Below, piece by piece: positions 1 through 64,000 of a DNA stretch of 64,000 nucleotides. Source of the stretch: Synechococcus sp. CS-1332 (GTDB lineage Bacteria; Cyanobacteriota; Cyanobacteriia; PCC-6307; Cyanobiaceae). The notes below the pieces were generated by a model. The model did no database searches. It was not told the DNA's origin and saw only the letters and a program-made list of their open reading frames with translations. The first letter of the stretch is position 1. Each line of letters opens with the position of its first letter. The stretch spans positions 1-64,000 of the forward strand of contig NZ_JAHLYP010000040.1 of assembly GCF_025127995.1 (NCBI RefSeq), in the 5' to 3' direction. The position numbers and the translations under genes were made by a program.

Positions 1-375
1 CTGCTGGCCATCGGTGCCCGCCGCCTAGGCGACGCCGTGGCGGCCGCGCCGGGCGCCCTGCATCACGCCCGCCTGCTGCCCCATGGCGACGCCCTGGCCC
101 TGGCCCTGGCCGCCGGACTGGCGCCGGGGCGACTGGCCCCGCTGCGGCCCACCAGCGACGGCCGCATCGAGCGGGCCCTGTGCCGCCACTGGGGCATCGA
201 AGCGGTGCTCTGCCGCCGCTCCGGCGGCGCCAACGAAGCCCAGTGGCATGGGATCTGCGCCGAACTGGGTCTGCGCCTGCTGCTGCTGGAGCGCCCCCCG
301 GAACCCGACCAGGCAGAAGCCCTGCCGCTGCAGGAGCTGCTGTTACGCCTGGGCCAGAGTGGCCCCCATGGCTGA
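1..375 (+). CDS. cobK: Precorrin-6A reductase (CobK/CbiJ family), C-terminal part
   Basis: Open from the window edge; only the last 124 residues are visible. CobK/CbiJ enzymes reduce precorrin-6A (or its cobalt form) with NADPH during cobalamin ring synthesis in the cytoplasm. The visible part ends with a stretch typical of the family: a conserved IERALC, then WGIEAVLCRRSGG, NEAQWH and a hydrophobic LGLRLLLLERP strand, where the family's last Rossmann-like strand and Ser/Gly-rich loop lie. The last 8 bases overlap the start of cutA, so the two are probably co-transcribed. The N-terminus lies outside the window, so a fusion cannot be excluded. Confidence 0.72.
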   Translation: MLAIGARRLGDAVAAAPGALHHARLLPHGDALALALAAGLAPGRLAPLRPTSDGRIERALCRHWGIEAVLCRRSGGANEAQWHGICAELGLRLLLLERPPEPDQAEALPLQELLLRLGQSGPHG

Positions 376-757
376 TTCCGACCCCGTCCCCCTGAGCCTG
401 GTGCTCACCACCGAAGCCGACCGGGAGCGGGCCGAGGCCCTGGCGCTGGCGCTGCTGGAGCGGGGTCTGGTGGCCTGCGCCAGCCTGCATCCGCTGGTGT
501 CGCTCTACCGCTGGCAGGGGCGGCTGGAGCGGAGCGAGGAGGTGCAGTTGCTGCTCAAGACGAGCCCTGAGCGGCTGGAGGCGCTGCGCCGCACCCTGGG
601 GGAGCTGCACAGCTACGACACGCCCGAGTGGATCCACTGGCGGGCCAGCAGTGAGGGCCCCTATGGCCGGTGGTTGCTGGAGCAGCTGCCGCTCAGCCCA
701 GGTGGCGAGCCACCAGCTCCGGCAGGGAAGCCTGGGGACGGGGACCCAGCTGGGTGA
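368..757 (+). CDS. cutA: Divalent-cation tolerance protein CutA
   Basis: A 129-residue protein of the CutA1 family, small trimeric ferredoxin-fold proteins linked to copper tolerance in bacteria. The signature is clear: LVLTTEADRERAEALA at the start, LVACASLHP and LYRWQGRLE in the middle, SEEVQLLLKT, and HSYDTPEW near residue 88. I chose the ATG that overlaps the end of cobK by 8 bases, which gives the usual family length plus a short Pro/Gly-rich tail. The last 65 bases overlap the end of the convergent kinase gene; the tail of CutA is low in complexity there. Confidence 0.85.
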   Translation: MADSDPVPLSLVLTTEADRERAEALALALLERGLVACASLHPLVSLYRWQGRLERSEEVQLLLKTSPERLEALRRTLGELHSYDTPEWIHWRASSEGPYGRWLLEQLPLSPGGEPPAPAGKPGDGDPAG

Positions 758-1691
758 CCACCTGGCCGGCGCAGAGGGAGCCGAGGCGGCCGCAGCGCTC
801 CAGGCTTTCGCCCCTGGTGTGGCCGTAGAGGAAGCCGGAGGCATAGAGGTCGCCGGCGCCGGTGGTGTCCACCAGGGGACCGAGCTGGAACGGCTCAATC
901 GCCACGGTGGTGTCACCGCTCAGCAGCAGGGAACCCCGCTCGCTGCGGGTGAGGGCCGCCAGCTTGCAACGGCCCCGCACCTGATCGGCGGCCGCCTCGA
1001 AGCTGTCCGTCTCGTAGAGGGAGGTGATCTCGGTCTCATTGGCGAACAGCACATCGACGTGCCCGTCGACCAGCTCCTGGAAGCTCTGGCGGTGACGCTC
1101 GACGCAGAAGGCGTCGGAGAGGGACAGGGCCACCTCGCCGCCACTGGCGCGCATCACCTCGGCGGCGGCGATGAAGGCGCGCTTGGCCTCCTCGCTGTCC
1201 CACAGGTAGCCCTCCAGATACAGCACCTTCGCCTGGCGGACCATCTCCAGGTCGAGGTCGGCGGGATCCAGGCCCACCGACGCCCCCAGGTAGGTGCACA
1301 TGGTGCGCTGGGCATCGGGGGTGACCAGGATCAGGCAGCGGGCGGTGGAGGGTCCGCTGCTGGCCGGTGGCGTCTCGAAACAGGCCCCCACGGCCCGGAT
1401 GTCGTGGGCGAAGATCGCCCCGAGCTGGTCGTCCCTGACCCGGCCGATGAAACCGGCCTGGCCGCCCAGCTGGGCGATGCCGGCCAGGGTGTTGGCCGCC
1501 GAACCGCCGGAGGTCTCGAGCCCGGCACCGACGCTGGCGTAGAGCGTCTCGGCCTGGGATTCATCCACCAGGGCCATGGTGCCCTTGGTGAGGCCGTGGG
1601 CCTCAAGAAAGGAGTCATCGGCCTGGATGAGCACATCGACGATGGCATTGCCGATGCCGACGACGTCGAAGCGCTTAGCGGGACTGGTCAA
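693..1691 (-). CDS. PfkB-family carbohydrate / adenosine kinase
   Basis: A 332-residue ribokinase-like protein. It shows the family's two signatures: an N-terminal GIGNAIVDV and GGSAANTLAG substrate-binding loop (about residues 12-75), and the C-terminal DTTGAGDLYASGFLYG motif (about 270-285) containing the catalytic Asp and anion hole. Closest in type to the cyanobacterial proteins annotated as adenosine kinase or fructokinase-like sugar kinases; the substrate cannot be read from sequence. It lies 41 bases downstream of purA on the same strand, which would suit a purine-salvage role, but that is inference. Its 3' end overlaps cutA convergently. Confidence 0.8.
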   Translation of the reverse strand: MTSPAKRFDVVGIGNAIVDVLIQADDSFLEAHGLTKGTMALVDESQAETLYASVGAGLETSGGSAANTLAGIAQLGGQAGFIGRVRDDQLGAIFAHDIRAVGACFETPPASSGPSTARCLILVTPDAQRTMCTYLGASVGLDPADLDLEMVRQAKVLYLEGYLWDSEEAKRAFIAAAEVMRASGGEVALSLSDAFCVERHRQSFQELVDGHVDVLFANETEITSLYETDSFEAAADQVRGRCKLAALTRSERGSLLLSGDTTVAIEPFQLGPLVDTTGAGDLYASGFLYGHTRGESLERCGRLGSLCAGQVVTQLGPRPQASLPELVARHLG

Positions 1692-1732
1692 AGGGATCAG
1701 TGACGGAAGGAAGGGGAGGCGGAGGCTTGGGC

Positions 1733-3052
1733 TCAGACGCTGAGCAGGGCCCGCTTCGGGCCATGGATCGGATCCTCGACCACGATCGTCTGATCCCGCT
1801 TGGCACCGAGGGAGACGATGGCGATCGGAACCTCCATCAGCTCAGCCAGGAAGCGCAGGTAGGCCATGGCCGTGGGGGGCAGATCCTCCAGGGCACGGCA
1901 CTCGGCCGTGGAGCACTGCCAGCCAGGCAGGCTCTTGAACACGGGACGGCAGCGGGCGAATTCGTCGGAGCTGCTGGGGAAGTAGTCGATGCGGCGGCCG
2001 TCGAGTTCGTAGGCGACACACACCTGGATCTCGTCCAGCTCATCGAGCACGTCGAGCTTGGTGATCGCCAGACAATCGAGGCCGTTCACCTGGACCGCAT
2101 AGCGGCCGATGACCCCATCAAACCAGCCGCAACGCCGGCGACGGCCGGTGGTGGTGCCGAACTCCCCGCCCCGGTCGCAGAGGTGGTCGTTGAGGCTGCC
2201 CTCCAGCTCGGTGGGGAAGGGGCCTTCGCCGACCCGGGTGGTGTAGGCCTTGGCCACGCCGATCACCCGGTCGATCAGGGTGGGGCCCACGCCGGCGCCG
2301 ATGCAGGCTCCCCCCGACACGGGGTTGGAGGAGGTGACGTAGGGGTAGGTGCCGTGGTCGAGGTCCAGCAGGGTGCCCTGGGCGCCCTCGAAAAGAATGT
2401 TCTTGCGCGCCCGGGCCGCCTCGTGGATGGTGCGGGTGCAATCCACCACGTGGGGGGCCAGCCGGCGGCCGTAGGCGGCGTATTCCTCGATCACCGCGTC
2501 CGCATCCAGGGCAGGGATGCCATAGACCTTTTCAAGCAGGTCGTTCTTCTCCGCCAGGGGGCCGAGCAGGCGATCGCGCAGACAGTCCGGATCGAGCAGG
2601 TCGATCACCCGGATGCCGTTGCGCTGGGATTTGTCGGCATAGGTGGGGCCGATGCCCCGACCGGTTGTGCCGATGCGACGGTCGCCCCGGCGCTGCTCCA
2701 TCGCCAGATCCAGCAGCCGGTGGTACGGCATCGTCACGTGGGCCGTGGAGGCGAGCTTCAGGCCTGAGACATCGATCTCCAGCTCCAGCAGGGTGTCGAT
2801 CTCACCCAGCATCACCTTGGGATCGACCACCGTGCCCGAACCGATCAAACAGATCGTGTCCGGATAGAGGATCCCAGAAGGGATCAGGTGCAGCTTGAGG
2901 ACCCGGTCCTCGACAACGATGGTGTGCCCGGCGTTGACCCCGCCCTGATAGCGGACCACGACATCGGCGGAGCGACTCAGCAGATCGGTGATCTTGCCTT
3001 TCCCCTCGTCACCCCATTGCGCACCGATGACGACAACATTGGCCAAGGACAC
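1733..3052 (-). CDS. purA: Adenylosuccinate synthetase
   Basis: Joins IMP and aspartate using GTP to make adenylosuccinate, the first committed AMP step. About 439 residues, the normal family length. Motifs in order: the P-loop [10 protein letters not shown] near the N-terminus, [18 protein letters not shown] (about residue 130), the IMP-binding loop [13 protein letters not shown] (about 300), and a C-terminal [10 protein letters not shown] take the GTG at 3052 as the start because it places [19 protein letters not shown] in the family position; a TTG 21 bases further upstream is also open. It follows psb27 after a 68-base gap that contains a hairpin. Confidence 0.95.
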
Positions 3053-3078
3053 AGCGGCCCGTAGCCGCTTCAAAGCAC

Positions 3079-3110
3079 AAGGGGAGAGCTTCTCAGATCG
3101 GGGTCCCCTT
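3079..3110 (-). terminator. Hairpin between psb27 and purA
   Basis: A 7-bp perfect inverted repeat (AAGGGGA / TCCCCTT) with a smaller GAGA/TCTC hairpin nested in its loop. It lies in the 68-base gap between the end of psb27 and the start of purA, both minus strand. It may end or attenuate the psb27 message before purA. There is no long T-run, so termination is only a suggestion. Confidence 0.35.
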
Positions 3111-3120
3111 CGTCAAAGGT

Positions 3121-3573
3121 TCAGGCCCCACGCACCGCGGAGGCTTCGGCTTTCTTGAGCTCCTTCTCCAGCCGGCTGCGCAGCGCATCGGGCAATGGAC
3201 GGTTGGCGTAGCCGGCGTAATGGGCCGCCAGGGAGTTCACCGCGGTCTGCATGGTGGTGAAGGAGGCCAGGCCGTGGATGTCCTGGCGGGGGCGGTAAAG
3301 GGCGGTGTAACCGATGATCAGCTGACGGGCCTGCAGCTCCGCCTCCTGGTGGGCGGGGTCGTCCTGGGGCAGGGCGATGGTGGTCAGCAGGGTCTGGGCG
3401 ACGCTGACGGTGTCATCGACGTAGTTCCCGCTGAGACCGGCGCTGGCCTGGCTGCAACCGCTCAGTCCGAGACAGAGACACAGGCCGATGGCCAGCAGGG
3501 GACGGAGCAGGCTGCTGCGCAGAAAGGCGACCAAGGGAGGAACGGCGTCTGCCGAAATCCTACGGGGATGCAC
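3121..3573 (-). CDS. psb27: Photosystem II assembly lipoprotein Psb27
   Basis: A 150-residue precursor with a hydrophobic signal (about residues 20-40) ending in a lipobox-like LSGCSQ, so it should be a lumen-facing lipoprotein. Psb27 binds the CP43 side of photosystem II intermediates and assists manganese-cluster assembly and repair. The mature part has the family pattern: GNYVDDT, VAQTL, a charged helix, IGYTALYRPRQDIHGLASFTTMQTAVNSLA in short matching segments, and a final Lys/Glu-rich helix. The ATG lies 14 bases inside the end of proS, so translation may be coupled to it. Confidence 0.92.
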   Translation of the reverse strand: MHPRRISADAVPPLVAFLRSSLLRPLLAIGLCLCLGLSGCSQASAGLSGNYVDDTVSVAQTLLTTIALPQDDPAHQEAELQARQLIIGYTALYRPRQDIHGLASFTTMQTAVNSLAAHYAGYANRPLPDALRSRLEKELKKAEASAVRGA

Positions 3574-5350
3574 CCGGGAGCCCGAGCAGCTGCTCGACGG
3601 CGGCGTCGGCCGCCAGCTCCCGCTTGCCCGTGTCGCCGCTGCGGTCCACCAGCTCCACTTTCCGCTCCCCGGCGGCGCGGCCCACCACCAGCCGCCAGGG
3701 GATGCCGATCAGATCGGCGTCCTTGAACTTCACCCCGGCACGCTCGGGGCGGTCATCGAGCAGCACGTCGCACCCCCCCACCCGCAACCGTTCGTAGAGC
3801 TCCTCAGCCAGGGCCACCTGCACCGGATCCTGGCTGCTGGCGATCACGACGATCACCGTGTAGGGCGCGATCGCCACGGGCCAGCGGATGCCATCGGCGT
3901 CATGGTGCTGCTCCACGGCCGCCTGGGCCAGGCGGGACACACCGATGCCGTAGCAGCCCATCCAGAGGGGCTCCTCGCCGCCGGCCTCATTGGTGAAGCG
4001 GGCCTCCAGGGCCTCGGAGTACTTCCGGCCCAACTGGAAGATGTGGCCCACCTCGATGCCCCGGGCCGCCTCCAGTCGCTGGGACGGATCGTGCAGGCAG
4101 CGGTCTCCCGGCTGGGCCGCCCGCAGGTCCACCACCTCGGGCCGTGGGCAGAGCTCACCCCAGCGCGCCCCCACCAGGTGCTCATCGCTGCGGTTGGCCC
4201 CGCAGACGAAGGCCTCCAGATCGGCGGCGGAGGGATCCGCCAGGCGCAGCATCGGCGCCGCAGCAACGCGGGCCTCGCCCTGGCGCAGGGCCGGATCCTC
4301 CAGATGGGGGCCCAGGAAGCCGAAGGGCACGGGGTCGCAGAGGTGGTCGGCCAGCAACGGCACGATCTCCAGCAGGGCACCGGCGTCGGGACAGCGGGCG
4401 GTCACGGCGTTGGCCAGCTTGACGTCGTTGAGCTGCTGGTCGCCCCGCAGGCACACCAGCACCCCGCGGGGGGGCGCCGCGGCGAACCGGGCCAGCAGCA
4501 GCAGCACCTTGAGCGTCTGGGTGGGGTCGAAGCCATGGGCGGTGCAGAGCTCCTCGATGCTCTTCTGGGCGGGCGTGGCCAGGGGCTGGCAGGCGCTGAC
4601 CTCCAGGGGAACCGGCGGGGCCGGCAAGGAGACGGCCCGCTCCTGGTTGGCGGCGTAGCGGCCGTCGGGACTGGCCAGGATCAGGTCCTCGCCGGCCTCG
4701 GCGGTGACCATGAACTCCTGGCTGGCGGAGCCGCCGATGGCGCCGCTGTCCGCCTCGACGGCCACGGCCCGCAGCCCGCAGCGCTCGAAGATGCGCCGGT
4801 AGGCCCCATCCATGGCCGCATAGGTGCGCCGCAGACAGGCCTCGTCGGCGTGGAAGGAATAGGCGTCTTTCATGATGAATTCGCGCCCCCGCATCAGGCC
4901 GAAACGGGGCCGGATCTCATCGCGGAACTTGGTCTGGATCTGATAGAGGCAGACCGGCAGCTGGCGGTAGGAACGCAGCAGGTCGGAGGCCAGCTCGGTG
5001 ACCACCTCTTCATGGGTGGGACCGAGACCCAGGGAACGCTCCTGGCGATCGACCAGGTGGAACATGATTCCCTCCCCGGCGGTGTAGCCATCCCAGCGGC
5101 CGCTGCGGCGCCAGAGATCGGCGGGCTGCAGCTGGGGCAACAGGGTTTCGAGGGCGTCGACGGCGGCCATCTCTTCCCGAACGATGGCGGAGACCTTCTG
5201 GAGCACGCGCCAGAGCAGGGGCAGATAGGCGAAGATTCCCGGCGCCAGCCGCCGCATGTAGCCCGCCCGCAACAGCAGCTTGTGGGAGGTGATTTCGGCT
5301 TCGGCCGGGTCGTCCCGAAGCGTCACCAGCATGAGGCGGGAGACGCGCAT
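3560..5350 (-). CDS. proS: Prolyl-tRNA synthetase
   Basis: Charges tRNA-Pro with proline. 596 residues, matching the bacterial type that carries an editing (INS, YbaK-like) domain between class II motifs 2 and 3. Visible features: an N-terminal LRAGYMRRLAPGIFAYLPL, motif 2 region RDEIRPRFGLMRGREFIMKDAYSFH in short matching pieces (about residues 140-165), the inserted domain at about 230-390, GRKYSEALEA, motif 3 MGCYGIGVSRL near residue 445, and a C-terminal anticodon-binding domain. It starts at the ATG at 5350, facing away from the HTH-like gene across a 172-base gap. Confidence 0.95.
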   Translation of the reverse strand: MRVSRLMLVTLRDDPAEAEITSHKLLLRAGYMRRLAPGIFAYLPLLWRVLQKVSAIVREEMAAVDALETLLPQLQPADLWRRSGRWDGYTAGEGIMFHLVDRQERSLGLGPTHEEVVTELASDLLRSYRQLPVCLYQIQTKFRDEIRPRFGLMRGREFIMKDAYSFHADEACLRRTYAAMDGAYRRIFERCGLRAVAVEADSGAIGGSASQEFMVTAEAGEDLILASPDGRYAANQERAVSLPAPPVPLEVSACQPLATPAQKSIEELCTAHGFDPTQTLKVLLLLARFAAAPPRGVLVCLRGDQQLNDVKLANAVTARCPDAGALLEIVPLLADHLCDPVPFGFLGPHLEDPALRQGEARVAAAPMLRLADPSAADLEAFVCGANRSDEHLVGARWGELCPRPEVVDLRAAQPGDRCLHDPSQRLEAARGIEVGHIFQLGRKYSEALEARFTNEAGGEEPLWMGCYGIGVSRLAQAAVEQHHDADGIRWPVAIAPYTVIVVIASSQDPVQVALAEELYERLRVGGCDVLLDDRPERAGVKFKDADLIGIPWRLVVGRAAGERKVELVDRSGDTGKRELAADAAVEQLLGLPGASP

Positions 5351-5381
5351 GGAGAAAGTCCGGATCGGGGCTGGACGCTAT

Positions 5382-5408
5382 CACCGCAGGCCCTTCGGGC
5401 TTGCGGTG
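5382..5408. other. GC-rich hairpin with TTCG loop in the proS / HTH divergent region
   Basis: An 11-bp near-perfect stem (CACCGCAGGCC pairing with GGCTTGCGGTG, one G-T pair) closed by a CTTCG loop. It lies just upstream of proS (minus) and in the far upstream region of the plus-strand HTH-like gene. No T-run follows on either strand. It could be a 5'-leader structure of proS. Confidence 0.4.
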
Positions 5409-5522
5409 GAGGGGCCGAGGAGTGAGTCGCCGCAACGGCCTTACCCCTGAGGCAGGGCCAGCCAGCGGAGAAAAACTCTGCTATGGTCAGCCGCTAATCC
5501 AGTGTGTCCAACGCCAGTCTCA

Positions 5523-6038
5523 ATGCTTGTTCACCCTGCCCAGGCCGGCTCTCCAGTGGGCGGCCCCACGGCTTCAGCGGCTCTGACGGCTTCGGTGGCT
5601 CTGCCTGAGGCTCCCTCGCAGGCCTTGCCGCTGGCTCTGCAGGCTGAAGCCGGCGCCGAAACCTTGATCAGCATCGATGAGGTGCAGCGGACGCTGAACC
5701 GATCCCGCGCCTCGGTGTACCGCTACACCAACACCGATCCACGCAATCTCAATCCCCCCTTCAATCCCCGCAAACTCAACCCCGAGTACCGCAGCGACCA
5801 GAAGGAGCCCCTTGTGTTCCACCCCCACGAAGTGGCCCGCTTCGCCCGCGATGTGCTGCGGATCAAAGAGGTGACGGTGGAGGTGCTCAACTCCCCTTCC
5901 ACCGCCACCCAGCAGTTGCTGGCTTCGATCCTGGAGGAGTTGCGGGCCATCCGTACCCAGCTCGACGGGGCCGAGGCCCCCCCCGCCGATCTGCACCTGC
6001 ACCGCCAGCAGCACTCCCAGGCGCGCCCGGCGGCCTGA
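5523..6038 (+). CDS. Small HTH-like conserved cyanobacterial protein
   Basis: About 171 residues. The first ~45 residues are low-complexity Ala/Pro/Ser. The core (about residues 45-125) begins ISIDEVQRTLNRSRASVYRYTNTD, which looks like a DNA-binding helix-turn-helix of the MerR/excisionase sort. It continues through an Asn/Pro-rich NPPFNPRKLNPEYR segment and an FHPHEVARFARDVLRI helix. The C-terminal part is helical, then His/Gln-rich. I recognise it as a conserved picocyanobacterial type but not as a named protein. A transcriptional or nucleoid role is inference. The ATG at 5523 is chosen; a TATGGT sequence at about 5482 could be its -10 element. Confidence 0.65.
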   Translation: MLVHPAQAGSPVGGPTASAALTASVALPEAPSQALPLALQAEAGAETLISIDEVQRTLNRSRASVYRYTNTDPRNLNPPFNPRKLNPEYRSDQKEPLVFHPHEVARFARDVLRIKEVTVEVLNSPSTATQQLLASILEELRAIRTQLDGAEAPPADLHLHRQQHSQARPAA

Positions 6039-6157
6039 GTTCGCCAACCCTGTCCGACCCCTCCGGCAGGCAGCCGTTCGGGCCAATCGGTGTCAGAATC
6101 CCCCAAACCACTTCTTTTCTCCGTCCAGTGCACCGGGTTCCTCCGTTGCACGACCGC

Positions 6158-6586
6158 ATGGATCACGTCCAACACGCCCGGCCTTTTCCCCGCTCCGCTT
6201 CCCAGCACGGAACGAGCCCAGCCCACGCCGTCCCTGGCGCCCTCAGCAGTACCGGTTCATCAGGGAGCGACGTCAACGGCTTTTCACTGGTCCCCGACAC
6301 GGGCGACACCGAAGCCAGCGGAGAGCCAGACAGTCCGGGGCCCAGATCTCCGGCTTCTGGCCCTGTCCCGGCTGCCACGGCCGACTTCTTCTTCGACCAA
6401 CCCTTGGGAGCCCTCGGCGGCTTTCTGCTCGGCGTGATGACGCTCCTGGTGCCTTTGGCCGGTGTCGTCATGGACCGACAGCTGCTGAGCGGCCCCGAGG
6501 AGTCCAGTGAGAGCAGCTTCAGGCCCGTCGCTGTAGCAGGAACCCCTGGAAATCGAGGGCCTGGAAGAACGGCGCCGGATCGCTGA
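6158..6586 (+). CDS. Hypothetical protein with one membrane segment
   Basis: About 142 residues, unrecognised. The N-terminal two thirds are Ser/Pro/Gly-rich and probably disordered. One clear hydrophobic stretch, GGFLLGVMTLLVPLAGVVMDR (about residues 90-110), follows a Phe-rich FFFDQPLG. The last ~23 residues overlap antisense the end of the methyltransferase gene. The start is uncertain; an ATG 30 bases upstream is also open. The membrane segment supports a real gene, but the rest could be chance reading in GC-rich DNA. Confidence 0.45.
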   Translation: MDHVQHARPFPRSASQHGTSPAHAVPGALSSTGSSGSDVNGFSLVPDTGDTEASGEPDSPGPRSPASGPVPAATADFFFDQPLGALGGFLLGVMTLLVPLAGVVMDRQLLSGPEESSESSFRPVAVAGTPGNRGPGRTAPDR

Positions 6587-7205
6587 GGCCCGCGGCCTCC
6601 ACCAGGGCCGTCAGGCGGGCGATACCGATGGGATGGAAGCCCTGGATCTGGGCCGTGGGATCCACGGCTTCGCCGTCCACGCCACTGGCCCGCTGGAAGC
6701 AGCGCCAGGCCTCGGCCACCTGGGGCGACAGGGCTGAGCGCTCCGGACGCATCAGATCGACGAGCACCAGCTGCCCCTGGGGCTTGAGGCTGCGGGCCAG
6801 GGCGGACAGGAAGGCCAGCTTGGTGCCGTCGTCCGGAAGCGATTGCAACACCAGCACCGACAGGGCGCCATCGAAACGAGCCTCGGCTCCCAGCTGCTCC
6901 ACCGTGGCGTGATGCCAGTCGATCCGGGCCCGGTTCTGCAGCCGCTGCCGCGCCACCGCCAGCATCTCCGCCGACGGATCGATGGCGGTGAGCTGCCAAT
7001 CCGGCCGCTGGGCGTCGGCCTCGAGTAATTCGGCCCCCGTGCCACAGCCCGCCACCAGCACCGCCGACTCCTGCTGCGACGCCAGAGGAGAAGAGGCCAG
7101 CAGCGCCACCGACAGGCGAGCGAGGCTGGCGTAGCCGGGGATCAGCTGCTGCACTACCAGGTCGTAGGCGCCCTGCCGGGCCTGGGAGGGGTCGGAGGAG
7201 AGCAA
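6519..7205 (-). CDS. Class I SAM-dependent methyltransferase
   Basis: About 228 residues with a Rossmann-like methyltransferase core. The SAM-binding motif I, VLVAGCGTGAELL, is near residue 47; the acidic motif II TAIDPSAEML follows about 25 residues later, then GALSVLVLQSLPD and LKPQGQLVLVDLMRPE. The substrate cannot be assigned; it resembles small-molecule methyltransferases with a helical cap at the C-terminus. I place the start at the TTG at 7205. Upstream in-frame sequence would run into the ferredoxin gene on the other strand and offers no better codon. The 3' end overlaps the hypothetical gene at 6158-6586. Confidence 0.72.
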   Translation of the reverse strand: MLSSDPSQARQGAYDLVVQQLIPGYASLARLSVALLASSPLASQQESAVLVAGCGTGAELLEADAQRPDWQLTAIDPSAEMLAVARQRLQNRARIDWHHATVEQLGAEARFDGALSVLVLQSLPDDGTKLAFLSALARSLKPQGQLVLVDLMRPERSALSPQVAEAWRCFQRASGVDGEAVDPTAQIQGFHPIGIARLTALVEAAGLSDPAPFFQALDFQGFLLQRRA

Positions 7206-7337
7206 GGGCTGCTGGCAACCGTCCCATCGTAGGGAGCCCCTCCCGGCGCTCTGAATCCTTTCCCAAGGCAACGAACGTGGGATCGCTGGGACGCGGTGTG
7301 ACCTAAGTTGGGCGGCGCCCCTCGCCCCCGATCGACC

Positions 7338-7700
7338 GTGCCCACCATCCGTTTCGAAAAGGAAGGCCAGCAGGTTGGTTGCATCGAAGGGGCCAATCTG
7401 CGCAAGGCAGCCCTGGATGCCGGGGTGAATCCCTACACGGGTCTCAACAACCTCAACAACTGCGGTGGCCTCGGCCAGTGCGGCACCTGTGTGGTGGAAG
7501 TGGTGGAAGGGGCCCGCAACCTCTCCCCCCGCAGCGACGTCGAGGAGGTCTACCTGGCGGATCGGCCCTCCAGCTACCGCCTGAGCTGTCGCACCACCGT
7601 CAACGGGGATGTCACCATCCGCACCAAGCCTGACGCCGGGGTGGGCAAGGGCTCCAACAGCCTGGTCGGCGCCCTCAAGGCTCTGGTCGGCCGCAAGTGA
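7338..7700 (+). CDS. Plant-type 2Fe-2S ferredoxin-like protein
   Basis: A 120-residue soluble electron carrier. The iron-sulfur ligands are visible as NCGGLGQCGTC (C-x5-C-x2-C, about residues 38-48) with a fourth Cys in YRLSC about 35 residues later. The start is a GTG at 7338, giving VPTIRFEKEG. The C-terminal 20 residues are Lys/Gly-rich and outside the fold. The redox partner is unknown. An ArsC/Spx-like gene follows after 6 bases, so the two probably form an operon. Confidence 0.82.
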   Translation: MPTIRFEKEGQQVGCIEGANLRKAALDAGVNPYTGLNNLNNCGGLGQCGTCVVEVVEGARNLSPRSDVEEVYLADRPSSYRLSCRTTVNGDVTIRTKPDAGVGKGSNSLVGALKALVGRK

Positions 7701-7706
7701 GCCTCC

Positions 7707-8075
7707 ATGGCTGATCAGGCGGTCCATCGCCTCTTTCATTACGCCGGCTGCAGCACCTGTCGCAAGGCGCTGGCCTGGATGCGGGAGCGGCAGATTCCCT
7801 TCGAAGCCATCGACATCACCAGCAGCCCGCCGTCCCTGGAGCTGCTCAGCGAGGCCCACGGACAGCTGGGTGGCGTCGGCCGGCTGTTCAACACCAGTGG
7901 CCAGAGCTACCGCGCCCTGGGCGCCGCCACGGTGAAGGCGATGGACGCGGCTACCGCCCTGGCGGCCCTTGCCGCCGACGGACGCCTGATCAAGCGTCCC
8001 TTCCTTGCGGCGGCCTCGGGACGGATCGTCACCGGGTTCCGACCCGAGGAATGGCAGGAGCTGCTCGGTGACTAG
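7707..8075 (+). CDS. ArsC/Spx-family thioredoxin-fold protein
   Basis: 122 residues of the arsenate reductase / Spx / YffB family. The redox motif GCSTCRKAL (C-x2-C) is at about residues 14-22, and IKRPFL near residue 92 is the conserved ArsC-family segment ahead of the final VTGFRPEEW. The CXXC form is nearer to Spx/YffB-type proteins than to a dedicated arsenate reductase, so arsenate as substrate is not established. It lies just downstream of the ferredoxin and overlaps the convergent membrane-protein gene by 4 bases. Confidence 0.78.
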   Translation: MADQAVHRLFHYAGCSTCRKALAWMRERQIPFEAIDITSSPPSLELLSEAHGQLGGVGRLFNTSGQSYRALGAATVKAMDAATALAALAADGRLIKRPFLAAASGRIVTGFRPEEWQELLGD

Positions 8076-9589
8076 GTCGGGTCGTTGCCTTCGCCCGGCC
8101 CCTGGGCTCCCTTCACCATCAGCTGGTCGAGCTCCTCGATCAGCCCTTCGATGCCGGCCCGGCTGATCTGGCTCAGGTAAGTGCCCTTGAACTCCTCGAG
8201 GAAGGTGCAGAGCAGCTGCTGGGAGCGTTCCAGGGCCGGTCCGCTCTCCAGGGCATCGGCCAGCTCCTCCCAGAAGCGGTCGATGAAGCGCTGCAGCAGC
8301 TCCAATTGCTGGTCGTCGCGCCGGCTGAGGCGCTCACCGGTGCTGCGGGTGAGGTCGAGCAGGCTGTCCACCATGCCTCCGGCCAGCTGGCGGCTGAGCC
8401 CCTTCTCCATCTGCAGCAGGGGCTGGAGCTGGCGCAGGCCCGGCGGCACGATGGCGTTCTGGAGACTCTGCTGCAGGGCATGGCCGAGCACCCCCTGCAG
8501 TTCGGGGGCCAGGCGCGGTGCCACCCGCACCAGCAGCAGGGGGCCCCAGATCCGCACCAGTTCCACCAGTTCCCGCTCGTCGTTGCTCACCACCGTCTGA
8601 TGGCTGCGCAGGGCCCGGATCCGCATCGGCCAGCGGCGCGAGCGGATCAGCTGCTGCAGGCCATCGATCAGCTGCAACGCCAGCACCTCAAACAGCTCGA
8701 CCGCCAGCAGGGCCACCACCCCCCGGCTGATGACGGCCCGGATCGGCTCGATGGTGATCAGCCCGCTGGTGTGCAGCCGCTCCAGCACCGGCACCACCCG
8801 TAGCAGGCGCCAGAAGGGCAGCAGCAGGGGCAGATCGATCCAGCGCCGCAGCAGGGCCCGGTTCCAGCTCAGGCCCGGCAGGCGGCGGCGCAGGCGGTAG
8901 GCCCTTAGCAGGATGTCCAGGGCGAAGACGCTCTGGAACAGGATCAGGTCGTAGCGCCAGAAATGGTCGGTGGGCCGGCCGTTCTCATCGATCGATCGCC
9001 AGTACGTGGTCGCCACAAGGGGCAGCACCTGCTGACGCCAGAACAGCCGCTCCTGCTCCCAGGGATGGGAGCTGAGCCAGGCGGGGCTCAGCAGCACGGC
9101 CGCCGCCTGCTTGGCCGAGTCCTTGTCGGCACGCTGGCGCAGGCGATTCTTGATCTTCTCCAGGGTGCCGGAGGTGCCCGAGGCCAGCATCGGGTTGGAG
9201 TCGATCATCTCGGCGGTGAGCCGCACCTGGTCCGCCAGGAGCTTGTCCTGGGCAGGGCTGAGCTGTCCCGGGGGTCCCTGACGCAGGGCCGCATCCAGGC
9301 GATCGAACTGGGCCCGGTAGGCCTGGGTCTCGCGGTGGGGTTCGATCCCCTTGATCGGATCCACCCAGGGGGTGATGTCGGGGATGAAGGTGAGCGGCAG
9401 CACCAGGGGCACCGACGGCAGCGGATAGAGGTTGCGCTGCAGCCAGAAGGTACGCAGGGGGATGTAGGTGACGTCGAAGGCCACCCACACCAGATTCAGG
9501 GCGGCCCAGAGCGCCACGAAGCGATCCCAGCGGCGGCCCAGCCCGCTCGAGGGGAGGGGCAGGGTCTGGTGCCAGCGTGGGCGTGCCAT
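8072..9589 (-). CDS. Conserved membrane-associated protein of unknown function
   Basis: About 505 residues. A hydrophobic segment near the N-terminus (VALWAALNLVWVAFDVTYIPL) is followed by a Pro-rich loop, a soluble helical region, a second hydrophobic region around DLILFQSVFALDILL, and a further amphipathic/membrane stretch near ISRGVVALLAVELFEVLALQLI. The last 170 residues are helical and rich in Leu, Gln and Glu. I recognise it as a cyanobacterial conserved membrane protein without a known function. The ATG at 9589 is chosen because it directly precedes the conserved start; the open frame extends further upstream but overlaps the leader of lepB. Confidence 0.65.
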   Translation of the reverse strand: MARPRWHQTLPLPSSGLGRRWDRFVALWAALNLVWVAFDVTYIPLRTFWLQRNLYPLPSVPLVLPLTFIPDITPWVDPIKGIEPHRETQAYRAQFDRLDAALRQGPPGQLSPAQDKLLADQVRLTAEMIDSNPMLASGTSGTLEKIKNRLRQRADKDSAKQAAAVLLSPAWLSSHPWEQERLFWRQQVLPLVATTYWRSIDENGRPTDHFWRYDLILFQSVFALDILLRAYRLRRRLPGLSWNRALLRRWIDLPLLLPFWRLLRVVPVLERLHTSGLITIEPIRAVISRGVVALLAVELFEVLALQLIDGLQQLIRSRRWPMRIRALRSHQTVVSNDERELVELVRIWGPLLLVRVAPRLAPELQGVLGHALQQSLQNAIVPPGLRQLQPLLQMEKGLSRQLAGGMVDSLLDLTRSTGERLSRRDDQQLELLQRFIDRFWEELADALESGPALERSQQLLCTFLEEFKGTYLSQISRAGIEGLIEELDQLMVKGAQGPGEGNDPT

Positions 9590-9719
9590 CGGGGACGCGG
9601 CGGGCGGATGCGTGCCTAATCTGCCTCCCGACCACGGAACCTGCCGCACGAACCCCTTGAGCCCATCGGATCCACAGGCCGACGACGGCGCCCGCAACGA
9701 GCCGGGGTCTTCCCAGGAG

Positions 9720-10385
9720 ATGCGGGAGGAGAGCCCATGGGCCTTCTGGCGCAGCGTCCTGATCACCCTGGCGGTGGCCCTGGGCATTCGCCAGTTCCTG
9801 CTGGAGGCCCGCTATATCCCCTCCGGCTCCATGCTCCCGGGCCTGCAGCTGCAGGACCGATTGCTGGTGGAGAAGCTCACCTTCCGCCAACGACCCCCCA
9901 AACGGGGCGAGGTGGTGGTGTTCCGCTCCCCCTACCACTTCGATCCGATCCTCACCGGACCGACCAAGCCGGGTGGGTTGCGCTGCCTGCTGGTCAACCT
10001 TCCCCTGATCGGTTCCTTGCCAGGCCTGCAGCAGCCGGCCTGCGACGCCTACATCAAACGGGTGATCGCGCTGCCCGGGGAACGGGTGGTGGCCGATCCC
10101 CGCGGCCGGGTCTCGATCAACGGCCGTCCCCTTGATGAGCCCTACGTCCGCAATTACTGCCCCGTCGACCGCCAGGGCGTCGGCCCCTGCCGCACCATTG
10201 ATGTGGTGGTGCCCCCTGGCCATCTGGTGGTGATGGGCGACAACCGGGCCAACAGCTGGGATGCCCGCTTCTGGCCCGGCGGGCCGCTGCTGCCCGAAAC
10301 CGAGCTGATCGGCCGGGCCTTCTGGCGTTTCTTCCCCTTCAACACGGCGGGCCCGCTGCCAGAACCCAGCCAGCCGGATCGGTAA
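9720..10385 (+). CDS. lepB: Signal peptidase I
   Basis: Cleaves signal peptides from exported proteins at the outer face of the cytoplasmic and thylakoid membranes. About 221 residues: one N-terminal membrane anchor (WRSVLITLAVALGIRQFLL), the catalytic Ser in YIPSGSMLPGL (about residue 35), the catalytic Lys in YIKRVIALPGE (about 120), and the C-terminal MGDNRANSWDARFW box. The ATG at 9720 is chosen; a TTG at 9657 is an alternative with a longer polar tail. The 3' end overlaps the convergent dihydroorotase-like gene by 47 bases. Confidence 0.93.
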   Translation: MREESPWAFWRSVLITLAVALGIRQFLLEARYIPSGSMLPGLQLQDRLLVEKLTFRQRPPKRGEVVVFRSPYHFDPILTGPTKPGGLRCLLVNLPLIGSLPGLQQPACDAYIKRVIALPGERVVADPRGRVSINGRPLDEPYVRNYCPVDRQGVGPCRTIDVVVPPGHLVVMGDNRANSWDARFWPGGPLLPETELIGRAFWRFFPFNTAGPLPEPSQPDR

Positions 10386-11619
10386 GCCCGGTGGCGATCA
10401 CCCGCCCCTGCAGCTGACGCTCCCGGCAGGGCCTGTTGGCCGCCAGGGAACCCGAAGCGGCATCGGCCCAGCTCCAGGCGTGGCCGGGATCGAACAACAG
10501 CCACTGGCGCGTGCCAGGGGCCAGCTTCGGCTGCGGCAATCCCAGGAACCGGGCGGGACCCCAGCAGAGCGCCTGCCAGAGCTGCTCCGCCCGCCAACCC
10601 TGGCGCACCACCAGCTCCTGCCAGAGCAGGGGCAGCACCAGGCCATGGCCCGCCACACCGGGGCGTCGCTGATCCAGGGGCAGCAGCTCCTCTTCGGCAT
10701 CGAGGGCCATGTGGTGGACCGCAACGGCACCGATGACCCCATCGGCCAGGGCCTCGATCAGGGCCCGCCGGTCGGCCGGTCCCCCCAGGGCAGGCTCGAG
10801 CAGCCAGCCATCGTCGGCGGGATCCAGGACACCACTGTCCGCGACCAGGTGCCACCAGCTCACCGAGGCCATCGGCGGCAGCGTCTGGCGCCGCAGCCGC
10901 GCCACCGCTTCAGCGGTGGAGATGTTCATCAATCGCAGGTTGAGGGCGGGCAAGTCGCCGGCGAGGGCAAGGAGCGCCTCGAGGGGGAAGGTTTCGCTGC
11001 CGGGGGGATCGAGGGGCCATCCGGCCCGCAGGGCCTCCACCCGCTCCCGCACGAACCCACGCTGGGCCAGGGATCCATCCCGTGGCGGCAGCAGCACAGG
11101 CCGATCCCCCATCTCGGCGAGCCTCAGGCCCCGCTCCAGCAGATCGATCGGCGGCAGAGTCCTTCCGGCCGCCAGACCGCAGGCGCCGGCGGCCAGCTGC
11201 TCGGCATGGGGCGCCAGCTCCCGGTCGAGGCCATCGAGGCTGAAGCTGCCCCAGACCAGCAGCTGCTGGGGGGCGGGCCAGCTCCATCCCAAGCGCTCAG
11301 GCCGGTCCCGCCAGGTGGGGGACCAGGGCAGCAGGGCCACGGTTCCATAGCCACCGGCGGCGGCGACCTCCCCGAGGCTGGCCAGGGTTTCCGCCCTCCC
11401 CTGCAGGGGCTCCTCCAGCACACTGTGGGGATCCACCAGGGCAGGGCCGAGCCAGTACCCCCCGCCGTCGGCCGTAGCGCAGGGCAGGCCCGACACGGCG
11501 GCCGGATCGGGGTCGATCGCCGCCAGCACGCCCTCCTCCAGCAGCACGTCCGCCCGACGCGGCGGCTGGCCTGGGGCTTCCAGCAGAGTCACCCCGCGGA
11601 TCAGCAGCTGACGGACCAT
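10339..11619 (-). CDS. Dihydroorotase-like protein, metal site apparently lost
   Basis: 426 residues with the amidohydrolase layout of type I dihydroorotase: an N-terminal beta domain, LGPALVDPH at about residue 60, and a TIM barrel. The residues that bind zinc in working dihydroorotases are changed. The HxH after beta-1 reads HSV; the usual HISTAE-type His site reads NISTAEA; the late Asp of the ATDHAPH-type motif reads AVHHMAL. So it is probably not a catalyst for dihydroorotate formation. Such inactive paralogs elsewhere act as partners of aspartate carbamoyltransferase; a similar role here is inference. Start ATG at 11619. Confidence 0.75.
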   Translation of the reverse strand: MVRQLLIRGVTLLEAPGQPPRRADVLLEEGVLAAIDPDPAAVSGLPCATADGGGYWLGPALVDPHSVLEEPLQGRAETLASLGEVAAAGGYGTVALLPWSPTWRDRPERLGWSWPAPQQLLVWGSFSLDGLDRELAPHAEQLAAGACGLAAGRTLPPIDLLERGLRLAEMGDRPVLLPPRDGSLAQRGFVRERVEALRAGWPLDPPGSETFPLEALLALAGDLPALNLRLMNISTAEAVARLRRQTLPPMASVSWWHLVADSGVLDPADDGWLLEPALGGPADRRALIEALADGVIGAVAVHHMALDAEEELLPLDQRRPGVAGHGLVLPLLWQELVVRQGWRAEQLWQALCWGPARFLGLPQPKLAPGTRQWLLFDPGHAWSWADAASGSLAANRPCRERQLQGRVIATGLTDPAGWVLAAGPPC

Positions 11620-11646
11620 GGCAGGGGCCTCGGGGGGGTGGGCCGG

Positions 11647-12972
11647 CTAGAGGGCGCCGGCGGCGGTGCGATCGATCACTCCCCCCAGATGGGCGGTGAA
11701 GTTAAGGGCGGTCACCACCGGCGTTGCCGCCGCCCCCCTGGGGTAGTCGATCACGGTGACACCGCCGTTCCCCTGCTTCACGGTCCAGATGTCGGCGGGG
11801 GAGAGACCGAGCAAGGCACAGAGGATGGTCTTGTTGACCGCATCATGGGCGACCACCAGGGCGGTCTCCTGCGGCCCCAGGCCCGCGGCGATGCGGTTCC
11901 AGGCGGCCAGCGACCGGTCCCAGACCTCGCCGATGGTCTCGCCCTCGGGCATCTGCACCGTTTCGGGGCTGCGTTTCCAGGCGGCCAGGAGATCGGGCCA
12001 GCCGGCGGCGATCTCGCTCTCCAGCCGGCCCTCCCAGAGACCATGGCCGATCTCCCGCAACCCCCGATGGGTGGTGAGGGGCACGCCGGGATGGGAGCTG
12101 AGGATCACCTCGGCGGTGCGCAGGGGGCGGGCCATGTCGCTGCTGTAGGCCCGCTGCAACGGGATCGGGGCCAGGAAGGCTCGCGCCGCCTCGGCCTGGG
12201 CCAGGCCATGGGGATTGAGCGGAATGTCGATCTGGCCCTGGAAGCGTCCCTCGCGGTTCCAGTCGGTCTCGCCATGGCGCACCAGCAGCAGCCGGCAGCC
12301 CGCACCGGAGGGCGGCAGCGGGGACCCCAGGTGGGAGGTGCCATTGAGGGACTCCAGCTGCACCGACGGGGGGGCCTCCGGTCCGCGGACCACGTTCAAC
12401 ACCGAGATGGAGGCGTTGTCGAGTCTCAGGCGCAGGAAACCACTGGCCGGCAGCCCGAGCAGATGCAGCACCAGACAGCGCAGGATGGCGTTGTGGGCCA
12501 CCACGAGCACGGTGTCGTCGTCGCCGTGGTGCGCCAGCAGCCGATCGGCGAAGCGGCCCGCCTGCTCCAGCAGTTCGGGTACCGGCAGAAAACGGCTGCC
12601 GTCGGCGCGCTGCAGCTCCATGGTCTCGGGGGCTTGGCGCCAGCGGCGCTCCTGCTCCGGGTCCAGGGCGCGCACCTCGCTGCGCAGCAGGCCGCTCCAG
12701 GGGGCCAGGTCGATCTCCAGCAGATCGGTGTCGTAGAGGGGACTCAGCGGGGCGCCATGGCTGGCCAGCAGGGCCGCCGCCGTGGCGCTGGCCCGCTGCA
12801 GCGGCGAGCTGTAGACCGCCTGGAACGCCAGATCCGCCAGGGCCTCTCCCGTGCGCCGGGCCTGGAGCTGCCCCTCCTCGGTGAGGTTGGACAGGTCGTC
12901 ACGGCCCTGGATGCGGTGCTCCAGGTTGAAGCTGCTCAGCCCATGGCGGACCAGCACGATGCGGAGCGGCAC
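11647..12972 (-). CDS. Tandem-domain histidine phosphatase (phosphoglycerate-mutase-like)
   Basis: 441 residues made of two histidine-phosphatase domains. The first opens LRIVLVRHGLSSFN with the phospho-acceptor His near residue 10; the second opens CRLLLVRHGETDWN near residue 228. Each has its own late His (VVAHNAILR; VVAHDAVNK). Cyanobacterial and plant proteins of this two-domain kind include those annotated as 2-carboxy-D-arabinitol-1-phosphatase, which removes a Rubisco inhibitor; others are plain phosphoglycerate mutase-like enzymes. The substrate cannot be decided from sequence. It ends 27 bases upstream of the dihydroorotase-like gene, same strand. Confidence 0.8.
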   Translation of the reverse strand: MPLRIVLVRHGLSSFNLEHRIQGRDDLSNLTEEGQLQARRTGEALADLAFQAVYSSPLQRASATAAALLASHGAPLSPLYDTDLLEIDLAPWSGLLRSEVRALDPEQERRWRQAPETMELQRADGSRFLPVPELLEQAGRFADRLLAHHGDDDTVLVVAHNAILRCLVLHLLGLPASGFLRLRLDNASISVLNVVRGPEAPPSVQLESLNGTSHLGSPLPPSGAGCRLLLVRHGETDWNREGRFQGQIDIPLNPHGLAQAEAARAFLAPIPLQRAYSSDMARPLRTAEVILSSHPGVPLTTHRGLREIGHGLWEGRLESEIAAGWPDLLAAWKRSPETVQMPEGETIGEVWDRSLAAWNRIAAGLGPQETALVVAHDAVNKTILCALLGLSPADIWTVKQGNGGVTVIDYPRGAAATPVVTALNFTAHLGGVIDRTAAGAL

Positions 12973-13070
12973 GGTGCTTGTGGCGCGGGCCCAGCCATCG
13001 TATGGGAGCGTCCAGACGCCAAGGGCAGGGGGCCAGGGGCAGGGGAGAATCAGCTGCCCTTGCCGCCGAG

Positions 13071-14489
13071 GTGGTCCGGTTGAACGGAACCCCTTCCCGA
13101 TCCGGACCCCCCGCTGCTCCGCAGGGCTGGAAGAGCCTGCTCGCCCTGCTCAGCCTGGCCCTCTGCGCCCTGCTGTGGGTGGGGGGGCTGATCGACAGCC
13201 TGGAGCGGCCGTCGGTGGTGGATTCCCTCAGCCTGCGGCAGCTCGAACTGGGGGCCCTGGCGGCCGAGGCCGTTCCCCAGGACCTCCGGCCGCTCCTGAC
13301 CGGGGAGGCCCCACGCCAGGACCTGAGGCAGGAACTGAGGCGGCAGATGGAGGCCTCCGAGGAGCCCCCCCTGGCCCTGCGGCGCCTTGAACTGGCCCTG
13401 CTGGAGCGCTCCGAGGCGGCTCCTGCAGCGTTGATCGATGACACGGAATTGGAGCAACTGGCGACCCAGGTGGACGCCGTGCGGCGACCCCTGATCCAAG
13501 CGCTTCTCGAGGGACGGCCCGTGGACGCCCAGCGGCGGCAGCAGTTGCTCGCCCCCTGGTCGGCGCCGCTGATGGTGCAGCAACTGGTCTGCGAACAGCT
13601 GCCGCCGGGCCAGGATGCCTGTCCGGCGGAGGAGCGGTCGTTGCGGCTGCTGCTGATGCTTCTGGCGGTGACCACGCTGCCGGCGCTCTTTCTGCTGGCG
13701 GGGGTCGGCCTGCTGCTGCGGCAGGGCTGGATGGCCTGGCGGCAACGGCTCCCCGCCGCACCACCGCTGCTGGGCCCGCCCCTCAGCCCGGTCGATGTGA
13801 CCCTGCTGATCGCCGGCGGTTTCGTGGTGCTCGGCGAAGTCGTCGTCCCGATCGTGGTGCAGCCACCGCTCCAGATCGCCCTGCAACGCCTCTCCGCATC
13901 AAGGGCCCTCAGCCAGGGTCTTGAGGTGCTGGTGCTCTACGCGGCCCTGATGGCCGTGCCTCTGCTGCTGCTGGCCCTGATGCTGCCGCGCCGGACCCCG
14001 AGACCAGCGGGGGGCTGGCTGCAGTGGAAGTGGCGGCCGGCCCGTTCCGCTTTCAGCGGCGCCCTCGTCAGCCTGTTGATGGTGCTGCCGGTGGTGACCG
14101 CCTCCAGCTGGGTGATCGACCGGTTCTGGAGCGACCCCGGGGGAAGCAATCCACTGCTGGAGCTCGTGCTGACCAGCGCCGATCCCCTGGCGCTGGCCTG
14201 TTTTGCCGGCACCGCCCTGGTGGTGGCCCCCCTGTTCGAGGAGGTCCTCTTCCGGGGTGTGCTGCTGCCGGTGGCGGGCCAGAGGCTCGGTGGCGCCGGT
14301 GCGGTGATCCTGAGTGCGGCCGTGTTCGCGATCGCCCACCTGAGCCTGGCGGAGCTGGCGCCGTTGTTCGTGCTTGGCCTCGGCCTCGGCTGGCTGCGCT
14401 GGCGCAGCGGCCGCCTGGGCTCCGCCGTGCTGATGCATGCCCTCTGGAACGGGCTGACCTTCATGAATCTCCTCTTTCTCGCCGACTGA
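13071..14489 (+). CDS. CPBP-family intramembrane protease (Abi family)
   Basis: About 472 residues. The N-terminus has one membrane segment (LLALLSLALCALLWVGGLI), then a long charged helical region likely outside the membrane. From about residue 185 come at least six hydrophobic segments. The CPBP glutamic-protease motifs are present: EEVLFRG (EExxxR), FAIAHLSL with its His, and MHALWN (HxxxN). Substrates are unknown; relatives include CAAX-type and bacteriocin-immunity proteins. The start is uncertain: GTG at 13071 or TTG at 13080. Starts with the histidine phosphatase gene lie about 100 bases apart, head to head. Confidence 0.78.
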   Translation: MVRLNGTPSRSGPPAAPQGWKSLLALLSLALCALLWVGGLIDSLERPSVVDSLSLRQLELGALAAEAVPQDLRPLLTGEAPRQDLRQELRRQMEASEEPPLALRRLELALLERSEAAPAALIDDTELEQLATQVDAVRRPLIQALLEGRPVDAQRRQQLLAPWSAPLMVQQLVCEQLPPGQDACPAEERSLRLLLMLLAVTTLPALFLLAGVGLLLRQGWMAWRQRLPAAPPLLGPPLSPVDVTLLIAGGFVVLGEVVVPIVVQPPLQIALQRLSASRALSQGLEVLVLYAALMAVPLLLLALMLPRRTPRPAGGWLQWKWRPARSAFSGALVSLLMVLPVVTASSWVIDRFWSDPGGSNPLLELVLTSADPLALACFAGTALVVAPLFEEVLFRGVLLPVAGQRLGGAGAVILSAAVFAIAHLSLAELAPLFVLGLGLGWLRWRSGRLGSAVLMHALWNGLTFMNLLFLAD

Positions 14490-14495
14490 CACCGC

Positions 14496-14987
14496 TTGCT
14501 GCCACCCCCCAGGGGTGGTTCACTTGCGCAGTGCCCCACAGGTCCATTGGCCGCCTCCCCCGCCCCACGCAGCCAGAATCCGCTGCCAAGACTGAGGCCC
14601 CTCCACCTGATCGAGGGGTCGCTTTCGGCGCGGAAGATCGAACGTCAGGCGCCCTGGCTGGCCGGCCTGCATCGGATCAGCAGCGGCGCCCTGGTGGGAC
14701 TGGGCGTGACCATGCTTGGTCTGAGTGCCCTCACCCTCCACTGGCAGAACCAGTGGGCCCACAGCTTCGCCCAACTGCAGGCCTCCAAGACCCTGGAGCA
14801 CCGGATGCAGGAGTCCTCCGCCCTGCTTGAGCAGCATCACCTCAGCCTGGTGCGGCGGCCTGGGCTGCTGGAGCCCACCAGCAGCGAAAAACTCATCCAC
14901 CTGCCGGAGCCCCACAGCAACCGGCCCCGCGCCGCCCTGCCCCTGCTGGCCGGCTTCCAGTTGCGCGCCATTCCGGCTGGCTATTGA
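14496..14987 (+). CDS. FtsL-like small division-associated membrane protein
   Basis: Up to 163 residues. A Pro-rich N-terminal part leads into one membrane segment (GALVGLGVTMLGLSALTLHWQ), followed by a short helical segment HSFAQLQASKTLEHRMQESSALLEQHHL that could form a coiled coil, then a Pro-rich tail. The layout and its place directly before ftsI fit FtsL, but sequence similarity is too weak for certainty. The reading frame opens at a TTG at 14496; another TTG at 14547 is equally possible. Its stop overlaps the ftsI ATG by one base (TGATG), so translation is probably coupled. Confidence 0.6.
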   Translation: MLPPPRGGSLAQCPTGPLAASPAPRSQNPLPRLRPLHLIEGSLSARKIERQAPWLAGLHRISSGALVGLGVTMLGLSALTLHWQNQWAHSFAQLQASKTLEHRMQESSALLEQHHLSLVRRPGLLEPTSSEKLIHLPEPHSNRPRAALPLLAGFQLRAIPAGY

Positions 14988-16837
14988 TGCCTTCCCCGTT
15001 CCGTTCGAGGTCCGGCGACTCCGGCGGCCAGGCCCCCTCCGGCAACAGGAACGGACGCCGGGGCAAGGGGGCGGCGACACGAAGGGTGGTGGAGATCCAG
15101 CCGATCCCCACCGGTCGGATGCTGGCGGTCTACCTCCTGCTCTGCGCGGCCCTGGTCGGACTGGCGGGACGCCTGGCCTGGCTACAGGTGGTGCAGGCGC
15201 CGGCGCTCCAGGCCAGGGCCAGGGCCATCCAGACCCAGGCGATCACCCCCATCGGCAAAAGGCGCACCATCGTCGACCGGATGGGCCGACTGGTGGCCCT
15301 CGACGAGGAGCGCTTCACCCTCTGGGCCCATCCGCGTTACTTCAACCTGCCTGGCGACGAACCCCAGCAGATCCGCCCACCCGCTGACGTCGTCAGGGAG
15401 CTGTCGAAGGTGCTGGCCCGCCCACCTGGTGAGCTGCTGCAGACCCTCGGCAGCCGCCGCAGCGGCGTCAAGCTCGCCACAGGACTGGATCCGGAAACGG
15501 CCCATCGGGTGCGGGAGCTGGGCATCAGCGGCATCGATCTGGAGGCCTACCCGCAACGGGTTTACCCCCAGGGTCAGCTGTTCGCCAACGTCGTGGGCTT
15601 CCTCAACCTGGAGCGGGTCGCCCAGGCAGGTCTGGAGCAGAGCCGCGACCGGGATCTGCGTCGCCAGGAGGTGACGATGAGCATGCGCCGCGGCGCCGAT
15701 GGCACCCCCCTGCCGGATGGTCTCCAGGCCGGATCCCTCTACGGCGACGACCTGCGGCTGCAACTCACCCTCGATGCCCGGCTGCAGCAGGTGGCCCAGC
15801 AGGCACTGGGCAAGCAGGTGAAGCAATGGAAGGCCAAGCAGGGCGCGGCCCTTGTGATGAATGCCCGCAATGGCGAAATCCTGGCCCTCGCCTCCACCCC
15901 CAGCTACGACCCCAACAAGTTCTGGAACTACAACCCCGGCCTGTTCCGTGAATGGTCGGTGCAGGATCTCTACGAGCCCGGCTCCACCTTCAAGCCGATC
16001 AATCTCGCCCTGGCCCTGCAGGAAAAGGCGATCCACCCCGGCGACAAGGTGAACGATGTGGGGCAGCTCAGCATCGGCGGCTGGCCGATTTTCAACCATG
16101 ACCGTCGCGCCAACGGCCTGATCGATTTCCCCACCGTGCTGCAGGTCTCCAGCAACGTGGCCATGGTGAAGGCCATGTCCCACGTGAAGCGGGAGCGCTT
16201 CTGGCACTGGCTGCGGGCCTTCGGTATCGACGAAATGCCGGACACCGACCTGCCCGGGGCCGTGGCCGGCCAGCTCAAGAGCCGCAGCGAATTCACCTCG
16301 GCTCCGATCGAGCCAGCGGTCGCCGCTTTCGGCCAGGGTTTCTCCCTGACTCCCCTCAAGTTGCTGCAGCTGCACGGGATGCTCGCCAATGGCGGCCGCC
16401 TGGTGAGCCCCCACATCACCCGCGGTCTGCGTTCCGGTGATGCCCTGGCCAGTGCCACCGCTCCGACGGGCGTGCAGATGCTGGATCCGGCCGTCACCCG
16501 CACCGTCGTCAACTGGATGGAAACGGTGGTGGAGAACGGCAAAGGCATGAAGATCCCCGGCTATCGGATCGCCGGCAAGACAGGGACCGCCCAGAAAGCC
16601 CGCAACGGGGTGTACATCCCCGGGGCCAGGATCTGCAGCTTCGTGGCGATCCTGCCCGGGGATGATCCCAGCTATGTGGTGCTGGTCGTGGTCGACGAGC
16701 CCCAGGGCGGCAATGCCTACGGCTCCACGGTGGCCCTGCCGGTGGCCCGCCAGATTGCCGAAGCCCTGCTCGTGATCGAGAAGATTCCCCCCAGCCGGCC
16801 GGTCGTGAGAGGACCCAGGACAGCCACACCGTCCTGA
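14987..16837 (+). CDS. ftsI: Septal peptidoglycan transpeptidase FtsI (class B PBP)
   Basis: 616 residues. One membrane anchor ([20 protein letters not shown], about residues 43-62) follows a basic N-terminus. A PBP dimer domain leads to the transpeptidase domain with all three active-site motifs: STFK in [10 protein letters not shown] (about 330), SSN in [10 protein letters not shown] (about 388), and KTG in [10 protein letters not shown] (about 530). It cross-links septal peptidoglycan during division. The ATG overlaps the stop of the FtsL-like gene. Downstream, transaldolase starts after 121 bases that contain a small CCCTGG/CCAGGG hairpin (16886-16905). Confidence 0.93.
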
Positions 16838-16885
16838 GCGCCGGCCCTCATCCATCCCATGGGGGGCCTGTCCTCATTCCCACAA

Positions 16886-16905
16886 CCCTGGTGCCTTCCC
16901 CAGGG
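16886..16905 (+). terminator. Small hairpin between ftsI and tal
   Basis: A 6-bp stem CCCTGG/CCAGGG with an 8-base pyrimidine-rich loop in the 121-base gap after ftsI. There is no T-run after it. It may weaken read-through from the division genes into tal. Confidence 0.25.
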
Positions 16906-16958
16906 GGGCCGTGGCTAGCGTCGGTTCCAGAAGACATCGCGCCCGACGCCGTTCCACG

Positions 16959-18128
16959 ATGGCCAACCTTCTCGAACAACTGGCCGCCATGACCGTGGTC
17001 GTGGCCGACACCGGCGACATTGAGGCGATTCGCCAGTTCACCCCGCGGGATGCCACCACCAACCCGTCCCTGATCCTGGCGGCGGCCCAGATTCCGGCCT
17101 ACCAGGAGCTGATCGACCGCTCCCTGCGCGAATCCCGTGAGGTGATCGGCGCGGCGGCCCCCGCCGAGGACGTGGTGCGCGAGGCCCTCGACGAGATCAG
17201 TGTCACCTTCGGCAAGGAGATTCTCAAGATCGTCCCGGGCCGGGTCTCCACGGAGGTGGATGCGCGCCTGAGCTACGACACCGAGGCCACGATCACCAAG
17301 GCCCACAAGCTGATCGGCCTCTATGCCCAGGCCGGCATCGGCACCGACCGCGTGTTGATCAAGATCGCCTCCACCTGGGAGGGCATCAAGGCGGCGGAAG
17401 CGCTTGAGCGCGAAGGGATCCACTGCAACCTCACCCTGCTGTTCGGCTTCTCCCAGGCCGTGGCCTGCGCCGAGGCGGGCATCACCCTGATCTCCCCCTT
17501 CGTGGGGCGCATCCTCGACTGGTACAAGAAGTCCACCGGTCGCGAGAGCTACCCCGGGGCGGAGGATCCCGGCGTGCTCTCGGTCACGCGGATCTTCAAC
17601 TACTTCAAGACCCACGGCTACGGCACCGAGGTGATGGGGGCCAGCTTCCGCAATCTCGACGAGATCATCGAACTGGCGGGCTGCGACCTGCTGACGATTT
17701 CGCCGGCCCTGATGGACCAGCTGCGTCAGAGCGAGGACCATCTCGAACGGCGGCTCGATGCCGACCAACCCGGCGCGACCGAAGCCAAGATCCACGTCGA
17801 CGAGGCCACCTTCCGGACGATGATGGCGTCCGATCCGATGGCCAGCGAGAAGCTGGACGAAGGCATCCGCGGCTTCTCCAAGGCCATCGAAACCCTGGAA
17901 GGCCAGCTGGCCCACAGGCTGGCGGTGCTCGAGGGCGGGGCCGCCTTCACCCACGCCGTGCATGAGATCTTCCTGCTCAACGACCTCGACGGTGACGGCT
18001 GCATCACCCGCGAGGAATGGCTCGGCAGCGATGCCGTCTTCGATGCCCTCGATACCGACAACGACGGCCGCCTGGCGCCGGAGGACGTGCGCGGCGGCCT
18101 GGGAGCTCCACTGGCGATCAGCCGCTGA
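16959..18128 (+). CDS. tal: Transaldolase with C-terminal EF-hand pair
   Basis: 389 residues. The first ~330 are a class I transaldolase: [39 protein letters not shown], and [13 protein letters not shown] with the Schiff-base Lys. It exchanges dihydroxyacetone units between sugar phosphates in the oxidative/reductive pentose-phosphate network. The last ~55 residues carry two EF-hand-like calcium loops, [13 protein letters not shown] and [12 protein letters not shown]. This fusion occurs in cyanobacteria and suggests calcium binding, though no function is established. The ATG at 16959 is chosen to match the family start. Confidence 0.93.
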
Positions 18129-18204
18129 ACGTCCGCTCTGCGCCCCATTCCTTGATCGGATGTTCACCTTGATGGGCAAAGATGGGGCCCCTTCCCGCTG
18201 ACGA

Positions 18205-18594
18205 ATGGCCCACACCGTCCATGCCCTCGACACGATGCGCGCCCTTGCCGCCAAAGGTGAGGTGAGGGATGTCGAGGCCGGATTCATCATCTTCCAGGCC
18301 GGTGAAGCCGGCGACTCCATGTTCGGTCTGCTGGAGGGAACGGTGCGCCTGAGCTGGAACGCCGATGCGGGCCACGAGGACATTCAGGCCGGCGACGTCT
18401 TCGGAGCCGGGGCCCTTGTCACAGCGGAACACCGCCGCTACGGCCAAGCCACGGCGCTCACCGCCTGCAAGCTGCTGGTGATGAACCGTGAGAAATTTCT
18501 GTTCGCCGTCCAGGAGGCGCCGATGTTCGCCATTGAGCTGCTGGGCTCGATCGACCAGCGCCTGCGGGACCTCAAGGGTGTGACCCGCAACTGA
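18205..18594 (+). CDS. Stand-alone cyclic-nucleotide-binding (Crp-type) domain
   Basis: 129 residues, just the beta-barrel sensor domain of the Crp/Fnr family with no DNA-binding helix-turn-helix. It shows IIFQAGEAGDSMFGLLEGTVRL (in short matching pieces, about residues 28-50), GDVFGAGALV and a phosphate-cassette-like region RRYGQATALTACKLLVM. The classical RxA(S/T) Arg contact is not obvious, so ligand binding is uncertain. It lies 76 bases after the transaldolase on the same strand. It might act through a protein partner; that is inference. Confidence 0.75.
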   Translation: MAHTVHALDTMRALAAKGEVRDVEAGFIIFQAGEAGDSMFGLLEGTVRLSWNADAGHEDIQAGDVFGAGALVTAEHRRYGQATALTACKLLVMNREKFLFAVQEAPMFAIELLGSIDQRLRDLKGVTRN

Positions 18595-18619
18595 GGCTTG
18601 GGCCGCCTGGGGGCTTGCC

Positions 18620-19759
18620 TCAGCCCCGCTGGAACAACAGCCGCCGGATCACCCGCTGGGCGATCTCCCCGTAGCCCATCTCGCCGGAGAGGATCTGGGC
18701 GATGCGCTGGGGGGCGGTGGGCCGCTTGATGCCCAGCTGGTAGCCCACCCGGGGCACCCGGTAGAACACCTGGGCGATGCGCTTGCCCCAGGCCATTGAG
18801 TCGCCCCAGGCCTCGCGCATGCGCAGGCTGTAGTGCTCCAGGGCCTGGCCATCGCCATCCAGCCAACGGTCGAGGGCCGCGGCCGCTTCGCAGCCACTCA
18901 GCAGGGACGGGCGCAGGCCCTCGGCCAGGAAGGGATCGCAGAGCGAGGCGGCATCGCCGACCGCCACCAGACCCGGCCCGTGCAGGGCATGGTGACCGTT
19001 CCAGAGACGCAGCTGGCCACGGCGCCGCTCCCCTGCAGCTTCGGGCAGCCCCAGGCTGGGCAGCAGGGCGGAGAGCACCGCCTCGCTGTCGGCCTCCTGC
19101 TGGCCGACGAAGGTGCCCACCCCGATGCTGTAGCCCCCCCGCCGGGGGAACACCCAGCAGAAGCCGTGGTGCACTAAGCCGAACTCAAAACGGGCCATGT
19201 CGGCAGGGTCGGGCTGTGCCGCCACCTCCACCGAAACAGTGGCCGCGAAGCGGGGACGGGGCGGGCCCAGACCGAGGGGCGCCGCGAAACGGGACGCGGA
19301 GCCATCGGCGATCACCACGGCCCTGGCCCGCAGTGGCCCCTCGCCTGGCACCGACACCTCCCAGAGGCCATCGGAGCGGCGCTCGATCCGCTCCGCCCTG
19401 CAGCCATGGCGCAGGTCGCAGCCCGCCTGGACGGCCTGTTCCGCCAGAAAGGTATCGAGCACGCTGCGGCGCACGATCCAGAACGGGGCCGCACCGGGCA
19501 GCTCCGCCGTCACCGGATCCTCCAGGCACCAGGTGAAGCGCACCCGGCGGATCACCTGATCCACCGTGGGCGCCAGATCGAAGGGAAACCAGCGTTGCAC
19601 CGAGGCGGCCATGCCGCCCCCGCAGGGTTTGGAACGCCCTGGAGCCTGGGCCTCCAGCAGGATCACGCGGCGGCCACGGGCCGCCAGATGGAACGCCGCC
19701 GCGCCGCCAGCGGCCCCGGCGCCCACGACGATCACATCGGCATGGGCGGTCTGGCTCAC
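18620..19759 (-). CDS. Geranylgeranyl-reductase-family FAD oxidoreductase
   Basis: 379 residues. The N-terminal FAD-binding motif is [19 protein letters not shown] (about residues 11-29) with the ribose-binding acidic residue in VILLEA. A PCGGGM segment near residue 46 and a late [20 protein letters not shown] motif are typical of the ChlP/geranylgeranyl reductase family, which saturates isoprenoid chains. Whether this is the chlorophyll/tocopherol enzyme or a paralog cannot be read here; it seems short and divergent compared with ChlP. Its ATG overlaps the frr stop by 4 bases, so it is co-transcribed with pyrH and frr. Confidence 0.8.
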
Positions 19760-20295
19760 ACCTTGAGGATGTCGGCTTCCTTCTCCGCCAGCTTCTTCTC
19801 CAGCTCGGCGATGTAGCGATCGGTCAGCTTCTGGATCTTCTCCTGCTCGTCATGGCTCTGGTCCTCGGAGAGCTCACCATCTTTTTCCTGCTTCTTGATC
19901 CGGTCGACGCCCTCGCGGCGGAGGTTGCGCAGGCCCACCTTGCCCTCTTCGGCGTACTTGGCCGCGAGCTTGCAGAACTCCTTGCGGCGGTCCTCGGTGA
20001 GGGGCGGGATATTGATGCGGATCAGGCGACCATCGTTGTTGGGGGTCAGGCCCAGATCGCTCATGGCAATCGCTTTCTCGATCAGTGCCATGGAGCCCCG
20101 GTCGAAGGGCTGGATCTGGATGGTCTGGGCGTCGGGGGTGGAAATCGTCGCCAGTGACTTGAGCGGTGTATCGGCTCCGTAGTACTCGACACTCAGCTTG
20201 TCGAGCAGCGAGGGGTTGGCCCGGCCGGTGCGGATGGTGTTGAAGGTGCGCTGGGTGGCATCCACCGACTTGCGCATGCTGGCTTCGAGATCCAT
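19756..20295 (-). CDS. frr: Ribosome recycling factor
   Basis: 179 residues, close to the usual ~185. With EF-G it splits the post-termination ribosome. Family marks: [20 protein letters not shown] (short pieces), [31 protein letters not shown] in matching pieces, and a Lys/Glu-rich final helix. The ATG at 20295 gives the normal start MDLEASMRK. It follows pyrH after 28 bases, the usual pyrH-frr operon order. Confidence 0.96.
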
Positions 20296-20323
20296 GGCAG
20301 GGGAAAGGCGGGGAGGGGGAGGG

Positions 20324-21043
20324 TCAGCGGGGGGGGGCCGGCACGATGCTGGTGCCGATCGGCTCACCGGCGACCGCCCGGGCGATGTTGCCCGAACCGA
20401 ACAGGTCGAAGACCACGATCGGAATGGCGTTGTCCTTGCAGAGGGCGATGGCAGTGCTGTCCATCACCTCAAGCTCACCGCTGAGCACATCGAGGAAGGT
20501 GAGGGTCTCGTAGCGGACGGCGTCAGCATGTTTGGCGGGGTCCTTGTCGTAGACGCCATCCACCTTGGTGGCCTTGAAGATCACATCGGCATTGATCTCC
20601 GCGGCGCGCAGGGCGGCGGTGGTGTCCGTGGTGAAGAAGGGATTGCCGCAGCCGGCCCCGAAGATCACCACACGGCCCTTCTCCAGGTGACGAATGGCCC
20701 GGCGGCGGATGTACGGCTCGGCGACCTCCTGCATGGAGATGGCGCTCTGGACGCGGGTGGGCACACCGGCACGCTCAAGCCCGTCCTGCAGCGTGATGGC
20801 ATTCATCACCGTGGCCAGCATGCCGACGTAGTCAGCCGTGGCTCGGTCCATCCCCGCCGCCGACCCCTTCAGGCCCCGGAAGATGTTGCCACCGCCGACG
20901 ACGATCGCCAGCTGGGTACCCCCGGCCACCACCTCGACCACATCGGTGGCGATCGACTGGACGATGGCGGGATCGATTCCATAACCCTGGCCCCCCATCA
21001 GCGCTTCACCGCTGAGTTTGAGGAGAACGCGCCTGTAGGCCAT
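20324..21043 (-). CDS. pyrH: Uridylate kinase
   Basis: 239 residues. Phosphorylates UMP to UDP with ATP. It belongs to the amino-acid kinase fold: [11 protein letters not shown] near the N-terminus, GGGNIFRG (about residue 55), [15 protein letters not shown] (about 140), and [12 protein letters not shown] (about 165). The ATG at 21043 gives the family start [12 protein letters not shown]. The last codons contain a run of nine C residues (coding strand) just before the stop. pyrH leads a tight operon with frr and the geranylgeranyl-reductase-like gene. Confidence 0.96.
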
Positions 21044-21142
21044 CGACTCATGCGATCGGCCGAACAGTAGCAACCCTCCCCGCGGCAACACCAGTTGCCC
21101 GCAGCTCCGTCACCCGCTTCACTGCCCCAAAGGAGCACCGCC

Positions 21143-21328
21143 ATGGCCTTCGAGCAGCCCGGACCCCGCAGCAGCGATGTGATGGCCCGGCTGACGCTCT
21201 CGGCCATGGATCGGGCCAGAGACAGCCCCGGGTTCTGGGGCGAGCCCGAGGTGCACCGGGCCCTGCTGGTCAGCGGGCTGTCGGTGCTGGTGTGCAGCCT
21301 GGCCCGGCTGCGGGCCGACCTGGGATGA
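21143..21328 (+). CDS. Small hypothetical protein
   Basis: 61 residues, unrecognised. It starts MAFEQPGPRSSDVMARLTLSAMDRARDSPG and ends in a hydrophobic helix ALLVSGLSVLVCSLARL with a short basic tail. A GGAGC sequence lies 7 bases before the ATG and can serve as a ribosome-binding site. It sits between divergent pyrH and convergent cobO. Size, context and codon use suit a real small gene, but there is no domain to confirm it. Confidence 0.5.
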   Translation: MAFEQPGPRSSDVMARLTLSAMDRARDSPGFWGEPEVHRALLVSGLSVLVCSLARLRADLG

Positions 21329-21344
21329 TCCCGCGCACCTGGGG

Positions 21345-22046
21345 TCAGTATTCGATGCCCGGCTGGGCCTTCACCCCCTGCTCCCGGAACGGGTGACGCA
21401 CCGCCTTCATCTCCGTGACCAGATCGGCCCGCTCCAGCAGGGCCGGCGGGGCGCCGCGGCCCGTGAGGGCCACATGGGTGAGCGACGGGCGCAGGGAGAG
21501 ACCTTCCACCACCTGGTTGGGGTCGAGATAGCCCAGCTTGAGGGCCACGTTGATCTCATCGAGCACCACCAGCTTGCGGTCGGCGTCAGCGAGGTAGGCA
21601 CAGGAGCGCTCCCAGGCCGTCTGCACCAGCTGACGGTCCCGTTCCCGGTCCTGGGTCTCCCAGGTGAACCCCTCGCCCAGGGCATGCCAGTGGAGGGCGT
21701 CGCCGAAGCGCTCCAGGGCCCGGGCCTCCCCCGGTTGCCAGCCGCCCTTGATGAACTGCACGATCGCCACGTTCTCGCCATGGCCCAGGGTGCGCAGCAC
21801 CAGGCCCAGGGCGGCCGTGGTCTTGCCCTTGCCCTCGCCGGTGAAGACGAGCACCAGACCTTTCTCCAGGTTCCGCTCCCCCACCCGCTGCTGCTGCACC
21901 TCCCGGCGGCGCTGCATGCGGCGCCGATAGGCCTCCTGGTCCACCTCGGGTGCCAGATCACCCCCCGGGCCCAGCTCCTCGGCCTGGCGATCCAGTGCCA
22001 GCGCCTCGTCTGGGGCGGATGGGGTCGTGGAGGCGATCGCCGTCAT
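21345..22046 (-). CDS. cobO: Cob(I)alamin adenosyltransferase (CobO/BtuR)
   Basis: 233 residues. Transfers adenosyl from ATP to cob(I)alamin or corrinoid precursors to make adenosyl-cobalamin. The P-loop FTGEGKGKTTAALGLVLR is near residue 70, then IVQFIKGGW, HWHALGEGFTWE, and the Walker B-like LVVLDEIN with the ALTGRGAP motif close to the end. An N-terminal extension of ~60 residues ends in a basic RRRMQRRREVQQQR helix, common in this family. No cobalamin riboswitch is apparent in the short gap upstream. Confidence 0.92.
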   Translation of the reverse strand: MTAIASTTPSAPDEALALDRQAEELGPGGDLAPEVDQEAYRRRMQRRREVQQQRVGERNLEKGLVLVFTGEGKGKTTAALGLVLRTLGHGENVAIVQFIKGGWQPGEARALERFGDALHWHALGEGFTWETQDRERDRQLVQTAWERSCAYLADADRKLVVLDEINVALKLGYLDPNQVVEGLSLRPSLTHVALTGRGAPPALLERADLVTEMKAVRHPFREQGVKAQPGIEY

Positions 22047-22110
22047 CGGAAGCGGTGCTGGTTCCGGCGCACTCTGGCGGAACCCCAGTCCCCCCGGGCG
22101 GCCCCGCTCC

Positions 22111-23286
22111 TCAGGAGGTCCGCAGGCGGGCCAGGGCGGTGTCGACCGCCTGCTGCTGGTCCCGCCGCGTGATCCAGTGGTGGTAGGTGCGGGTGTGGAT
22201 CGCCACGGAGTGCCCCATCATCCGGGCCGCCACCGTGTCGGGCAGGCCGATGTGGATCGTGCGCACGGCCCAGGCGTGGCGCAGGTCGTAGGGGGTGATC
22301 GGCAGCCCGTAGCGGCGGAACTGTTCCGCCACCCGCCGGCCCACCTGCTGCAGGGTGGTGCGACGCAGGTCGGTGCAGACCTGGGGGAGCCCAACGCCAC
22401 CGTCGGCCAGGCTCTCCAGGCCGAAGCCCTCCACCCAGTCGGGCTGGAACGGCCACACCTGGTGCTCGCCGGTCTTGCTGGTGGGCAGCACCCGCAGCAC
22501 CCTGTCGCCCCCGGAAGCCAGGGCGGACAGATCACAGAAGAAGACCTCGTGGTTGCGCAGTCCGTAGGTGGCCATCAGGCCGTAGGCCAGGCGCCAGCGG
22601 GGATTGGGGATGGCCGCCGCCAATTCCAGGATGCGGGCATCGCTGGGCAGGCCCCGGAAGCGGGCCACGTGCAGGCCATAGCCACCACTGCGCTCGCTCC
22701 AGTCGGCCGGCAGGGGCAGCTGCAGGTGGCGGGCGAGGGCCCCCAGGGCGATGCCGCACTGCTGGCGGCTGCGACTGGCCAGGGGGTAGGTCTCCAGCAC
22801 CCGCTCCAGCAGAGGAGCGTCCACAGCCGAAGCGCCATGGGACTCTGCAGCCGCCGCCTCGAGACGCCGCAGGTAGGGCCGGTAGGCGCCACTCCAGGTG
22901 CTGCGGCTGCCCGCGGGCCGGCGGCGGCGGCGGGGATCGGAAAAGAACGCGGCTTCGAACCCGGCCAGCAACGGACGCAATCCCACCGCCTCAGGAGGCG
23001 TCTCCCTTGGGGGCGGAGCCGGGGCCGCCGCCGCAAGCGGCCGTCGGCGCCAGGGCTCCCAGCTGAAGGTGCCCTGCTCCACCGCCTGCCGCACCCGGGC
23101 GAGCTGGTCGAGGGCGGCGGCGACACCAGCTCCGGTGGCGGGCAGCCCCAGGCTGATGCGCTGCACCGGCTGGGCCGCCGTGCCCTTCGGGCAAGGCAGG
23201 GGCCCGCGCAAACCCAGCCGCTGCTGGCGGATCTCCAGGCGCAGGCCGGTGCCCGAGGCCGCCAGACGCCGGTTTTCCTGCCGCAC
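22111..23286 (-). CDS. Tyrosine recombinase / integrase-family protein, stand-alone
   Basis: 391 residues from a GTG start at 23286. The C-terminal half has the tyrosine-recombinase active site: first Arg in TYGLRNHE, a beta-hairpin Lys in PTSKTGEH, the second box YDLRHAWA (Tyr where many have His), GHS, and the nucleophile Tyr in RTYHHW. The N-terminal half has a basic region and a SAM-like helical region ([19 protein letters not shown]). There are no neighbouring phage genes and I see no attachment site. The gene sits between housekeeping cobO and hemH, an order I recall from other picocyanobacteria, so it looks vertically inherited rather than a recent insertion. Confidence 0.75.
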
Positions 23287-23492
23287 CAGAGCCGCCGGCT
23301 CGCCGTCGACCAGGGCGCCGGCCTCGGGATCAGCGGGCGATGGCAGGGCGGCCAGGACGATGGCGCGGCAGGCGGGGACCTGAGCCGGAACCTACCCGTG
23401 CCATCCCCGGGCCGCCAGGGGGCGGTTGGCTGGCCAGGCAGGCGCCCGCTGGCGGGGAGGCGGGGTTACGCTCAGCCTTTCTGATCGAAGGC

Positions 23493-24668
23493 ATGGCCAG
23501 GGTCGGCGTGCTGCTGCTGAACCTCGGCGGTCCCGAAAGGATCGAGGATGTCGGGCCTTTCCTCTACAACCTGTTCTCCGATCCGGAGATCATCCGTCTG
23601 CCGACGCCGGCGCTGCAGAAGCCCCTGGCCTGGTTGATCAGCACCCTGCGCAGCGGCAAATCAAAGGAGGCCTACCGCTCCATCGGCGGCGGCTCCCCCC
23701 TGCGGCGCATCACCGAACAGCAGGCCAGGGAGCTGCAGAGCCGCCTGCGCCAGCAAGGCGTCGACGCCACCAGCTATGTGGCGATGCGCTACTGGCATCC
23801 CTTCACCGAATCGGCCGTGGGCGACATCAAGGCCGACGGTGTGGAGGAGGTGGTGGTACTCCCTCTGTACCCCCATTTCTCGATCAGCACCAGCGGCTCC
23901 AGCTTCCGCGAACTGCAGCGGCTGCGCCAGGCCGACCCAGCCTTCCGGCGGCTGCCGATCCGCTGCATCCGCAGTTGGTACGACCATCCGGGCTACATCA
24001 ATGCCATGGCCGGGCTGATCGCCCGGGAGGTCCGCGCCTCCGACACGCCGGACGCGGCCCACATCTTCTTCAGTGCCCACGGGGTGCCAAAGAGCTACGT
24101 GGAGGAGGCCGGTGATCCCTACCAGCAGGAGATCCAGGCCTGCGCCGCCCTGGTCATGCAGCGTCTGGAGGAGTTACTGGGCCATGCCAACCCCTCCACC
24201 CTCGCCTACCAGAGCCGGGTGGGGCCGGTGGAATGGCTCAAGCCCTACACCGAGGATGCCCTGCGGGAACTGGGCGAGCAGGGTGTCAAGGAGCTGGTGG
24301 TGGTGCCGATCAGCTTCGTCAGCGAGCACATCGAGACCCTCGAGGAGATCGACATCGAATACCGGGAGATCGCCACGGAAGCCGGCATCACCCACTTCCG
24401 TCGGGTGCCAGCCCTCGACACCGATCCCACCTTCATCCAGGGCCTCGCCGACCTGGTCCACGAAGCCATGGCGGGCCCGGAGGTGAACCTCGACATGGCC
24501 GCCCAGCTGCCCAAGAAGATCAAGCTCTACCCCCAGGACAAATGGGCCTGGGGCTGGAACAACAGCTCCGAGGTGTGGAATGGTCGCCTGGCGATGGTCG
24601 GATTTTCCGCTTTTCTGCTGGAATTGCTCACCGGTCAAGGCCCGCTTCATGCCCTCGGACTGCTCTGA
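23493..24668 (+). CDS. hemH: Ferrochelatase with C-terminal chlorophyll-binding-like tail
   Basis: 391 residues. Inserts ferrous iron into protoporphyrin IX. The catalytic domain starts [12 protein letters not shown] and has [13 protein letters not shown] with the conserved His (about residue 190) and [16 protein letters not shown] (about 275) with the conserved Glu. The last ~40 residues form a single membrane helix of the Hlip/CAB type, with [20 protein letters not shown] matching the ExxNxRxAM-like chlorophyll-binding motif. This tail is known from cyanobacterial and plant ferrochelatases and anchors the enzyme in the thylakoid. Start ATG at 23493. Confidence 0.95.
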
Positions 24669-25263
24669 TCGCCCCCGGCGTCACCGTCTTAGGCGCCGCT
24701 CGCTGGTGATGGCGGCGACCCTGGGCCTGAGCAGCCAGGCTCTGCCTGCCGAGGCCCGCAACGCCGGCCTCTGGGGCCGGGGCGCGTTCCCGGTGGCCAG
24801 CTTCGCGGGTTACACGAGCGGTTTCGGCATGCGCTCCCATCCCCTCAGCGGTGACGTCAGGCCCCACTACGGGATCGACATTGCCGCCCCCCTGGGGTCA
24901 CCGATCCGCAGCTGGTGGACAGGAACCGTGAGCGAAGTGATCGTCGACGGCGGCTGCGGCAATGGACTGGTGATCCGCTCTGGCAGCTACGAGCACATCT
25001 ATTGCCATCTCAGTGGCCAGGCCGGCAATGGCGTCTACCGCAGCGGCAACGTGCTGCTTCGGGTGGGCCAGCGGGTGGCCACCGGCCAGGTGATCGCCCA
25101 CGTCGGCCTGACGGGCAGCACCACCGGCCCTCACCTGCACTGGGGCATGCGCTACCGGGGCGCCTGGATGGACCCGGCCCGCGTCTTGCGAGCCATGGCG
25201 GACAGCCGCCGCCAGCGCAACCCAATCACCCTGCAGAGACCTAACCTGGGTGTCTTCCGCTGA
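24649..25263 (+). CDS. M23-family (LytM-like) peptidase, exported
   Basis: 204 residues. An N-terminal basic [17 protein letters not shown] segment followed by a short hydrophobic run and SSQALPAEA looks like a signal peptide; the Arg-rich start could be a weak twin-arginine signal. The peptidase domain has [11 protein letters not shown] and GPHLHWG, holding the zinc-binding His/Asp residues of M23 metallopeptidases, which cut peptidoglycan cross-bridges. The ATG lies 20 bases inside the hemH end. The 3' end lies before the acetolactate synthase start at 25322. Confidence 0.85.
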
Positions 25264-25321
25264 CGGTCTCCAGACCGATTGCCCGGCTCCATTTTCCCTC
25301 CGCCCGTCCCTAGCCGCCGCC

Positions 25322-27223
25322 GTGACGCTCACGCCCCTTTCTCCCGCCACAACCGCCGCAGGGCACTCAGACGCCGCAGTGCACCCAGCCGCCGCAGAGG
25401 TGGGCGTTGAGGCGTCGGCGCCGATGCGGGTGAGCGGGGGCTATGCCCTGATGGATGCCCTGCACCGCCACGGGGTCAAGCACATCTTCGGCTATCCGGG
25501 CGGCGCGATCCTGCCCATCTATGACGAGCTCCACAAGGCCGAGTCCCGGGGCTGGCTGAAGCACATCCTGGTGCGCCATGAGCAGGGCGGCACCCACGCC
25601 GCCGATGCCTACGCCCGCGCCACCGGCAAGGTGGGGGTCTGCTTCGGCACCTCCGGCCCCGGCGCCACCAACCTGGTCACCGGCATCGCCACCGCCCAGA
25701 TGGACTCGGTGCCGATGGTGGTGATCACCGGGCAGGTGCCGCGGGCCGCCATCGGCACCGATGCCTTCCAGGAAACTGACATCTTCGGCATCACCCTGCC
25801 GATCGTCAAACACTCCTGGGTGGTGCGCGACCCTGCCGACATCGGCCGCATCGTGGCGGAGGCCTTCCTGATCGCCGCCAGCGGCCGCCCCGGTCCGGTG
25901 CTGATCGACGTGCCCAAGGATGTGGGTGCCGAGGAGTTCGACTACACGCCGGTGGCCCCGGGATCGGCGATCCCCTCCGGCTTCAAGCGTCCGCCGGCCC
26001 CCAGGCCTGAAGCCATCGAGGCGGCCCTGGCCCTGATCCGCCAGGCCCGGCGGCCCCTCCTGTATGTGGGGGGCGGCGCCATCGCCTCCGACGCCCATGG
26101 CGAAGTGCATCAGCTGGCGGAGCGCTTCCGCCTGCCCGTCACCACCACCTTGATGGGCAAGGGGGCCTTCGACGAGAACCATCCCCTGGCGGTGGGCATG
26201 CTGGGCATGCACGGCACCGCCTACGCCAATTTCGCCGTCACCGAATGCGATCTGCTGATCGCCGTCGGAGCCCGCTTCGATGACCGCGTCACCGGCCGGC
26301 TGGACAGCTTCGCCCCCCGGGCCCAGGTGATCCACATCGACATCGATGCGGCCGAAGTGGGCAAGAACCGGGTGCCCGAGGTGCCGGTCGTCTCCGATGT
26401 CCGCCTGGCCCTCGAGGCCCTGCTGCAGGCCTCCGTCGGCGAAAGCTCCAACCGCCGCACCGATGCCTGGCTGGAGCGCATCGACACCTGGAAACACCAT
26501 TACCCCCTGGTGATCCCCCAGCCCACCGGGGAGATCGCCCCCCAGGAAGTGGTCATCGCCCTGCGGGAACTGGCCCCCGAGGCGTTCTTCACCACCGATG
26601 TGGGCCAGCACCAGATGTGGGCGGCCCAGTTCCTGCGCAATGGACCCCGCCGCTGGATCAGCAGCGCCGGCCTGGGCACCATGGGCTTCGGCATGCCGGC
26701 CGCCATGGGCGTCCAGACCGCCTTCCCCGACGAGCGGGTGATCTGCGTGGCCGGGGACGCCAGCATTCTGATGAACATCCAGGAACTGGGCACCCTCAGC
26801 CAATACCAGCTGCCGGTGAAGGTGGTGGTGATCAACAACGGCTGGCAGGGCATGGTGCGCCAGTGGCAGGAAAGCTTCTATGAAGAGCGCTATTCCAGTT
26901 CCGAGATGACTGGCGGCATGCCGGACTTCCCCGCCCTGGCGGAGGCCTTCGGGGTCAAGGGCATCGGCATCACCGATCGGGCCAAGCTGCGCTCTGGCCT
27001 CGCCGAAGCCCTTGCCCATCCCGGTCCGGTGTTCGTGGATGTGCGCGTCCGGCGCAACGAGAACTGCTACCCGATGGTGCCCCCGGGAGCCAGCAACGCC
27101 CAGATGGTGGGCTTGCCCAGCCATCCCGAACTCGCCATCGATACCATTCGCCAATGCAACGCCTGCGGCAGCACCACAGCCAGCGCCCACCTCTTCTGTC
27201 CCAGTTGCGGCGCCAAGCTCTGA
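25322..27223 (+). CDS. ilvB: Acetolactate synthase large subunit with C-terminal zinc ribbon
   Basis: About 633 residues. Condenses two pyruvates (or pyruvate and 2-oxobutyrate) with thiamine diphosphate and FAD, the first step of branched-chain amino-acid synthesis. Motifs: [15 protein letters not shown] and the catalytic Glu in [32 protein letters not shown]; the ThDP motif [12 protein letters not shown] with [13 protein letters not shown]. After the normal end comes a ~25-residue zinc ribbon, CNACG then CPSCGAKL. I choose the GTG at 25322. The zinc-ribbon DNA also encodes the start of the next protein. Confidence 0.94.
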
Positions 27224-27561
27224 GCCTGCTCGGGGTCCTGCTGGCCCTGCTGATCGCCTGGCCCGGCGCGGCGGCGGCGGCGGAAGTGTTCCAGGTGCGC
27301 AGCGGCAGGTTGCTGCAGGTGGGCGATGGAAATCGCAGCTACGCCGTGGAGCTGGCCTGCATGGAGCTGGTGACAGACGAGGAACAGGAGGCGACCGCCT
27401 GGCTGCGCCAGGCCCTGCCTCGTCGCACGAAGGTGAATCTGCGCCCCATGGGCCAGCGGGACGGCACCCTTCTGGCCCAGGTGAGCCTGCTCTCCAGCGG
27501 CGCTGACATCGCCACCGGCCTGATCGAGGCCGGCCTGGCCCGGCCGGAGGCCTGCCCATGA
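27154..27561 (+). CDS. Secreted staphylococcal-nuclease-like (OB-fold) protein
   Basis: 135 residues. A basic N-terminus and a strong hydrophobic signal ([23 protein letters not shown], in two short segments) end in an AxA cleavage site near residue 43. The mature ~92 residues resemble a reduced SNase fold: [42 protein letters not shown], and a final [11 protein letters not shown] helix. The usual catalytic Arg/Glu set is not clearly present. The first 70 bases overlap the acetolactate synthase zinc ribbon in another frame. Confidence 0.68.
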
Positions 27562-27761
27562 GCCTCAACCGCACCGCCAAGGGCATCGTGCTGGTGCCCA
27601 CCCTGATGCTGGGTGGCGCCTTTCTGGCCGCCGGCACCTGGATGGAGGGACCGGCCGCCGCCAACCGTGGCCTGGCCCTCACCCTGGGGGGGATCCTGAT
27701 GGGAGCGGGTCTGCTGGCCCAGCTGCTGCCCGAACCGGGCCCGCCCCCCTCCGACCCCTGA
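27558..27761 (+). CDS. Small two-helix membrane protein
   Basis: 67 residues, unrecognised. Two hydrophobic segments, IVLVPTLMLGGAFLAAGTW and LALTLGGILMGAGLLAQLL, are separated by a short polar loop; the tail is Pro-rich. The ATG overlaps the stop of the SNase-like gene (ATGA), so the pair is likely translated together. A membrane location is a firm prediction; function is unknown. Confidence 0.62.
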   Translation: MSLNRTAKGIVLVPTLMLGGAFLAAGTWMEGPAAANRGLALTLGGILMGAGLLAQLLPEPGPPPSDP

Positions 27762-27822
27762 GGCCGGGGAGTGGGTGGCGGCCCCCACCGGACCCATAGT
27801 TGGGGCAGTCAGGGCGAAGGGG

Positions 27823-30273
27823 ATGCGCAACTCCGATCAGCTCGTGGTGCCCCTGGCACAGGTGGGCCTGGAATCCATCGCCGAAGTGGGCGGGAAGAAC
27901 GCCTCCCTCGGCGAGATGATCCAGCAGTTGGGGCCTGCGGGCGTTCAGGTGCCGGGGGGCTTCGCCACCACGGCCGCCGCCTACCGCCAGTTCATTGCGG
28001 CCAACGGGCTCAGGCCCGCCCTTGCCGCCCTGCTCAACGGGCTCGACACCAATGACCTGGCGGCCCTGCAGGCGGCGGGCCAGGGGGCCCGCCAGCTGCT
28101 GGGTGGGGCGGACCTGCCGACGCCCCTGGCGGAGGCGATCGTGGCGGCCTACCGGGAGCTGGCCGACGAGATGGCGGCCAGCGGCGTCCCTGCCGCCGTG
28201 GCGGTGCGCTCCAGCGCCACGGCCGAGGACCTGCCGGAGGCCAGCTTTGCCGGGCAGCAGGAGACCTACCTGCACGTCGAGGGCGAAGCGGCCCTGCTGG
28301 CGGCCTGCCGGCGTTGCTACGCCTCCCTGTTCACCGATCGGGCCATCGCCTACCGGCAGCAGCACGGCTTCGATCACCTGGAGGTGGCCCTCTCGATCGG
28401 GGTGCAGCGCATGGTGCGCTCCGACCTGGCCAGCTCCGGGGTGATGTTCAGCATTGACACCGAAACCGGTTTCCGTGACGCCGTGCTGCTGACCGCCGCC
28501 TACGGCCTGGGGGAAAACGTGGTGCAGGGCGCCGTGAACCCGGATGAATGGCTGATCTTCAAGCCCACTCTGGAGCAGGGTTTCGCTCCGATCCTCAGCC
28601 GGCGGCTGGGCAGCAAGTCGCTGCGCATGGTCTATGCCGACCCCTCCGGCGGTGATGGCCAGGCGGTGCGCAACGAGGCGGTGTCCCCGGAGGACAGCCA
28701 TCGCTTCGCCCTCAGCGATGGCGAGGCGCTCACCCTGGCGCGCTGGGCCTGCGTGATCGAGCGCCACTACGGCGAGCGCCGGGGGGTGCCCACGCCGATG
28801 GACATCGAATGGGCCAAGGACGGCCTCAGCGGCGCCCTGTTCATCCTCCAGGCTCGGCCCGAAACGGTGGAATCCCGACGGGGCGGGGCAGTGCTGCGCA
28901 GCTGGCACCTGGAGCCGCACCAGGCTGAGGAGATCACCAGTGGTCGGGCCATCGGTGCCTCGGTGAGCAGCGGCCGGGCCAGGGTGATCAGCGATCCCAG
29001 CGAGATCGCCCGGTTCAGCAGCGGCGACCTGCTGGTCACCCGTCGCACCGACCCCGACTGGGAACCGATCCTGAGGAAAGCCAGCGGTGTGGTCACCGAC
29101 CAGGGGGGTCGCACCTGCCACGCGGCGATCATCGCCCGGGAGATGGGCCTGACGGCGATCGTCGGCACGGGCGACGGCACCGGCCGCATCGTGGATGGCG
29201 ACACCATCACCCTCAGCTGCTGCGAGGGGGATGTGGGCCACGTGTATCGGGGGGCCCTGCCCTTCCGGGTGGAGGAGCAGGCCATCGGCGATCTGCCCGC
29301 CACCCGCACCCGGATCCTGATGAACGTGGGCAACCCCGAAGAGGCCTTCAACCTGGCCTCAATCCCCTGCGACGGGGTGGGGCTGGCCCGGTTGGAGTTC
29401 ATCATCGCCAACCACATCCGGGTGCACCCGATGGCGTTGCTGCAGCCGGATCGGGTGACGGAGGCGGCCGATCGGGCCGCCATCGCCGAGCTGGTCGCGG
29501 GGTACGACACCCCGGCCGAGTACTACGTGGACCTGCTGAGCCAGGGGATGGCCCGAATCGCCGCCGCCTTCCATCCCCGGCCGGTGATCCTGCGGTTCTC
29601 CGACTTCAAGAGCAACGAGTACGCGCGTCTGCTGGGCGGATCGGCCTTCGAGCCGTCCGAGGAGAACCCGATGATCGGCTGGCGGGGGGCGTCCCGCTAC
29701 TACGCGCCGGCCTTCCGCGCCGCCTTCGCGCTGGAATGCCAGGCCCTGCGCCGGGTGCGGGAGTCGATGGGCCTGCGCAACGTGATCCCGATGATCCCCT
29801 TCTGCCGGACCCCCGAAGAGGGGGACCGGGTGCTGGCCGTGATGGCCGGCGAAGGACTGGTGCGGGGCAAGGACGGTCTGGAGGTGTACGTGATGTGCGA
29901 GCTGCCCAGCAACGTCATCGGTGCTGAAGCCTTCGCCGAGCGTTTCGATGGCTTCTCGATCGGCTCCAACGACCTCACCCAGTTGACCCTGGGGCTCGAC
30001 CGGGACTCCGCCCTGGTGGCGGACCTGTTCGACGAGCGGCATGCCACGGTCAAGGAGATGATCCGCCTGGCGATCCGCACGGCGCGGCGCTGCGGCCGCA
30101 AGATCGGCATCTGCGGCCAGGCCCCCAGCGACTACCCCGATTTCGCCCGATTCCTGGTGGAGGAAGGGATCGACTCGATCAGCCTTAACCCCGATGCGGT
30201 GGTGCCCACCCGCATCGCCATCGCCGCCATGGAGGCCGAACTGGACCAGGCCGCGATGGAACGGCAGGCCTGA
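27823..30273 (+). CDS. ppsA: Phosphoenolpyruvate synthase
   Basis: 816 residues. Makes phosphoenolpyruvate from pyruvate and ATP via a phospho-His intermediate. Order of domains: N-terminal ATP-grasp (VGGKNASLGEM near residue 22; AVRSSATAEDLPEASFAGQQ in short pieces near 125), the swivelling phospho-His domain with TDQGGRTCHAAIIAREMG (about 425), and the PEP-binding barrel (GSNDLTQLTLGLDRD, about 720; GICGQAPSDYP, about 760). The ATG at 27823 is chosen. The stop codon lies inside a strong hairpin that also covers the end of the small minus-strand gene. Confidence 0.93.
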   Translation: MRNSDQLVVPLAQVGLESIAEVGGKNASLGEMIQQLGPAGVQVPGGFATTAAAYRQFIAANGLRPALAALLNGLDTNDLAALQAAGQGARQLLGGADLPTPLAEAIVAAYRELADEMAASGVPAAVAVRSSATAEDLPEASFAGQQETYLHVEGEAALLAACRRCYASLFTDRAIAYRQQHGFDHLEVALSIGVQRMVRSDLASSGVMFSIDTETGFRDAVLLTAAYGLGENVVQGAVNPDEWLIFKPTLEQGFAPILSRRLGSKSLRMVYADPSGGDGQAVRNEAVSPEDSHRFALSDGEALTLARWACVIERHYGERRGVPTPMDIEWAKDGLSGALFILQARPETVESRRGGAVLRSWHLEPHQAEEITSGRAIGASVSSGRARVISDPSEIARFSSGDLLVTRRTDPDWEPILRKASGVVTDQGGRTCHAAIIAREMGLTAIVGTGDGTGRIVDGDTITLSCCEGDVGHVYRGALPFRVEEQAIGDLPATRTRILMNVGNPEEAFNLASIPCDGVGLARLEFIIANHIRVHPMALLQPDRVTEAADRAAIAELVAGYDTPAEYYVDLLSQGMARIAAAFHPRPVILRFSDFKSNEYARLLGGSAFEPSEENPMIGWRGASRYYAPAFRAAFALECQALRRVRESMGLRNVIPMIPFCRTPEEGDRVLAVMAGEGLVRGKDGLEVYVMCELPSNVIGAEAFAERFDGFSIGSNDLTQLTLGLDRDSALVADLFDERHATVKEMIRLAIRTARRCGRKIGICGQAPSDYPDFARFLVEEGIDSISLNPDAVVPTRIAIAAMEAELDQAAMERQA

Positions 30274-30294
30274 GGGGGGAGCTCTCCCCCTCAG
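30270..30294. terminator. Two-way terminator-like hairpin after ppsA
   Basis: CTGAGGGGGGAG pairs with CTCCCCCTCAG: an ~11-bp stem with one bulged G and a 2-base turn. The left arm contains the ppsA TGA. The right arm contains the TGA of the small minus-strand frame read from the other strand. The symmetry suggests a bidirectional terminator or a shared 3'-end stabiliser for the two convergent genes. There is no long T-run. Confidence 0.55.
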
Positions 30295-30488
30295 CAGGGG
30301 ACTTCGCTGAGCGGCGCCACGGGGCGCGTCCAGGACTGGCCAGTGGAACCGGGCCAGAGGCGCCAGAGCAGCAGGGCGTGGGCGCTGCAGCGCACCACGC
30401 AGAGCGCCGCCAGACCCATGCAGAGGGGACAGTGAGCCAGACCCATCAGAACGTCGGCCCCAACCGCGATCAGCCTCCACCATGGCAC
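30291..30488 (-). CDS. Small Cys-rich hypothetical membrane protein
   Basis: 65 residues from a GTG start, unrecognised. It has a hydrophobic N-terminal half with HCPLCMGLAALCVVRC, four Cys in C-x2-C and C-x3-C spacing that could bind a metal or form disulfides, then LLLWRLWPG. Its stop is mirrored with the ppsA stop in a hairpin, which favours a real gene. The start lies 52 bases from the divergent flavoprotein gene. Confidence 0.4.
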   Translation of the reverse strand: MPWWRLIAVGADVLMGLAHCPLCMGLAALCVVRCSAHALLLWRLWPGSTGQSWTRPVAPLSEVPC

Positions 30489-30540
30489 CTTCCGCGGCGC
30501 CGTGCCCTAGAACGCCACCAGCCCCCTGCCTGCTCCGGCC

Positions 30541-32241
30541 GTGCTGCGCCTCAGCGAGCTGAAACTGCCGCTCGATCACAGCGCCGCCGATCTGGAGGCG
30601 GCCATCACCCAGCGGCTGCGGCTGGCGCCCGGTGAACTGCGCCGCCACCATCTGGTGAAGCGCAGCGTCGATGCCCGGCGGCGCGGGGCCATCGCCCTGG
30701 TGTATTGCCTCGACCTCGAGCTCGAGGGCGGCGCCAGGCGCCGCCTGCTGCGCCGCTTCGCCGGCGACCCCCACCTGCGTCCCACCCCGGACAGCCGCTA
30801 CCGGCCCGTGACCCGGGCCGATGGGGCGAGCGAGGCGCTGCGGCCTGTGGTGGTGGGCGCCGGCCCTTGTGGCTACTTCGCCGCCCTGCTGCTGGCCCAG
30901 ATGGGTTGGCGGCCCCTGCTGCTGGAGCGGGGCAAGGTCGTGAAGGAGCGCACGGCGGACACCTTCGGCTTCTGGCAGGGACGGCGCCGCTTCGATCCCG
31001 GCTCCAACGCCCAGTTCGGCGAGGGGGGTGCGGGCACCTTCTCCGACGGCAAGCTCTACAGCCAGGTGAGTGAAGAGCCCGCCTACATCCGCAAGGTGCT
31101 CGAAGAGCTGGTGGCCGCAGGGGCCGACCCCGACATCCTCACGCTGCACCACCCCCACATCGGCACCTTCAAGCTGGCCACGGTGGTGCGGGGGCTGCGG
31201 GCCCGGATCGAGGCCCTGGGCGGCGAGGTCCGCTTCGGCCAGCACGTGGTCGAGCTGCTCCTGGAGGACGGGGCCGACCGGCAGCTGGCCGGTGTGCGCC
31301 TGGCCGATGGCACGGCCATCGCCACCCGGCATCTGGTGCTGGCGCCGGGCCACAGCGCCCGCGACACCTTCCAGATGCTGCACGAGCTGGAGGTGGCCAT
31401 GGAGCCGAAACCGTTTGCGGTCGGCGTGCGGATCGAGCATCCCCAGGCCCTGGTCGACCAGGCCCGCTGGGGGGAGGCCGCCGGCCATCCGCGCCTCGGG
31501 CCCGCCGAATACAAGCTGGTGCACCACTGCAAAGCGGACGCCACAGCCGGCCGCAGCGTCTACAGCTTCTGCATGTGTCCCGGCGGACTGGTGGTGGGCG
31601 CCACCTCGGAGGAAGGCTGTGTTGTCACCAACGGGATGAGCCAGCACTCCCGCCGGGAACGCAATGCCAACAGTGGCCTGGTGGTTCCCGTGAGCCAGGA
31701 GGATCTGGCGCCCTACGGGGAGCCGGGGGGGGAGGCCCTGGCCGGGATGGCCTTCCAGCGCCACTGGGAACAGCAGGCCTTCCGCGCCGGCGGCAGCGAC
31801 TACCGGGCACCGGCCCAGTGGCTGGGGGATTTCCTGGAGCGTCGCCCCAGCCAGGAGGCGCCCCCGGGAGCGGTGGAGGGGTCGTACCAACCCGGACTCC
31901 GCTTCGGCAGCCTCGATGGCTGCCTGCCGGACTATGTGCTCGAGGCGATCCGGGAGGCCCTGCCGGTCTTCGCCCGCCGCATCCCTGGCTACGCGATGGA
32001 GGGCGCCCTGCTCACCGGGGTGGAGACGCGCACCTCCTCGCCGCTGCGGTTGCAGCGTCACCCAACGCGCCTCGAAAGCCTCAACACCCCGGGGCTGTTC
32101 CCGGCGGGGGAAGGGGGAGGCCATGCGGGCGGCATCCTCTCAGCAGCCATCGACGGCATCAAGGTCGCGGAGGCCGTGGCCCTCAGGCTTTGTCCGCCGC
32201 CGCTCCCTGGGAGACCACCCCACTCCACTGCACGGCCCTGA
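30541..32241 (+). CDS. FAD-dependent dehydrogenase of the COG2509 type
   Basis: 566 residues from a GTG start. The first ~95 residues form a small alpha/beta domain (LRLSELKLPLDHSAADL, HHLVKRSVDARRRG) typical of this family. The FAD motif VVVGAGPCGYFAALLLAQMG follows near residue 102. Further marks: NAQFGEGGAGTFSDGKLYSQV, LVLAPGHSARDTF, FCMCPGGLVVGATSEEG and a late GEGGGHAGGILSAAIDGI that closes the FAD site. The substrate of this widespread family is unknown. The 3' end overlaps the convergent pgeF by 59 bases. Confidence 0.85.
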   Translation: MLRLSELKLPLDHSAADLEAAITQRLRLAPGELRRHHLVKRSVDARRRGAIALVYCLDLELEGGARRRLLRRFAGDPHLRPTPDSRYRPVTRADGASEALRPVVVGAGPCGYFAALLLAQMGWRPLLLERGKVVKERTADTFGFWQGRRRFDPGSNAQFGEGGAGTFSDGKLYSQVSEEPAYIRKVLEELVAAGADPDILTLHHPHIGTFKLATVVRGLRARIEALGGEVRFGQHVVELLLEDGADRQLAGVRLADGTAIATRHLVLAPGHSARDTFQMLHELEVAMEPKPFAVGVRIEHPQALVDQARWGEAAGHPRLGPAEYKLVHHCKADATAGRSVYSFCMCPGGLVVGATSEEGCVVTNGMSQHSRRERNANSGLVVPVSQEDLAPYGEPGGEALAGMAFQRHWEQQAFRAGGSDYRAPAQWLGDFLERRPSQEAPPGAVEGSYQPGLRFGSLDGCLPDYVLEAIREALPVFARRIPGYAMEGALLTGVETRTSSPLRLQRHPTRLESLNTPGLFPAGEGGGHAGGILSAAIDGIKVAEAVALRLCPPPLPGRPPHSTARP

Positions 32242-33016
32242 CCCCATCACGGCGCCAGGAATGGAACAGCAGCGGTTCCGCCACTGTGCAAAGCGGGCAA
32301 AGGGCAATCTGCTCCTGCGCCACACCGTCTCGCTCCAGCTGCAGCGCCGTGGCCCGGCGGATGTCCAGCCGATCCCGGCCGGGGGCCGGATCCAGCAGCA
32401 GGGCACCGCAGCGTTCCAGATCCGCCAGGGCGCTATCGGGCACCGGGCCACTGGCGTCGGCCTCCATGGCGGCCGCCACCTGCAAGGTCACGGAGCGCTC
32501 CACCTGGTAGCGGAGGCCGTCCACGGCCGGCCCGAGCGCCACCCGCAGCTGCTCCCGGCACGCCCCGTCCGCCACCAGCGCCTCGATCGCCGCCGGCACG
32601 ATCCGGGCCGCGACCCCACGCCAGCCGGCGTGGCAGGCCGCCACCCGGCCGCCGGCGGGGTCAACGATCAGCACAGGAGTGCAGTCGGCGCCGCACACCC
32701 AGAGGCTCTGCCCCCCGCCATCGCTGCGCAGTCCATCGGCCTCCGGCCAGGGGGCCCGCTCGGTGGCGGCGGCGGCCAGCACCGTGCCGCCATGCACCTG
32801 GCGGGTGCGATGCACGCTCACACCCGCACTGATCTCACCGGCCAGCTCCTCCGGCTCACGGCCCTGCCACTGGCGGGTGAAGAAGCCATGCTCGAAACCG
32901 GCCAGCAGGTCGCACTGGAGGTAATAGCCGCCGTAGGTGCCCACCCAGGTCCAGCCGGGCAGGTCATTGAAGCCCGCATCGGGCCGCTCGAAGGGGGGCT
33001 CGAGCGCCTCAGCCAT
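32183..33016 (-). CDS. pgeF: Peptidoglycan editing factor PgeF (YfiH/LACC1 family)
   Basis: 277 residues. The YfiH family are zinc-dependent enzymes with purine-nucleoside or polyphenol-oxidase-like activities; PgeF removes wrongly placed L-Ser from peptidoglycan precursors in E. coli. The metal site is visible: TRQVHGGTV (His), GADCTPVLIVD (Cys), and AACHAGWRGV (His). The N-terminus GFEHGFFTRQWQG is also typical. The ATG at 33016 overlaps the end of the Tab2-family gene by 8 bases, so it is the last gene of the rps1b-tab2-pgeF operon. Confidence 0.88.
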   Translation of the reverse strand: MAEALEPPFERPDAGFNDLPGWTWVGTYGGYYLQCDLLAGFEHGFFTRQWQGREPEELAGEISAGVSVHRTRQVHGGTVLAAAATERAPWPEADGLRSDGGGQSLWVCGADCTPVLIVDPAGGRVAACHAGWRGVAARIVPAAIEALVADGACREQLRVALGPAVDGLRYQVERSVTLQVAAAMEADASGPVPDSALADLERCGALLLDPAPGRDRLDIRRATALQLERDGVAQEQIALCPLCTVAEPLLFHSWRRDGVRAVQWSGVVSQGAAADKA

Positions 33017-33893
33017 CCGGCAGGTCCCGCAGCAGCCAGAACCCTTCGAGGGTCGGCGCCTCCTCGCTCGCCTGGATGGCGATGAACTGCAGACCGCCGG
33101 CCTGCTCCCGGGCTTCCGCCAGCGCCCCACTCGCCAGCCGGGCTTCCTCCTCCGGCAGACGAGCCAGGATCCAGCGGTCCTCCAGCCCGGCCTCCAGCAC
33201 CAGCTGACCGGCGCAGACCTCCAGCCGCGTCGGCTCCAGGCCGGACAGCCAGCCGGCGATGGCCAGGGCCCGCCGGCGGCTGAACAGCCGGATCCCGGGA
33301 ACGGGGGTGGCGGGATCCACGCCGTCAGGCAGGGCCACCAGGCCGGGGAAGGCGATCTCCCAGCCGCCGGCTTCGGCCAGGGTCGCGGCACTGAGGGTGG
33401 CCCAGCTCCAGCTGTCGCCGCGGGCCGCCTCCGGCAGGGGCAGGGCCACCGGCGGGATCGGTTGCGGGGGGGGGGCCAGGGGACCGGCCATGTAGCCCGG
33501 CTCCTGGGGGTAGACGGTGGCCTGTCGCTCCCTTAGCCACTCCACCAGGCCGTAGCAGCGCCGGCTCGGCACCAGCTCCAGGCCCAGCCCTTCGGCGGCC
33601 CGCTGCACCATGGCGCGCATCGAGCCGCGCCAGCAGCGCAGCCGCCGCGGCGGACCGAAGCCCTGCTCCGCGGCGTCCTTGATGGCCGCTTCGATCGCCC
33701 CTCGCAACCACTGGGAATTGACGCTGGCGGCCGGGCACGCCATGGACCAGCGAAAGGGGACCGGGGCCGGCTGCAGCCCCGCCGTGGTGCAGATCAGCAG
33801 CTCCCAGCGCTTCTTGCCATCGGCCTCCAGGATCGGCCTGGAGTAGTAGTCGAGTTCCCAGTCAGGGCCAGGCGTCTGCAACGCTCTGCTCAT
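33009..33893 (-). CDS. Tab2/Atab2-family RNA-binding protein
   Basis: 294 residues. In green algae and plants Tab2/Atab2 binds photosystem I psaB mRNA and activates its translation; cyanobacterial members are less studied. The family start is clear: WELDYYSRPILEADGKKRWELLIC in short matching pieces, then FRWSMACPAASVNSQWL, a charged GFGPPRRLRCWRG, and PSRRCYGLVEWLRER. A Pro-rich linker (about residue 135) is coded by a run of ten C. Its ATG overlaps the rps1b stop (ATGA), linking it to a ribosomal S1-like RNA-binding protein, which fits an RNA/translation role. Confidence 0.85.
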   Translation of the reverse strand: MSRALQTPGPDWELDYYSRPILEADGKKRWELLICTTAGLQPAPVPFRWSMACPAASVNSQWLRGAIEAAIKDAAEQGFGPPRRLRCWRGSMRAMVQRAAEGLGLELVPSRRCYGLVEWLRERQATVYPQEPGYMAGPLAPPPQPIPPVALPLPEAARGDSWSWATLSAATLAEAGGWEIAFPGLVALPDGVDPATPVPGIRLFSRRRALAIAGWLSGLEPTRLEVCAGQLVLEAGLEDRWILARLPEEEARLASGALAEAREQAGGLQFIAIQASEEAPTLEGFWLLRDLPDG

Positions 33894-35161
33894 CCTGCGT
33901 CCTGTTCCTGCTGGCGCAGCAGCGAGCGGGCCCGGTGGGCCCGGTCCTCGGCCTCGGCCATCACGGTCTCTTTGGCGATCAGCAGTTCCCCTGCGGGACC
34001 TTCGAGCAAGGCGGTGTTCAGGGCGATGCGACCCCGGGCCGGGTCGATGGCCGTGACCAGGGCCTTGATGTGTTCCCCCTGCTGGAAGGCCTCCCGCAGG
34101 TCGCGCAGGACGCCGCCGGTGATGCAGGAGTGGTGCAGCAGGCCGCTGACGCCGCCCAGGTCGATGAAGTAGCCGTAGGGCTTGATGGAGGCCACATGCC
34201 CTTCCACCAGCTGGCCCACCTCCAGGGTGGCGAAGCGGGCGGCGCTGGCGGCCCGCTTTTCGGAGAGCACCAGCTTGCGGGTCTCGGCATTGACCTCCAG
34301 GAAGGCGACCCCCAGGGTCTGGCCGACGAGGGCTTCGTGGTTCTCGCCTTCGTTGAGCTGGGAGCGGGGGATGAACCCGCGCAGCCCCTCCAGATCGCAG
34401 GTGACGCCGCCGCGGTTGAAACCGCTCACCTTGACCTGCACCACCTTGCCCTCCTTCTCCAGCTGGCGCACCTTCTCCCAGCTGTGGCGCAGGGCGAGGG
34501 CTCGGGCGCTGATGGTCACCATGCCATCGGCGTTCTGCTCGCGGGTGACGAGCACCTCGATCGGCAAGCCCTTGGGGAAGCGCTCCTTGAGGTTCGTGAT
34601 CACCCCGAGGCCGCACTCACTCTTGGGCATGAAGCCGGGGGCCTTGCCGCCGATGTCCACATAGACACCGTCGCTTTCCATGCCGATCACCACCCCCTTG
34701 ACCACCTCACCGGTGGTGCCGACCGGAGCGTTCTCATCGAGGGCGGCGAGGAAGGCCTCCTCATCGAAATCGAAGTCATCCACGGTGCGGGCCTGGCGGG
34801 AGGCCGCACCAGGGGCAGCCTCAGCGGCGGCGGCGGCAGATCCGCGGGAGGTCGAACCGCCACGTCGATCGGTTGCCGGGCCGAGCAGATCGGCCATGGT
34901 GAGGCCTTCGAGGCCGTCCATGTCGAAGCGGGTCCCATCCGCCGGGGGGAACGACGGCGGCCGCACCGGGGCTGCTGCCGGGCTCGATGCCGCTGGGGTG
35001 GGGGGCGCTTCGGCCGCCACCTCCTCCTCCTTCTTGATCATCAACACCTGGGGGGGCTTGCGCAGCGGCACAGGGGCCGACCCGGAAGGCCTCGCCGGCG
35101 GCATGGGGCGCTGGGCGGGGTTCCGGGGCTGACGCGGCGCGGGGTTGCCGGTTCCTGCCAT
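33890..35161 (-). CDS. rps1b: Ribosomal protein S1 homolog (Rps1B type)
   Basis: 423 residues. The first ~140 residues are a Pro/Ala-rich extension. Three S1 RNA-binding domains follow: TTGEVVKGVVIGMESDGVYVDIGGK (about 150-220, in pieces), GKVVQVKVSGFNRGGVTCDLEGLRGFIPRS (about 235-300), and GQLVEGHVASIKPYGYFIDLGG (about 320-390). Cyanobacteria have two S1 homologs; this three-domain form with a long N-tail matches the second type, thought to aid translation initiation. Start ATG at 35161, 71 bases from the divergent creatininase-family gene. Confidence 0.85.
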   Translation of the reverse strand: MAGTGNPAPRQPRNPAQRPMPPARPSGSAPVPLRKPPQVLMIKKEEEVAAEAPPTPAASSPAAAPVRPPSFPPADGTRFDMDGLEGLTMADLLGPATDRRGGSTSRGSAAAAAEAAPGAASRQARTVDDFDFDEEAFLAALDENAPVGTTGEVVKGVVIGMESDGVYVDIGGKAPGFMPKSECGLGVITNLKERFPKGLPIEVLVTREQNADGMVTISARALALRHSWEKVRQLEKEGKVVQVKVSGFNRGGVTCDLEGLRGFIPRSQLNEGENHEALVGQTLGVAFLEVNAETRKLVLSEKRAASAARFATLEVGQLVEGHVASIKPYGYFIDLGGVSGLLHHSCITGGVLRDLREAFQQGEHIKALVTAIDPARGRIALNTALLEGPAGELLIAKETVMAEAEDRAHRARSLLRQQEQDAG

Positions 35162-35232
35162 GGAGGTCCTCAGCGAAGCACGGGGCTCCACACTGTACGA
35201 ACTGCCCGCTGAGGCCAGTCCTCCCGCCAACG

Positions 35233-36039
35233 ATGTCCCCCAGCACCGAGCGACGTCTCGCCAATCTCAGCTGGACGACGGTGCGTGAACAGGCGGCCCG
35301 TCCGGGAAGCACGGTGGTCTGGCCGTTCGGTGCCATCGAGCAGCACGGCCCCCTGCTGCCCCTGGGCACCGATGCCCTGTTCGCCGAGCGGGTGGCCGAG
35401 ACGGTGCTCGAGCGGCTCGACCCCGACCTGCCGATCTGGCGGCTGCCGCTGCAGAGCATCGGCTTCTCGCCGGAGCACCTGGGTTTCCCTGGGACCCTCA
35501 GCCTGCCGGCCGATCTGGTGATCGCGCTGGTGCGCTCCGTGGGCCAGGGGATTGCGGCGGCGGGCTTCCAGCGGTTGGTGCTGTTCAACGCCCATGGCGG
35601 CCAGATCGGTCTGCTGGAGGCGGCGGCACGGGAGCTGCGGGTGCTGGAACCCGGCCTGGCGGTCCTGCCCTGCTTCCTCTGGCGAGGCGCCGATGGCCTG
35701 GCGGAACTGATTCCCGAACCCGAACGCAGCTCCGGACTGCATGCCGGCCTGGCCGAGACCAGCCTGATGCTGTTTCTGGAGCCGGCCACCGTCGGCGCCC
35801 TGCCCGCCGCGGACGGGCTTGCCCCCAGTCCTCCACCCCCCACCGGCTGGAGCCTGGAGGGGGCCTGCCCCTGTGCCTGGCTCACGCAGGAACTGAGCGC
35901 CAGTGGCGTCATCGGTGATCCCAGCGGTGCCAGCGACGACCTCGGCCGCAAACTCTTTCTGCGCCTGGTGGGCAGCTGGGAGCGGCGCCTCGACGCCCTC
36001 GTGCGCAGCGAGTGGCCACCGACTTCCGGCAGACCATGA
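35233..36039 (+). CDS. Creatininase-family amidohydrolase
   Basis: 268 residues. The metal-binding signature is present: FGAIEQHGPLLPLGTDALFAE (about residues 33-53, in pieces) with the Glu, His and Asp ligands, then LFNAHGGQIG and HAGLAETSLML. Family members include creatinine amidohydrolase and enzymes of riboflavin/F420 and mycofactocin pathways, so the substrate cannot be named. It is followed after 35 bases by the alkane-forming oxygenase gene; I see no functional link. Confidence 0.78.
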   Translation: MSPSTERRLANLSWTTVREQAARPGSTVVWPFGAIEQHGPLLPLGTDALFAERVAETVLERLDPDLPIWRLPLQSIGFSPEHLGFPGTLSLPADLVIALVRSVGQGIAAAGFQRLVLFNAHGGQIGLLEAAARELRVLEPGLAVLPCFLWRGADGLAELIPEPERSSGLHAGLAETSLMLFLEPATVGALPAADGLAPSPPPPTGWSLEGACPCAWLTQELSASGVIGDPSGASDDLGRKLFLRLVGSWERRLDALVRSEWPPTSGRP

Positions 36040-36074
36040 CTAGAGTCGCCTGATTGCCTGAGCCTGTGGTTCCC

Positions 36075-36818
36075 ATGCCCACCCTCGAAACCACCACGTC
36101 CGTTGATTCCGCGCTGGATCCCTCATCAGGCCCTTTCGAGGGGAGCGAACTTCCCGACTTCACCACCGCCACCTACAAGGACGCCTACAGCCGCATCAAC
36201 GCGATCGTGATCGAGGGCGAGCAGGAAGCCCATGACAACTACATGTCCCTGGGGACGTTGCTACCCGACCAGGCCGAGGAGCTGGCCCGCCTGGCCCGCA
36301 TGGAGCTGAAGCACATGAAGGGGTTCACAGCCTGTGCCAACAACCTGGGCGTCACCGCCGACATGCCCTTCGCCCAGGAGTTCTTCTCCCCCCTGCGCAA
36401 CAACTTCCAGGCGGCCCTCAAGGACGGCAAGGTGGTCACCTGCCTGCTGATCCAGGCGCTTCTGATCGAAGCTTTCGCCATCTCGGCGTATCACATCTAT
36501 ATCCCTGTGGCTGATCCTTTCGCCCGCAAGATCACCGAGGGGGTCGTCAAGGATGAGTACACCCACCTCAACTACGGCCAGGAGTGGCTCAAGGCCCACC
36601 TTGAGGAGTCCCGCGCCGAGCTGGAGCAGGCCAACCGCGACAACCTGCCCCATGTGCGTCGCATGCTTGATCGGGTGGCCGCCGATGCCGCCGTCCTGCA
36701 CATGGAGAAGGAAGACCTGATCGAGGATTTCCTGATTGCCTACCAGGACGCCCTCACGGACATCGGCTTCACCCCTCGGGAGATCGCCCGCATGGCTGCC
36801 GCGGCCTTGGTGGGCTGA
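36075..36818 (+). CDS. ado: Aldehyde-deformylating oxygenase (alkane synthesis)
   Basis: 247 residues. Converts fatty aldehydes to alkanes plus formate using a ferritin-like di-iron site. The iron ligands are visible: [20 protein letters not shown] (ExxH), [13 protein letters not shown], and [10 protein letters not shown] (ExxH). It starts at the ATG at 36075, giving [12 protein letters not shown], which fits the family better than the upstream ATG region. The partner reductase aar follows 82 bases later. A 6-bp hairpin begins on its stop codon. Confidence 0.95.
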
Positions 36819-36830
36819 GCCAACGGCTCA
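36816..36830 (+). other. Stop-codon hairpin between ado and aar
   Basis: TGAGCC-AAC-GGCTCA, a perfect 6-bp stem with a 3-base loop whose first three bases are the ado stop codon. It could protect the ado 3' end or lower read-through to aar. No T-run follows. Confidence 0.4.
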
Positions 36831-36900
36831 AGCTCACCGGGAGAGGATGTAGCGTCGGCGACATCCGGCCCCATGTCCGCCGCCGCTTTCCTGTCCCTGC

Positions 36901-37950
36901 ATGTTCGGCCTCATCGGTCATTCCACCAGCTTCGAGTCGGCGCGCAACCTGGCGCGAAGCCTCGGTTTTGAGGAGTACGCCGATGGGGATCTGGACATGT
37001 GGTGCAGTGCTCCCCCCCAGCTGGTGGAGAGGATCAGCGTCACCAGCCCCACGGGCAAGCGCATTGAAGGGGCCTACATCGATTCGGTGTTTGTACCCGA
37101 GATGCTGAGCCGCTTCAAGACGGCGAAGCGCAAGGTGCTGAATGCCATGGAGCTGGCCCAGAAGAACGGCATCGACATCACCGCCCTGGGGGGCTTCACC
37201 TCGATCATTTTCGAGGATTTCAAGCTGCTCAGGGAGCAGCAGGTGCGTGCCACCACCCTGGACTGGCAGCGGTTCACCACCGGCAACACCCACACCGCCT
37301 GGGTGATCTGCCGCCAGGTGGAAGAGAACGCCCCACGGCTGGGCATCGACCTGCGGCGGGCGAAGGTGGCCGTGGTGGGAGCCACCGGTGACATCGGCAG
37401 TGCCGTCTGCCGTTGGCTCTCCCAGCGCACCGGCGTTCAGGAGCTGCTGCTGGTGGCCCGCCGTCCCCAGCCGCTGGCCGATCTGCAGCAGGAGCTGGGC
37501 GGTGGCCGCATCCTTTCGGTGGACGACGCCTTGGCGGAGGCGGACGTGGTGGTGTGGGTCGCCAGCCTGGCCCAGGCCAGCAGCCTCGATCCCAGCCGCC
37601 TGCGCCGTCCCTGCCTGATGATTGATGGTGGCTATCCCAAGAACCTGGACACAAGGGCCGCTGGCGATGGCATCCATGTGCTCAAGGGCGGCATCGTCGA
37701 ATTCGGCTCCGACATCGGCTGGCAGATGATGGAAGCGGCGGAGATGGCCAACCCCCAGCGCCAGATGTTCGCCTGCTTCGCCGAAGCGATGCTTCTGGAG
37801 TTCGAAGGTCTGCACACCAACTTCAGCTGGGGCCGCAACAACATCACCCTCGAGAAGATGGATCTGATCGGCGGCGCCTCCATTCGCCACGGGTTCCAGG
37901 CCCTGAGCCTGGACATTCCAGCCCCAGTCCCCAGCCTCTCCTCCACCTGA
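36901..37950 (+). CDS. aar: Long-chain acyl-ACP reductase
   Basis: 349 residues. Reduces fatty acyl-ACP to aldehyde with NADPH, feeding ADO. The N-terminal [18 protein letters not shown] is diagnostic. The NADPH motif [16 protein letters not shown] is near residue 160. The catalytic Cys is in [17 protein letters not shown] (about residue 295). Together with ado upstream and accA 17 bases downstream it forms the conserved cyanobacterial fatty-acid/alkane cluster. Confidence 0.95.
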
Positions 37951-37967
37951 TCCCCCCCTCCTCGACC

Positions 37968-38957
37968 ATGGCCCGCCGCGTCCTGCTGGACTTCGAGAAA
38001 CCACTGGTGGAGCTGGAGGAGCAGATCGAGCAGATCCGCCAGCTGGCCCGCGATTCCGAAGTCGATGTGAGCCAGCAGCTGCTTCAGCTGGAAACCCTCG
38101 CCACCCGGCGCCGCGAGGAGATCTTCAGCTCCCTCAGCCCGGCCCAGAAGATCCAGGTGGCCCGCCACCCCCAGCGGCCCAGCACCCTCGATTACATCCA
38201 GGTCATCACCGACGAGTGGATCGAGCTGCACGGCGACCGCCGCGGCAACGACGACCGCGCCCTGGTGGGCGGAGTCGGCCGGATCGGTGACCAGGCCGTG
38301 GTGCTGCTCGGCCACCAGAAGGGCAGGGACATGAAGGAGAACGTGGCGCGCAACTTCGGCATGGCCTCACCCGGTGGCTACCGCAAGGCGATGCGGCTGA
38401 TGGACCACGCCGACCGCTTCCGTCTGCCGATCCTGAGCTTCATCGACACCCCCGGGGCCTACGCCGGGGTCAAGGCCGAGGAGGAGGGCCAGGGCGAGGC
38501 GATCGCCGTCAACCTGCGTGAGATGTTCCGCCTGCGGGTGCCCATCATCGCCGTGGTGATCGGTGAGGGGGGCTCCGGCGGCGCCCTCGGCATCGGGGTG
38601 GCCGATCGGCTGCTGATGTTCGAGCACAGCGTCTACACCGTGGCCAGCCCCGAAGCCTGCGCTTCGATCCTCTGGCGCGATGCGGCCAAGGCGCCCGCCG
38701 CCGCCGAGGCCCTGCGCATCACCGCTGCCGACCTGCTGCAGCTGGGGCTGGTGGATGCCCTGCTGAAGGAACCCTCGGGGGGAAACCACTGGGCGCCGAT
38801 GCAGGCCGCCGAGACTCTCCGTACGGCCCTGCTGGGCCAGCTCGCCGAGCTGCAGATCTGCAGCGAATCCGCCCTGCTGGAGGCCCGCTACGCCAAGTAC
38901 CGGCGCATGGGCCAGGTTCTCGAGGGGGCGGCGACGGATCCCGCTTACGCGCCGTAG
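37968..38957 (+). CDS. accA: Acetyl-CoA carboxylase carboxyltransferase alpha subunit
   Basis: 329 residues. Part of the enzyme that makes malonyl-CoA for fatty-acid synthesis. The N-terminal helix [43 protein letters not shown], and the crotonase-type core [33 protein letters not shown] and [13 protein letters not shown] are all present. It lies 17 bases after aar. No frameshift or truncation is seen. Confidence 0.96.
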
Positions 38958-38967
38958 GGTTGAAGCG

Positions 38968-39693
38968 TTGCCTGGCTGCCCGTTGCCCGCCGCCCTGATC
39001 ACCGGTGCCTCCCGCGGCATCGGCGCCGCCGCCGCCCGCCGCTTTGCCGACGAGGGCTACGACCTGCTGCTGGTGGCCCGAGGCCGTGACGACCTTGAGG
39101 GGCTGGCCGAGGACCTGCGGGGGATGGGTCGCCGCGTTGAAACCCTTGCTCTCGACCTGGCCCACTCGGAGGCCATCCCCGCGGCCATGGCAGAGCTGCT
39201 CGGCCGGGGGCTGGCGCCTTCGGTGGTGATCAACAACGCCGGTGCCGCCTGGACCGGTCCCCTGGCGGCCATGCCCATCGAGCGCTGGCAGTGGCTCCTG
39301 CAGCTCAACCTCACCAGTGTCTTCCAGGTCTGCATGGCGGCGCTGCCCGGCCTGCGCCAGGCCGGGGGCGGTCGGATCATCAACGTCAGCAGCCATGCCG
39401 CCCGGAATGCCTTCCCCGAATGGGGGGCCTACTGCGTCAGCAAGGCCGCCCTGGCCTCCTTCAGCCGCTGCCTCGAGGCGGAGGAACGCTCCGCCGGCAT
39501 CATGGTGAGCACCCTCACCCTCGGGGCGGTGAATACACCTCTCTGGGACAGTGAAACCGTCCACAGTTCCTTCGACCGACGTGCCATGCTTTCAGCGGAG
39601 CAGGTGGCTGATTCCCTGCTCTACCTAGCGCGGCAACCCCATTGCCAGACGGTTGAGGACCTCACCCTGATGCCTGCCGCCGGAGCCTTCTAA
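38968..39693 (+). CDS. Short-chain dehydrogenase/reductase
   Basis: About 241 residues. It is a classical SDR: cofactor motif TGASRGIGAAAARRF near residue 10, NNAG (about 90), catalytic Ser in NVSSHAARNA and the active-site YCVSK (about 155). Cofactor preference suggests NADP(H) because of the Arg-rich loop, which is inference. The substrate is unknown; it may serve lipid metabolism given the neighbour accA, 10 bases upstream. Start at the TTG at 38968 or the TTG at 38983. Confidence 0.85.
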   Translation: MPGCPLPAALITGASRGIGAAAARRFADEGYDLLLVARGRDDLEGLAEDLRGMGRRVETLALDLAHSEAIPAAMAELLGRGLAPSVVINNAGAAWTGPLAAMPIERWQWLLQLNLTSVFQVCMAALPGLRQAGGGRIINVSSHAARNAFPEWGAYCVSKAALASFSRCLEAEERSAGIMVSTLTLGAVNTPLWDSETVHSSFDRRAMLSAEQVADSLLYLARQPHCQTVEDLTLMPAAGAF

Positions 39694-39701
39694 CCCCCCT
39701 C

Positions 39702-40445
39702 ATGACATCCACCCTCCCCAACGGCCTCAGCGCCCGTCAGGCCGCTTCGGTCACGACCCCCATTCCCGTCAGTCTGCGAATTCGCGAGCGACTGCAGAAG
39801 GAAGGGGTGCCATTCCTGGCCAACGACAACATTTCAGAGCACTTGCGCGACGGTGAGCTCGACCAGTTGGAGATTGAAGTGGCCGGCAAGGTGCGCGAGT
39901 TGCTGCGCAGCCTGGTGATCGATATCGAGAACGACCACAACACCGAGGAAACGGCCGAACGGGTGGCCAAAATGTATCTCCACGAGGTGTTCAAAGGCCG
40001 CTACCACGAGCAGCCCAAGATTGCCAGCTTCCCGAATGTGAAGCACCTCGATGAGATCTACACCGTCGGTCCGATCTCCATCCGCTCCGCCTGTTCCCAC
40101 CATTTAGTGCCGATCCTGGGCAACTGCTGGATCGGGATCAAGCCTGGCGAACGGGTGATTGGGCTGTCGAAGTTTTCCCGGGTGGCCGACTGGGTCTTCT
40201 CACGGCCCCACATCCAGGAAGAGGCCGTGATCATCCTCGCCGATGAGATCGAACGACTGTGTGAGCCCCTCGGCCTGGCGATCCTTGTGAAAGCCCAGCA
40301 CTACTGCATGAAGTGGCGCGGCGTGAAGGAGCCCCAGACCAGCATGGTCAACTCCGTCGTGCGCGGTGATTTCCGCCACGACCCCAGCCTCAAGCAGGAG
40401 TTCTTCGAACTCGTGCGTCAGCAGGAGTCGATGCTCGGCAACTGA
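39702..40445 (+). CDS. folE: GTP cyclohydrolase I
   Basis: 247 residues. Converts GTP to dihydroneopterin triphosphate for folate and pterin synthesis. The zinc and catalytic residues are visible in SACSHHLVPILGNCWIGIKPG and in KAQHYCMKWRGVKEP. An N-terminal extension of about 35 residues precedes the conserved helices. It starts 8 bases after the SDR stop. It converges with the exported hypothetical gene at 40461-40991. Confidence 0.95.
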   Translation: MTSTLPNGLSARQAASVTTPIPVSLRIRERLQKEGVPFLANDNISEHLRDGELDQLEIEVAGKVRELLRSLVIDIENDHNTEETAERVAKMYLHEVFKGRYHEQPKIASFPNVKHLDEIYTVGPISIRSACSHHLVPILGNCWIGIKPGERVIGLSKFSRVADWVFSRPHIQEEAVIILADEIERLCEPLGLAILVKAQHYCMKWRGVKEPQTSMVNSVVRGDFRHDPSLKQEFFELVRQQESMLGN

Positions 40446-40460
40446 GCCGGCGGTTGCCCC

Positions 40461-40991
40461 TCACGACCCGGGTCGGGCCAAGACCGGCCCCACCACCTGG
40501 GAAACGCTGCGCTGGCTGCCGTTGGAGGTGGGCACCGCCACCACCACCATCACCTGGTAGGCCACATCTGCCGGCGTCAGGGCATAGGTGGGGCCGCTGG
40601 CCCCCTGGATGAGCTGCCAGTTGCGACGGCCGGGGGCCAGGCGGTACCAGTGGAAGGCACTGGGTGGCAGGGCAGCCAGAAGATCCGCCGTGGCCGTGGC
40701 CTGCAGCAGCGCCCCCTGGCGGGCCTCCCCCTGCAGCAGCAGCTGGTTGAGTCCGGTGATCCGCTGCTCCACCGCCCCTTCGATCTGCTGATCGCCGGCG
40801 ATCTCCTGACGCAGCAGCTGGATCTGCCGCTGGGGGTCGGCCGTGATCCCCGGCACACACTGCAGCGTCCCCTGCACCAGCTGGCAGCCCACCAGGTCCT
40901 GGGCCTTGAGGCCGGCCCCTGGCCCGATCACGAGCAGCAGGCCCAGGGGGAGGGCGGCGGGGGCAGCGAGGGCGCGACGAAGGAAGGACAA
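40461..40991 (-). CDS. Exported hypothetical protein
   Basis: About 176 residues, unrecognised. A signal peptide (RRALAAPAALPLGLLLVIGPGAGLKAQ, in pieces) ends at an AQD cleavage-like site near residue 28. The mature part has CQLVQGTLQC (two Cys, possible disulfide), a helical segment (RQIQLLRQEIAGDQQIEGAV) and a C-terminal domain SAFHWYRLAPGRRNWQLI...VVVAVPTSNG suggesting a beta-sandwich. I place the start at the TTG at 40991. It lies 56 bases downstream of trpF. Confidence 0.6.
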   Translation of the reverse strand: MSFLRRALAAPAALPLGLLLVIGPGAGLKAQDLVGCQLVQGTLQCVPGITADPQRQIQLLRQEIAGDQQIEGAVEQRITGLNQLLLQGEARQGALLQATATADLLAALPPSAFHWYRLAPGRRNWQLIQGASGPTYALTPADVAYQVMVVVAVPTSNGSQRSVSQVVGPVLARPGS

Positions 40992-41047
40992 AAGAGGCTC
41001 AGGGGTCGGACTGCTCCGATCCTGCACCCGGCAGCGCCAAACGCCAA

Positions 41048-41686
41048 TCAACCGGTGGGGGACCCACGCACCGCTGCCAGCAGGGCCGCGACCCGGGCCA
41101 GGTTCTTGACGCCGGGGCGATCCTCCAGAGAACTGGAGGCATCGAGACCATCGGGGTGGAGCCTGGCCAGCAGTTCGGACACCGTTTCGGGGCCGACGCC
41201 GCCGGCCAGCCACCAGGGAACGTCTGACTGGAATCCCTCCAGCCAGTCGATGGGGATCCGGTGCCCGGTGCCCCCCAGCTGGCCGGGCTGCCAGGCATCG
41301 AGCAGCAGGGCCTCCACCACCTCGGCATAGCGGGCCGCCGTCTCCAGATCCTCGGGGGAACGCACCCGCAGGGCCTTCCAGAGGCGCACATCCAGCCGCT
41401 GGGCCAGCTCACGGCAGCGCTCCACGCTTTCGTCCCCATGCAACTGGAGCACCGCGTGGCCCCGGCCCACGGCCAGCTCCTCCAGCTGGTCATCGCAGGG
41501 ATCGGCCACCACCAGAACACCGAAACAGCCGCCGCCGGCAGCCATGGCCGCGAACAGGTCGGGCCGCTGCGCCGGCGGCACGAAGCGCGGCGAGCTGGGC
41601 ACGGCGATGACGCCGATCGCATCGACCCCCAACGCAGCGATGGCGGTCGCCTGGGCCGGCTTCATGAGCCCACAGATCTTCAGCAG
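41048..41686 (-). CDS. trpF: Phosphoribosylanthranilate isomerase, start codon unclear
   Basis: About 212 residues if read from CTG. Isomerises phosphoribosylanthranilate in tryptophan synthesis. TIM-barrel marks: SPRFVPPAQR, GVLVVADP, LQLHGDES, WKALRV, LLLDAWQPGQLGGTG, LAGGVGPE and GLDASSSLEDRPGVKN. The first strand, LLKICGL, which carries the catalytic Cys, is coded just before the only ATG (41665). Between it and the in-frame TAG upstream there is no ATG, GTG or TTG, only CTG codons (41686, 41683, 41701). I include the CTG at 41686. If translation starts at 41665, the enzyme lacks its catalytic strand. Confidence 0.85.
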   Translation of the reverse strand: MLKICGLMKPAQATAIAALGVDAIGVIAVPSSPRFVPPAQRPDLFAAMAAGGGCFGVLVVADPCDDQLEELAVGRGHAVLQLHGDESVERCRELAQRLDVRLWKALRVRSPEDLETAARYAEVVEALLLDAWQPGQLGGTGHRIPIDWLEGFQSDVPWWLAGGVGPETVSELLARLHPDGLDASSSLEDRPGVKNLARVAALLAAVRGSPTG

Positions 41687-41773
41687 CGGTGAGGAAACCA
41701 GAAGCGGGTCGGCCGGGCTGCCTTTCTAGGATGGGCGCGACAACCCGGCACTCGCCGGATCTCTGCCCGGACG

Positions 41774-43084
41774 GTGCCCGTGGGTGAAGGCTGGCAACTG
41801 CTGACGATCCGCGGCATTCCCCTGCGCATCCACCCGAGCTGGTTCGTGATCCTGCTCCTGGCCACCCTGGGGTTCCAGCAGCAATACGCCCTCAGCCTCC
41901 GCGGCCAGCTCACCCCGGCGGCGCTCTGGGCCGTGGCCCTGGTCACCTCCCTGGCCCTGTTCGTCTCCGTGCTGCTGCACGAGCTGGGCCATTCCCTGGT
42001 GGCCCTGCGGCAAGGCGTGAAGGTGAAATCCATCACCCTCTTCCTGCTGGGGGGTGTGGCAAGCGTGGAGCGGGAATGCTCCACCGCCCGCGGCGCCCTG
42101 ATGGTGGCGGCGGCCGGTCCGGCAGTGAGCCTGGTGCTGGGCATCGGCCTGCTGGCCTCCACCCACGCCGCCAGCCACTTCACCCCCGTGCTGGGGCAGG
42201 TGGTGGAACGGCTTGGCGCCCTCAACCTGATCCTGGGGCTGTTCAACCTGCTGCCCGGACTGCCCCTGGATGGGGGGCTGATCGTCAAGGCCCTGGTCTG
42301 GGAGTTCTCCGGCAGCCAGCGGCGGGGCGTGGAGGTGGCCAATGCCTGCGGCCGGTTCCTGTCCCTGTTCGCCGTGGGGCTGGGGACGGTGCTGCTGCTG
42401 CGGGGTGGCGGCATCGGCGGGGCCTGGCTGATCCTGCTCGGTTGGTTCGGCCTGGGGGCCGCCCGCAACCAGAAGCAGATGCTGGTCGTCCAGCAGGCCC
42501 TCAAGGATCTCAAGGTCAAGGACGTGGCCCAGCGCCGCTTCCGGGTGCTGGAGGCCGACACCAGCCTGCGGGAGCTCAGCCGGATCCGCCTAGGCACCGC
42601 TCCGCCGATCGCGGAGGCCGGCGAAGGCACCCCCCCCGCCGACAAGGACACCAACGGCCCAGCCGACTGGCTGCTTGTCTGCGACAGGGGCCGCTGGCAG
42701 GGTGTCATTGATGACGCCCCTCTCCAGGCCCTGCCGGTGCAGTGCTGGGACAGGGAGCGGGTGGGGGACCACCTCCAGCCCCTCTCGAGCCTGCCCGCCA
42801 TCCCGGAATCCGCCCCGCTGTGGCAGGCGGCCCTCCAGCTCGAGGACGGCAATCACCAACGGCTCCTGGTGCTGAGTCCCGCCGGATTGCCCTACGGCAC
42901 CGTGGAGCGACCTGAGCTGGGAGAGGCGGTGCTGAAGAAACTTGGCCTGCGGCTGCCCGCCAATCTGCTCTCCGCCGCCCGGCGTGAGAACGGCTACCCG
43001 CTGGGTATGGCCCTGGGTCAGGTGGCCCGCGGCATGGTCAGCTCAGGGGAGGTGTCCCCGCTCACCGACAAGGTCACCCGATAA
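41774..43084 (+). CDS. M50-family site-2 protease-like metalloprotease
   Basis: 436 residues from a GTG start. A membrane metalloprotease of the S2P/SpoIVFB type: hydrophobic segments flank the zinc motif HELGH (about residue 70) and the later NLLPGLPLDGG with the third ligand Asp (about 165). After the membrane part, a soluble region of ~180 residues (LKVKDVAQRRFRVLEADTSLREL onward) resembles a pair of CBS-type repeats, as in many cyanobacterial members. Substrates are unknown. The last 67 bases overlap the convergent lipoate-ligase-like gene. Confidence 0.88.
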   Translation: MPVGEGWQLLTIRGIPLRIHPSWFVILLLATLGFQQQYALSLRGQLTPAALWAVALVTSLALFVSVLLHELGHSLVALRQGVKVKSITLFLLGGVASVERECSTARGALMVAAAGPAVSLVLGIGLLASTHAASHFTPVLGQVVERLGALNLILGLFNLLPGLPLDGGLIVKALVWEFSGSQRRGVEVANACGRFLSLFAVGLGTVLLLRGGGIGGAWLILLGWFGLGAARNQKQMLVVQQALKDLKVKDVAQRRFRVLEADTSLRELSRIRLGTAPPIAEAGEGTPPADKDTNGPADWLLVCDRGRWQGVIDDAPLQALPVQCWDRERVGDHLQPLSSLPAIPESAPLWQAALQLEDGNHQRLLVLSPAGLPYGTVERPELGEAVLKKLGLRLPANLLSAARRENGYPLGMALGQVARGMVSSGEVSPLTDKVTR

Positions 43085-43854
43085 CGCTCCAGGTGCGGGG
43101 CGATCGTGGCCAGGGCCGCGGGGCTGAGGGGCATTCGCTCACCGACGTTTCCCTCCAGCGGGGGCAGCCAGCGCCCCGCCGAGCGATAGAGATGCTGCTC
43201 CAGGTTCTCTGCGGCCAGCGGCAGGGGATCGAGGTCAGGGGGATTGTCGCCGAACACCTCCCTCCAGAGGACAGGACAGGGATCCAGCTGAATCGAGCCG
43301 TGCTGCAGCAGATGGCCGGCGCGCCACAACTGGGCACTGCCCACCCGCTTGGCGCCGTTGGCATGCACCAAATCGGCGGCGGTGCTGGTGGCAAAGCAGC
43401 TGCTGCGCTGCAGGCTGGCCGCCTGGCTGCCACCCAGAAGCGGCTGGCCCATGGCCGCAAACGCCTCAATGAGCCAGGCGAGGGCCTGGCCATAGACCTG
43501 GGCGCGGGTTCCCTGCGGCCGGGGCCACACCAGGGCGTAGGTGAGATCACCGCCGTGGAGCACGGCCCGGCCGCCACTGGGCCGGCGCACCAGATCAAGG
43601 CGCCCCTGCCGGGCCAGATCCCACCAGTGGGGCTCCAGGTGCCGTTGGTGCCAGCCCAGGGACAGCGTCGGCCGCAACCAGCGGTAGAGACGAAAGGCCG
43701 GCGCGGGAACCGCTGCGGCGGCGGAATCCACCGCCCCCTGGCCATCCAGCAGCCAGGCATCGATGGCCATCTGCCAGGCCCCATCAAGGCCGCACGGCTG
43801 TATCCAGCAAACCGGTGCTGCCGGCTGGACGGATGGAACGGCCTGCGCTGTCAT
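43018..43854 (-). CDS. Lipoate/biotin-protein-ligase family protein (LplA-like)
   Basis: 278 residues. It has the class II biotin/lipoyl ligase fold: WQMAIDAWLLDG, FRLYRWLRPTLSLG, VRRPSGGRAVLHGGDLTYAL with the RR(x)GGGxVxH-type motif (here SGGRAVLHG), and AKRVGSAQLW with the conserved Lys (about residue 170). It could attach lipoate or octanoate to 2-oxoacid dehydrogenases or the glycine cleavage H protein. The ATG lies 5 bases from the divergent permease start. The 3' end overlaps the M50 protease gene. Confidence 0.82.
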   Translation of the reverse strand: MTAQAVPSVQPAAPVCWIQPCGLDGAWQMAIDAWLLDGQGAVDSAAAAVPAPAFRLYRWLRPTLSLGWHQRHLEPHWWDLARQGRLDLVRRPSGGRAVLHGGDLTYALVWPRPQGTRAQVYGQALAWLIEAFAAMGQPLLGGSQAASLQRSSCFATSTAADLVHANGAKRVGSAQLWRAGHLLQHGSIQLDPCPVLWREVFGDNPPDLDPLPLAAENLEQHLYRSAGRWLPPLEGNVGERMPLSPAALATIAPHLERYRVTLSVSGDTSPELTMPRAT

Positions 43855-43859
43855 GACGT

Positions 43860-44687
43860 TTGCCCGCCCAGCCGAAGGCAACGACCCTGATCTGGAGTCT
43901 GCTGCCCCTGCTGCCCCTTGGACTGGTGGCCGGCCTGCTCTCGGGGCTGCTGGGCATCGGCGGTGGGCTGATCTTCTCCCCCGTGCTGCTGCTGCTGGGC
44001 CTCACCCCCCACCAGGCCCTGGCCACCAGCACCCTGGCGATCGTGCCCACCACGCTCGGTGGCAGCATCGCCCACGTCCGCAGCGGCAGGCTCACCTGGT
44101 CGGGGACGGTGGCGATCGCGGCCGGTGCCGCCATCAGCGGAGGCCTGTTCAGCCACCTGGGTGGGGGCCTCGCTGGCTGGCAGCTGATGAGCCTGCAGGC
44201 GGGGCTGTACGTCCTGCTCACCGTCATGGTCAAGCCCCGCAGCCAGCTGGCCCTGGCGGCCCCGGAGCAGGAGCCCCAACCCCTCCCCCTCGCCCTGGTG
44301 GGGGCCCTGGCAGGGGTGGCGGCCGGCCTGCTGGGGGTGGGCGGCGGCCTGGTGATGGTGCCGGTGATGGTGGGGGGACTGGGGATGCCGGTCCATGGGG
44401 CGATTCGGTACAGCACGCTGGCGGTGCTGGCTTCCTCCAGCAGCGCCTCGGTGGCCTTTCTGGCCGACGGCAGGGCGAATCCGCTGATCGGACTGGTGCT
44501 GGGGGGCACCGCGGCCCTGGCGGCCCAGTGGTCCGCCAGCCGACTCGAGCGGGTCCCGGAGCAACGGCTGGTCTGGATGCTGCGGGCCATCACCCTGGTG
44601 CTGGCGCTGGACAGCGGCCGCCGCGCCGTGGGCCTGTGGTTCGAGGCTCAGGGGATCACGCTCCAGAAACCGGGGTCTAGCTCGTAG
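43860..44687 (+). CDS. TauE/SafE (TSUP) family membrane permease
   Basis: 275 residues, with about eight hydrophobic segments arranged as two repeats. Each repeat starts with the family's Gly-rich motif: SGLLGIGGGLIFSPVLL and AGLLGVGGGLVMVPVMV. Members export or import sulfur-containing anions or other small organic anions; the substrate here is unknown. The start is a TTG at 43860, only 5 bases from the divergent lipoate-ligase-like ATG, so the true start may be slightly downstream. The end overlaps crr6 convergently by 40 bases. Confidence 0.82.
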   Translation: MPAQPKATTLIWSLLPLLPLGLVAGLLSGLLGIGGGLIFSPVLLLLGLTPHQALATSTLAIVPTTLGGSIAHVRSGRLTWSGTVAIAAGAAISGGLFSHLGGGLAGWQLMSLQAGLYVLLTVMVKPRSQLALAAPEQEPQPLPLALVGALAGVAAGLLGVGGGLVMVPVMVGGLGMPVHGAIRYSTLAVLASSSSASVAFLADGRANPLIGLVLGGTAALAAQWSASRLERVPEQRLVWMLRAITLVLALDSGRRAVGLWFEAQGITLQKPGSSS

Positions 44688-45133
44688 CCGAGGACGGCGG
44701 CCATCTGGCCCAGATTGGCGCGGCACTCGATCCCTCCCGCAGCGGCCCAGTGGTCGAGGAGAAACAGGCGTTGGGTGATCCAGAGCTCCAGGCTCTCAGG
44801 GCCGAAGCGAATCCCCTCGGTAGGGCTGAAGCCATGGGGGAGCAGCATCGCCACATGGCGGGTGAGCTGCCCCCCGCTGCGCTCCAGCACCAGGGGCAGC
44901 CAGGGATGCAGCGCATCGGCCCGCAGACTCCACAACCGCAGCTCGGCGATCTCCGAGAGTTCGCGTGGGTCTTCTGCGTCCCGGGGCCAGTCGAAGTCGA
45001 TCTGCAGTCCGCTGGCGGCGGTGAGCAGCGCGGCCGGTGCCAGCGACGCCAGGCCCCCCAGGGGGGAGAGATCGAGCCCGCCCACCTGGTTGGCGGACAC
45101 CTTCAGGGGCTCGGGGCAGGGTGAAAGCGCCAT
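44648..45133 (-). CDS. crr6: NDH-1 assembly factor CRR6 homolog (DUF1817)
   Basis: 161 residues. In plants and cyanobacteria CRR6 (Slr1097 type) aids assembly of the NDH-1 hydrophilic arm, by maturation of NdhI. The family pattern is visible: LRLWSLRADALHPWLPLVLER, LTRHVAMLLPHGFSPTEGIRF and LELWITQRLFLLDHW. The ATG at 45133 is used; one more ATG lies directly before it. It is divergent from psaM, giving a small photosynthesis-related block. Confidence 0.82.
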   Translation of the reverse strand: MALSPCPEPLKVSANQVGGLDLSPLGGLASLAPAALLTAASGLQIDFDWPRDAEDPRELSEIAELRLWSLRADALHPWLPLVLERSGGQLTRHVAMLLPHGFSPTEGIRFGPESLELWITQRLFLLDHWAAAGGIECRANLGQMAAVLGYELDPGFWSVIP

Positions 45134-45224
45134 CAAGAGCTGTGACAGGGCAGGGCCGCAGGCTGGACCGTAGCTCGCGATGGCCGAAGAATGGGTCGGT
45201 CAAACTCCATCCACCGACAAGGAC

Positions 45225-45329
45225 ATGGTCACCCCGATCAACCAGGCCGAAGTGCTGATCGCCCTCGTCGTGGCAGCCCATGCCGGCGTGCTGGCCGTGC
45301 GTCTCTGCTTCAGCCTCTACAAAGCCTGA
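45225..45329 (+). CDS. psaM: Photosystem I reaction-centre subunit M
   Basis: 34 residues: MVTPINQAEVLIALVVAA then HAGVLAVRLCFSLYKA. This is the single membrane helix of PsaM with the family's conserved end (LAxRLxxxLYKx), located at the trimer interface of photosystem I. An in-frame ATG 45 bases upstream (45180) would add MAEEWVGQTPSTDKD, which is not typical, so I prefer 45225. A 91-base gap separates it from the divergent crr6. Confidence 0.88.
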   Translation: MVTPINQAEVLIALVVAAHAGVLAVRLCFSLYKA

Positions 45330-45348
45330 AGCAGCCGGGGCTGCTCCC

Positions 45349-45951
45349 TTGGCAAGGGGCGAGGAGGCTGCTACAAGCGGGGGGCTCGCAGCCTTCCCTC
45401 AGGTGCGCCAGACCCAGCCCCAGCCTTCACGGCGCCAGCCTTCCGCTGCACGCAGCTCCACGGGCCGTCCGCGGCGTTCCTCGGCCCTCCATGCGGCCCC
45501 CAGCCCCAAGGGCCGTCCGGATGGAGCCGGGCTCTCGATCGAGGCCCCCCGTTCCCTGGCCGAAGCCGGGGGTTGCGGCCTGGAGAGTCAGTTGCTTTCC
45601 CTCTCCGCCGAGCGACAGGAGCTGGTCTGCAGCCTCATCGGCCTGGCCGTGAAGCTGGGGCTCATCGGCCTCACGGGTGTGAGCCTGTTCCAACTTGCCG
45701 GCGCTTATCAGCAGCGCATGGAGAGCCAGGGGGAGATCTCGGCCGTTCTGGAGATCGAGAACGCCAAGTTGATCAAGGCCAGGGAGCGTTTCGACACCCT
45801 GTTCATGGTGGAAGGAGAGCAGCGCCTGATCCGGGAACAAAGCCAGTGGATCGCCCCGAATCGCCTACGGGTGATCTGGCAGTCGAACCGTCCGTTTCCA
45901 ACTGTTGAATCCCCCGCGTCCGGTTCCGGAAACCAAGGCGCCCGTCCGTAG
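45349..45951 (+). CDS. Hypothetical membrane protein with coiled-coil
   Basis: About 200 residues from a TTG start, unrecognised. The first ~85 residues are Pro/Ser/Arg-rich and likely disordered. Then come a short helix LLSLSAERQELVCSLIG, a membrane segment LAVKLGLIGLTGVSLFQLAG, and a coiled-coil-prone helix AYQQRMESQGEISAVLEIE. A conserved-looking QSQWIAPNRLRVIWQS segment follows near the end. It lies between psaM and por on the same strand. The C-terminal half carries a convincing amino-acid pattern; the N-terminal extent is uncertain. Confidence 0.6.
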   Translation: MARGEEAATSGGLAAFPQVRQTQPQPSRRQPSAARSSTGRPRRSSALHAAPSPKGRPDGAGLSIEAPRSLAEAGGCGLESQLLSLSAERQELVCSLIGLAVKLGLIGLTGVSLFQLAGAYQQRMESQGEISAVLEIENAKLIKARERFDTLFMVEGEQRLIREQSQWIAPNRLRVIWQSNRPFPTVESPASGSGNQGARP

Positions 45952-46992
<1,041 letters not shown>

Positions 46993-47092
46993 GGCGATCG
47001 CCAGCCCGGCGGCAATGCGTCGGAATCTGCCAATTCAGACGCAGTCAAGGCTGAAGCCGCTAGGACGACACTCAGTACCACCTCCGGAGTCG

Positions 47093-47590
47093 ATGGCCCG
47101 CACGCTGCGCTGGGGAGTAGGGCTGCTGCTGGTCGTCAGCCTGACGATCGGTGCGTTCCTGCTTCTGCCCTTCCGCACCTGGTTACCTGGCGGCACGGTG
47201 GCGGATGTTCCCACCAGTCAGGTGGTGAATGGCACGGCGTTCAACCGCCTGTTTCCCGAGCCGGACGCCGGGGACCAACTGGTGTTCACCCAGGAAAAGC
47301 GTGGCTTCAGTGAGGCCAGGCTCAAGCACGGCGATCAGGTGAAAGCCCTGCTCGCCATCTCCGATGTCACCACCGCACCGGAGGCACGCCGCAAGTTCGA
47401 GATCAGCGATAGCCGGCTGCAGGGCTGGCCGCTGGTGGAGCAGGGCCAGCAGGCCACGGCCCTGCTGGTGGCCGACCGCTTCCAGGTCAAGGTGATCGGC
47501 CAGGGTGAGGGGCTGAACGCCGAGCAGCGTCAGGCCCTGATCGGCCGATTCAACATCAGGGGCCTGGCGGCCCTGGAGCCCGTCACATGA
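47093..47590 (+). CDS. Membrane-anchored protein of unknown function
   Basis: 165 residues. A single N-terminal anchor (WGVGLLLVVSLTIGAFLLLPF) is followed by a soluble domain: FNRLFPEPDAGDQLVFTQEKRGFSEARLKHG in pieces, LLAISDVTTAPEARRKFEISD, and VEQGQQATALLVADRFQVKVIG. It is probably exposed outside the cytoplasm or in the lumen. I do not recognise a named family but it looks like a conserved picocyanobacterial protein. The stop overlaps the next ATG (ATGA), so the two unknown genes are translated as a pair. Confidence 0.68.
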   Translation: MARTLRWGVGLLLVVSLTIGAFLLLPFRTWLPGGTVADVPTSQVVNGTAFNRLFPEPDAGDQLVFTQEKRGFSEARLKHGDQVKALLAISDVTTAPEARRKFEISDSRLQGWPLVEQGQQATALLVADRFQVKVIGQGEGLNAEQRQALIGRFNIRGLAALEPVT

Positions 47591-48471
47591 GCTCTGTTCT
47601 CGAGCGCCTCGACCGCCTGCCCCGCCGCAATCTGACGGTGCTCGCCATCAAGGGCATCAGCACCCTTGTCCCCGGTGGCTGGCACAACATCACCCGTGCC
47701 GAGGAGCTGATCAGCGACGTGCTGGGCAGCAGCGATCCAGAGCTGATCCGCCAGGTGCGAACCCGGGCCGACGCCTTGAGCCAGGCCCGCCACGAAGGCT
47801 ATGGCCGTGCCCTGAGCCTGTACGACGCCGTCAACCGGTCGCAGAAGGCTGCCGGTGGGCTGCGTCTGCTGGCCAACGTCGGCGGCGCCCTGCCGTTGGT
47901 CAAACGCGTCGCCGACCTCACCCCCACCAGCGAAACCCTGCAGGCGGCGGATCTGAGTCTGAAAGTGGCCGCCGAAATGCTGGCCTTCACCCAGGTGAAT
48001 GGCCTGCCGGGCGACAGCTTCGGAGATTTCGCCGCCTCCTTGGGCGAGTACGCCGGTGAGGCCAGGGTCCGGATGGCCGCGTTGATCTGTTTCGATGCCC
48101 TGTTGCCCCTGGGCGACCAGGCCTTGCAGCGCCTGGATGGTCTGCTGGGGGGGGTTGGCAAGCGGGAGCTGCGCCAGCTCCCTGCCTATGCCGGCCTGGC
48201 CTCGATGCTGCCGGGGCGCGGCGACGAGGCCCACCTGACCTTCCTGCGCCGGGGCGTGGACCAATGGCTGGGCTGGGCTGGAGGCTTCAGCAGCCAGCTG
48301 GGGCTCAGCGGCCAGAAAGCCGTGCAGGCCCTGGAGAGCACCCTGGGCCCCTGGCAGGGGGGCTTCAAGCAGATGGCCACCTTCCTCGATGCCTTCACTG
48401 ACACTTACAAGCACACGGGGGTGCAGGCGGTGGCCCGCCGACTGGTGGAGCGGGCCGCCGCGGAAATCTGA
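47587..48471 (+). CDS. Conserved protein of unknown function, translationally coupled
   Basis: 294 residues, mostly helical and soluble. Notable stretches are NLTVLAIKGISTLVPGGWHNITRAEEL near the N-terminus (in short pieces), ALSLYDAVNRSQKAAGG, VGGALPLVKRVADLTP, and a Gly/Trp-rich QWLGWAGGFSSQLGLSGQ around residue 220. No enzyme motif is visible. Coupling to the anchored protein just upstream suggests the two act together. Function unknown. Confidence 0.7.
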   Translation: MSSVLERLDRLPRRNLTVLAIKGISTLVPGGWHNITRAEELISDVLGSSDPELIRQVRTRADALSQARHEGYGRALSLYDAVNRSQKAAGGLRLLANVGGALPLVKRVADLTPTSETLQAADLSLKVAAEMLAFTQVNGLPGDSFGDFAASLGEYAGEARVRMAALICFDALLPLGDQALQRLDGLLGGVGKRELRQLPAYAGLASMLPGRGDEAHLTFLRRGVDQWLGWAGGFSSQLGLSGQKAVQALESTLGPWQGGFKQMATFLDAFTDTYKHTGVQAVARRLVERAAAEI

Positions 48472-48511
48472 GGATGGCTGGGGGTAGCGCTGTGCTGTGC
48501 GAAGACAGCCT

Positions 48512-49063
48512 CTAGATCGACAGCATCTTGATCCCCAGCGCAATCAGCACCAAACCGGCCAGCATTTCCACCTTGCTGCCCAGCCGTCCGGAGAGCCGGC
48601 GGGCCAGGAATAGGCCCAGGTAGGTGGAGACGAAAGCCCCCACACCGATGGCCATGGAGTAGATACCGATGGGCTTATTCACGATGCCGAGAGATACACC
48701 AACTCCCAGCGAATCAATGCTGGTGACGGCGGAGACAAACAGGATCCGCCAGGGTCCGTGCACTTTCAGCTCCTGTTCCTGACCACCTCCGTCGTGTTGA
48801 TCCCTGTAGGCCGTCCAACACATGTGGCCCCCCACCGCCACCAGCAGCGCAAAGGCCACCCAGTGGTCGACATCCATGATCAGGTTGCGGGCGACGCGGC
48901 CGAGCAGAAACCCGATCGCCGTGGCCAGCCCTTCCGAGAGGCCGGAGCTGAGGGCAAAGAACAACGCCCGTCGCCAGGAGAAGTGCCGGAATCCCAGGGC
49001 GATGGCCGCCGAGAACGAATCCACACTCAGCACCGCCGTAAACAGCAGTAGCTCCAGGATCAT
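48512..49063 (-). CDS. mntP: Manganese efflux pump MntP family (DUF204)
   Basis: 183 residues with six hydrophobic helices in two repeats of three. The conserved Asp residues that line the ion path are visible in LSVDSFSAAIALG (helix 1) and VTSIDSLGVGVSLG (helix 4). MntP exports excess Mn2+. In cyanobacteria, whose photosystem II needs manganese, such pumps guard against overload. Start ATG at 49063. It is separated by 76 bases from chlL, same strand. Confidence 0.85.
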   Translation of the reverse strand: MILELLLFTAVLSVDSFSAAIALGFRHFSWRRALFFALSSGLSEGLATAIGFLLGRVARNLIMDVDHWVAFALLVAVGGHMCWTAYRDQHDGGGQEQELKVHGPWRILFVSAVTSIDSLGVGVSLGIVNKPIGIYSMAIGVGAFVSTYLGLFLARRLSGRLGSKVEMLAGLVLIALGIKMLSI

Positions 49064-49139
49064 TCCGCAGGTGCATCTCGCCTCAGCCTAGCGACAGCTC
49101 CTGGGAGGGGTTCCTGGCTGACTCAGAAAGGCAGCGCGT

Positions 49140-50108
<969 letters not shown>

Positions 50109-50116
50109 TCAGATCG

Positions 50117-50137
50117 GATCCCGGCTGGCGGGGGATC
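50117..50137 (-). other. Leader hairpin upstream of chlL
   Basis: A perfect 6-bp stem GATCCC/GGGATC with a 9-base GC-rich loop in the chlB-chlL gap. A second stem, GCCGG/CCGGC (50069-50082), lies just before the chlL start. They may tune the ratio of ChlL to ChlNB or stabilise the chlL message. This is a guess from base pairing only. Confidence 0.3.
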
Positions 50138-50167
50138 ACGCAAACCGAAACATCGCCAGAGAGGCCC

Positions 50168-51814
50168 TCAACGGCTGAAGTGGGCCTTGGCGTCGTAGAG
50201 GGCTTCGGCATCAATGCGCTCCAGGCCCCGTTCGCGGGCGAAGGCTTCGGTGTTCTTGCGCACCTTGCCCCGCACGAAGAAGGGAATCTTGGCGAGTTCC
50301 GCCTCCCCGTCGGCTGTCCAGAGGCTCTCGAGTGCCTCGCGCACGGCGGCGGCGGCCGTGATGGTACCGGGAGCGGGGGCCGGGGTGGCAGGAGCAGCCT
50401 CGGGTTCCCCTGTCCCCGCCGCCGTCGGGGCGCCGTCGCCCAGGTGGCTGCGATGGCCGTCGACGAATTCGAAGTCGTGGCGGAACATGCCGATCAGGTG
50501 CTCCTCCAGGCCCATCATCAGCGGGTGCACCCAGGAATCGAAGATCACATTGGCCCCCTCCCAGCCCATCTGGGGGGAGTAACGGGCAGGCACGTCCTGG
50601 ACGTGCAGGGGGGCGCTGATCACCGCACAGGGAAGACCGAGCCGCTTGGCGCTGTGGCGTTCCATCTGGGTACCGAGCACCAGCTCTGCCGCCGCCTCGC
50701 CCATGGCCTTCTCCACCACCAGGTAGTCGTCGGTGATCAGGGCCTCAAGGCCCAGCTCGGCGGCGGCGGCCCGCACCTCCCTGGCCTGCTCCCGGCTGTA
50801 GCTGCCCAGGCCCACCACCTGGAAGCCCAGTTCCTTTGAGGCGATCCGGGCGGCGGCGATGGCGTGGGTCGCATCGGCGAAGATGAACACCCGCTTGCCG
50901 GTGAGGTAGGTGGAATCGACGGAGCGGGAATACCAGGGCAGCCGGGAACGGCGCTCGGCCTCGCTCGGTTGCCCCTCCACCTCCTGCAGGTCGGCCGGAA
51001 GCGCCAGGTCGAGCACGCCATGGAGCTCCCGCAGGAAGGCGGCGGTGGCGCCGATGCCGATCGGCACCGTGCGCACCACCGGCTGGCCGAAGCTGCGCTC
51101 CAGCCAGCTGCACACTGGGCCCGCCACCTCGGGGTAGAGGCAGACGTTGGCATCGGCCGTGGGGATGCGGATCAGATCGGCGGGCCGGGCCCCGAGCGGA
51201 GCCACCACCGCCACATCGATGCCGTGCTCGGCCAGCAGCCGGGTGATCTCCAGCACGTCGTCGCGGCAGCGGAAGCCCAGCAGGCTGGGGCCCAGCAGGT
51301 TGACCCGGGGACGGCGGCCCTCCTGGCGCCAGCGGGACGGGGAGGGCTTGGGGGTGCCCGGAGCCGGCATCTCGCCCTTGAGCAGGGTGCGGACCAGCTG
51401 GTAGAAGGTTTCGGCCGCTCCCCAGTTCTCCTTCTTGGAATAGGCGGGCAGCTCCAGGTTCACCAGCGGCACCCCCAGGTTCATCCCCCCGGCCAGGGCG
51501 CCGGGCTGGTCCTGGATCAGCTCGGCGGTGCAGCTTTCACCCACCAGCAGCGCCTCGGGCTGGAAACGCTCAACGGCCTGGCGGATCGAGCGCTGCACCA
51601 GTTCGGCGGTGTCACCGCCCAGATCCCTGGCCTGGAACGTGGTGTAGGTGACGGGGGGACGCAGGCCCCGCCGCTCGATCATCGTGAACAGCAGGTCGGC
51701 GTAGGTGTCGCCCTGGGGGGCATGGAGCACGTAGTGCACCCCCTCCATGGAGGTGGCGATGCGCATGGCACCCACGTGGGGGGGGCCTTCGTAGGTCCAG
51801 AGGGTCAGTTCCAT
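50168..51814 (-). CDS. chlB: Dark-operative protochlorophyllide reductase subunit ChlB
   Basis: 548 residues. Forms the NB-protein with ChlN and contributes the Asp ligand to the unusual Fe4S4 cluster. The Asp is at residue 36 in [13 protein letters not shown], matching the known position. Other marks: [33 protein letters not shown] and [20 protein letters not shown] in pieces. The C-terminal light-independent-reductase domain ([19 protein letters not shown], about residue 505) is preceded by an Ala/Pro-rich linker. It follows chlN after 7 bases. Confidence 0.95.
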
Positions 51815-51821
51815 GGGGGTT

Positions 51822-53123
<1,302 letters not shown>

Positions 53124-53193
53124 TTAGCGGGGCGGACGGGGTCGCTGCCCGACTGCGTTACATCTTTTCGGGATCGTGTCCGGATTCCAGCGC

Positions 53194-53724
53194 TCAGAGG
53201 CGGCGGCGGAAACCCTCGCTGAAACCGGCGCTGCGCTCGTCGCGATCCCCATCGGCGCTGCGGCTGAGCTTCCAGACGTTGCGTCCCAGGCGACGGGCCC
53301 TGAGTCCACCCCGCTCCACCACCGATGCCCCCGGCCGGGCCCCCATCAGCTGGGCCACTTCGGCGGTGCTCAGGGGCGCGCCGGTGCGGATGGCCAGGTC
53401 GGTGATCTCGAGCCGCTGCCGCAGGCCCGTCAGATCGACCGGGCTTTCGGTCTCACCTCCCTCGTGCCAGTCGCCGGGGATGTCGTCGCCGACAGTGCCA
53501 AGGCGCCGCATCAGGCCCAGACCGATGAAGGCGAGGGCCTGCTCCGGCCTCACCCCCTCATCCAGCGCCCTGGTGATCCATTCTGAGACGCTGTCCTGGT
53601 CCAGGGACGTCCGCAGGGGCTGGGTCTCGCTCGCGGCCCCCGGGGCCGGGGCCCTCTGCTCGGAGGATCCGGCGGGGGACGATCCGTTGGCGGAGGGAGC
53701 GGTTGCGTTGCGCCGGGAGGCCAT
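53194..53724 (-). CDS. Conserved hypothetical protein with winged-helix-like C-terminus
   Basis: 176 residues. The N-terminal ~40 residues are Ala/Ser/Pro-rich. A middle helix region (SVSEWITRALDEGVRPEQALAFIGLGLMRRLG, in pieces) is followed by a possible DNA-binding element, LSTAEVAQLMGARPG, VVERGGLRARRLGRNVWKLS, which looks like helix-turn-helix plus wing. I recognise it as a cyanobacterial conserved type without a name. It may regulate the chlNBL operon just downstream; this is inference from position. Confidence 0.62.
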   Translation of the reverse strand: MASRRNATAPSANGSSPAGSSEQRAPAPGAASETQPLRTSLDQDSVSEWITRALDEGVRPEQALAFIGLGLMRRLGTVGDDIPGDWHEGGETESPVDLTGLRQRLEITDLAIRTGAPLSTAEVAQLMGARPGASVVERGGLRARRLGRNVWKLSRSADGDRDERSAGFSEGFRRRL

Positions 53725-53851
53725 GATCGCGCAGGCGGGGAGTGCCCTGGACGGTATCGGTTACCTTCCGCGTCGCAAGGGTCTCCATGGCATCACAGTG
53801 AAGAGGGAAGGAGGCATCTTTCCCACCCCCAGGCCGTTGCTGGATGCATCC

Positions 53852-55564
53852 ATGGATCGCTCGCCTCTATCGGCTTCCGGACGTTCTGACCTTCTGTCCC
53901 CGTTCGCCAATGAGGCCGCGCAAGAGGAGCCCGTGGAGATCGCCCCCGGCGTCTGGTGGGTGGGGGTACGGCTGGCCCACGATCATTTTCAGTGCCACGC
54001 CTACTTCATCGCCAATGGATCCGAAGGGGTGCTGATCGACCCGGGTTCACCACTCACCATCGACGGCACCCTGGCCAAACTCAGGCGGATCACTGATCTC
54101 GACGCGATCCGCTGGATCGTCTGCCACCACCCCGACCCCGACATCTGCGCCGCCCTGCCCAGGCTGTCGGAGGAGCTGAAACGCCCCGACGTGCAGATGG
54201 TGAGCGAATGGCGCGGCAACGCTCTGATCCGCCACTACGGCCACCGCTTCCAGCCTTTTCTGGTGGAGGAGCACGGCTGGTGCCTGCCGCTGCAGGGCGA
54301 TCGAAGGCTGGAATTCCAGCTGACGCCCTACCTGCACTTCCCGGGGGCCATGGTCTCTTACGACACCTTCAGTCGCACCCTGTTCTCCTCCGACCTGTTC
54401 GGAGGATTCGTGCCTGACAGCAACATCCTGGAGTCGGACGACGCCGCCTACATCATCGAGAACGCCAGGCCGTTCCACCAGCACTACATGCCCAGCCGGG
54501 AGCTGCTCAGTGCCGGTCTTGCCCGCATCCGCTCCCGCTGGCCTGAGATCAGCCGGATCGCTCCCCAACATGGCCACATCGTGGCCGCCTCGATCGTCGA
54601 TGAGGTGTTCAAGGGGCTGGGTGCCATGGACTGCGGCGTCTACTGCCTGGCCGATGCGGACACGAACCTGAAGCGCCTGCTCCACATCGCCGAAGCCCGC
54701 AAGCGGCTGACCGAAGCCCTGATGCACCAAAGCAGTCCCCTGGGCATGGTCAGGGCCATGGGCACCATTCTGGAATCCTCCGGTGAGGCCAGTGACTGCG
54801 AACTGGGGGTGAACATGCCCGTCGACGGCTGGACCACCTGGTGCGCAGGCGACGGCCATCCCGAGCAACGGGAGCCGAACCCCGACTGGCACCACATCTG
54901 CCTGCTGGGCCGTCCTGCCATGGTGCTGGCCCTGCGGGGCGATGGCACGGAGCATCCCTTTGATCCCGACATGGAGCGGATGCTGAGGGACTTCGCCGAA
55001 TCCATGCGCCCCTGGGTGGACAACCTTCTGCAGGATCAATCAGACGCGAAGGAGATGGCCGCCCTCAACACCGCGGCTTTCTCCGATCCGCTCACGGGAC
55101 TGGCCAACCGGCGTGCCCTTGAAGCGGAGAAGCTGGCGGGAAGCTATTCCCTGATTGAACTGGATCTCGACCATTTCAAGGACGTGAACGACGCTTGCGG
55201 CCACGACGCCGGCGACCGGGTGCTCAAGGCGCTTGCCCGGGTGCTGCAGGAGTCGGTGCGGCAACAGGACCACACCTACCGCCTCGGCGGTGAGGAGTTC
55301 CTGGTGGTGCTGCCTGAGGCCGACGAGGGCACGGCCCTTCAGGTGGCCGAACGTATCCGGTTATCGGTGCGGCAGCTCGATCTCAAGGGGGATGCCCCCG
55401 GAGGGCGCATCACGGTCAGCCTGGGGGTGAGCACCAAATCAGCCCTGCTGACATCTGACTTCTCCCAGGTGATGGGCCTGGCCGATCAGGCGCTCTATGC
55501 CGCCAAAGGAGCCGGCCGTGACCGGGTCTGTGCCGCCGACAATCTTGCCGCGAGCAGCCTCTAG
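53852..55564 (+). CDS. Diguanylate cyclase with N-terminal MBL-fold, ODP-type di-iron sensor domain
   Basis: 570 residues. Residues ~25-260 form a metallo-beta-lactamase fold of the oxygen-binding di-iron (ODP) kind: [20 protein letters not shown], then [12 protein letters not shown] (HxDxD metal motif), [21 protein letters not shown] and APQHGHIV with late His ligands. A ~130-residue helical linker follows. The GGDEF domain (about 410-560) has [13 protein letters not shown], the active site GGEEF, and an RQQD inhibitory I-site exactly 5 residues before it. So it should make cyclic-di-GMP with product feedback, perhaps in response to O2 or NO. It is divergent from the DPOR operon region. Confidence 0.88.
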
Positions 55565-55707
55565 GGCGGAACACCTATGGCGGCGAACCACCCGGGAGTA
55601 CCCTCCAGTCCTGGACAGCCCCTGGTGGCGGCCAGGGATCCCGGCGCTTCAACCCCCCCGGTGATCGACACGACCGTCTTCTCCGGGAGTTGGCGCCTGG
55701 CGCCGTG

Positions 55708-56508
55708 ATGGATTCGCAGCCCGCCCGTTCTTTCCTTCGCGACGACCGGTCGGACGCCAGACGACGGGCGGCGAACCTGCGCATCACCGGCACCGATGTC
55801 AGTGGCGAGAGCTCCGGCCCCAGCTGCGTGATCACCACCGACAGCGAAGGCCGGCGTCTGGCGCGCCAGTCGAGCCACGTGCAGTCGATCGAGCTGCGCA
55901 CCTACGTCTTCCTGGATTCGCTCCAGCCCCAGCTGGCGTCGTACATGGGCACGGTGTCCCATGGCTTCCTGCCGATTCCCGGCGATGCCTGCCTGTGGCT
56001 GGAGGTGTCACCGGGGATGGCCGTGCACCGGGTCACCGACATCGCCCTGAAAGCCAGCACGGTGCGGCTCGGCCAGATGGTGGTGGAGCGGGCCTTCGGT
56101 TCCCTGGCTCTGTACCACCGCGATCAGAGCAACGTCCTCCACTCCGGTGACGTGGTCCTGGAGGCCATCGGCAGCCGGGTGGAGCTGCGCAGCCGTTGTG
56201 AGGTCACCTGGACCGAGATCATCCGGGCGATCACCCCCGACCATGCCGTGCTGATCAACCGCCAGAACCGCCGCGGCTCGATGATCCAGGCCGGGATGAG
56301 CATGTTCATCCTCGAGACCGAGCCGGCCGGCTACGTGCTGATCGCCGCCAACGAAGCAGAGAAGGGCTCCAACATCACCGTGGTCGACGTCAAGGCCGTC
56401 GGCGCCTTCGGCCGCCTCACCCTGGCGGGCAAGGAGGGCGATGTGGAGGAGGCCGCCGCCGCCGCGATGCGCGCCGTGGCCCAGATCAACGCCGGTTCCA
56501 GGGCCTGA
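55708..56508 (+). CDS. csoS1D: Carboxysome shell protein CsoS1D (tandem BMC domains)
   Basis: About 266 residues: a ~55-residue N-terminal extension and two fused BMC domains that form a pseudo-hexameric trimer with a large gated pore in alpha-carboxysome shells. First domain: [30 protein letters not shown]. Second domain: [31 protein letters not shown] (with the Glu-Arg pair of the gate), [23 protein letters not shown] in pieces, and [15 protein letters not shown]. The ATG at 55708 is used. rdgB follows convergently, as in the picocyanobacterial gene order I recall. Confidence 0.92.
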
Positions 56509-56537
56509 TCGCTTCTGGTACCGCTCAGTCCAGGCCC
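56501..56537. terminator. Possible shared 3' hairpin of csoS1D and rdgB
   Basis: A 7-bp stem GGGCCTG/CAGGCCC with a 23-base loop spans the 16-base gap and both stop codons of the two convergent genes. It is symmetrical and could serve both. It may be a coincidence of GC-rich codons. Confidence 0.25.
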
Positions 56538-57133
56538 AGCAGACGTTTCAGACCCGGTGCCATGGCCCGGGCGGCCTTGCCGCGGCTGCCCAGGCGGCTC
56601 TTGAGGTGCTCCCCCATAGCGGCATAGCTGCAACCCGCTGAGCGCACGAAGAAGAGCGGGTCGTAGCCGCCGCCATGGCCCGAGGGTTCCCGCAGGATCA
56701 GCCCCCGGCAGACCCCTTCGGACTCCAGCACGACCTGGCCGGAGGGGTCGGCCAGGGCCATGGCGCTCACGAAGGTGCCGCCGCGGTAGAGGGAATCTGC
56801 CAGCTCCTTGAGCAGCCGGTGGATTTTCTCGTGGTCGGTGGGGGCATAGCGGGCCGAATGCAGACCCGGGCGGCCATCGAGGGCATCCACCTCCAGTCCC
56901 GAGTCGTCGGCCAGGGCCCAACAGCCGGTGAGGGTGGCCGCGGTGGAGGCCTTCAGGCGCGCGTTCTCCGCATAGGTGAGGCCCGTCTCCTCGATCTCCA
57001 GATCCTTTGGCTGCTGCCGCACCTCCAGTCCCACCTCCGGACCTACCCCCTCAAGCATGGCCGTGATCTCGGCCACCTTGTGGGAGTTGCCGCTGGCGAT
57101 CACCAGCACCGGGCGAGAAGGGGAGAGGGTCAA
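56525..57133 (-). CDS. rdgB: XTP/dITP pyrophosphatase (HAM1/RdgB)
   Basis: 202 residues. Removes non-canonical purine nucleotides (ITP, XTP, dITP) from the pool. Family marks: VIASGNSHKVAEI at the N-terminus, ETGLTYAENARLKAS (about residue 50), ALADDSGLEVDALDGRPGLHSARYA in pieces (about 73-95), and GYDPLFFV with the catalytic Asp region. The ATG (or adjacent start) is at 57133. It lies between csoS1D and the sbtAB pair. Confidence 0.92.
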   Translation of the reverse strand: MTLSPSRPVLVIASGNSHKVAEITAMLEGVGPEVGLEVRQQPKDLEIEETGLTYAENARLKASTAATLTGCWALADDSGLEVDALDGRPGLHSARYAPTDHEKIHRLLKELADSLYRGGTFVSAMALADPSGQVVLESEGVCRGLILREPSGHGGGYDPLFFVRSAGCSYAAMGEHLKSRLGSRGKAARAMAPGLKRLLGLD

Positions 57134-57370
57134 GCCGGGCCCACGGGGGGACCCATTGTGGTGCAGAGCGGTGTGGCGGGCGCTGAAGGGGTGGGGCAGG
57201 ACGGGTTGAACATTCCACCCCCGGAAAACTCCAGGGTTCCTGCCCCGGGGCGGACGATAGGGAATTCGCCACCGATCGGACGAAGCGAGCAGTCAACGTT
57301 GCGCGACCGCTGACGGGCGACGGAGAGATTCGCCCTTAGGTTGCCAGCACCCTTTGGGCGCCGGAGGGCG
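57134..57370. promoter_or_regulatory. Divergent leader of rdgB and sbtA
   Basis: A 237-base gene-free stretch. It holds a CCCCGG/CCGGGG inverted repeat (about 57218-57250), a less GC-rich patch GATAGGGAATTCGCC (about 57256) and an ACGTT sequence about 80 bases before sbtA. Since sbtA is usually induced at low CO2 by LysR-type regulators, control sites are expected here. I cannot pin a specific operator. Confidence 0.3.
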
Positions 57371-58405
57371 ATGGAGTCGAGCCTGGTCCTACAGAACCTG
57401 CTCTCAGCGCCGGTGCTCTTCTTCTTTCTGGGCATCCTCGGCGTACTGGTGGGCTCCGACCTGGAGATCCCCTCCCCGCTGCCCAAGCTGTTCTCCCTGT
57501 ACCTGCTGCTGGCGATCGGCTTCAAGGGAGGCATGGAGCTGGCCCACAGCGGCCTCGGTCCCCAGGTGCTGCTGACGATCGGAGCGGCGGTGGTGATGTC
57601 CCTGCTGGTGCCCCTGACGAGCTTCCTGCTGTTGCGGCTGCGCCTGGATGGCTATAACGCCGCCGCCATCGCGGCCTCCTATGGCTCGATCAGCGCCGTG
57701 ACCTTCATCACGGCCGAGAGCTTCCTCAATGTTCTGGAGGTGAACTTCGACGGCTTCATGGTGGCGGCCCTGGCCCTGATGGAATCGCCGGCGATCGTGG
57801 TGGGGGTGATCCTGGCCAAGCTCTCGGCCCCGGCCGAGGATCGGGAGTCCGCCGGGGACCAGGAGAACCGCGGTGATCAGGAGAACGGGGGGGGGGGTCT
57901 GCGCTGGCGGGAAGTGCTCCAGGAGGCCTTTCTCAACGGTTCGGTGTACCTGTTGATCGGCAGTCTGGTGATCGGCTATGTGGTGGCGGCCTTCAGCCCG
58001 GCGGGGCTGGAGAAGATGGATCCCTTCACCGAAAAACTGTTCTACGGAGCCCTCTGTTTCTTCCTGCTCGACATGGGCATCGTGGCGGCGCAACGGCTGC
58101 GGGACCTGCGCCAGACGGGGGCCTTCCTGATCGGCTTCTCCCTGCTGGCCCCCCCCGTGCACGCCTTGGTGGGACTGCTGGTCAGTGCCCTGCTGGGCCT
58201 GAGCCAGGGCAACACCCTGCTGTTCATGGTGCTCTGCGCCAGCGCCTCGTACATCGCCGTGCCGGCGGCGATGCGCATGACCGTTCCCCAGGCCAACCCG
58301 AGCCTGTACATCTCCACAGCCCTGGGTCTCACCTTCCCCTTCAATGTGGTGATCGGAATTCCTCTGTACATGGCGCTGACCCGACACTTCATCCCGGTCG
58401 GCTGA
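57371..58405 (+). CDS. sbtA: Sodium-dependent bicarbonate transporter SbtA
   Basis: 344 residues. High-affinity Na+/HCO3- symporter of the plasma membrane. About ten hydrophobic helices form two repeats split by a cytoplasmic loop. Marks: LQNLLSAPVLFFFLGILGVLVGSDL, the substrate region AIAASYGSISAVTFITAESFL in pieces (about residues 100-120), and CASASYIAVPAAMRMTVPQANPSLYI in pieces. The loop (about 155-185) is polar, with a repeated DQEN and a GGGG coded by an 11-G run. ATG at 57371. sbtB follows 46 bases later. Confidence 0.93.
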   Translation: MESSLVLQNLLSAPVLFFFLGILGVLVGSDLEIPSPLPKLFSLYLLLAIGFKGGMELAHSGLGPQVLLTIGAAVVMSLLVPLTSFLLLRLRLDGYNAAAIAASYGSISAVTFITAESFLNVLEVNFDGFMVAALALMESPAIVVGVILAKLSAPAEDRESAGDQENRGDQENGGGGLRWREVLQEAFLNGSVYLLIGSLVIGYVVAAFSPAGLEKMDPFTEKLFYGALCFFLLDMGIVAAQRLRDLRQTGAFLIGFSLLAPPVHALVGLLVSALLGLSQGNTLLFMVLCASASYIAVPAAMRMTVPQANPSLYISTALGLTFPFNVVIGIPLYMALTRHFIPVG

Positions 58406-58451
58406 GCCCAGGCCCCACGCCATCCCCTCGCCAAACCTTTGCCCCGACACC

Positions 58452-58733
58452 ATGAAACGAATCGATCTGTTTCTCAGCGAACGGGAGTTGAACCGGGTCT
58501 GCAAGGCCATCACCGCGGCCGGAGCCAAGGGCTATTCGGTGATGCGGCACGTCACGGGCATGGGGCCGTCCGGGGAGATCTCCGAAGGGATGGATTTCAG
58601 CGGGCTGGGGGCCAATGCCCACGTGATCGTGTTCGTCGAGGACGCCGTGCTGGCGGCCGTGGGCAAGGCCCTGAAGCCCCTGCTGAAGCGCTATGGCGGG
58701 GTGGGCTTCGTCTCGAGCGCCGAGCCCCTCTGA
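58452..58733 (+). CDS. sbtB: PII-like regulator SbtB
   Basis: 93 residues. A trimeric PII-like protein that binds adenine nucleotides (AMP, cAMP, ATP) and inhibits or tunes SbtA. The ferredoxin-like fold is visible: MKRIDLFLSERELNRVCKAI, AGAKGYSVMRHVTGMGPSGE with the T-loop region, AHVIVFVED, and a final VGFVSSAEPL. Many SbtB proteins end with a redox-active CGPxGC loop; this one stops before it. It directly follows sbtA, the usual pair. Confidence 0.88.
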   Translation: MKRIDLFLSERELNRVCKAITAAGAKGYSVMRHVTGMGPSGEISEGMDFSGLGANAHVIVFVEDAVLAAVGKALKPLLKRYGGVGFVSSAEPL

Positions 58734-58773
58734 ACCAGGCTGGCGGTCCCGCAGCAACCGCGCCGGAAGCAGC

Positions 58774-58809
58774 GATCAAGCAAAGCTTGCATTTTATGTT
58801 GCACTGATC
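58774..58809 (+). terminator. Weak terminator-like hairpin after sbtB
   Basis: CAAGC-AAA-GCTTG (58777-58789) followed by CATTTT, all enclosed by an outer GATCA/TGATC pair. It is the only AT-rich spot in this region. It may end the sbtAB message before the carboxysome operon. Confidence 0.4.
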
Positions 58810-58864
58810 AGCCGTCCTTATCAACCGATCGCAAAACCTTGATGGCCGCCGGGCTGCCAATCGC

Positions 58865-58886
58865 TTGACGGAGGGTTTGACGGAGG
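58865..58886. promoter_or_regulatory. Tandem TTGACGGAGG repeat upstream of csoS1A
   Basis: Two perfect copies of TTGACGGAGG at 58865-58874 and 58877-58886, spaced 12 bases start to start, 49-70 bases before the csoS1A ATG. Each contains a -35-like TTGACG. The near one-helical-turn spacing is typical of paired binding sites for a regulator. The site could control the whole carboxysome operon. Confidence 0.45.
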
Positions 58887-58934
58887 AGCAAGGTTGCACA
58901 CGAACATTCCACCCCCCTCCTCCAGGAGCAGGTA

Positions 58935-59246
58935 ATGGCAAACGAAACCATGGGCATCGCCCTCGGCATGATCGAGACACGCGGTCTGGTCCCCGCCATC
59001 GAAGCGGCTGACGCCATGACCAAAGCCGCCGAAGTGCGCCTCATCGGTCGCGAATTCGTCGGAGGCGGCTACGTGACCGTCCTGGTGCGGGGTGAAACCG
59101 GTGCCGTCAACGCCGCCGTCCGCGCCGGCGCCGACGCCTGCGAGCGCGTGGGTGACGGCCTGGTGGCCGCCCACATCATCGCCCGTCCCCACCGTGAAGT
59201 GGAGCCGGCGCTGAACAGCAGCTTCGGCCTGGGATCGAAGGACTGA
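58935..59246 (+). CDS. csoS1A: Carboxysome shell protein CsoS1A (BMC-H)
   Basis: 103 residues, a single BMC domain forming hexamers that tile the shell facets. Marks: GIALGMIETRGLVPAIEAADAM in pieces, the pore loop REFVGGGYVTVLVRG, and VGDGLVAAHIIARPHREVEPAL. A clear AGGAG lies 10 bases before the ATG. It is the first gene of the csoS1A-cbbL-cbbS-csoS2-csoSCA operon. Strong sequence match; paralogs CsoS1B/C are lacking in the visible part. Confidence 0.95.
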   Translation: MANETMGIALGMIETRGLVPAIEAADAMTKAAEVRLIGREFVGGGYVTVLVRGETGAVNAAVRAGADACERVGDGLVAAHIIARPHREVEPALNSSFGLGSKD

Positions 59247-59272
59247 GCGGTCAAGCCGACCCTCTGATTTTT

Positions 59273-59291
59273 CATCCGAACCCATCCGAAC
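59273..59291 (+). repeat. Tandem CATCCGAAC repeat in the cbbL leader
   Basis: Two copies of CATCCGAAC with a 10-base period (59273-59281, 59283-59291) directly before the cbbL ATG. No Shine-Dalgarno sequence is seen there. A weak GGTC/GACC hairpin with TTTTT (about 59250-59272) lies just upstream. Confidence 0.45.
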
Positions 59292-59297
59292 AATCCC

Positions 59298-60710
59298 ATG
59301 AGCAAGAAGTACGACGCCGGGGTCAAGGAGTACCGCGACACTTACTGGACTCCCGATTACGTCCCCCTCGACACCGACCTGCTGGCCTGCTTCAAGTGCA
59401 CCGGCCAGGAAGGTGTGCCCAAGGAAGAAGTGGCTGCCGCCGTGGCCGCCGAGTCCTCCACCGGCACCTGGTCCACTGTGTGGTCCGAGCTCCTCACCGA
59501 TCTCGACTTTTACAAGGGCCGCTGCTACCGCATCGAAGACGTCCCTGGTGACAAGGAGTCGTTCTATGCCTTCATCGCCTACCCCCTCGACCTGTTCGAG
59601 GAAGGCTCGGTGACCAACGTGCTCACCTCCCTGGTGGGCAACGTGTTCGGCTTCAAGGCCCTGCGTCACCTGCGTCTGGAAGACATCCGCTTCCCGATGG
59701 CCTTCATCAAGACCTGCCCCGGCCCGCCGAACGGCATCTGCGTCGAACGCGACCGGATGAACAAGTACGGCCGTCCCCTGCTGGGTTGCACCATCAAGCC
59801 GAAGCTCGGCCTCTCCGGCAAGAACTACGGCCGGGTGGTCTACGAATGCCTCCGCGGCGGCCTCGACTTCACCAAGGACGACGAGAACATCAACTCCCAG
59901 CCCTTCCAGCGTTGGCAGAACCGTTTCGAGTTCGTGGCCGAAGCCGTGGAACTCGCCCAGGAAGAAACCGGCGAGAAGAAGGGGCACTACCTCAACTGCA
60001 CCGCCGCCACTCCTGAGGAGATGTACGAGCGGGCCGAGTTCGCCAAGGAACTCGGACAGCCGATCATCATGCACGACTACATCACCGGTGGCTTCACGGC
60101 CAACACCGGTCTGTCGAAGTGGTGCCGCAAGAACGGCATGCTGCTCCACATTCACCGGGCCATGCACGCGGTGATCGACCGCCATCCCAAGCACGGCATC
60201 CACTTCCGGGTGCTGGCCAAGTGCCTGCGCCTCTCCGGTGGCGACCAGCTGCACACCGGCACCGTGGTGGGCAAGCTCGAGGGTGACCGTCAGACCACCC
60301 TGGGCTTCATCGACCAGCTGCGTGAATCCTTCATTCCCGAAGATCGCACCCGCGGCAACTTCTTCGATCAGGACTGGGGTTCGATGCCCGGCGTCTTCGC
60401 CGTGGCCTCCGGCGGCATCCACGTGTGGCACATGCCCGCCCTGGTTGCCATCTTCGGTGACGACTCCGTGCTCCAGTTCGGTGGTGGCACCCACGGTCAC
60501 CCCTGGGGTTCGGCCGCCGGCGCCGCCGCCAACCGGGTGGCCCTGGAAGCCTGCGTCAAGGCCCGCAACGCCGGCCGCGAAATCGAGAAGGAAGGCCGCG
60601 ACATCCTCCTGGAAGCCGCCAAGCACAGCCCCGAGCTGGCCATCGCCCTCGAGACCTGGAAGGAAATCAAGTTCGAGTTCGACACCGTCGACAAACTCGA
60701 CGTCGGCTGA
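59298..60710 (+). CDS. cbbL: Ribulose-bisphosphate carboxylase large subunit, Form IA
   Basis: 470 residues. Fixes CO2 onto ribulose bisphosphate, inside carboxysomes. The active-site residues are visible: [11 protein letters not shown] (catalytic Lys), [12 protein letters not shown] (carbamylated Lys, Asp, Glu), [20 protein letters not shown], and [14 protein letters not shown]. The N-terminus [25 protein letters not shown] is the Form IA type found in alpha-cyanobacteria. Starts 51 bases after csoS1A. The stop codon sits in the loop of a perfect hairpin. Confidence 0.97.
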
Positions 60711-60716
60711 GCCGAC
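60702..60716 (+). other. Hairpin with the cbbL stop codon in its loop
   Basis: GTCGGC-TGA-GCCGAC: a perfect 6-bp stem whose three-base loop is exactly the cbbL stop codon. It lies at the head of the 97-base cbbL-cbbS gap. Confidence 0.6.
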
Positions 60717-60737
60717 ACCCGGCCCCATGCCTTGCCA

Positions 60738-60770
60738 CCGCTGACCGACGGTTCAACCACCGGTCAGCGG
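60738..60770 (+). other. Strong hairpin in the cbbL-cbbS gap
   Basis: CCGCTGACCG pairs perfectly with CGGTCAGCGG (10 bp) around a 13-base loop. There is no T-run, so it is more likely an RNA stabiliser or processing site than a terminator. It follows the stop-codon hairpin by 21 bases. Confidence 0.6.
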
Positions 60771-60807
60771 AGCTGGGCTTCCCATCCCATTCCCCTCAAG
60801 GATCCCC

Positions 60808-61149
60808 ATGCCCTTCAAGAGCACCGTGGGTGACTATCAAACAGTCGCCACCCTGGAGACCTTCGGCTTCCTCCCGCCGATGACCCAGGACGAGATCTAT
60901 GACCAGATCGCCTACATCATTGCCCAGGGCTGGAGCCCCCTGGTCGAGCACGTCCACCCCAGCCGCTCCATGGCCACCTACTGGTCCTTCTGGAAGCTGC
61001 CCTTCTTCGGTGAGAAGGATCTCGGCGTGATCGTGAACGAACTGGAGTCCTGCCACAGGGCCTACCCGGACCATCACGTGCGCCTCGTGGGCTACGACGC
61101 CTACACCCAGAGTCAGGGTGCCTGCTTCGTCGTGTTCGAAGGCCGCTGA
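60808..61149 (+). CDS. cbbS: Ribulose-bisphosphate carboxylase small subunit, Form IA
   Basis: 113 residues. Caps the L8S8 enzyme. Marks: PFKSTVGDYQTVATLETFGFLPP, DQIAYIIAQGWSPLVEHVHPSR in pieces, TYWSFWKLPFFGEKD, and HVRLVGYDAYTQSQGACFVVFEGR in pieces. An AAGGA ribosome-binding site lies 8 bases before the ATG. The stop codon is in a CCGCTG/CAGCGG hairpin. csoS2 follows after 72 bases. Confidence 0.97.
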   Translation: MPFKSTVGDYQTVATLETFGFLPPMTQDEIYDQIAYIIAQGWSPLVEHVHPSRSMATYWSFWKLPFFGEKDLGVIVNELESCHRAYPDHHVRLVGYDAYTQSQGACFVVFEGR

Positions 61150-61189
61150 TCCAGCGGTCCCAGCGGATCCCGGCCGGCGGTCGGGGTCC
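61143..61189 (+). other. Two hairpins in the cbbS-csoS2 gap
   Basis: First: CCGCTG-ATC-CAGCGG (61143-61157), a perfect 6-bp stem that includes the cbbS stop. Second: GGATCCCG/CGGGGTCC (61165-61172 with 61182-61189), 8 bp with one T-G pair, followed by ATCACTTTT. The second could act as a weak terminator that reduces csoS2 output relative to Rubisco. Confidence 0.45.
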
Positions 61190-61221
61190 ATCACTTTTGA
61201 TCATCCATTCACGGGGCGGAC

Positions 61222-63657
61222 ATGGCCAGGACCACCAGTCGGGAAGCAGCTCTGGAGCGCCGCAAGGCCCTCACCAACGGCGGCAAGAAAGCCACCGCCC
61301 AGTTCATGTCCTCCCCGGGACGGGTGCGCACGGCCGCCGATGCCCAGCGCAGCCGCACCGAAGTAGCGAGTCCTGCGTCAGCCCCTGCCGAGGTCGCACC
61401 ACGCAGCAGCGCCGCACCACGCCGTGCCTCCACCTCGCTGACCTCCCCTTCCAGTTCCGGCCATCGCAGCAACGCCAAGCCGTTGGCGAACCCCAGCCGC
61501 AACCTGGTGCTGGAGCGCCGTGAAGCCCTCTCCCGCCGTGGCAAGCGCGCTGACACCTCCCGCGATCGCACCCGTCAGGAGGTGATGAGCGCCTCCAAAT
61601 CCAACACCACCCCCGCCAGCTCCGCGGTGGCAAGCGATCGCCCCTGTGGCTGCAAGGACGCCAAGGCGGCAGCGGCCGCCAGCCCCAGCAGCTCCACCGG
61701 CCTGGGGGCGTCCCTGGCTAATCGCAGCGCTCGCAACGGCACTGGCGAGCGCCGTGGCGTCGCCAAGCGCACCGCCCAGCACAACCCCAGCCGGGCGATC
61801 GTCATGGCCCGCCGTGAGGCCCTCTCCAAGCGCGGCAAATCCGCCAGCGCCCCCACCAGCGCCGTCGCCGCCTCGGTGGCGCGCCAGGCGAACCCCGATA
61901 TGAGCAGCCGCGAGCTGGCCCAGAAGGTGCGCGAACTGAAGTGCAAGGTGGGCTCCGCCGGCAGCTCCCGCAGCGGTGGCTCCCGTCCCACCGGCCCCCG
62001 CCGGGGCCAGGCCAAGATTGATGCCACCGCCGATGCCCATTGGAAAGTTGGCGTGAGCGAGACGGTCCGGGGCCAGGTCGTCACCGGCACCCAGGCCAAC
62101 CGTTCCCTCAAGACCACCGGCAACGAGGCCAGCACCTGCCGGCCGGTCACCGGCACCGAGTACCTGGGCGCCGAAATCTTCCGCACCTTCTGCCAGAGCG
62201 ACCCCACTCCGCTGCAGCCCGCCAAGGTGCGGGTGAGCGCCACCAGCCACGGCAACCGGGTCACGGGCAACGAAGTGGGCCGCTCTGAAAAAGTCACCGG
62301 CGACGAACCCGGCACCTGCAAGACCATCACCGGCACCGAATACATCTCCGCCAACCAGAGCGCCGCCTGGTGCGGCACCACCAGCCCCTCCCCCCGCAAG
62401 GTGGGGCTCACCCGCACCACCGCCGGCCGGCCTGTTTCCGGGGTGATCGTGGAGCGCTCCGAGCGGGTCACCGGCAACGAGCCCGGCGCCAATCGCCAGC
62501 TCACCGGGACCCAGTACGTGGGTGACCAGTCGGAGGTGCCAGGGCGCGCTCCAGCCAAGGTCAGCAGCCTGCACACCCTGCGCGGCACCGGCATCACCGG
62601 CACCCATGTGGGCCGCAGCGAGCACGTCACCGGCGACGAGCCGGGCTCCTGCCGAATGGTCACCGGCGACGAGTACATCGGCACCCAGCAGTTCGAGCAG
62701 TTCTGCGGCACCAAACCAGCACCGGAAGCCGCCAAGGTCGGGTTCAGCGTCACCAACAAGGCACTGGTGGTGAGCGGCACTCGAACCGGCCGTTCCGAGA
62801 AGGTCACCGGCGATGAACCCGGCACCTGCAAGGCCGTCACCGGCACCCCCTACGCCGGCATGGAGCAGGCCGGCACCTGGTGCGCCTCCGACCGGGTGGC
62901 CGAGATCCGCCAGCGCACCCCCGCCCGCATGGGCACCCCGGGACCGCGTCTCAGCGGCCTGCAGCCCGGCATCGGCGGTGTCATGACCGGTGCCGAGCAT
63001 GGCGCCTGCGAGGACATCACCGGCACCCCCTACATCGGTGGCGACCAGCTGGCTGAAGCCTGCGGCGCCGCCGCAACCCAGGACGCGGATTTCCCCCAGC
63101 CCCTCACGGGTCAACCCTGGCAGCAGTTCAGCGTCCAGTCCCCAGCCCGTGCCGCCCATACGGCCCAGACCGCCCGCCAGCGCCCTGGTGGCGTCACTGG
63201 CAACAGCTACGAACAGGGCAACCGCATCACCGGCCCCTTCGACATGGCCGCCGACAAGGTGACCGGCACCGAACAGTTCCGCTTCGACCGGCGCGGCCCG
63301 GCGCCGGTCCGGCAGCGATCGACGCAACCCCCCGGAGCGGTCCGGCAGCGCCAACCGGCCGCGCCGGTGACCGTGGACGAAGATGCCCGTCCCACCTCCC
63401 GTATCACCGGCGAAGGCCTCTCCGCCGGCCTGAACATCACCGGTGATGACTGGGGTCGTGGCAAGCACGTGACCGGTACCGAGGGGGCCTCGGCCCGTCG
63501 CCGCAACCCCAGCAGGGTCGGTCCGATGGCGGCCATGCCCGGCTTCCAGAGCAAGCGCAACGAGGACCTGCCCGAGCCCACCAACAAGATCACCGGATCC
63601 AGCGGCAGCACCAACTCCGGTTCCCTGATCACGGTCTCCGGCGGAGCCCGCGGCTAA
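61222..63657 (+). CDS. csoS2: Carboxysome scaffold protein CsoS2
   Basis: 811 residues, intrinsically disordered scaffold linking Rubisco to the shell. N-terminal region (1-~220): at least three Rubisco-binding repeats with an RxxxxxRRxxxxxxGK core (SREAALERRKALTNGGK, SRNLVLERREALSRRGK, SRAIVMARREALSKRGK). Middle region (~270-640): six M-type repeats with VTG/ITG motifs such as VTGDEPGTCK and ITGTEYI and paired Cys; the third repeat has lost its Cys. C-terminal region ends SLITVSGGARG, the shell-anchoring peptide. No frameshift signal was identified. Confidence 0.96.
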   Translation: MARTTSREAALERRKALTNGGKKATAQFMSSPGRVRTAADAQRSRTEVASPASAPAEVAPRSSAAPRRASTSLTSPSSSGHRSNAKPLANPSRNLVLERREALSRRGKRADTSRDRTRQEVMSASKSNTTPASSAVASDRPCGCKDAKAAAAASPSSSTGLGASLANRSARNGTGERRGVAKRTAQHNPSRAIVMARREALSKRGKSASAPTSAVAASVARQANPDMSSRELAQKVRELKCKVGSAGSSRSGGSRPTGPRRGQAKIDATADAHWKVGVSETVRGQVVTGTQANRSLKTTGNEASTCRPVTGTEYLGAEIFRTFCQSDPTPLQPAKVRVSATSHGNRVTGNEVGRSEKVTGDEPGTCKTITGTEYISANQSAAWCGTTSPSPRKVGLTRTTAGRPVSGVIVERSERVTGNEPGANRQLTGTQYVGDQSEVPGRAPAKVSSLHTLRGTGITGTHVGRSEHVTGDEPGSCRMVTGDEYIGTQQFEQFCGTKPAPEAAKVGFSVTNKALVVSGTRTGRSEKVTGDEPGTCKAVTGTPYAGMEQAGTWCASDRVAEIRQRTPARMGTPGPRLSGLQPGIGGVMTGAEHGACEDITGTPYIGGDQLAEACGAAATQDADFPQPLTGQPWQQFSVQSPARAAHTAQTARQRPGGVTGNSYEQGNRITGPFDMAADKVTGTEQFRFDRRGPAPVRQRSTQPPGAVRQRQPAAPVTVDEDARPTSRITGEGLSAGLNITGDDWGRGKHVTGTEGASARRRNPSRVGPMAAMPGFQSKRNEDLPEPTNKITGSSGSTNSGSLITVSGGARG

Positions 63658-63663
63658 TCTCTG

Positions 63664-64000
63664 ATGCCCCGCCGCCCGGCCCCAGCGATCCGTGCCCTTG
63701 CCCCCAGCGCCCCCCGGCGCCGGAGTGAGGCTCCCGGTGGCGTCGATCTCTCCAGGCGTCTGGCAGCCGTACGGCTCGGTCAGGGGGCGTCCGGCCTCCA
63801 TCCGCTGACGGACAGCGCCGCCAACGCAGCCCTGCAGACCTACGACCGCGGTGTCAAGGACGCCTTCGACCGGATCGTGCCCGTGCTCAAGCGCCTGTCG
63901 GCCCTGCAGCACGAGGATGACTTCGTGGAGCGCGCCCAGGGCCTGGCCCAGGCGGAGCTTGGCTTCAGCCTGCCCCTGCCGATCCTGGAGAAGGCCTGGG
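63664..64000 (+). CDS. csoSCA: Carboxysomal carbonic anhydrase CsoSCA, N-terminal part
   Basis: The first 112 residues are visible before the window ends. CsoSCA is a beta-type carbonic anhydrase bound inside the alpha-carboxysome that turns bicarbonate into CO2 for Rubisco. The basic, disordered start (MPRRPAPAIRALAPSAPRRRR) is followed by the helical N-terminal domain: LTDSAANAALQTYDRGVKDAF, RIVPVLKRLSALQHEDDFVERAQ and LPLPILEKAW. Starts 6 bases after the csoS2 stop, so likely translated in coupling. Confidence 0.9.
   Translation, partial: MPRRPAPAIRALAPSAPRRRSEAPGGVDLSRRLAAVRLGQGASGLHPLTDSAANAALQTYDRGVKDAFDRIVPVLKRLSALQHEDDFVERAQGLAQAELGFSLPLPILEKAW

Follow-up and report, generated by a model that had tools for sequence, protein, structure and literature searches.

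A predicted soluble ODP-type di-iron diguanylate cyclase, probably acquired horizontally, between chlNBL and the alpha-carboxysome cluster of Synechococcus sp. CS-1332

Gene organization of the locus

We analysed a 64,000-nt stretch of DNA from the freshwater picocyanobacterium Synechococcus sp. CS-1332 (hereafter the window), in which an ORF check revealed an open frame of 570 aa at positions 53,852 to 55,564 of the plus strand. The predicted product joins an N-terminal ODP domain, a GAF/PHY-like middle region and a GGDEF domain, and its gene (the cyclase gene) lies between orf176 and csoS1D. On the left, orf176 (53,194 to 53,724), chlN (51,822 to 53,120), chlB (50,168 to 51,883) and chlL (49,140 to 50,078) run leftwards on the minus strand. 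As originally predicted, the three chl genes (53,120 to 49,140) stand beside the cyclase gene; all exceed the NCBIfam equivalog cut-offs for DPOR, which is oxygen-labile. The first gene on the carboxysome side encodes a csoS1D/CcmP-like shell protein (55,708 to 56,508, plus strand; Pfam and NCBIfam matches, start placed at a conserved ATG) and belongs, with rdgB, sbtA, cbbL and further genes, to the alpha-carboxysome cluster, where we take the names csoS2, cbbS and rdgB from general knowledge. The original prediction overlooked this flank as well as the middle domain of the protein.

Among 50 genomes of the family, csoS1D and chlN were each found in all 50 and orf176 in 48. In many genomes, including small ones of several other genera, chlN, orf176 and csoS1D are contiguous with no cyclase gene between them; in a few of the 50 (e.g., G022, G032 and G011) chlN is located elsewhere. 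The chlN-orf176-csoS1D arrangement is an old block of alpha-cyanobacteria, and since it is contiguous elsewhere without the cyclase gene, that gene is best read as an insertion into it. A Cyanobium-type lineage probably gained it by horizontal transfer, with orf176 and csoS1D as the flanks of the insertion site. Earlier work described chlorophyll genes next to the alpha-carboxysome locus and called the arrangement unexplained (PMC4207490); PMC4499774 also describes them there. In genome G186, which carries a cyclase remnant, a GGDEF protein and a GAF-GGDEF-EAL protein are encoded between rdgB and csoS1D (locus L074, 4404 to 9042).

The original prediction also placed a putative DNA-binding gene next to the cyclase gene. 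The adjacent ORF is there as orf176; it has no match in Pfam or NCBIfam, and its structural model offers at most a winged-helix-like C-terminus (best Foldseek E value of 0.26, with no significant PDB match). We therefore rejected its identification as a known regulator. Across the family, orf176 is found beside csoS1D and usually beside chlN, and its C-terminal core, possibly of winged-helix form, is invariant. This conserved partner of chlN and csoS1D is a better candidate for a chlNBL partner than the cyclase gene.

A 13-mer, GGGAGTACCCTCC (55,594 to 55,606, plus strand), was located by alignment approximately 100 nt before the csoS1D start. It includes a -10-like TANNNT hexamer and may be a control element. 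All 11 aligned loci carry it without a change, be the cyclase gene whole, disrupted or missing; searches with similar patterns did not recover it from 20 more distant loci. Because the element is kept regardless of the state of the cyclase gene, its sequence conservation suggests that csoS1D has a control region of its own downstream of the insertion. Our promoter and terminator scan for signals bearing on co-transcription of the cyclase gene and csoS1D returned nothing beyond chance. We rejected co-transcription as an interpretation, although the conserved element suggests, rather than proves, separate control.

Domain architecture and conserved motifs

The ODP family profile PF19583 matched residues 46 to 241 over its whole length (profile positions 1 to 194 of 194) with 165 bits, compared with a curated cut-off of 27.2, and an E value of 2e-48; with its flanks (residues 25 to 265), the domain occupies positions 53,924 to 54,646 of the plus strand. 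When a profile of 11 relatives was used as the query, it matched the solved ODP structures 6qrq/6qwo and 6qnm/6r9n as well as flavodiiron proteins. All six di-iron ligand positions are present in the window protein (H93, D95, D97, H162, D181 and H240) and align with the same residues in those ODPs; the HxDxD motif reads H93-P-D95-P-D97. At the C-terminus, PF00990 (GGDEF) matched residues 409 to 558 (55,076 to 55,525, plus strand) with 125 bits, and both the active site (GGEEF, residues 479 to 483, of the GG[DE]EF form of diguanylate cyclases) and the inhibitory RxxD site (R470-Q-Q-D473) are intact. These results confirm the two structural claims that had been made for the protein, namely an MBL fold with an HxDxD di-iron-type motif as in ODPs and a GGEEF cyclase with an RxxD feedback site.

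The AlphaFold model of the protein had a mean pLDDT of 86; at a pTM of only 0.48, how the domains are placed relative to one another is uncertain. Its ODP part matched the Thermotoga maritima ODP 6qwo with a TMt of 0.82. Between the two named domains, residues ~271 to 410 (54,662 to 55,081, plus strand) were modelled as helices, four strands and one long helix. Phytochrome-linked cyclases were the best fold matches of the model, aligned over ~375 columns, which exceeds the GGDEF domain alone. This region thus resembles a GAF/PHY-like domain followed by a signalling helix; since no Pfam family, GAF and PHY included, matched it in any of 21 homologues, the term denotes a structural resemblance only. 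The 21 homologues share the same ODP-middle-GGDEF architecture.

The ODP domain is under strong purifying selection where it is intact (dN/dS of about 0.10 to 0.17). In pairwise Nei-Gojobori comparisons, with dS up to about 0.8, its dN/dS against the window was 0.12 to 0.17 for other members of the clade and 0.36 for G177, and the other members compared among themselves gave 0.10 to 0.14. The G177 copy has lost four of the six ligands (H93 to N, D97 to E, D181 to G and H240 to Q), although its frame is open, its GGEEF motif is kept and it still adjoins chlN. The ODP sensor therefore looks constrained where intact and relaxed where its ligands have been lost, as in G177.

A second ODP-family protein is encoded in the window genome (contig C29; locus L002, 1432 to 2157). 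It is a stand-alone protein of 241 aa that matched PF19583 with 44 bits, carries an HxExD motif and has no flavodoxin domain.

Distribution and decay of the cyclase gene

The cyclase gene was found in 20 of 399 genomes of the order. A sample of 386 genomes across the phylum gave matches only in the genus of the window, a sample that missed other genera, since the search of the order found three matches in two of them. Thirteen of the 20 copies have an open frame, including that of G322, which ends at a contig edge and was excluded from the adjacency comparison. The other seven are broken (G010, G038, G040, G106, G186, G208 and G141), the G141 copy by an IS1595-type transposase gene. The lesions differ among the broken copies, which points to separate losses, although assembly errors may account for some of them, with G208 the least certain case. 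Six of the broken copies adjoin chlN; in all six, chlN and chlB are free of stops, as is chlL where it is covered (the G208 stretch does not reach it).

Nine intact copies adjoin chlN, all in one clade. Most relatives with chlN have no cyclase gene, among them G144, a close one by ChlN identity, in which the site is without it. Four copies are not near chlN. In G142 (Vulcanococcus), the cyclase gene lies between orf176 and csoS1D, with NDH-1-type genes after orf176 and chlN on another contig, and in G141, G273 and G226 either a long distance separates it from chlN or the two are on different contigs. The cyclase gene is thus patchily spread and has often been lost while the chlorophyll genes stayed intact.

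A scan of GTDB genomes yielded 26 loci. Those outside the cyanobacteria belong mainly to Actinobacteria MAGs and Mariprofundaceae and mostly encode full ODP-middle-GGDEF proteins; in the class of one actinobacterial carrier, 6 of 395 genomes matched. In the phylogenetic tree, the proteins of cyanobacteria and Actinobacteria fell into one group and those of Mariprofundaceae into another (support 100/100); cyanobacteria and Actinobacteria were separated from each other with support of 65/90. From the patchy distribution we infer that horizontal transfer of the cyclase gene, in either direction, is likely. No ChlL match at 1e-20 was found in any of the 13 non-cyanobacterial carriers, most of which are MAGs that may be incomplete.

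The scan also revealed a gammaproteobacterial MAG (locus L102, 5905 to 8240) in which a stand-alone ODP is encoded by a gene overlapping the beginning of one for a hybrid histidine kinase (HisKA-HATPase-receiver); this ODP is a probable separate sensor subunit.

Proposed function and alternative explanations

We consider the window protein most likely to be an O2/Fe(II)-responsive diguanylate cyclase. With a probability of about 0.72, it is a soluble ODP di-iron cyclase, probably acquired horizontally, whose closeness to chlNBL and the carboxysome genes is positional. The N-terminal ODP domain would hold a non-heme di-iron centre that responds when it takes up Fe(II) and O2 (possibly NO) or becomes oxidised. 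A resulting change in the dimer could pass by way of the GAF/PHY-like domain and its signalling helix to the GGEEF domain, where it would switch the synthesis of c-di-GMP, with an effect of O2 of either sign; the product may feed back at the RQQD site. We propose this mechanism because of the likeness of the protein to ODP, known to bind both iron and oxygen (PMC6978683), and to the hemerythrin- and globin-coupled cyclases (PMC8846402); by the former analogy, the window domain would bind both as well. In the window genome we counted 18 matches to GGDEF and 9 to EAL, and ComFB, considered as a c-di-GMP receptor, was not found in it; the ODP cyclase would therefore be one input, among the 18 GGDEF matches of the cell, to a general c-di-GMP network.

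The original prediction put forward, as a hypothesis, a link between the sensing of O2 or NO, c-di-GMP and dark chlorophyll synthesis. In such a model, the cyclase would control chlNBL or protect the labile DPOR. In one clade, the cyclase gene is indeed adjacent and divergent to orf176-chlNBL, and its nine intact chlN-adjacent copies would also be expected if position mattered. However, conservation of gene order with chlNBL, set in advance as a test, holds in that clade only; otherwise the cyclase gene is absent, broken or elsewhere. The block is old and exists without it, most relatives retain chlNBL without it, it decays separately beside intact chl genes in six genomes and is unlinked to chlN in four, and relatives occur in carriers with no chlL match. 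On synteny, decay and distribution, we rejected this link as the main reading; a functional link is not supported, and we regard it as very improbable. We give as little credence to a tie with the carboxysome side. The cyclase gene shares its strand with csoS1D, its stop lies 143 nt from the csoS1D start, and in Vulcanococcus it remains beside csoS1D with chlN elsewhere; however, the element upstream of csoS1D is conserved with or without the cyclase gene, three copies lie away from csoS1D, and the gene decays beside an intact csoS1D.

A third explanation concerns the sensor itself: the ODP domain may no longer sense O2 and may instead bind another metal or serve structural dimerisation, while other inputs, the GAF/PHY-like domain for example, govern the cyclase. 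The G177 copy, with its open frame and GGEEF motif despite the lost ligands, is consistent with this, as is the observation that zinc can load ODP in vitro (6qwo). We nevertheless consider it unlikely, given that the other intact copies retain all six ligands across large distances, that constraint on the protein is strongest in its ODP domain and that the known ODP is an iron- and oxygen-binding protein.

Relation to known oxygen sensors and cyclases

The ODP-GAFlike-GGDEF proteins of freshwater and microaerophilic bacteria apparently form an uncharacterised family. Our literature search, which did not reach the 2019 PNAS paper on ODP, found no paper joining an ODP domain to a diguanylate cyclase; ODPs fused to signal transduction domains have been reported, according to the TREND paper, which cites the 2019 ODP work (PMC7319448). 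Whether the family amounts to a so far unrecognised class of diguanylate cyclases under O2/Fe(II) control, exchanged between Actinobacteria and freshwater picocyanobacteria and shared by the iron-oxidising Mariprofundaceae, seems to us evenly balanced. If it is, oxygen would be wired to c-di-GMP by a further route besides heme globins, heme PAS domains and hemerythrins, through a non-heme, flavodiiron-related sensor present both in O2-producing picocyanobacteria and in iron oxidisers, which live at the limit of O2. The locus also counsels caution in inferring function from adjacency, the gene having probably been inserted into the old, unexplained chlNBL/alpha-carboxysome arrangement (PMC4207490).

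The ODPs of Treponema denticola and Thermotoga maritima (6qrq, 6qwo, 6qnm and 6r9n) have the same fold, the same six ligand positions and the HxDPD motif; however, those proteins stand alone and act on chemotaxis receptors, whereas the window ODP is fused to GAF/PHY-like and GGDEF domains. We infer a likeness to the hemerythrin- and globin-coupled cyclases (VcBhr-DGC and DgcO; PMC8846402), in which an O2-binding iron domain likewise controls a GGDEF domain, although their sensor fold is unrelated to the MBL-type di-iron domain of the window protein, a domain absent from the text of that review. Flavodiiron proteins (e.g., 1ycf) share a homologous MBL di-iron core; unlike them, the window protein has no flavodoxin domain, carries HxDxD rather than HxExD and has the architecture of a signalling protein, not of a reductase.
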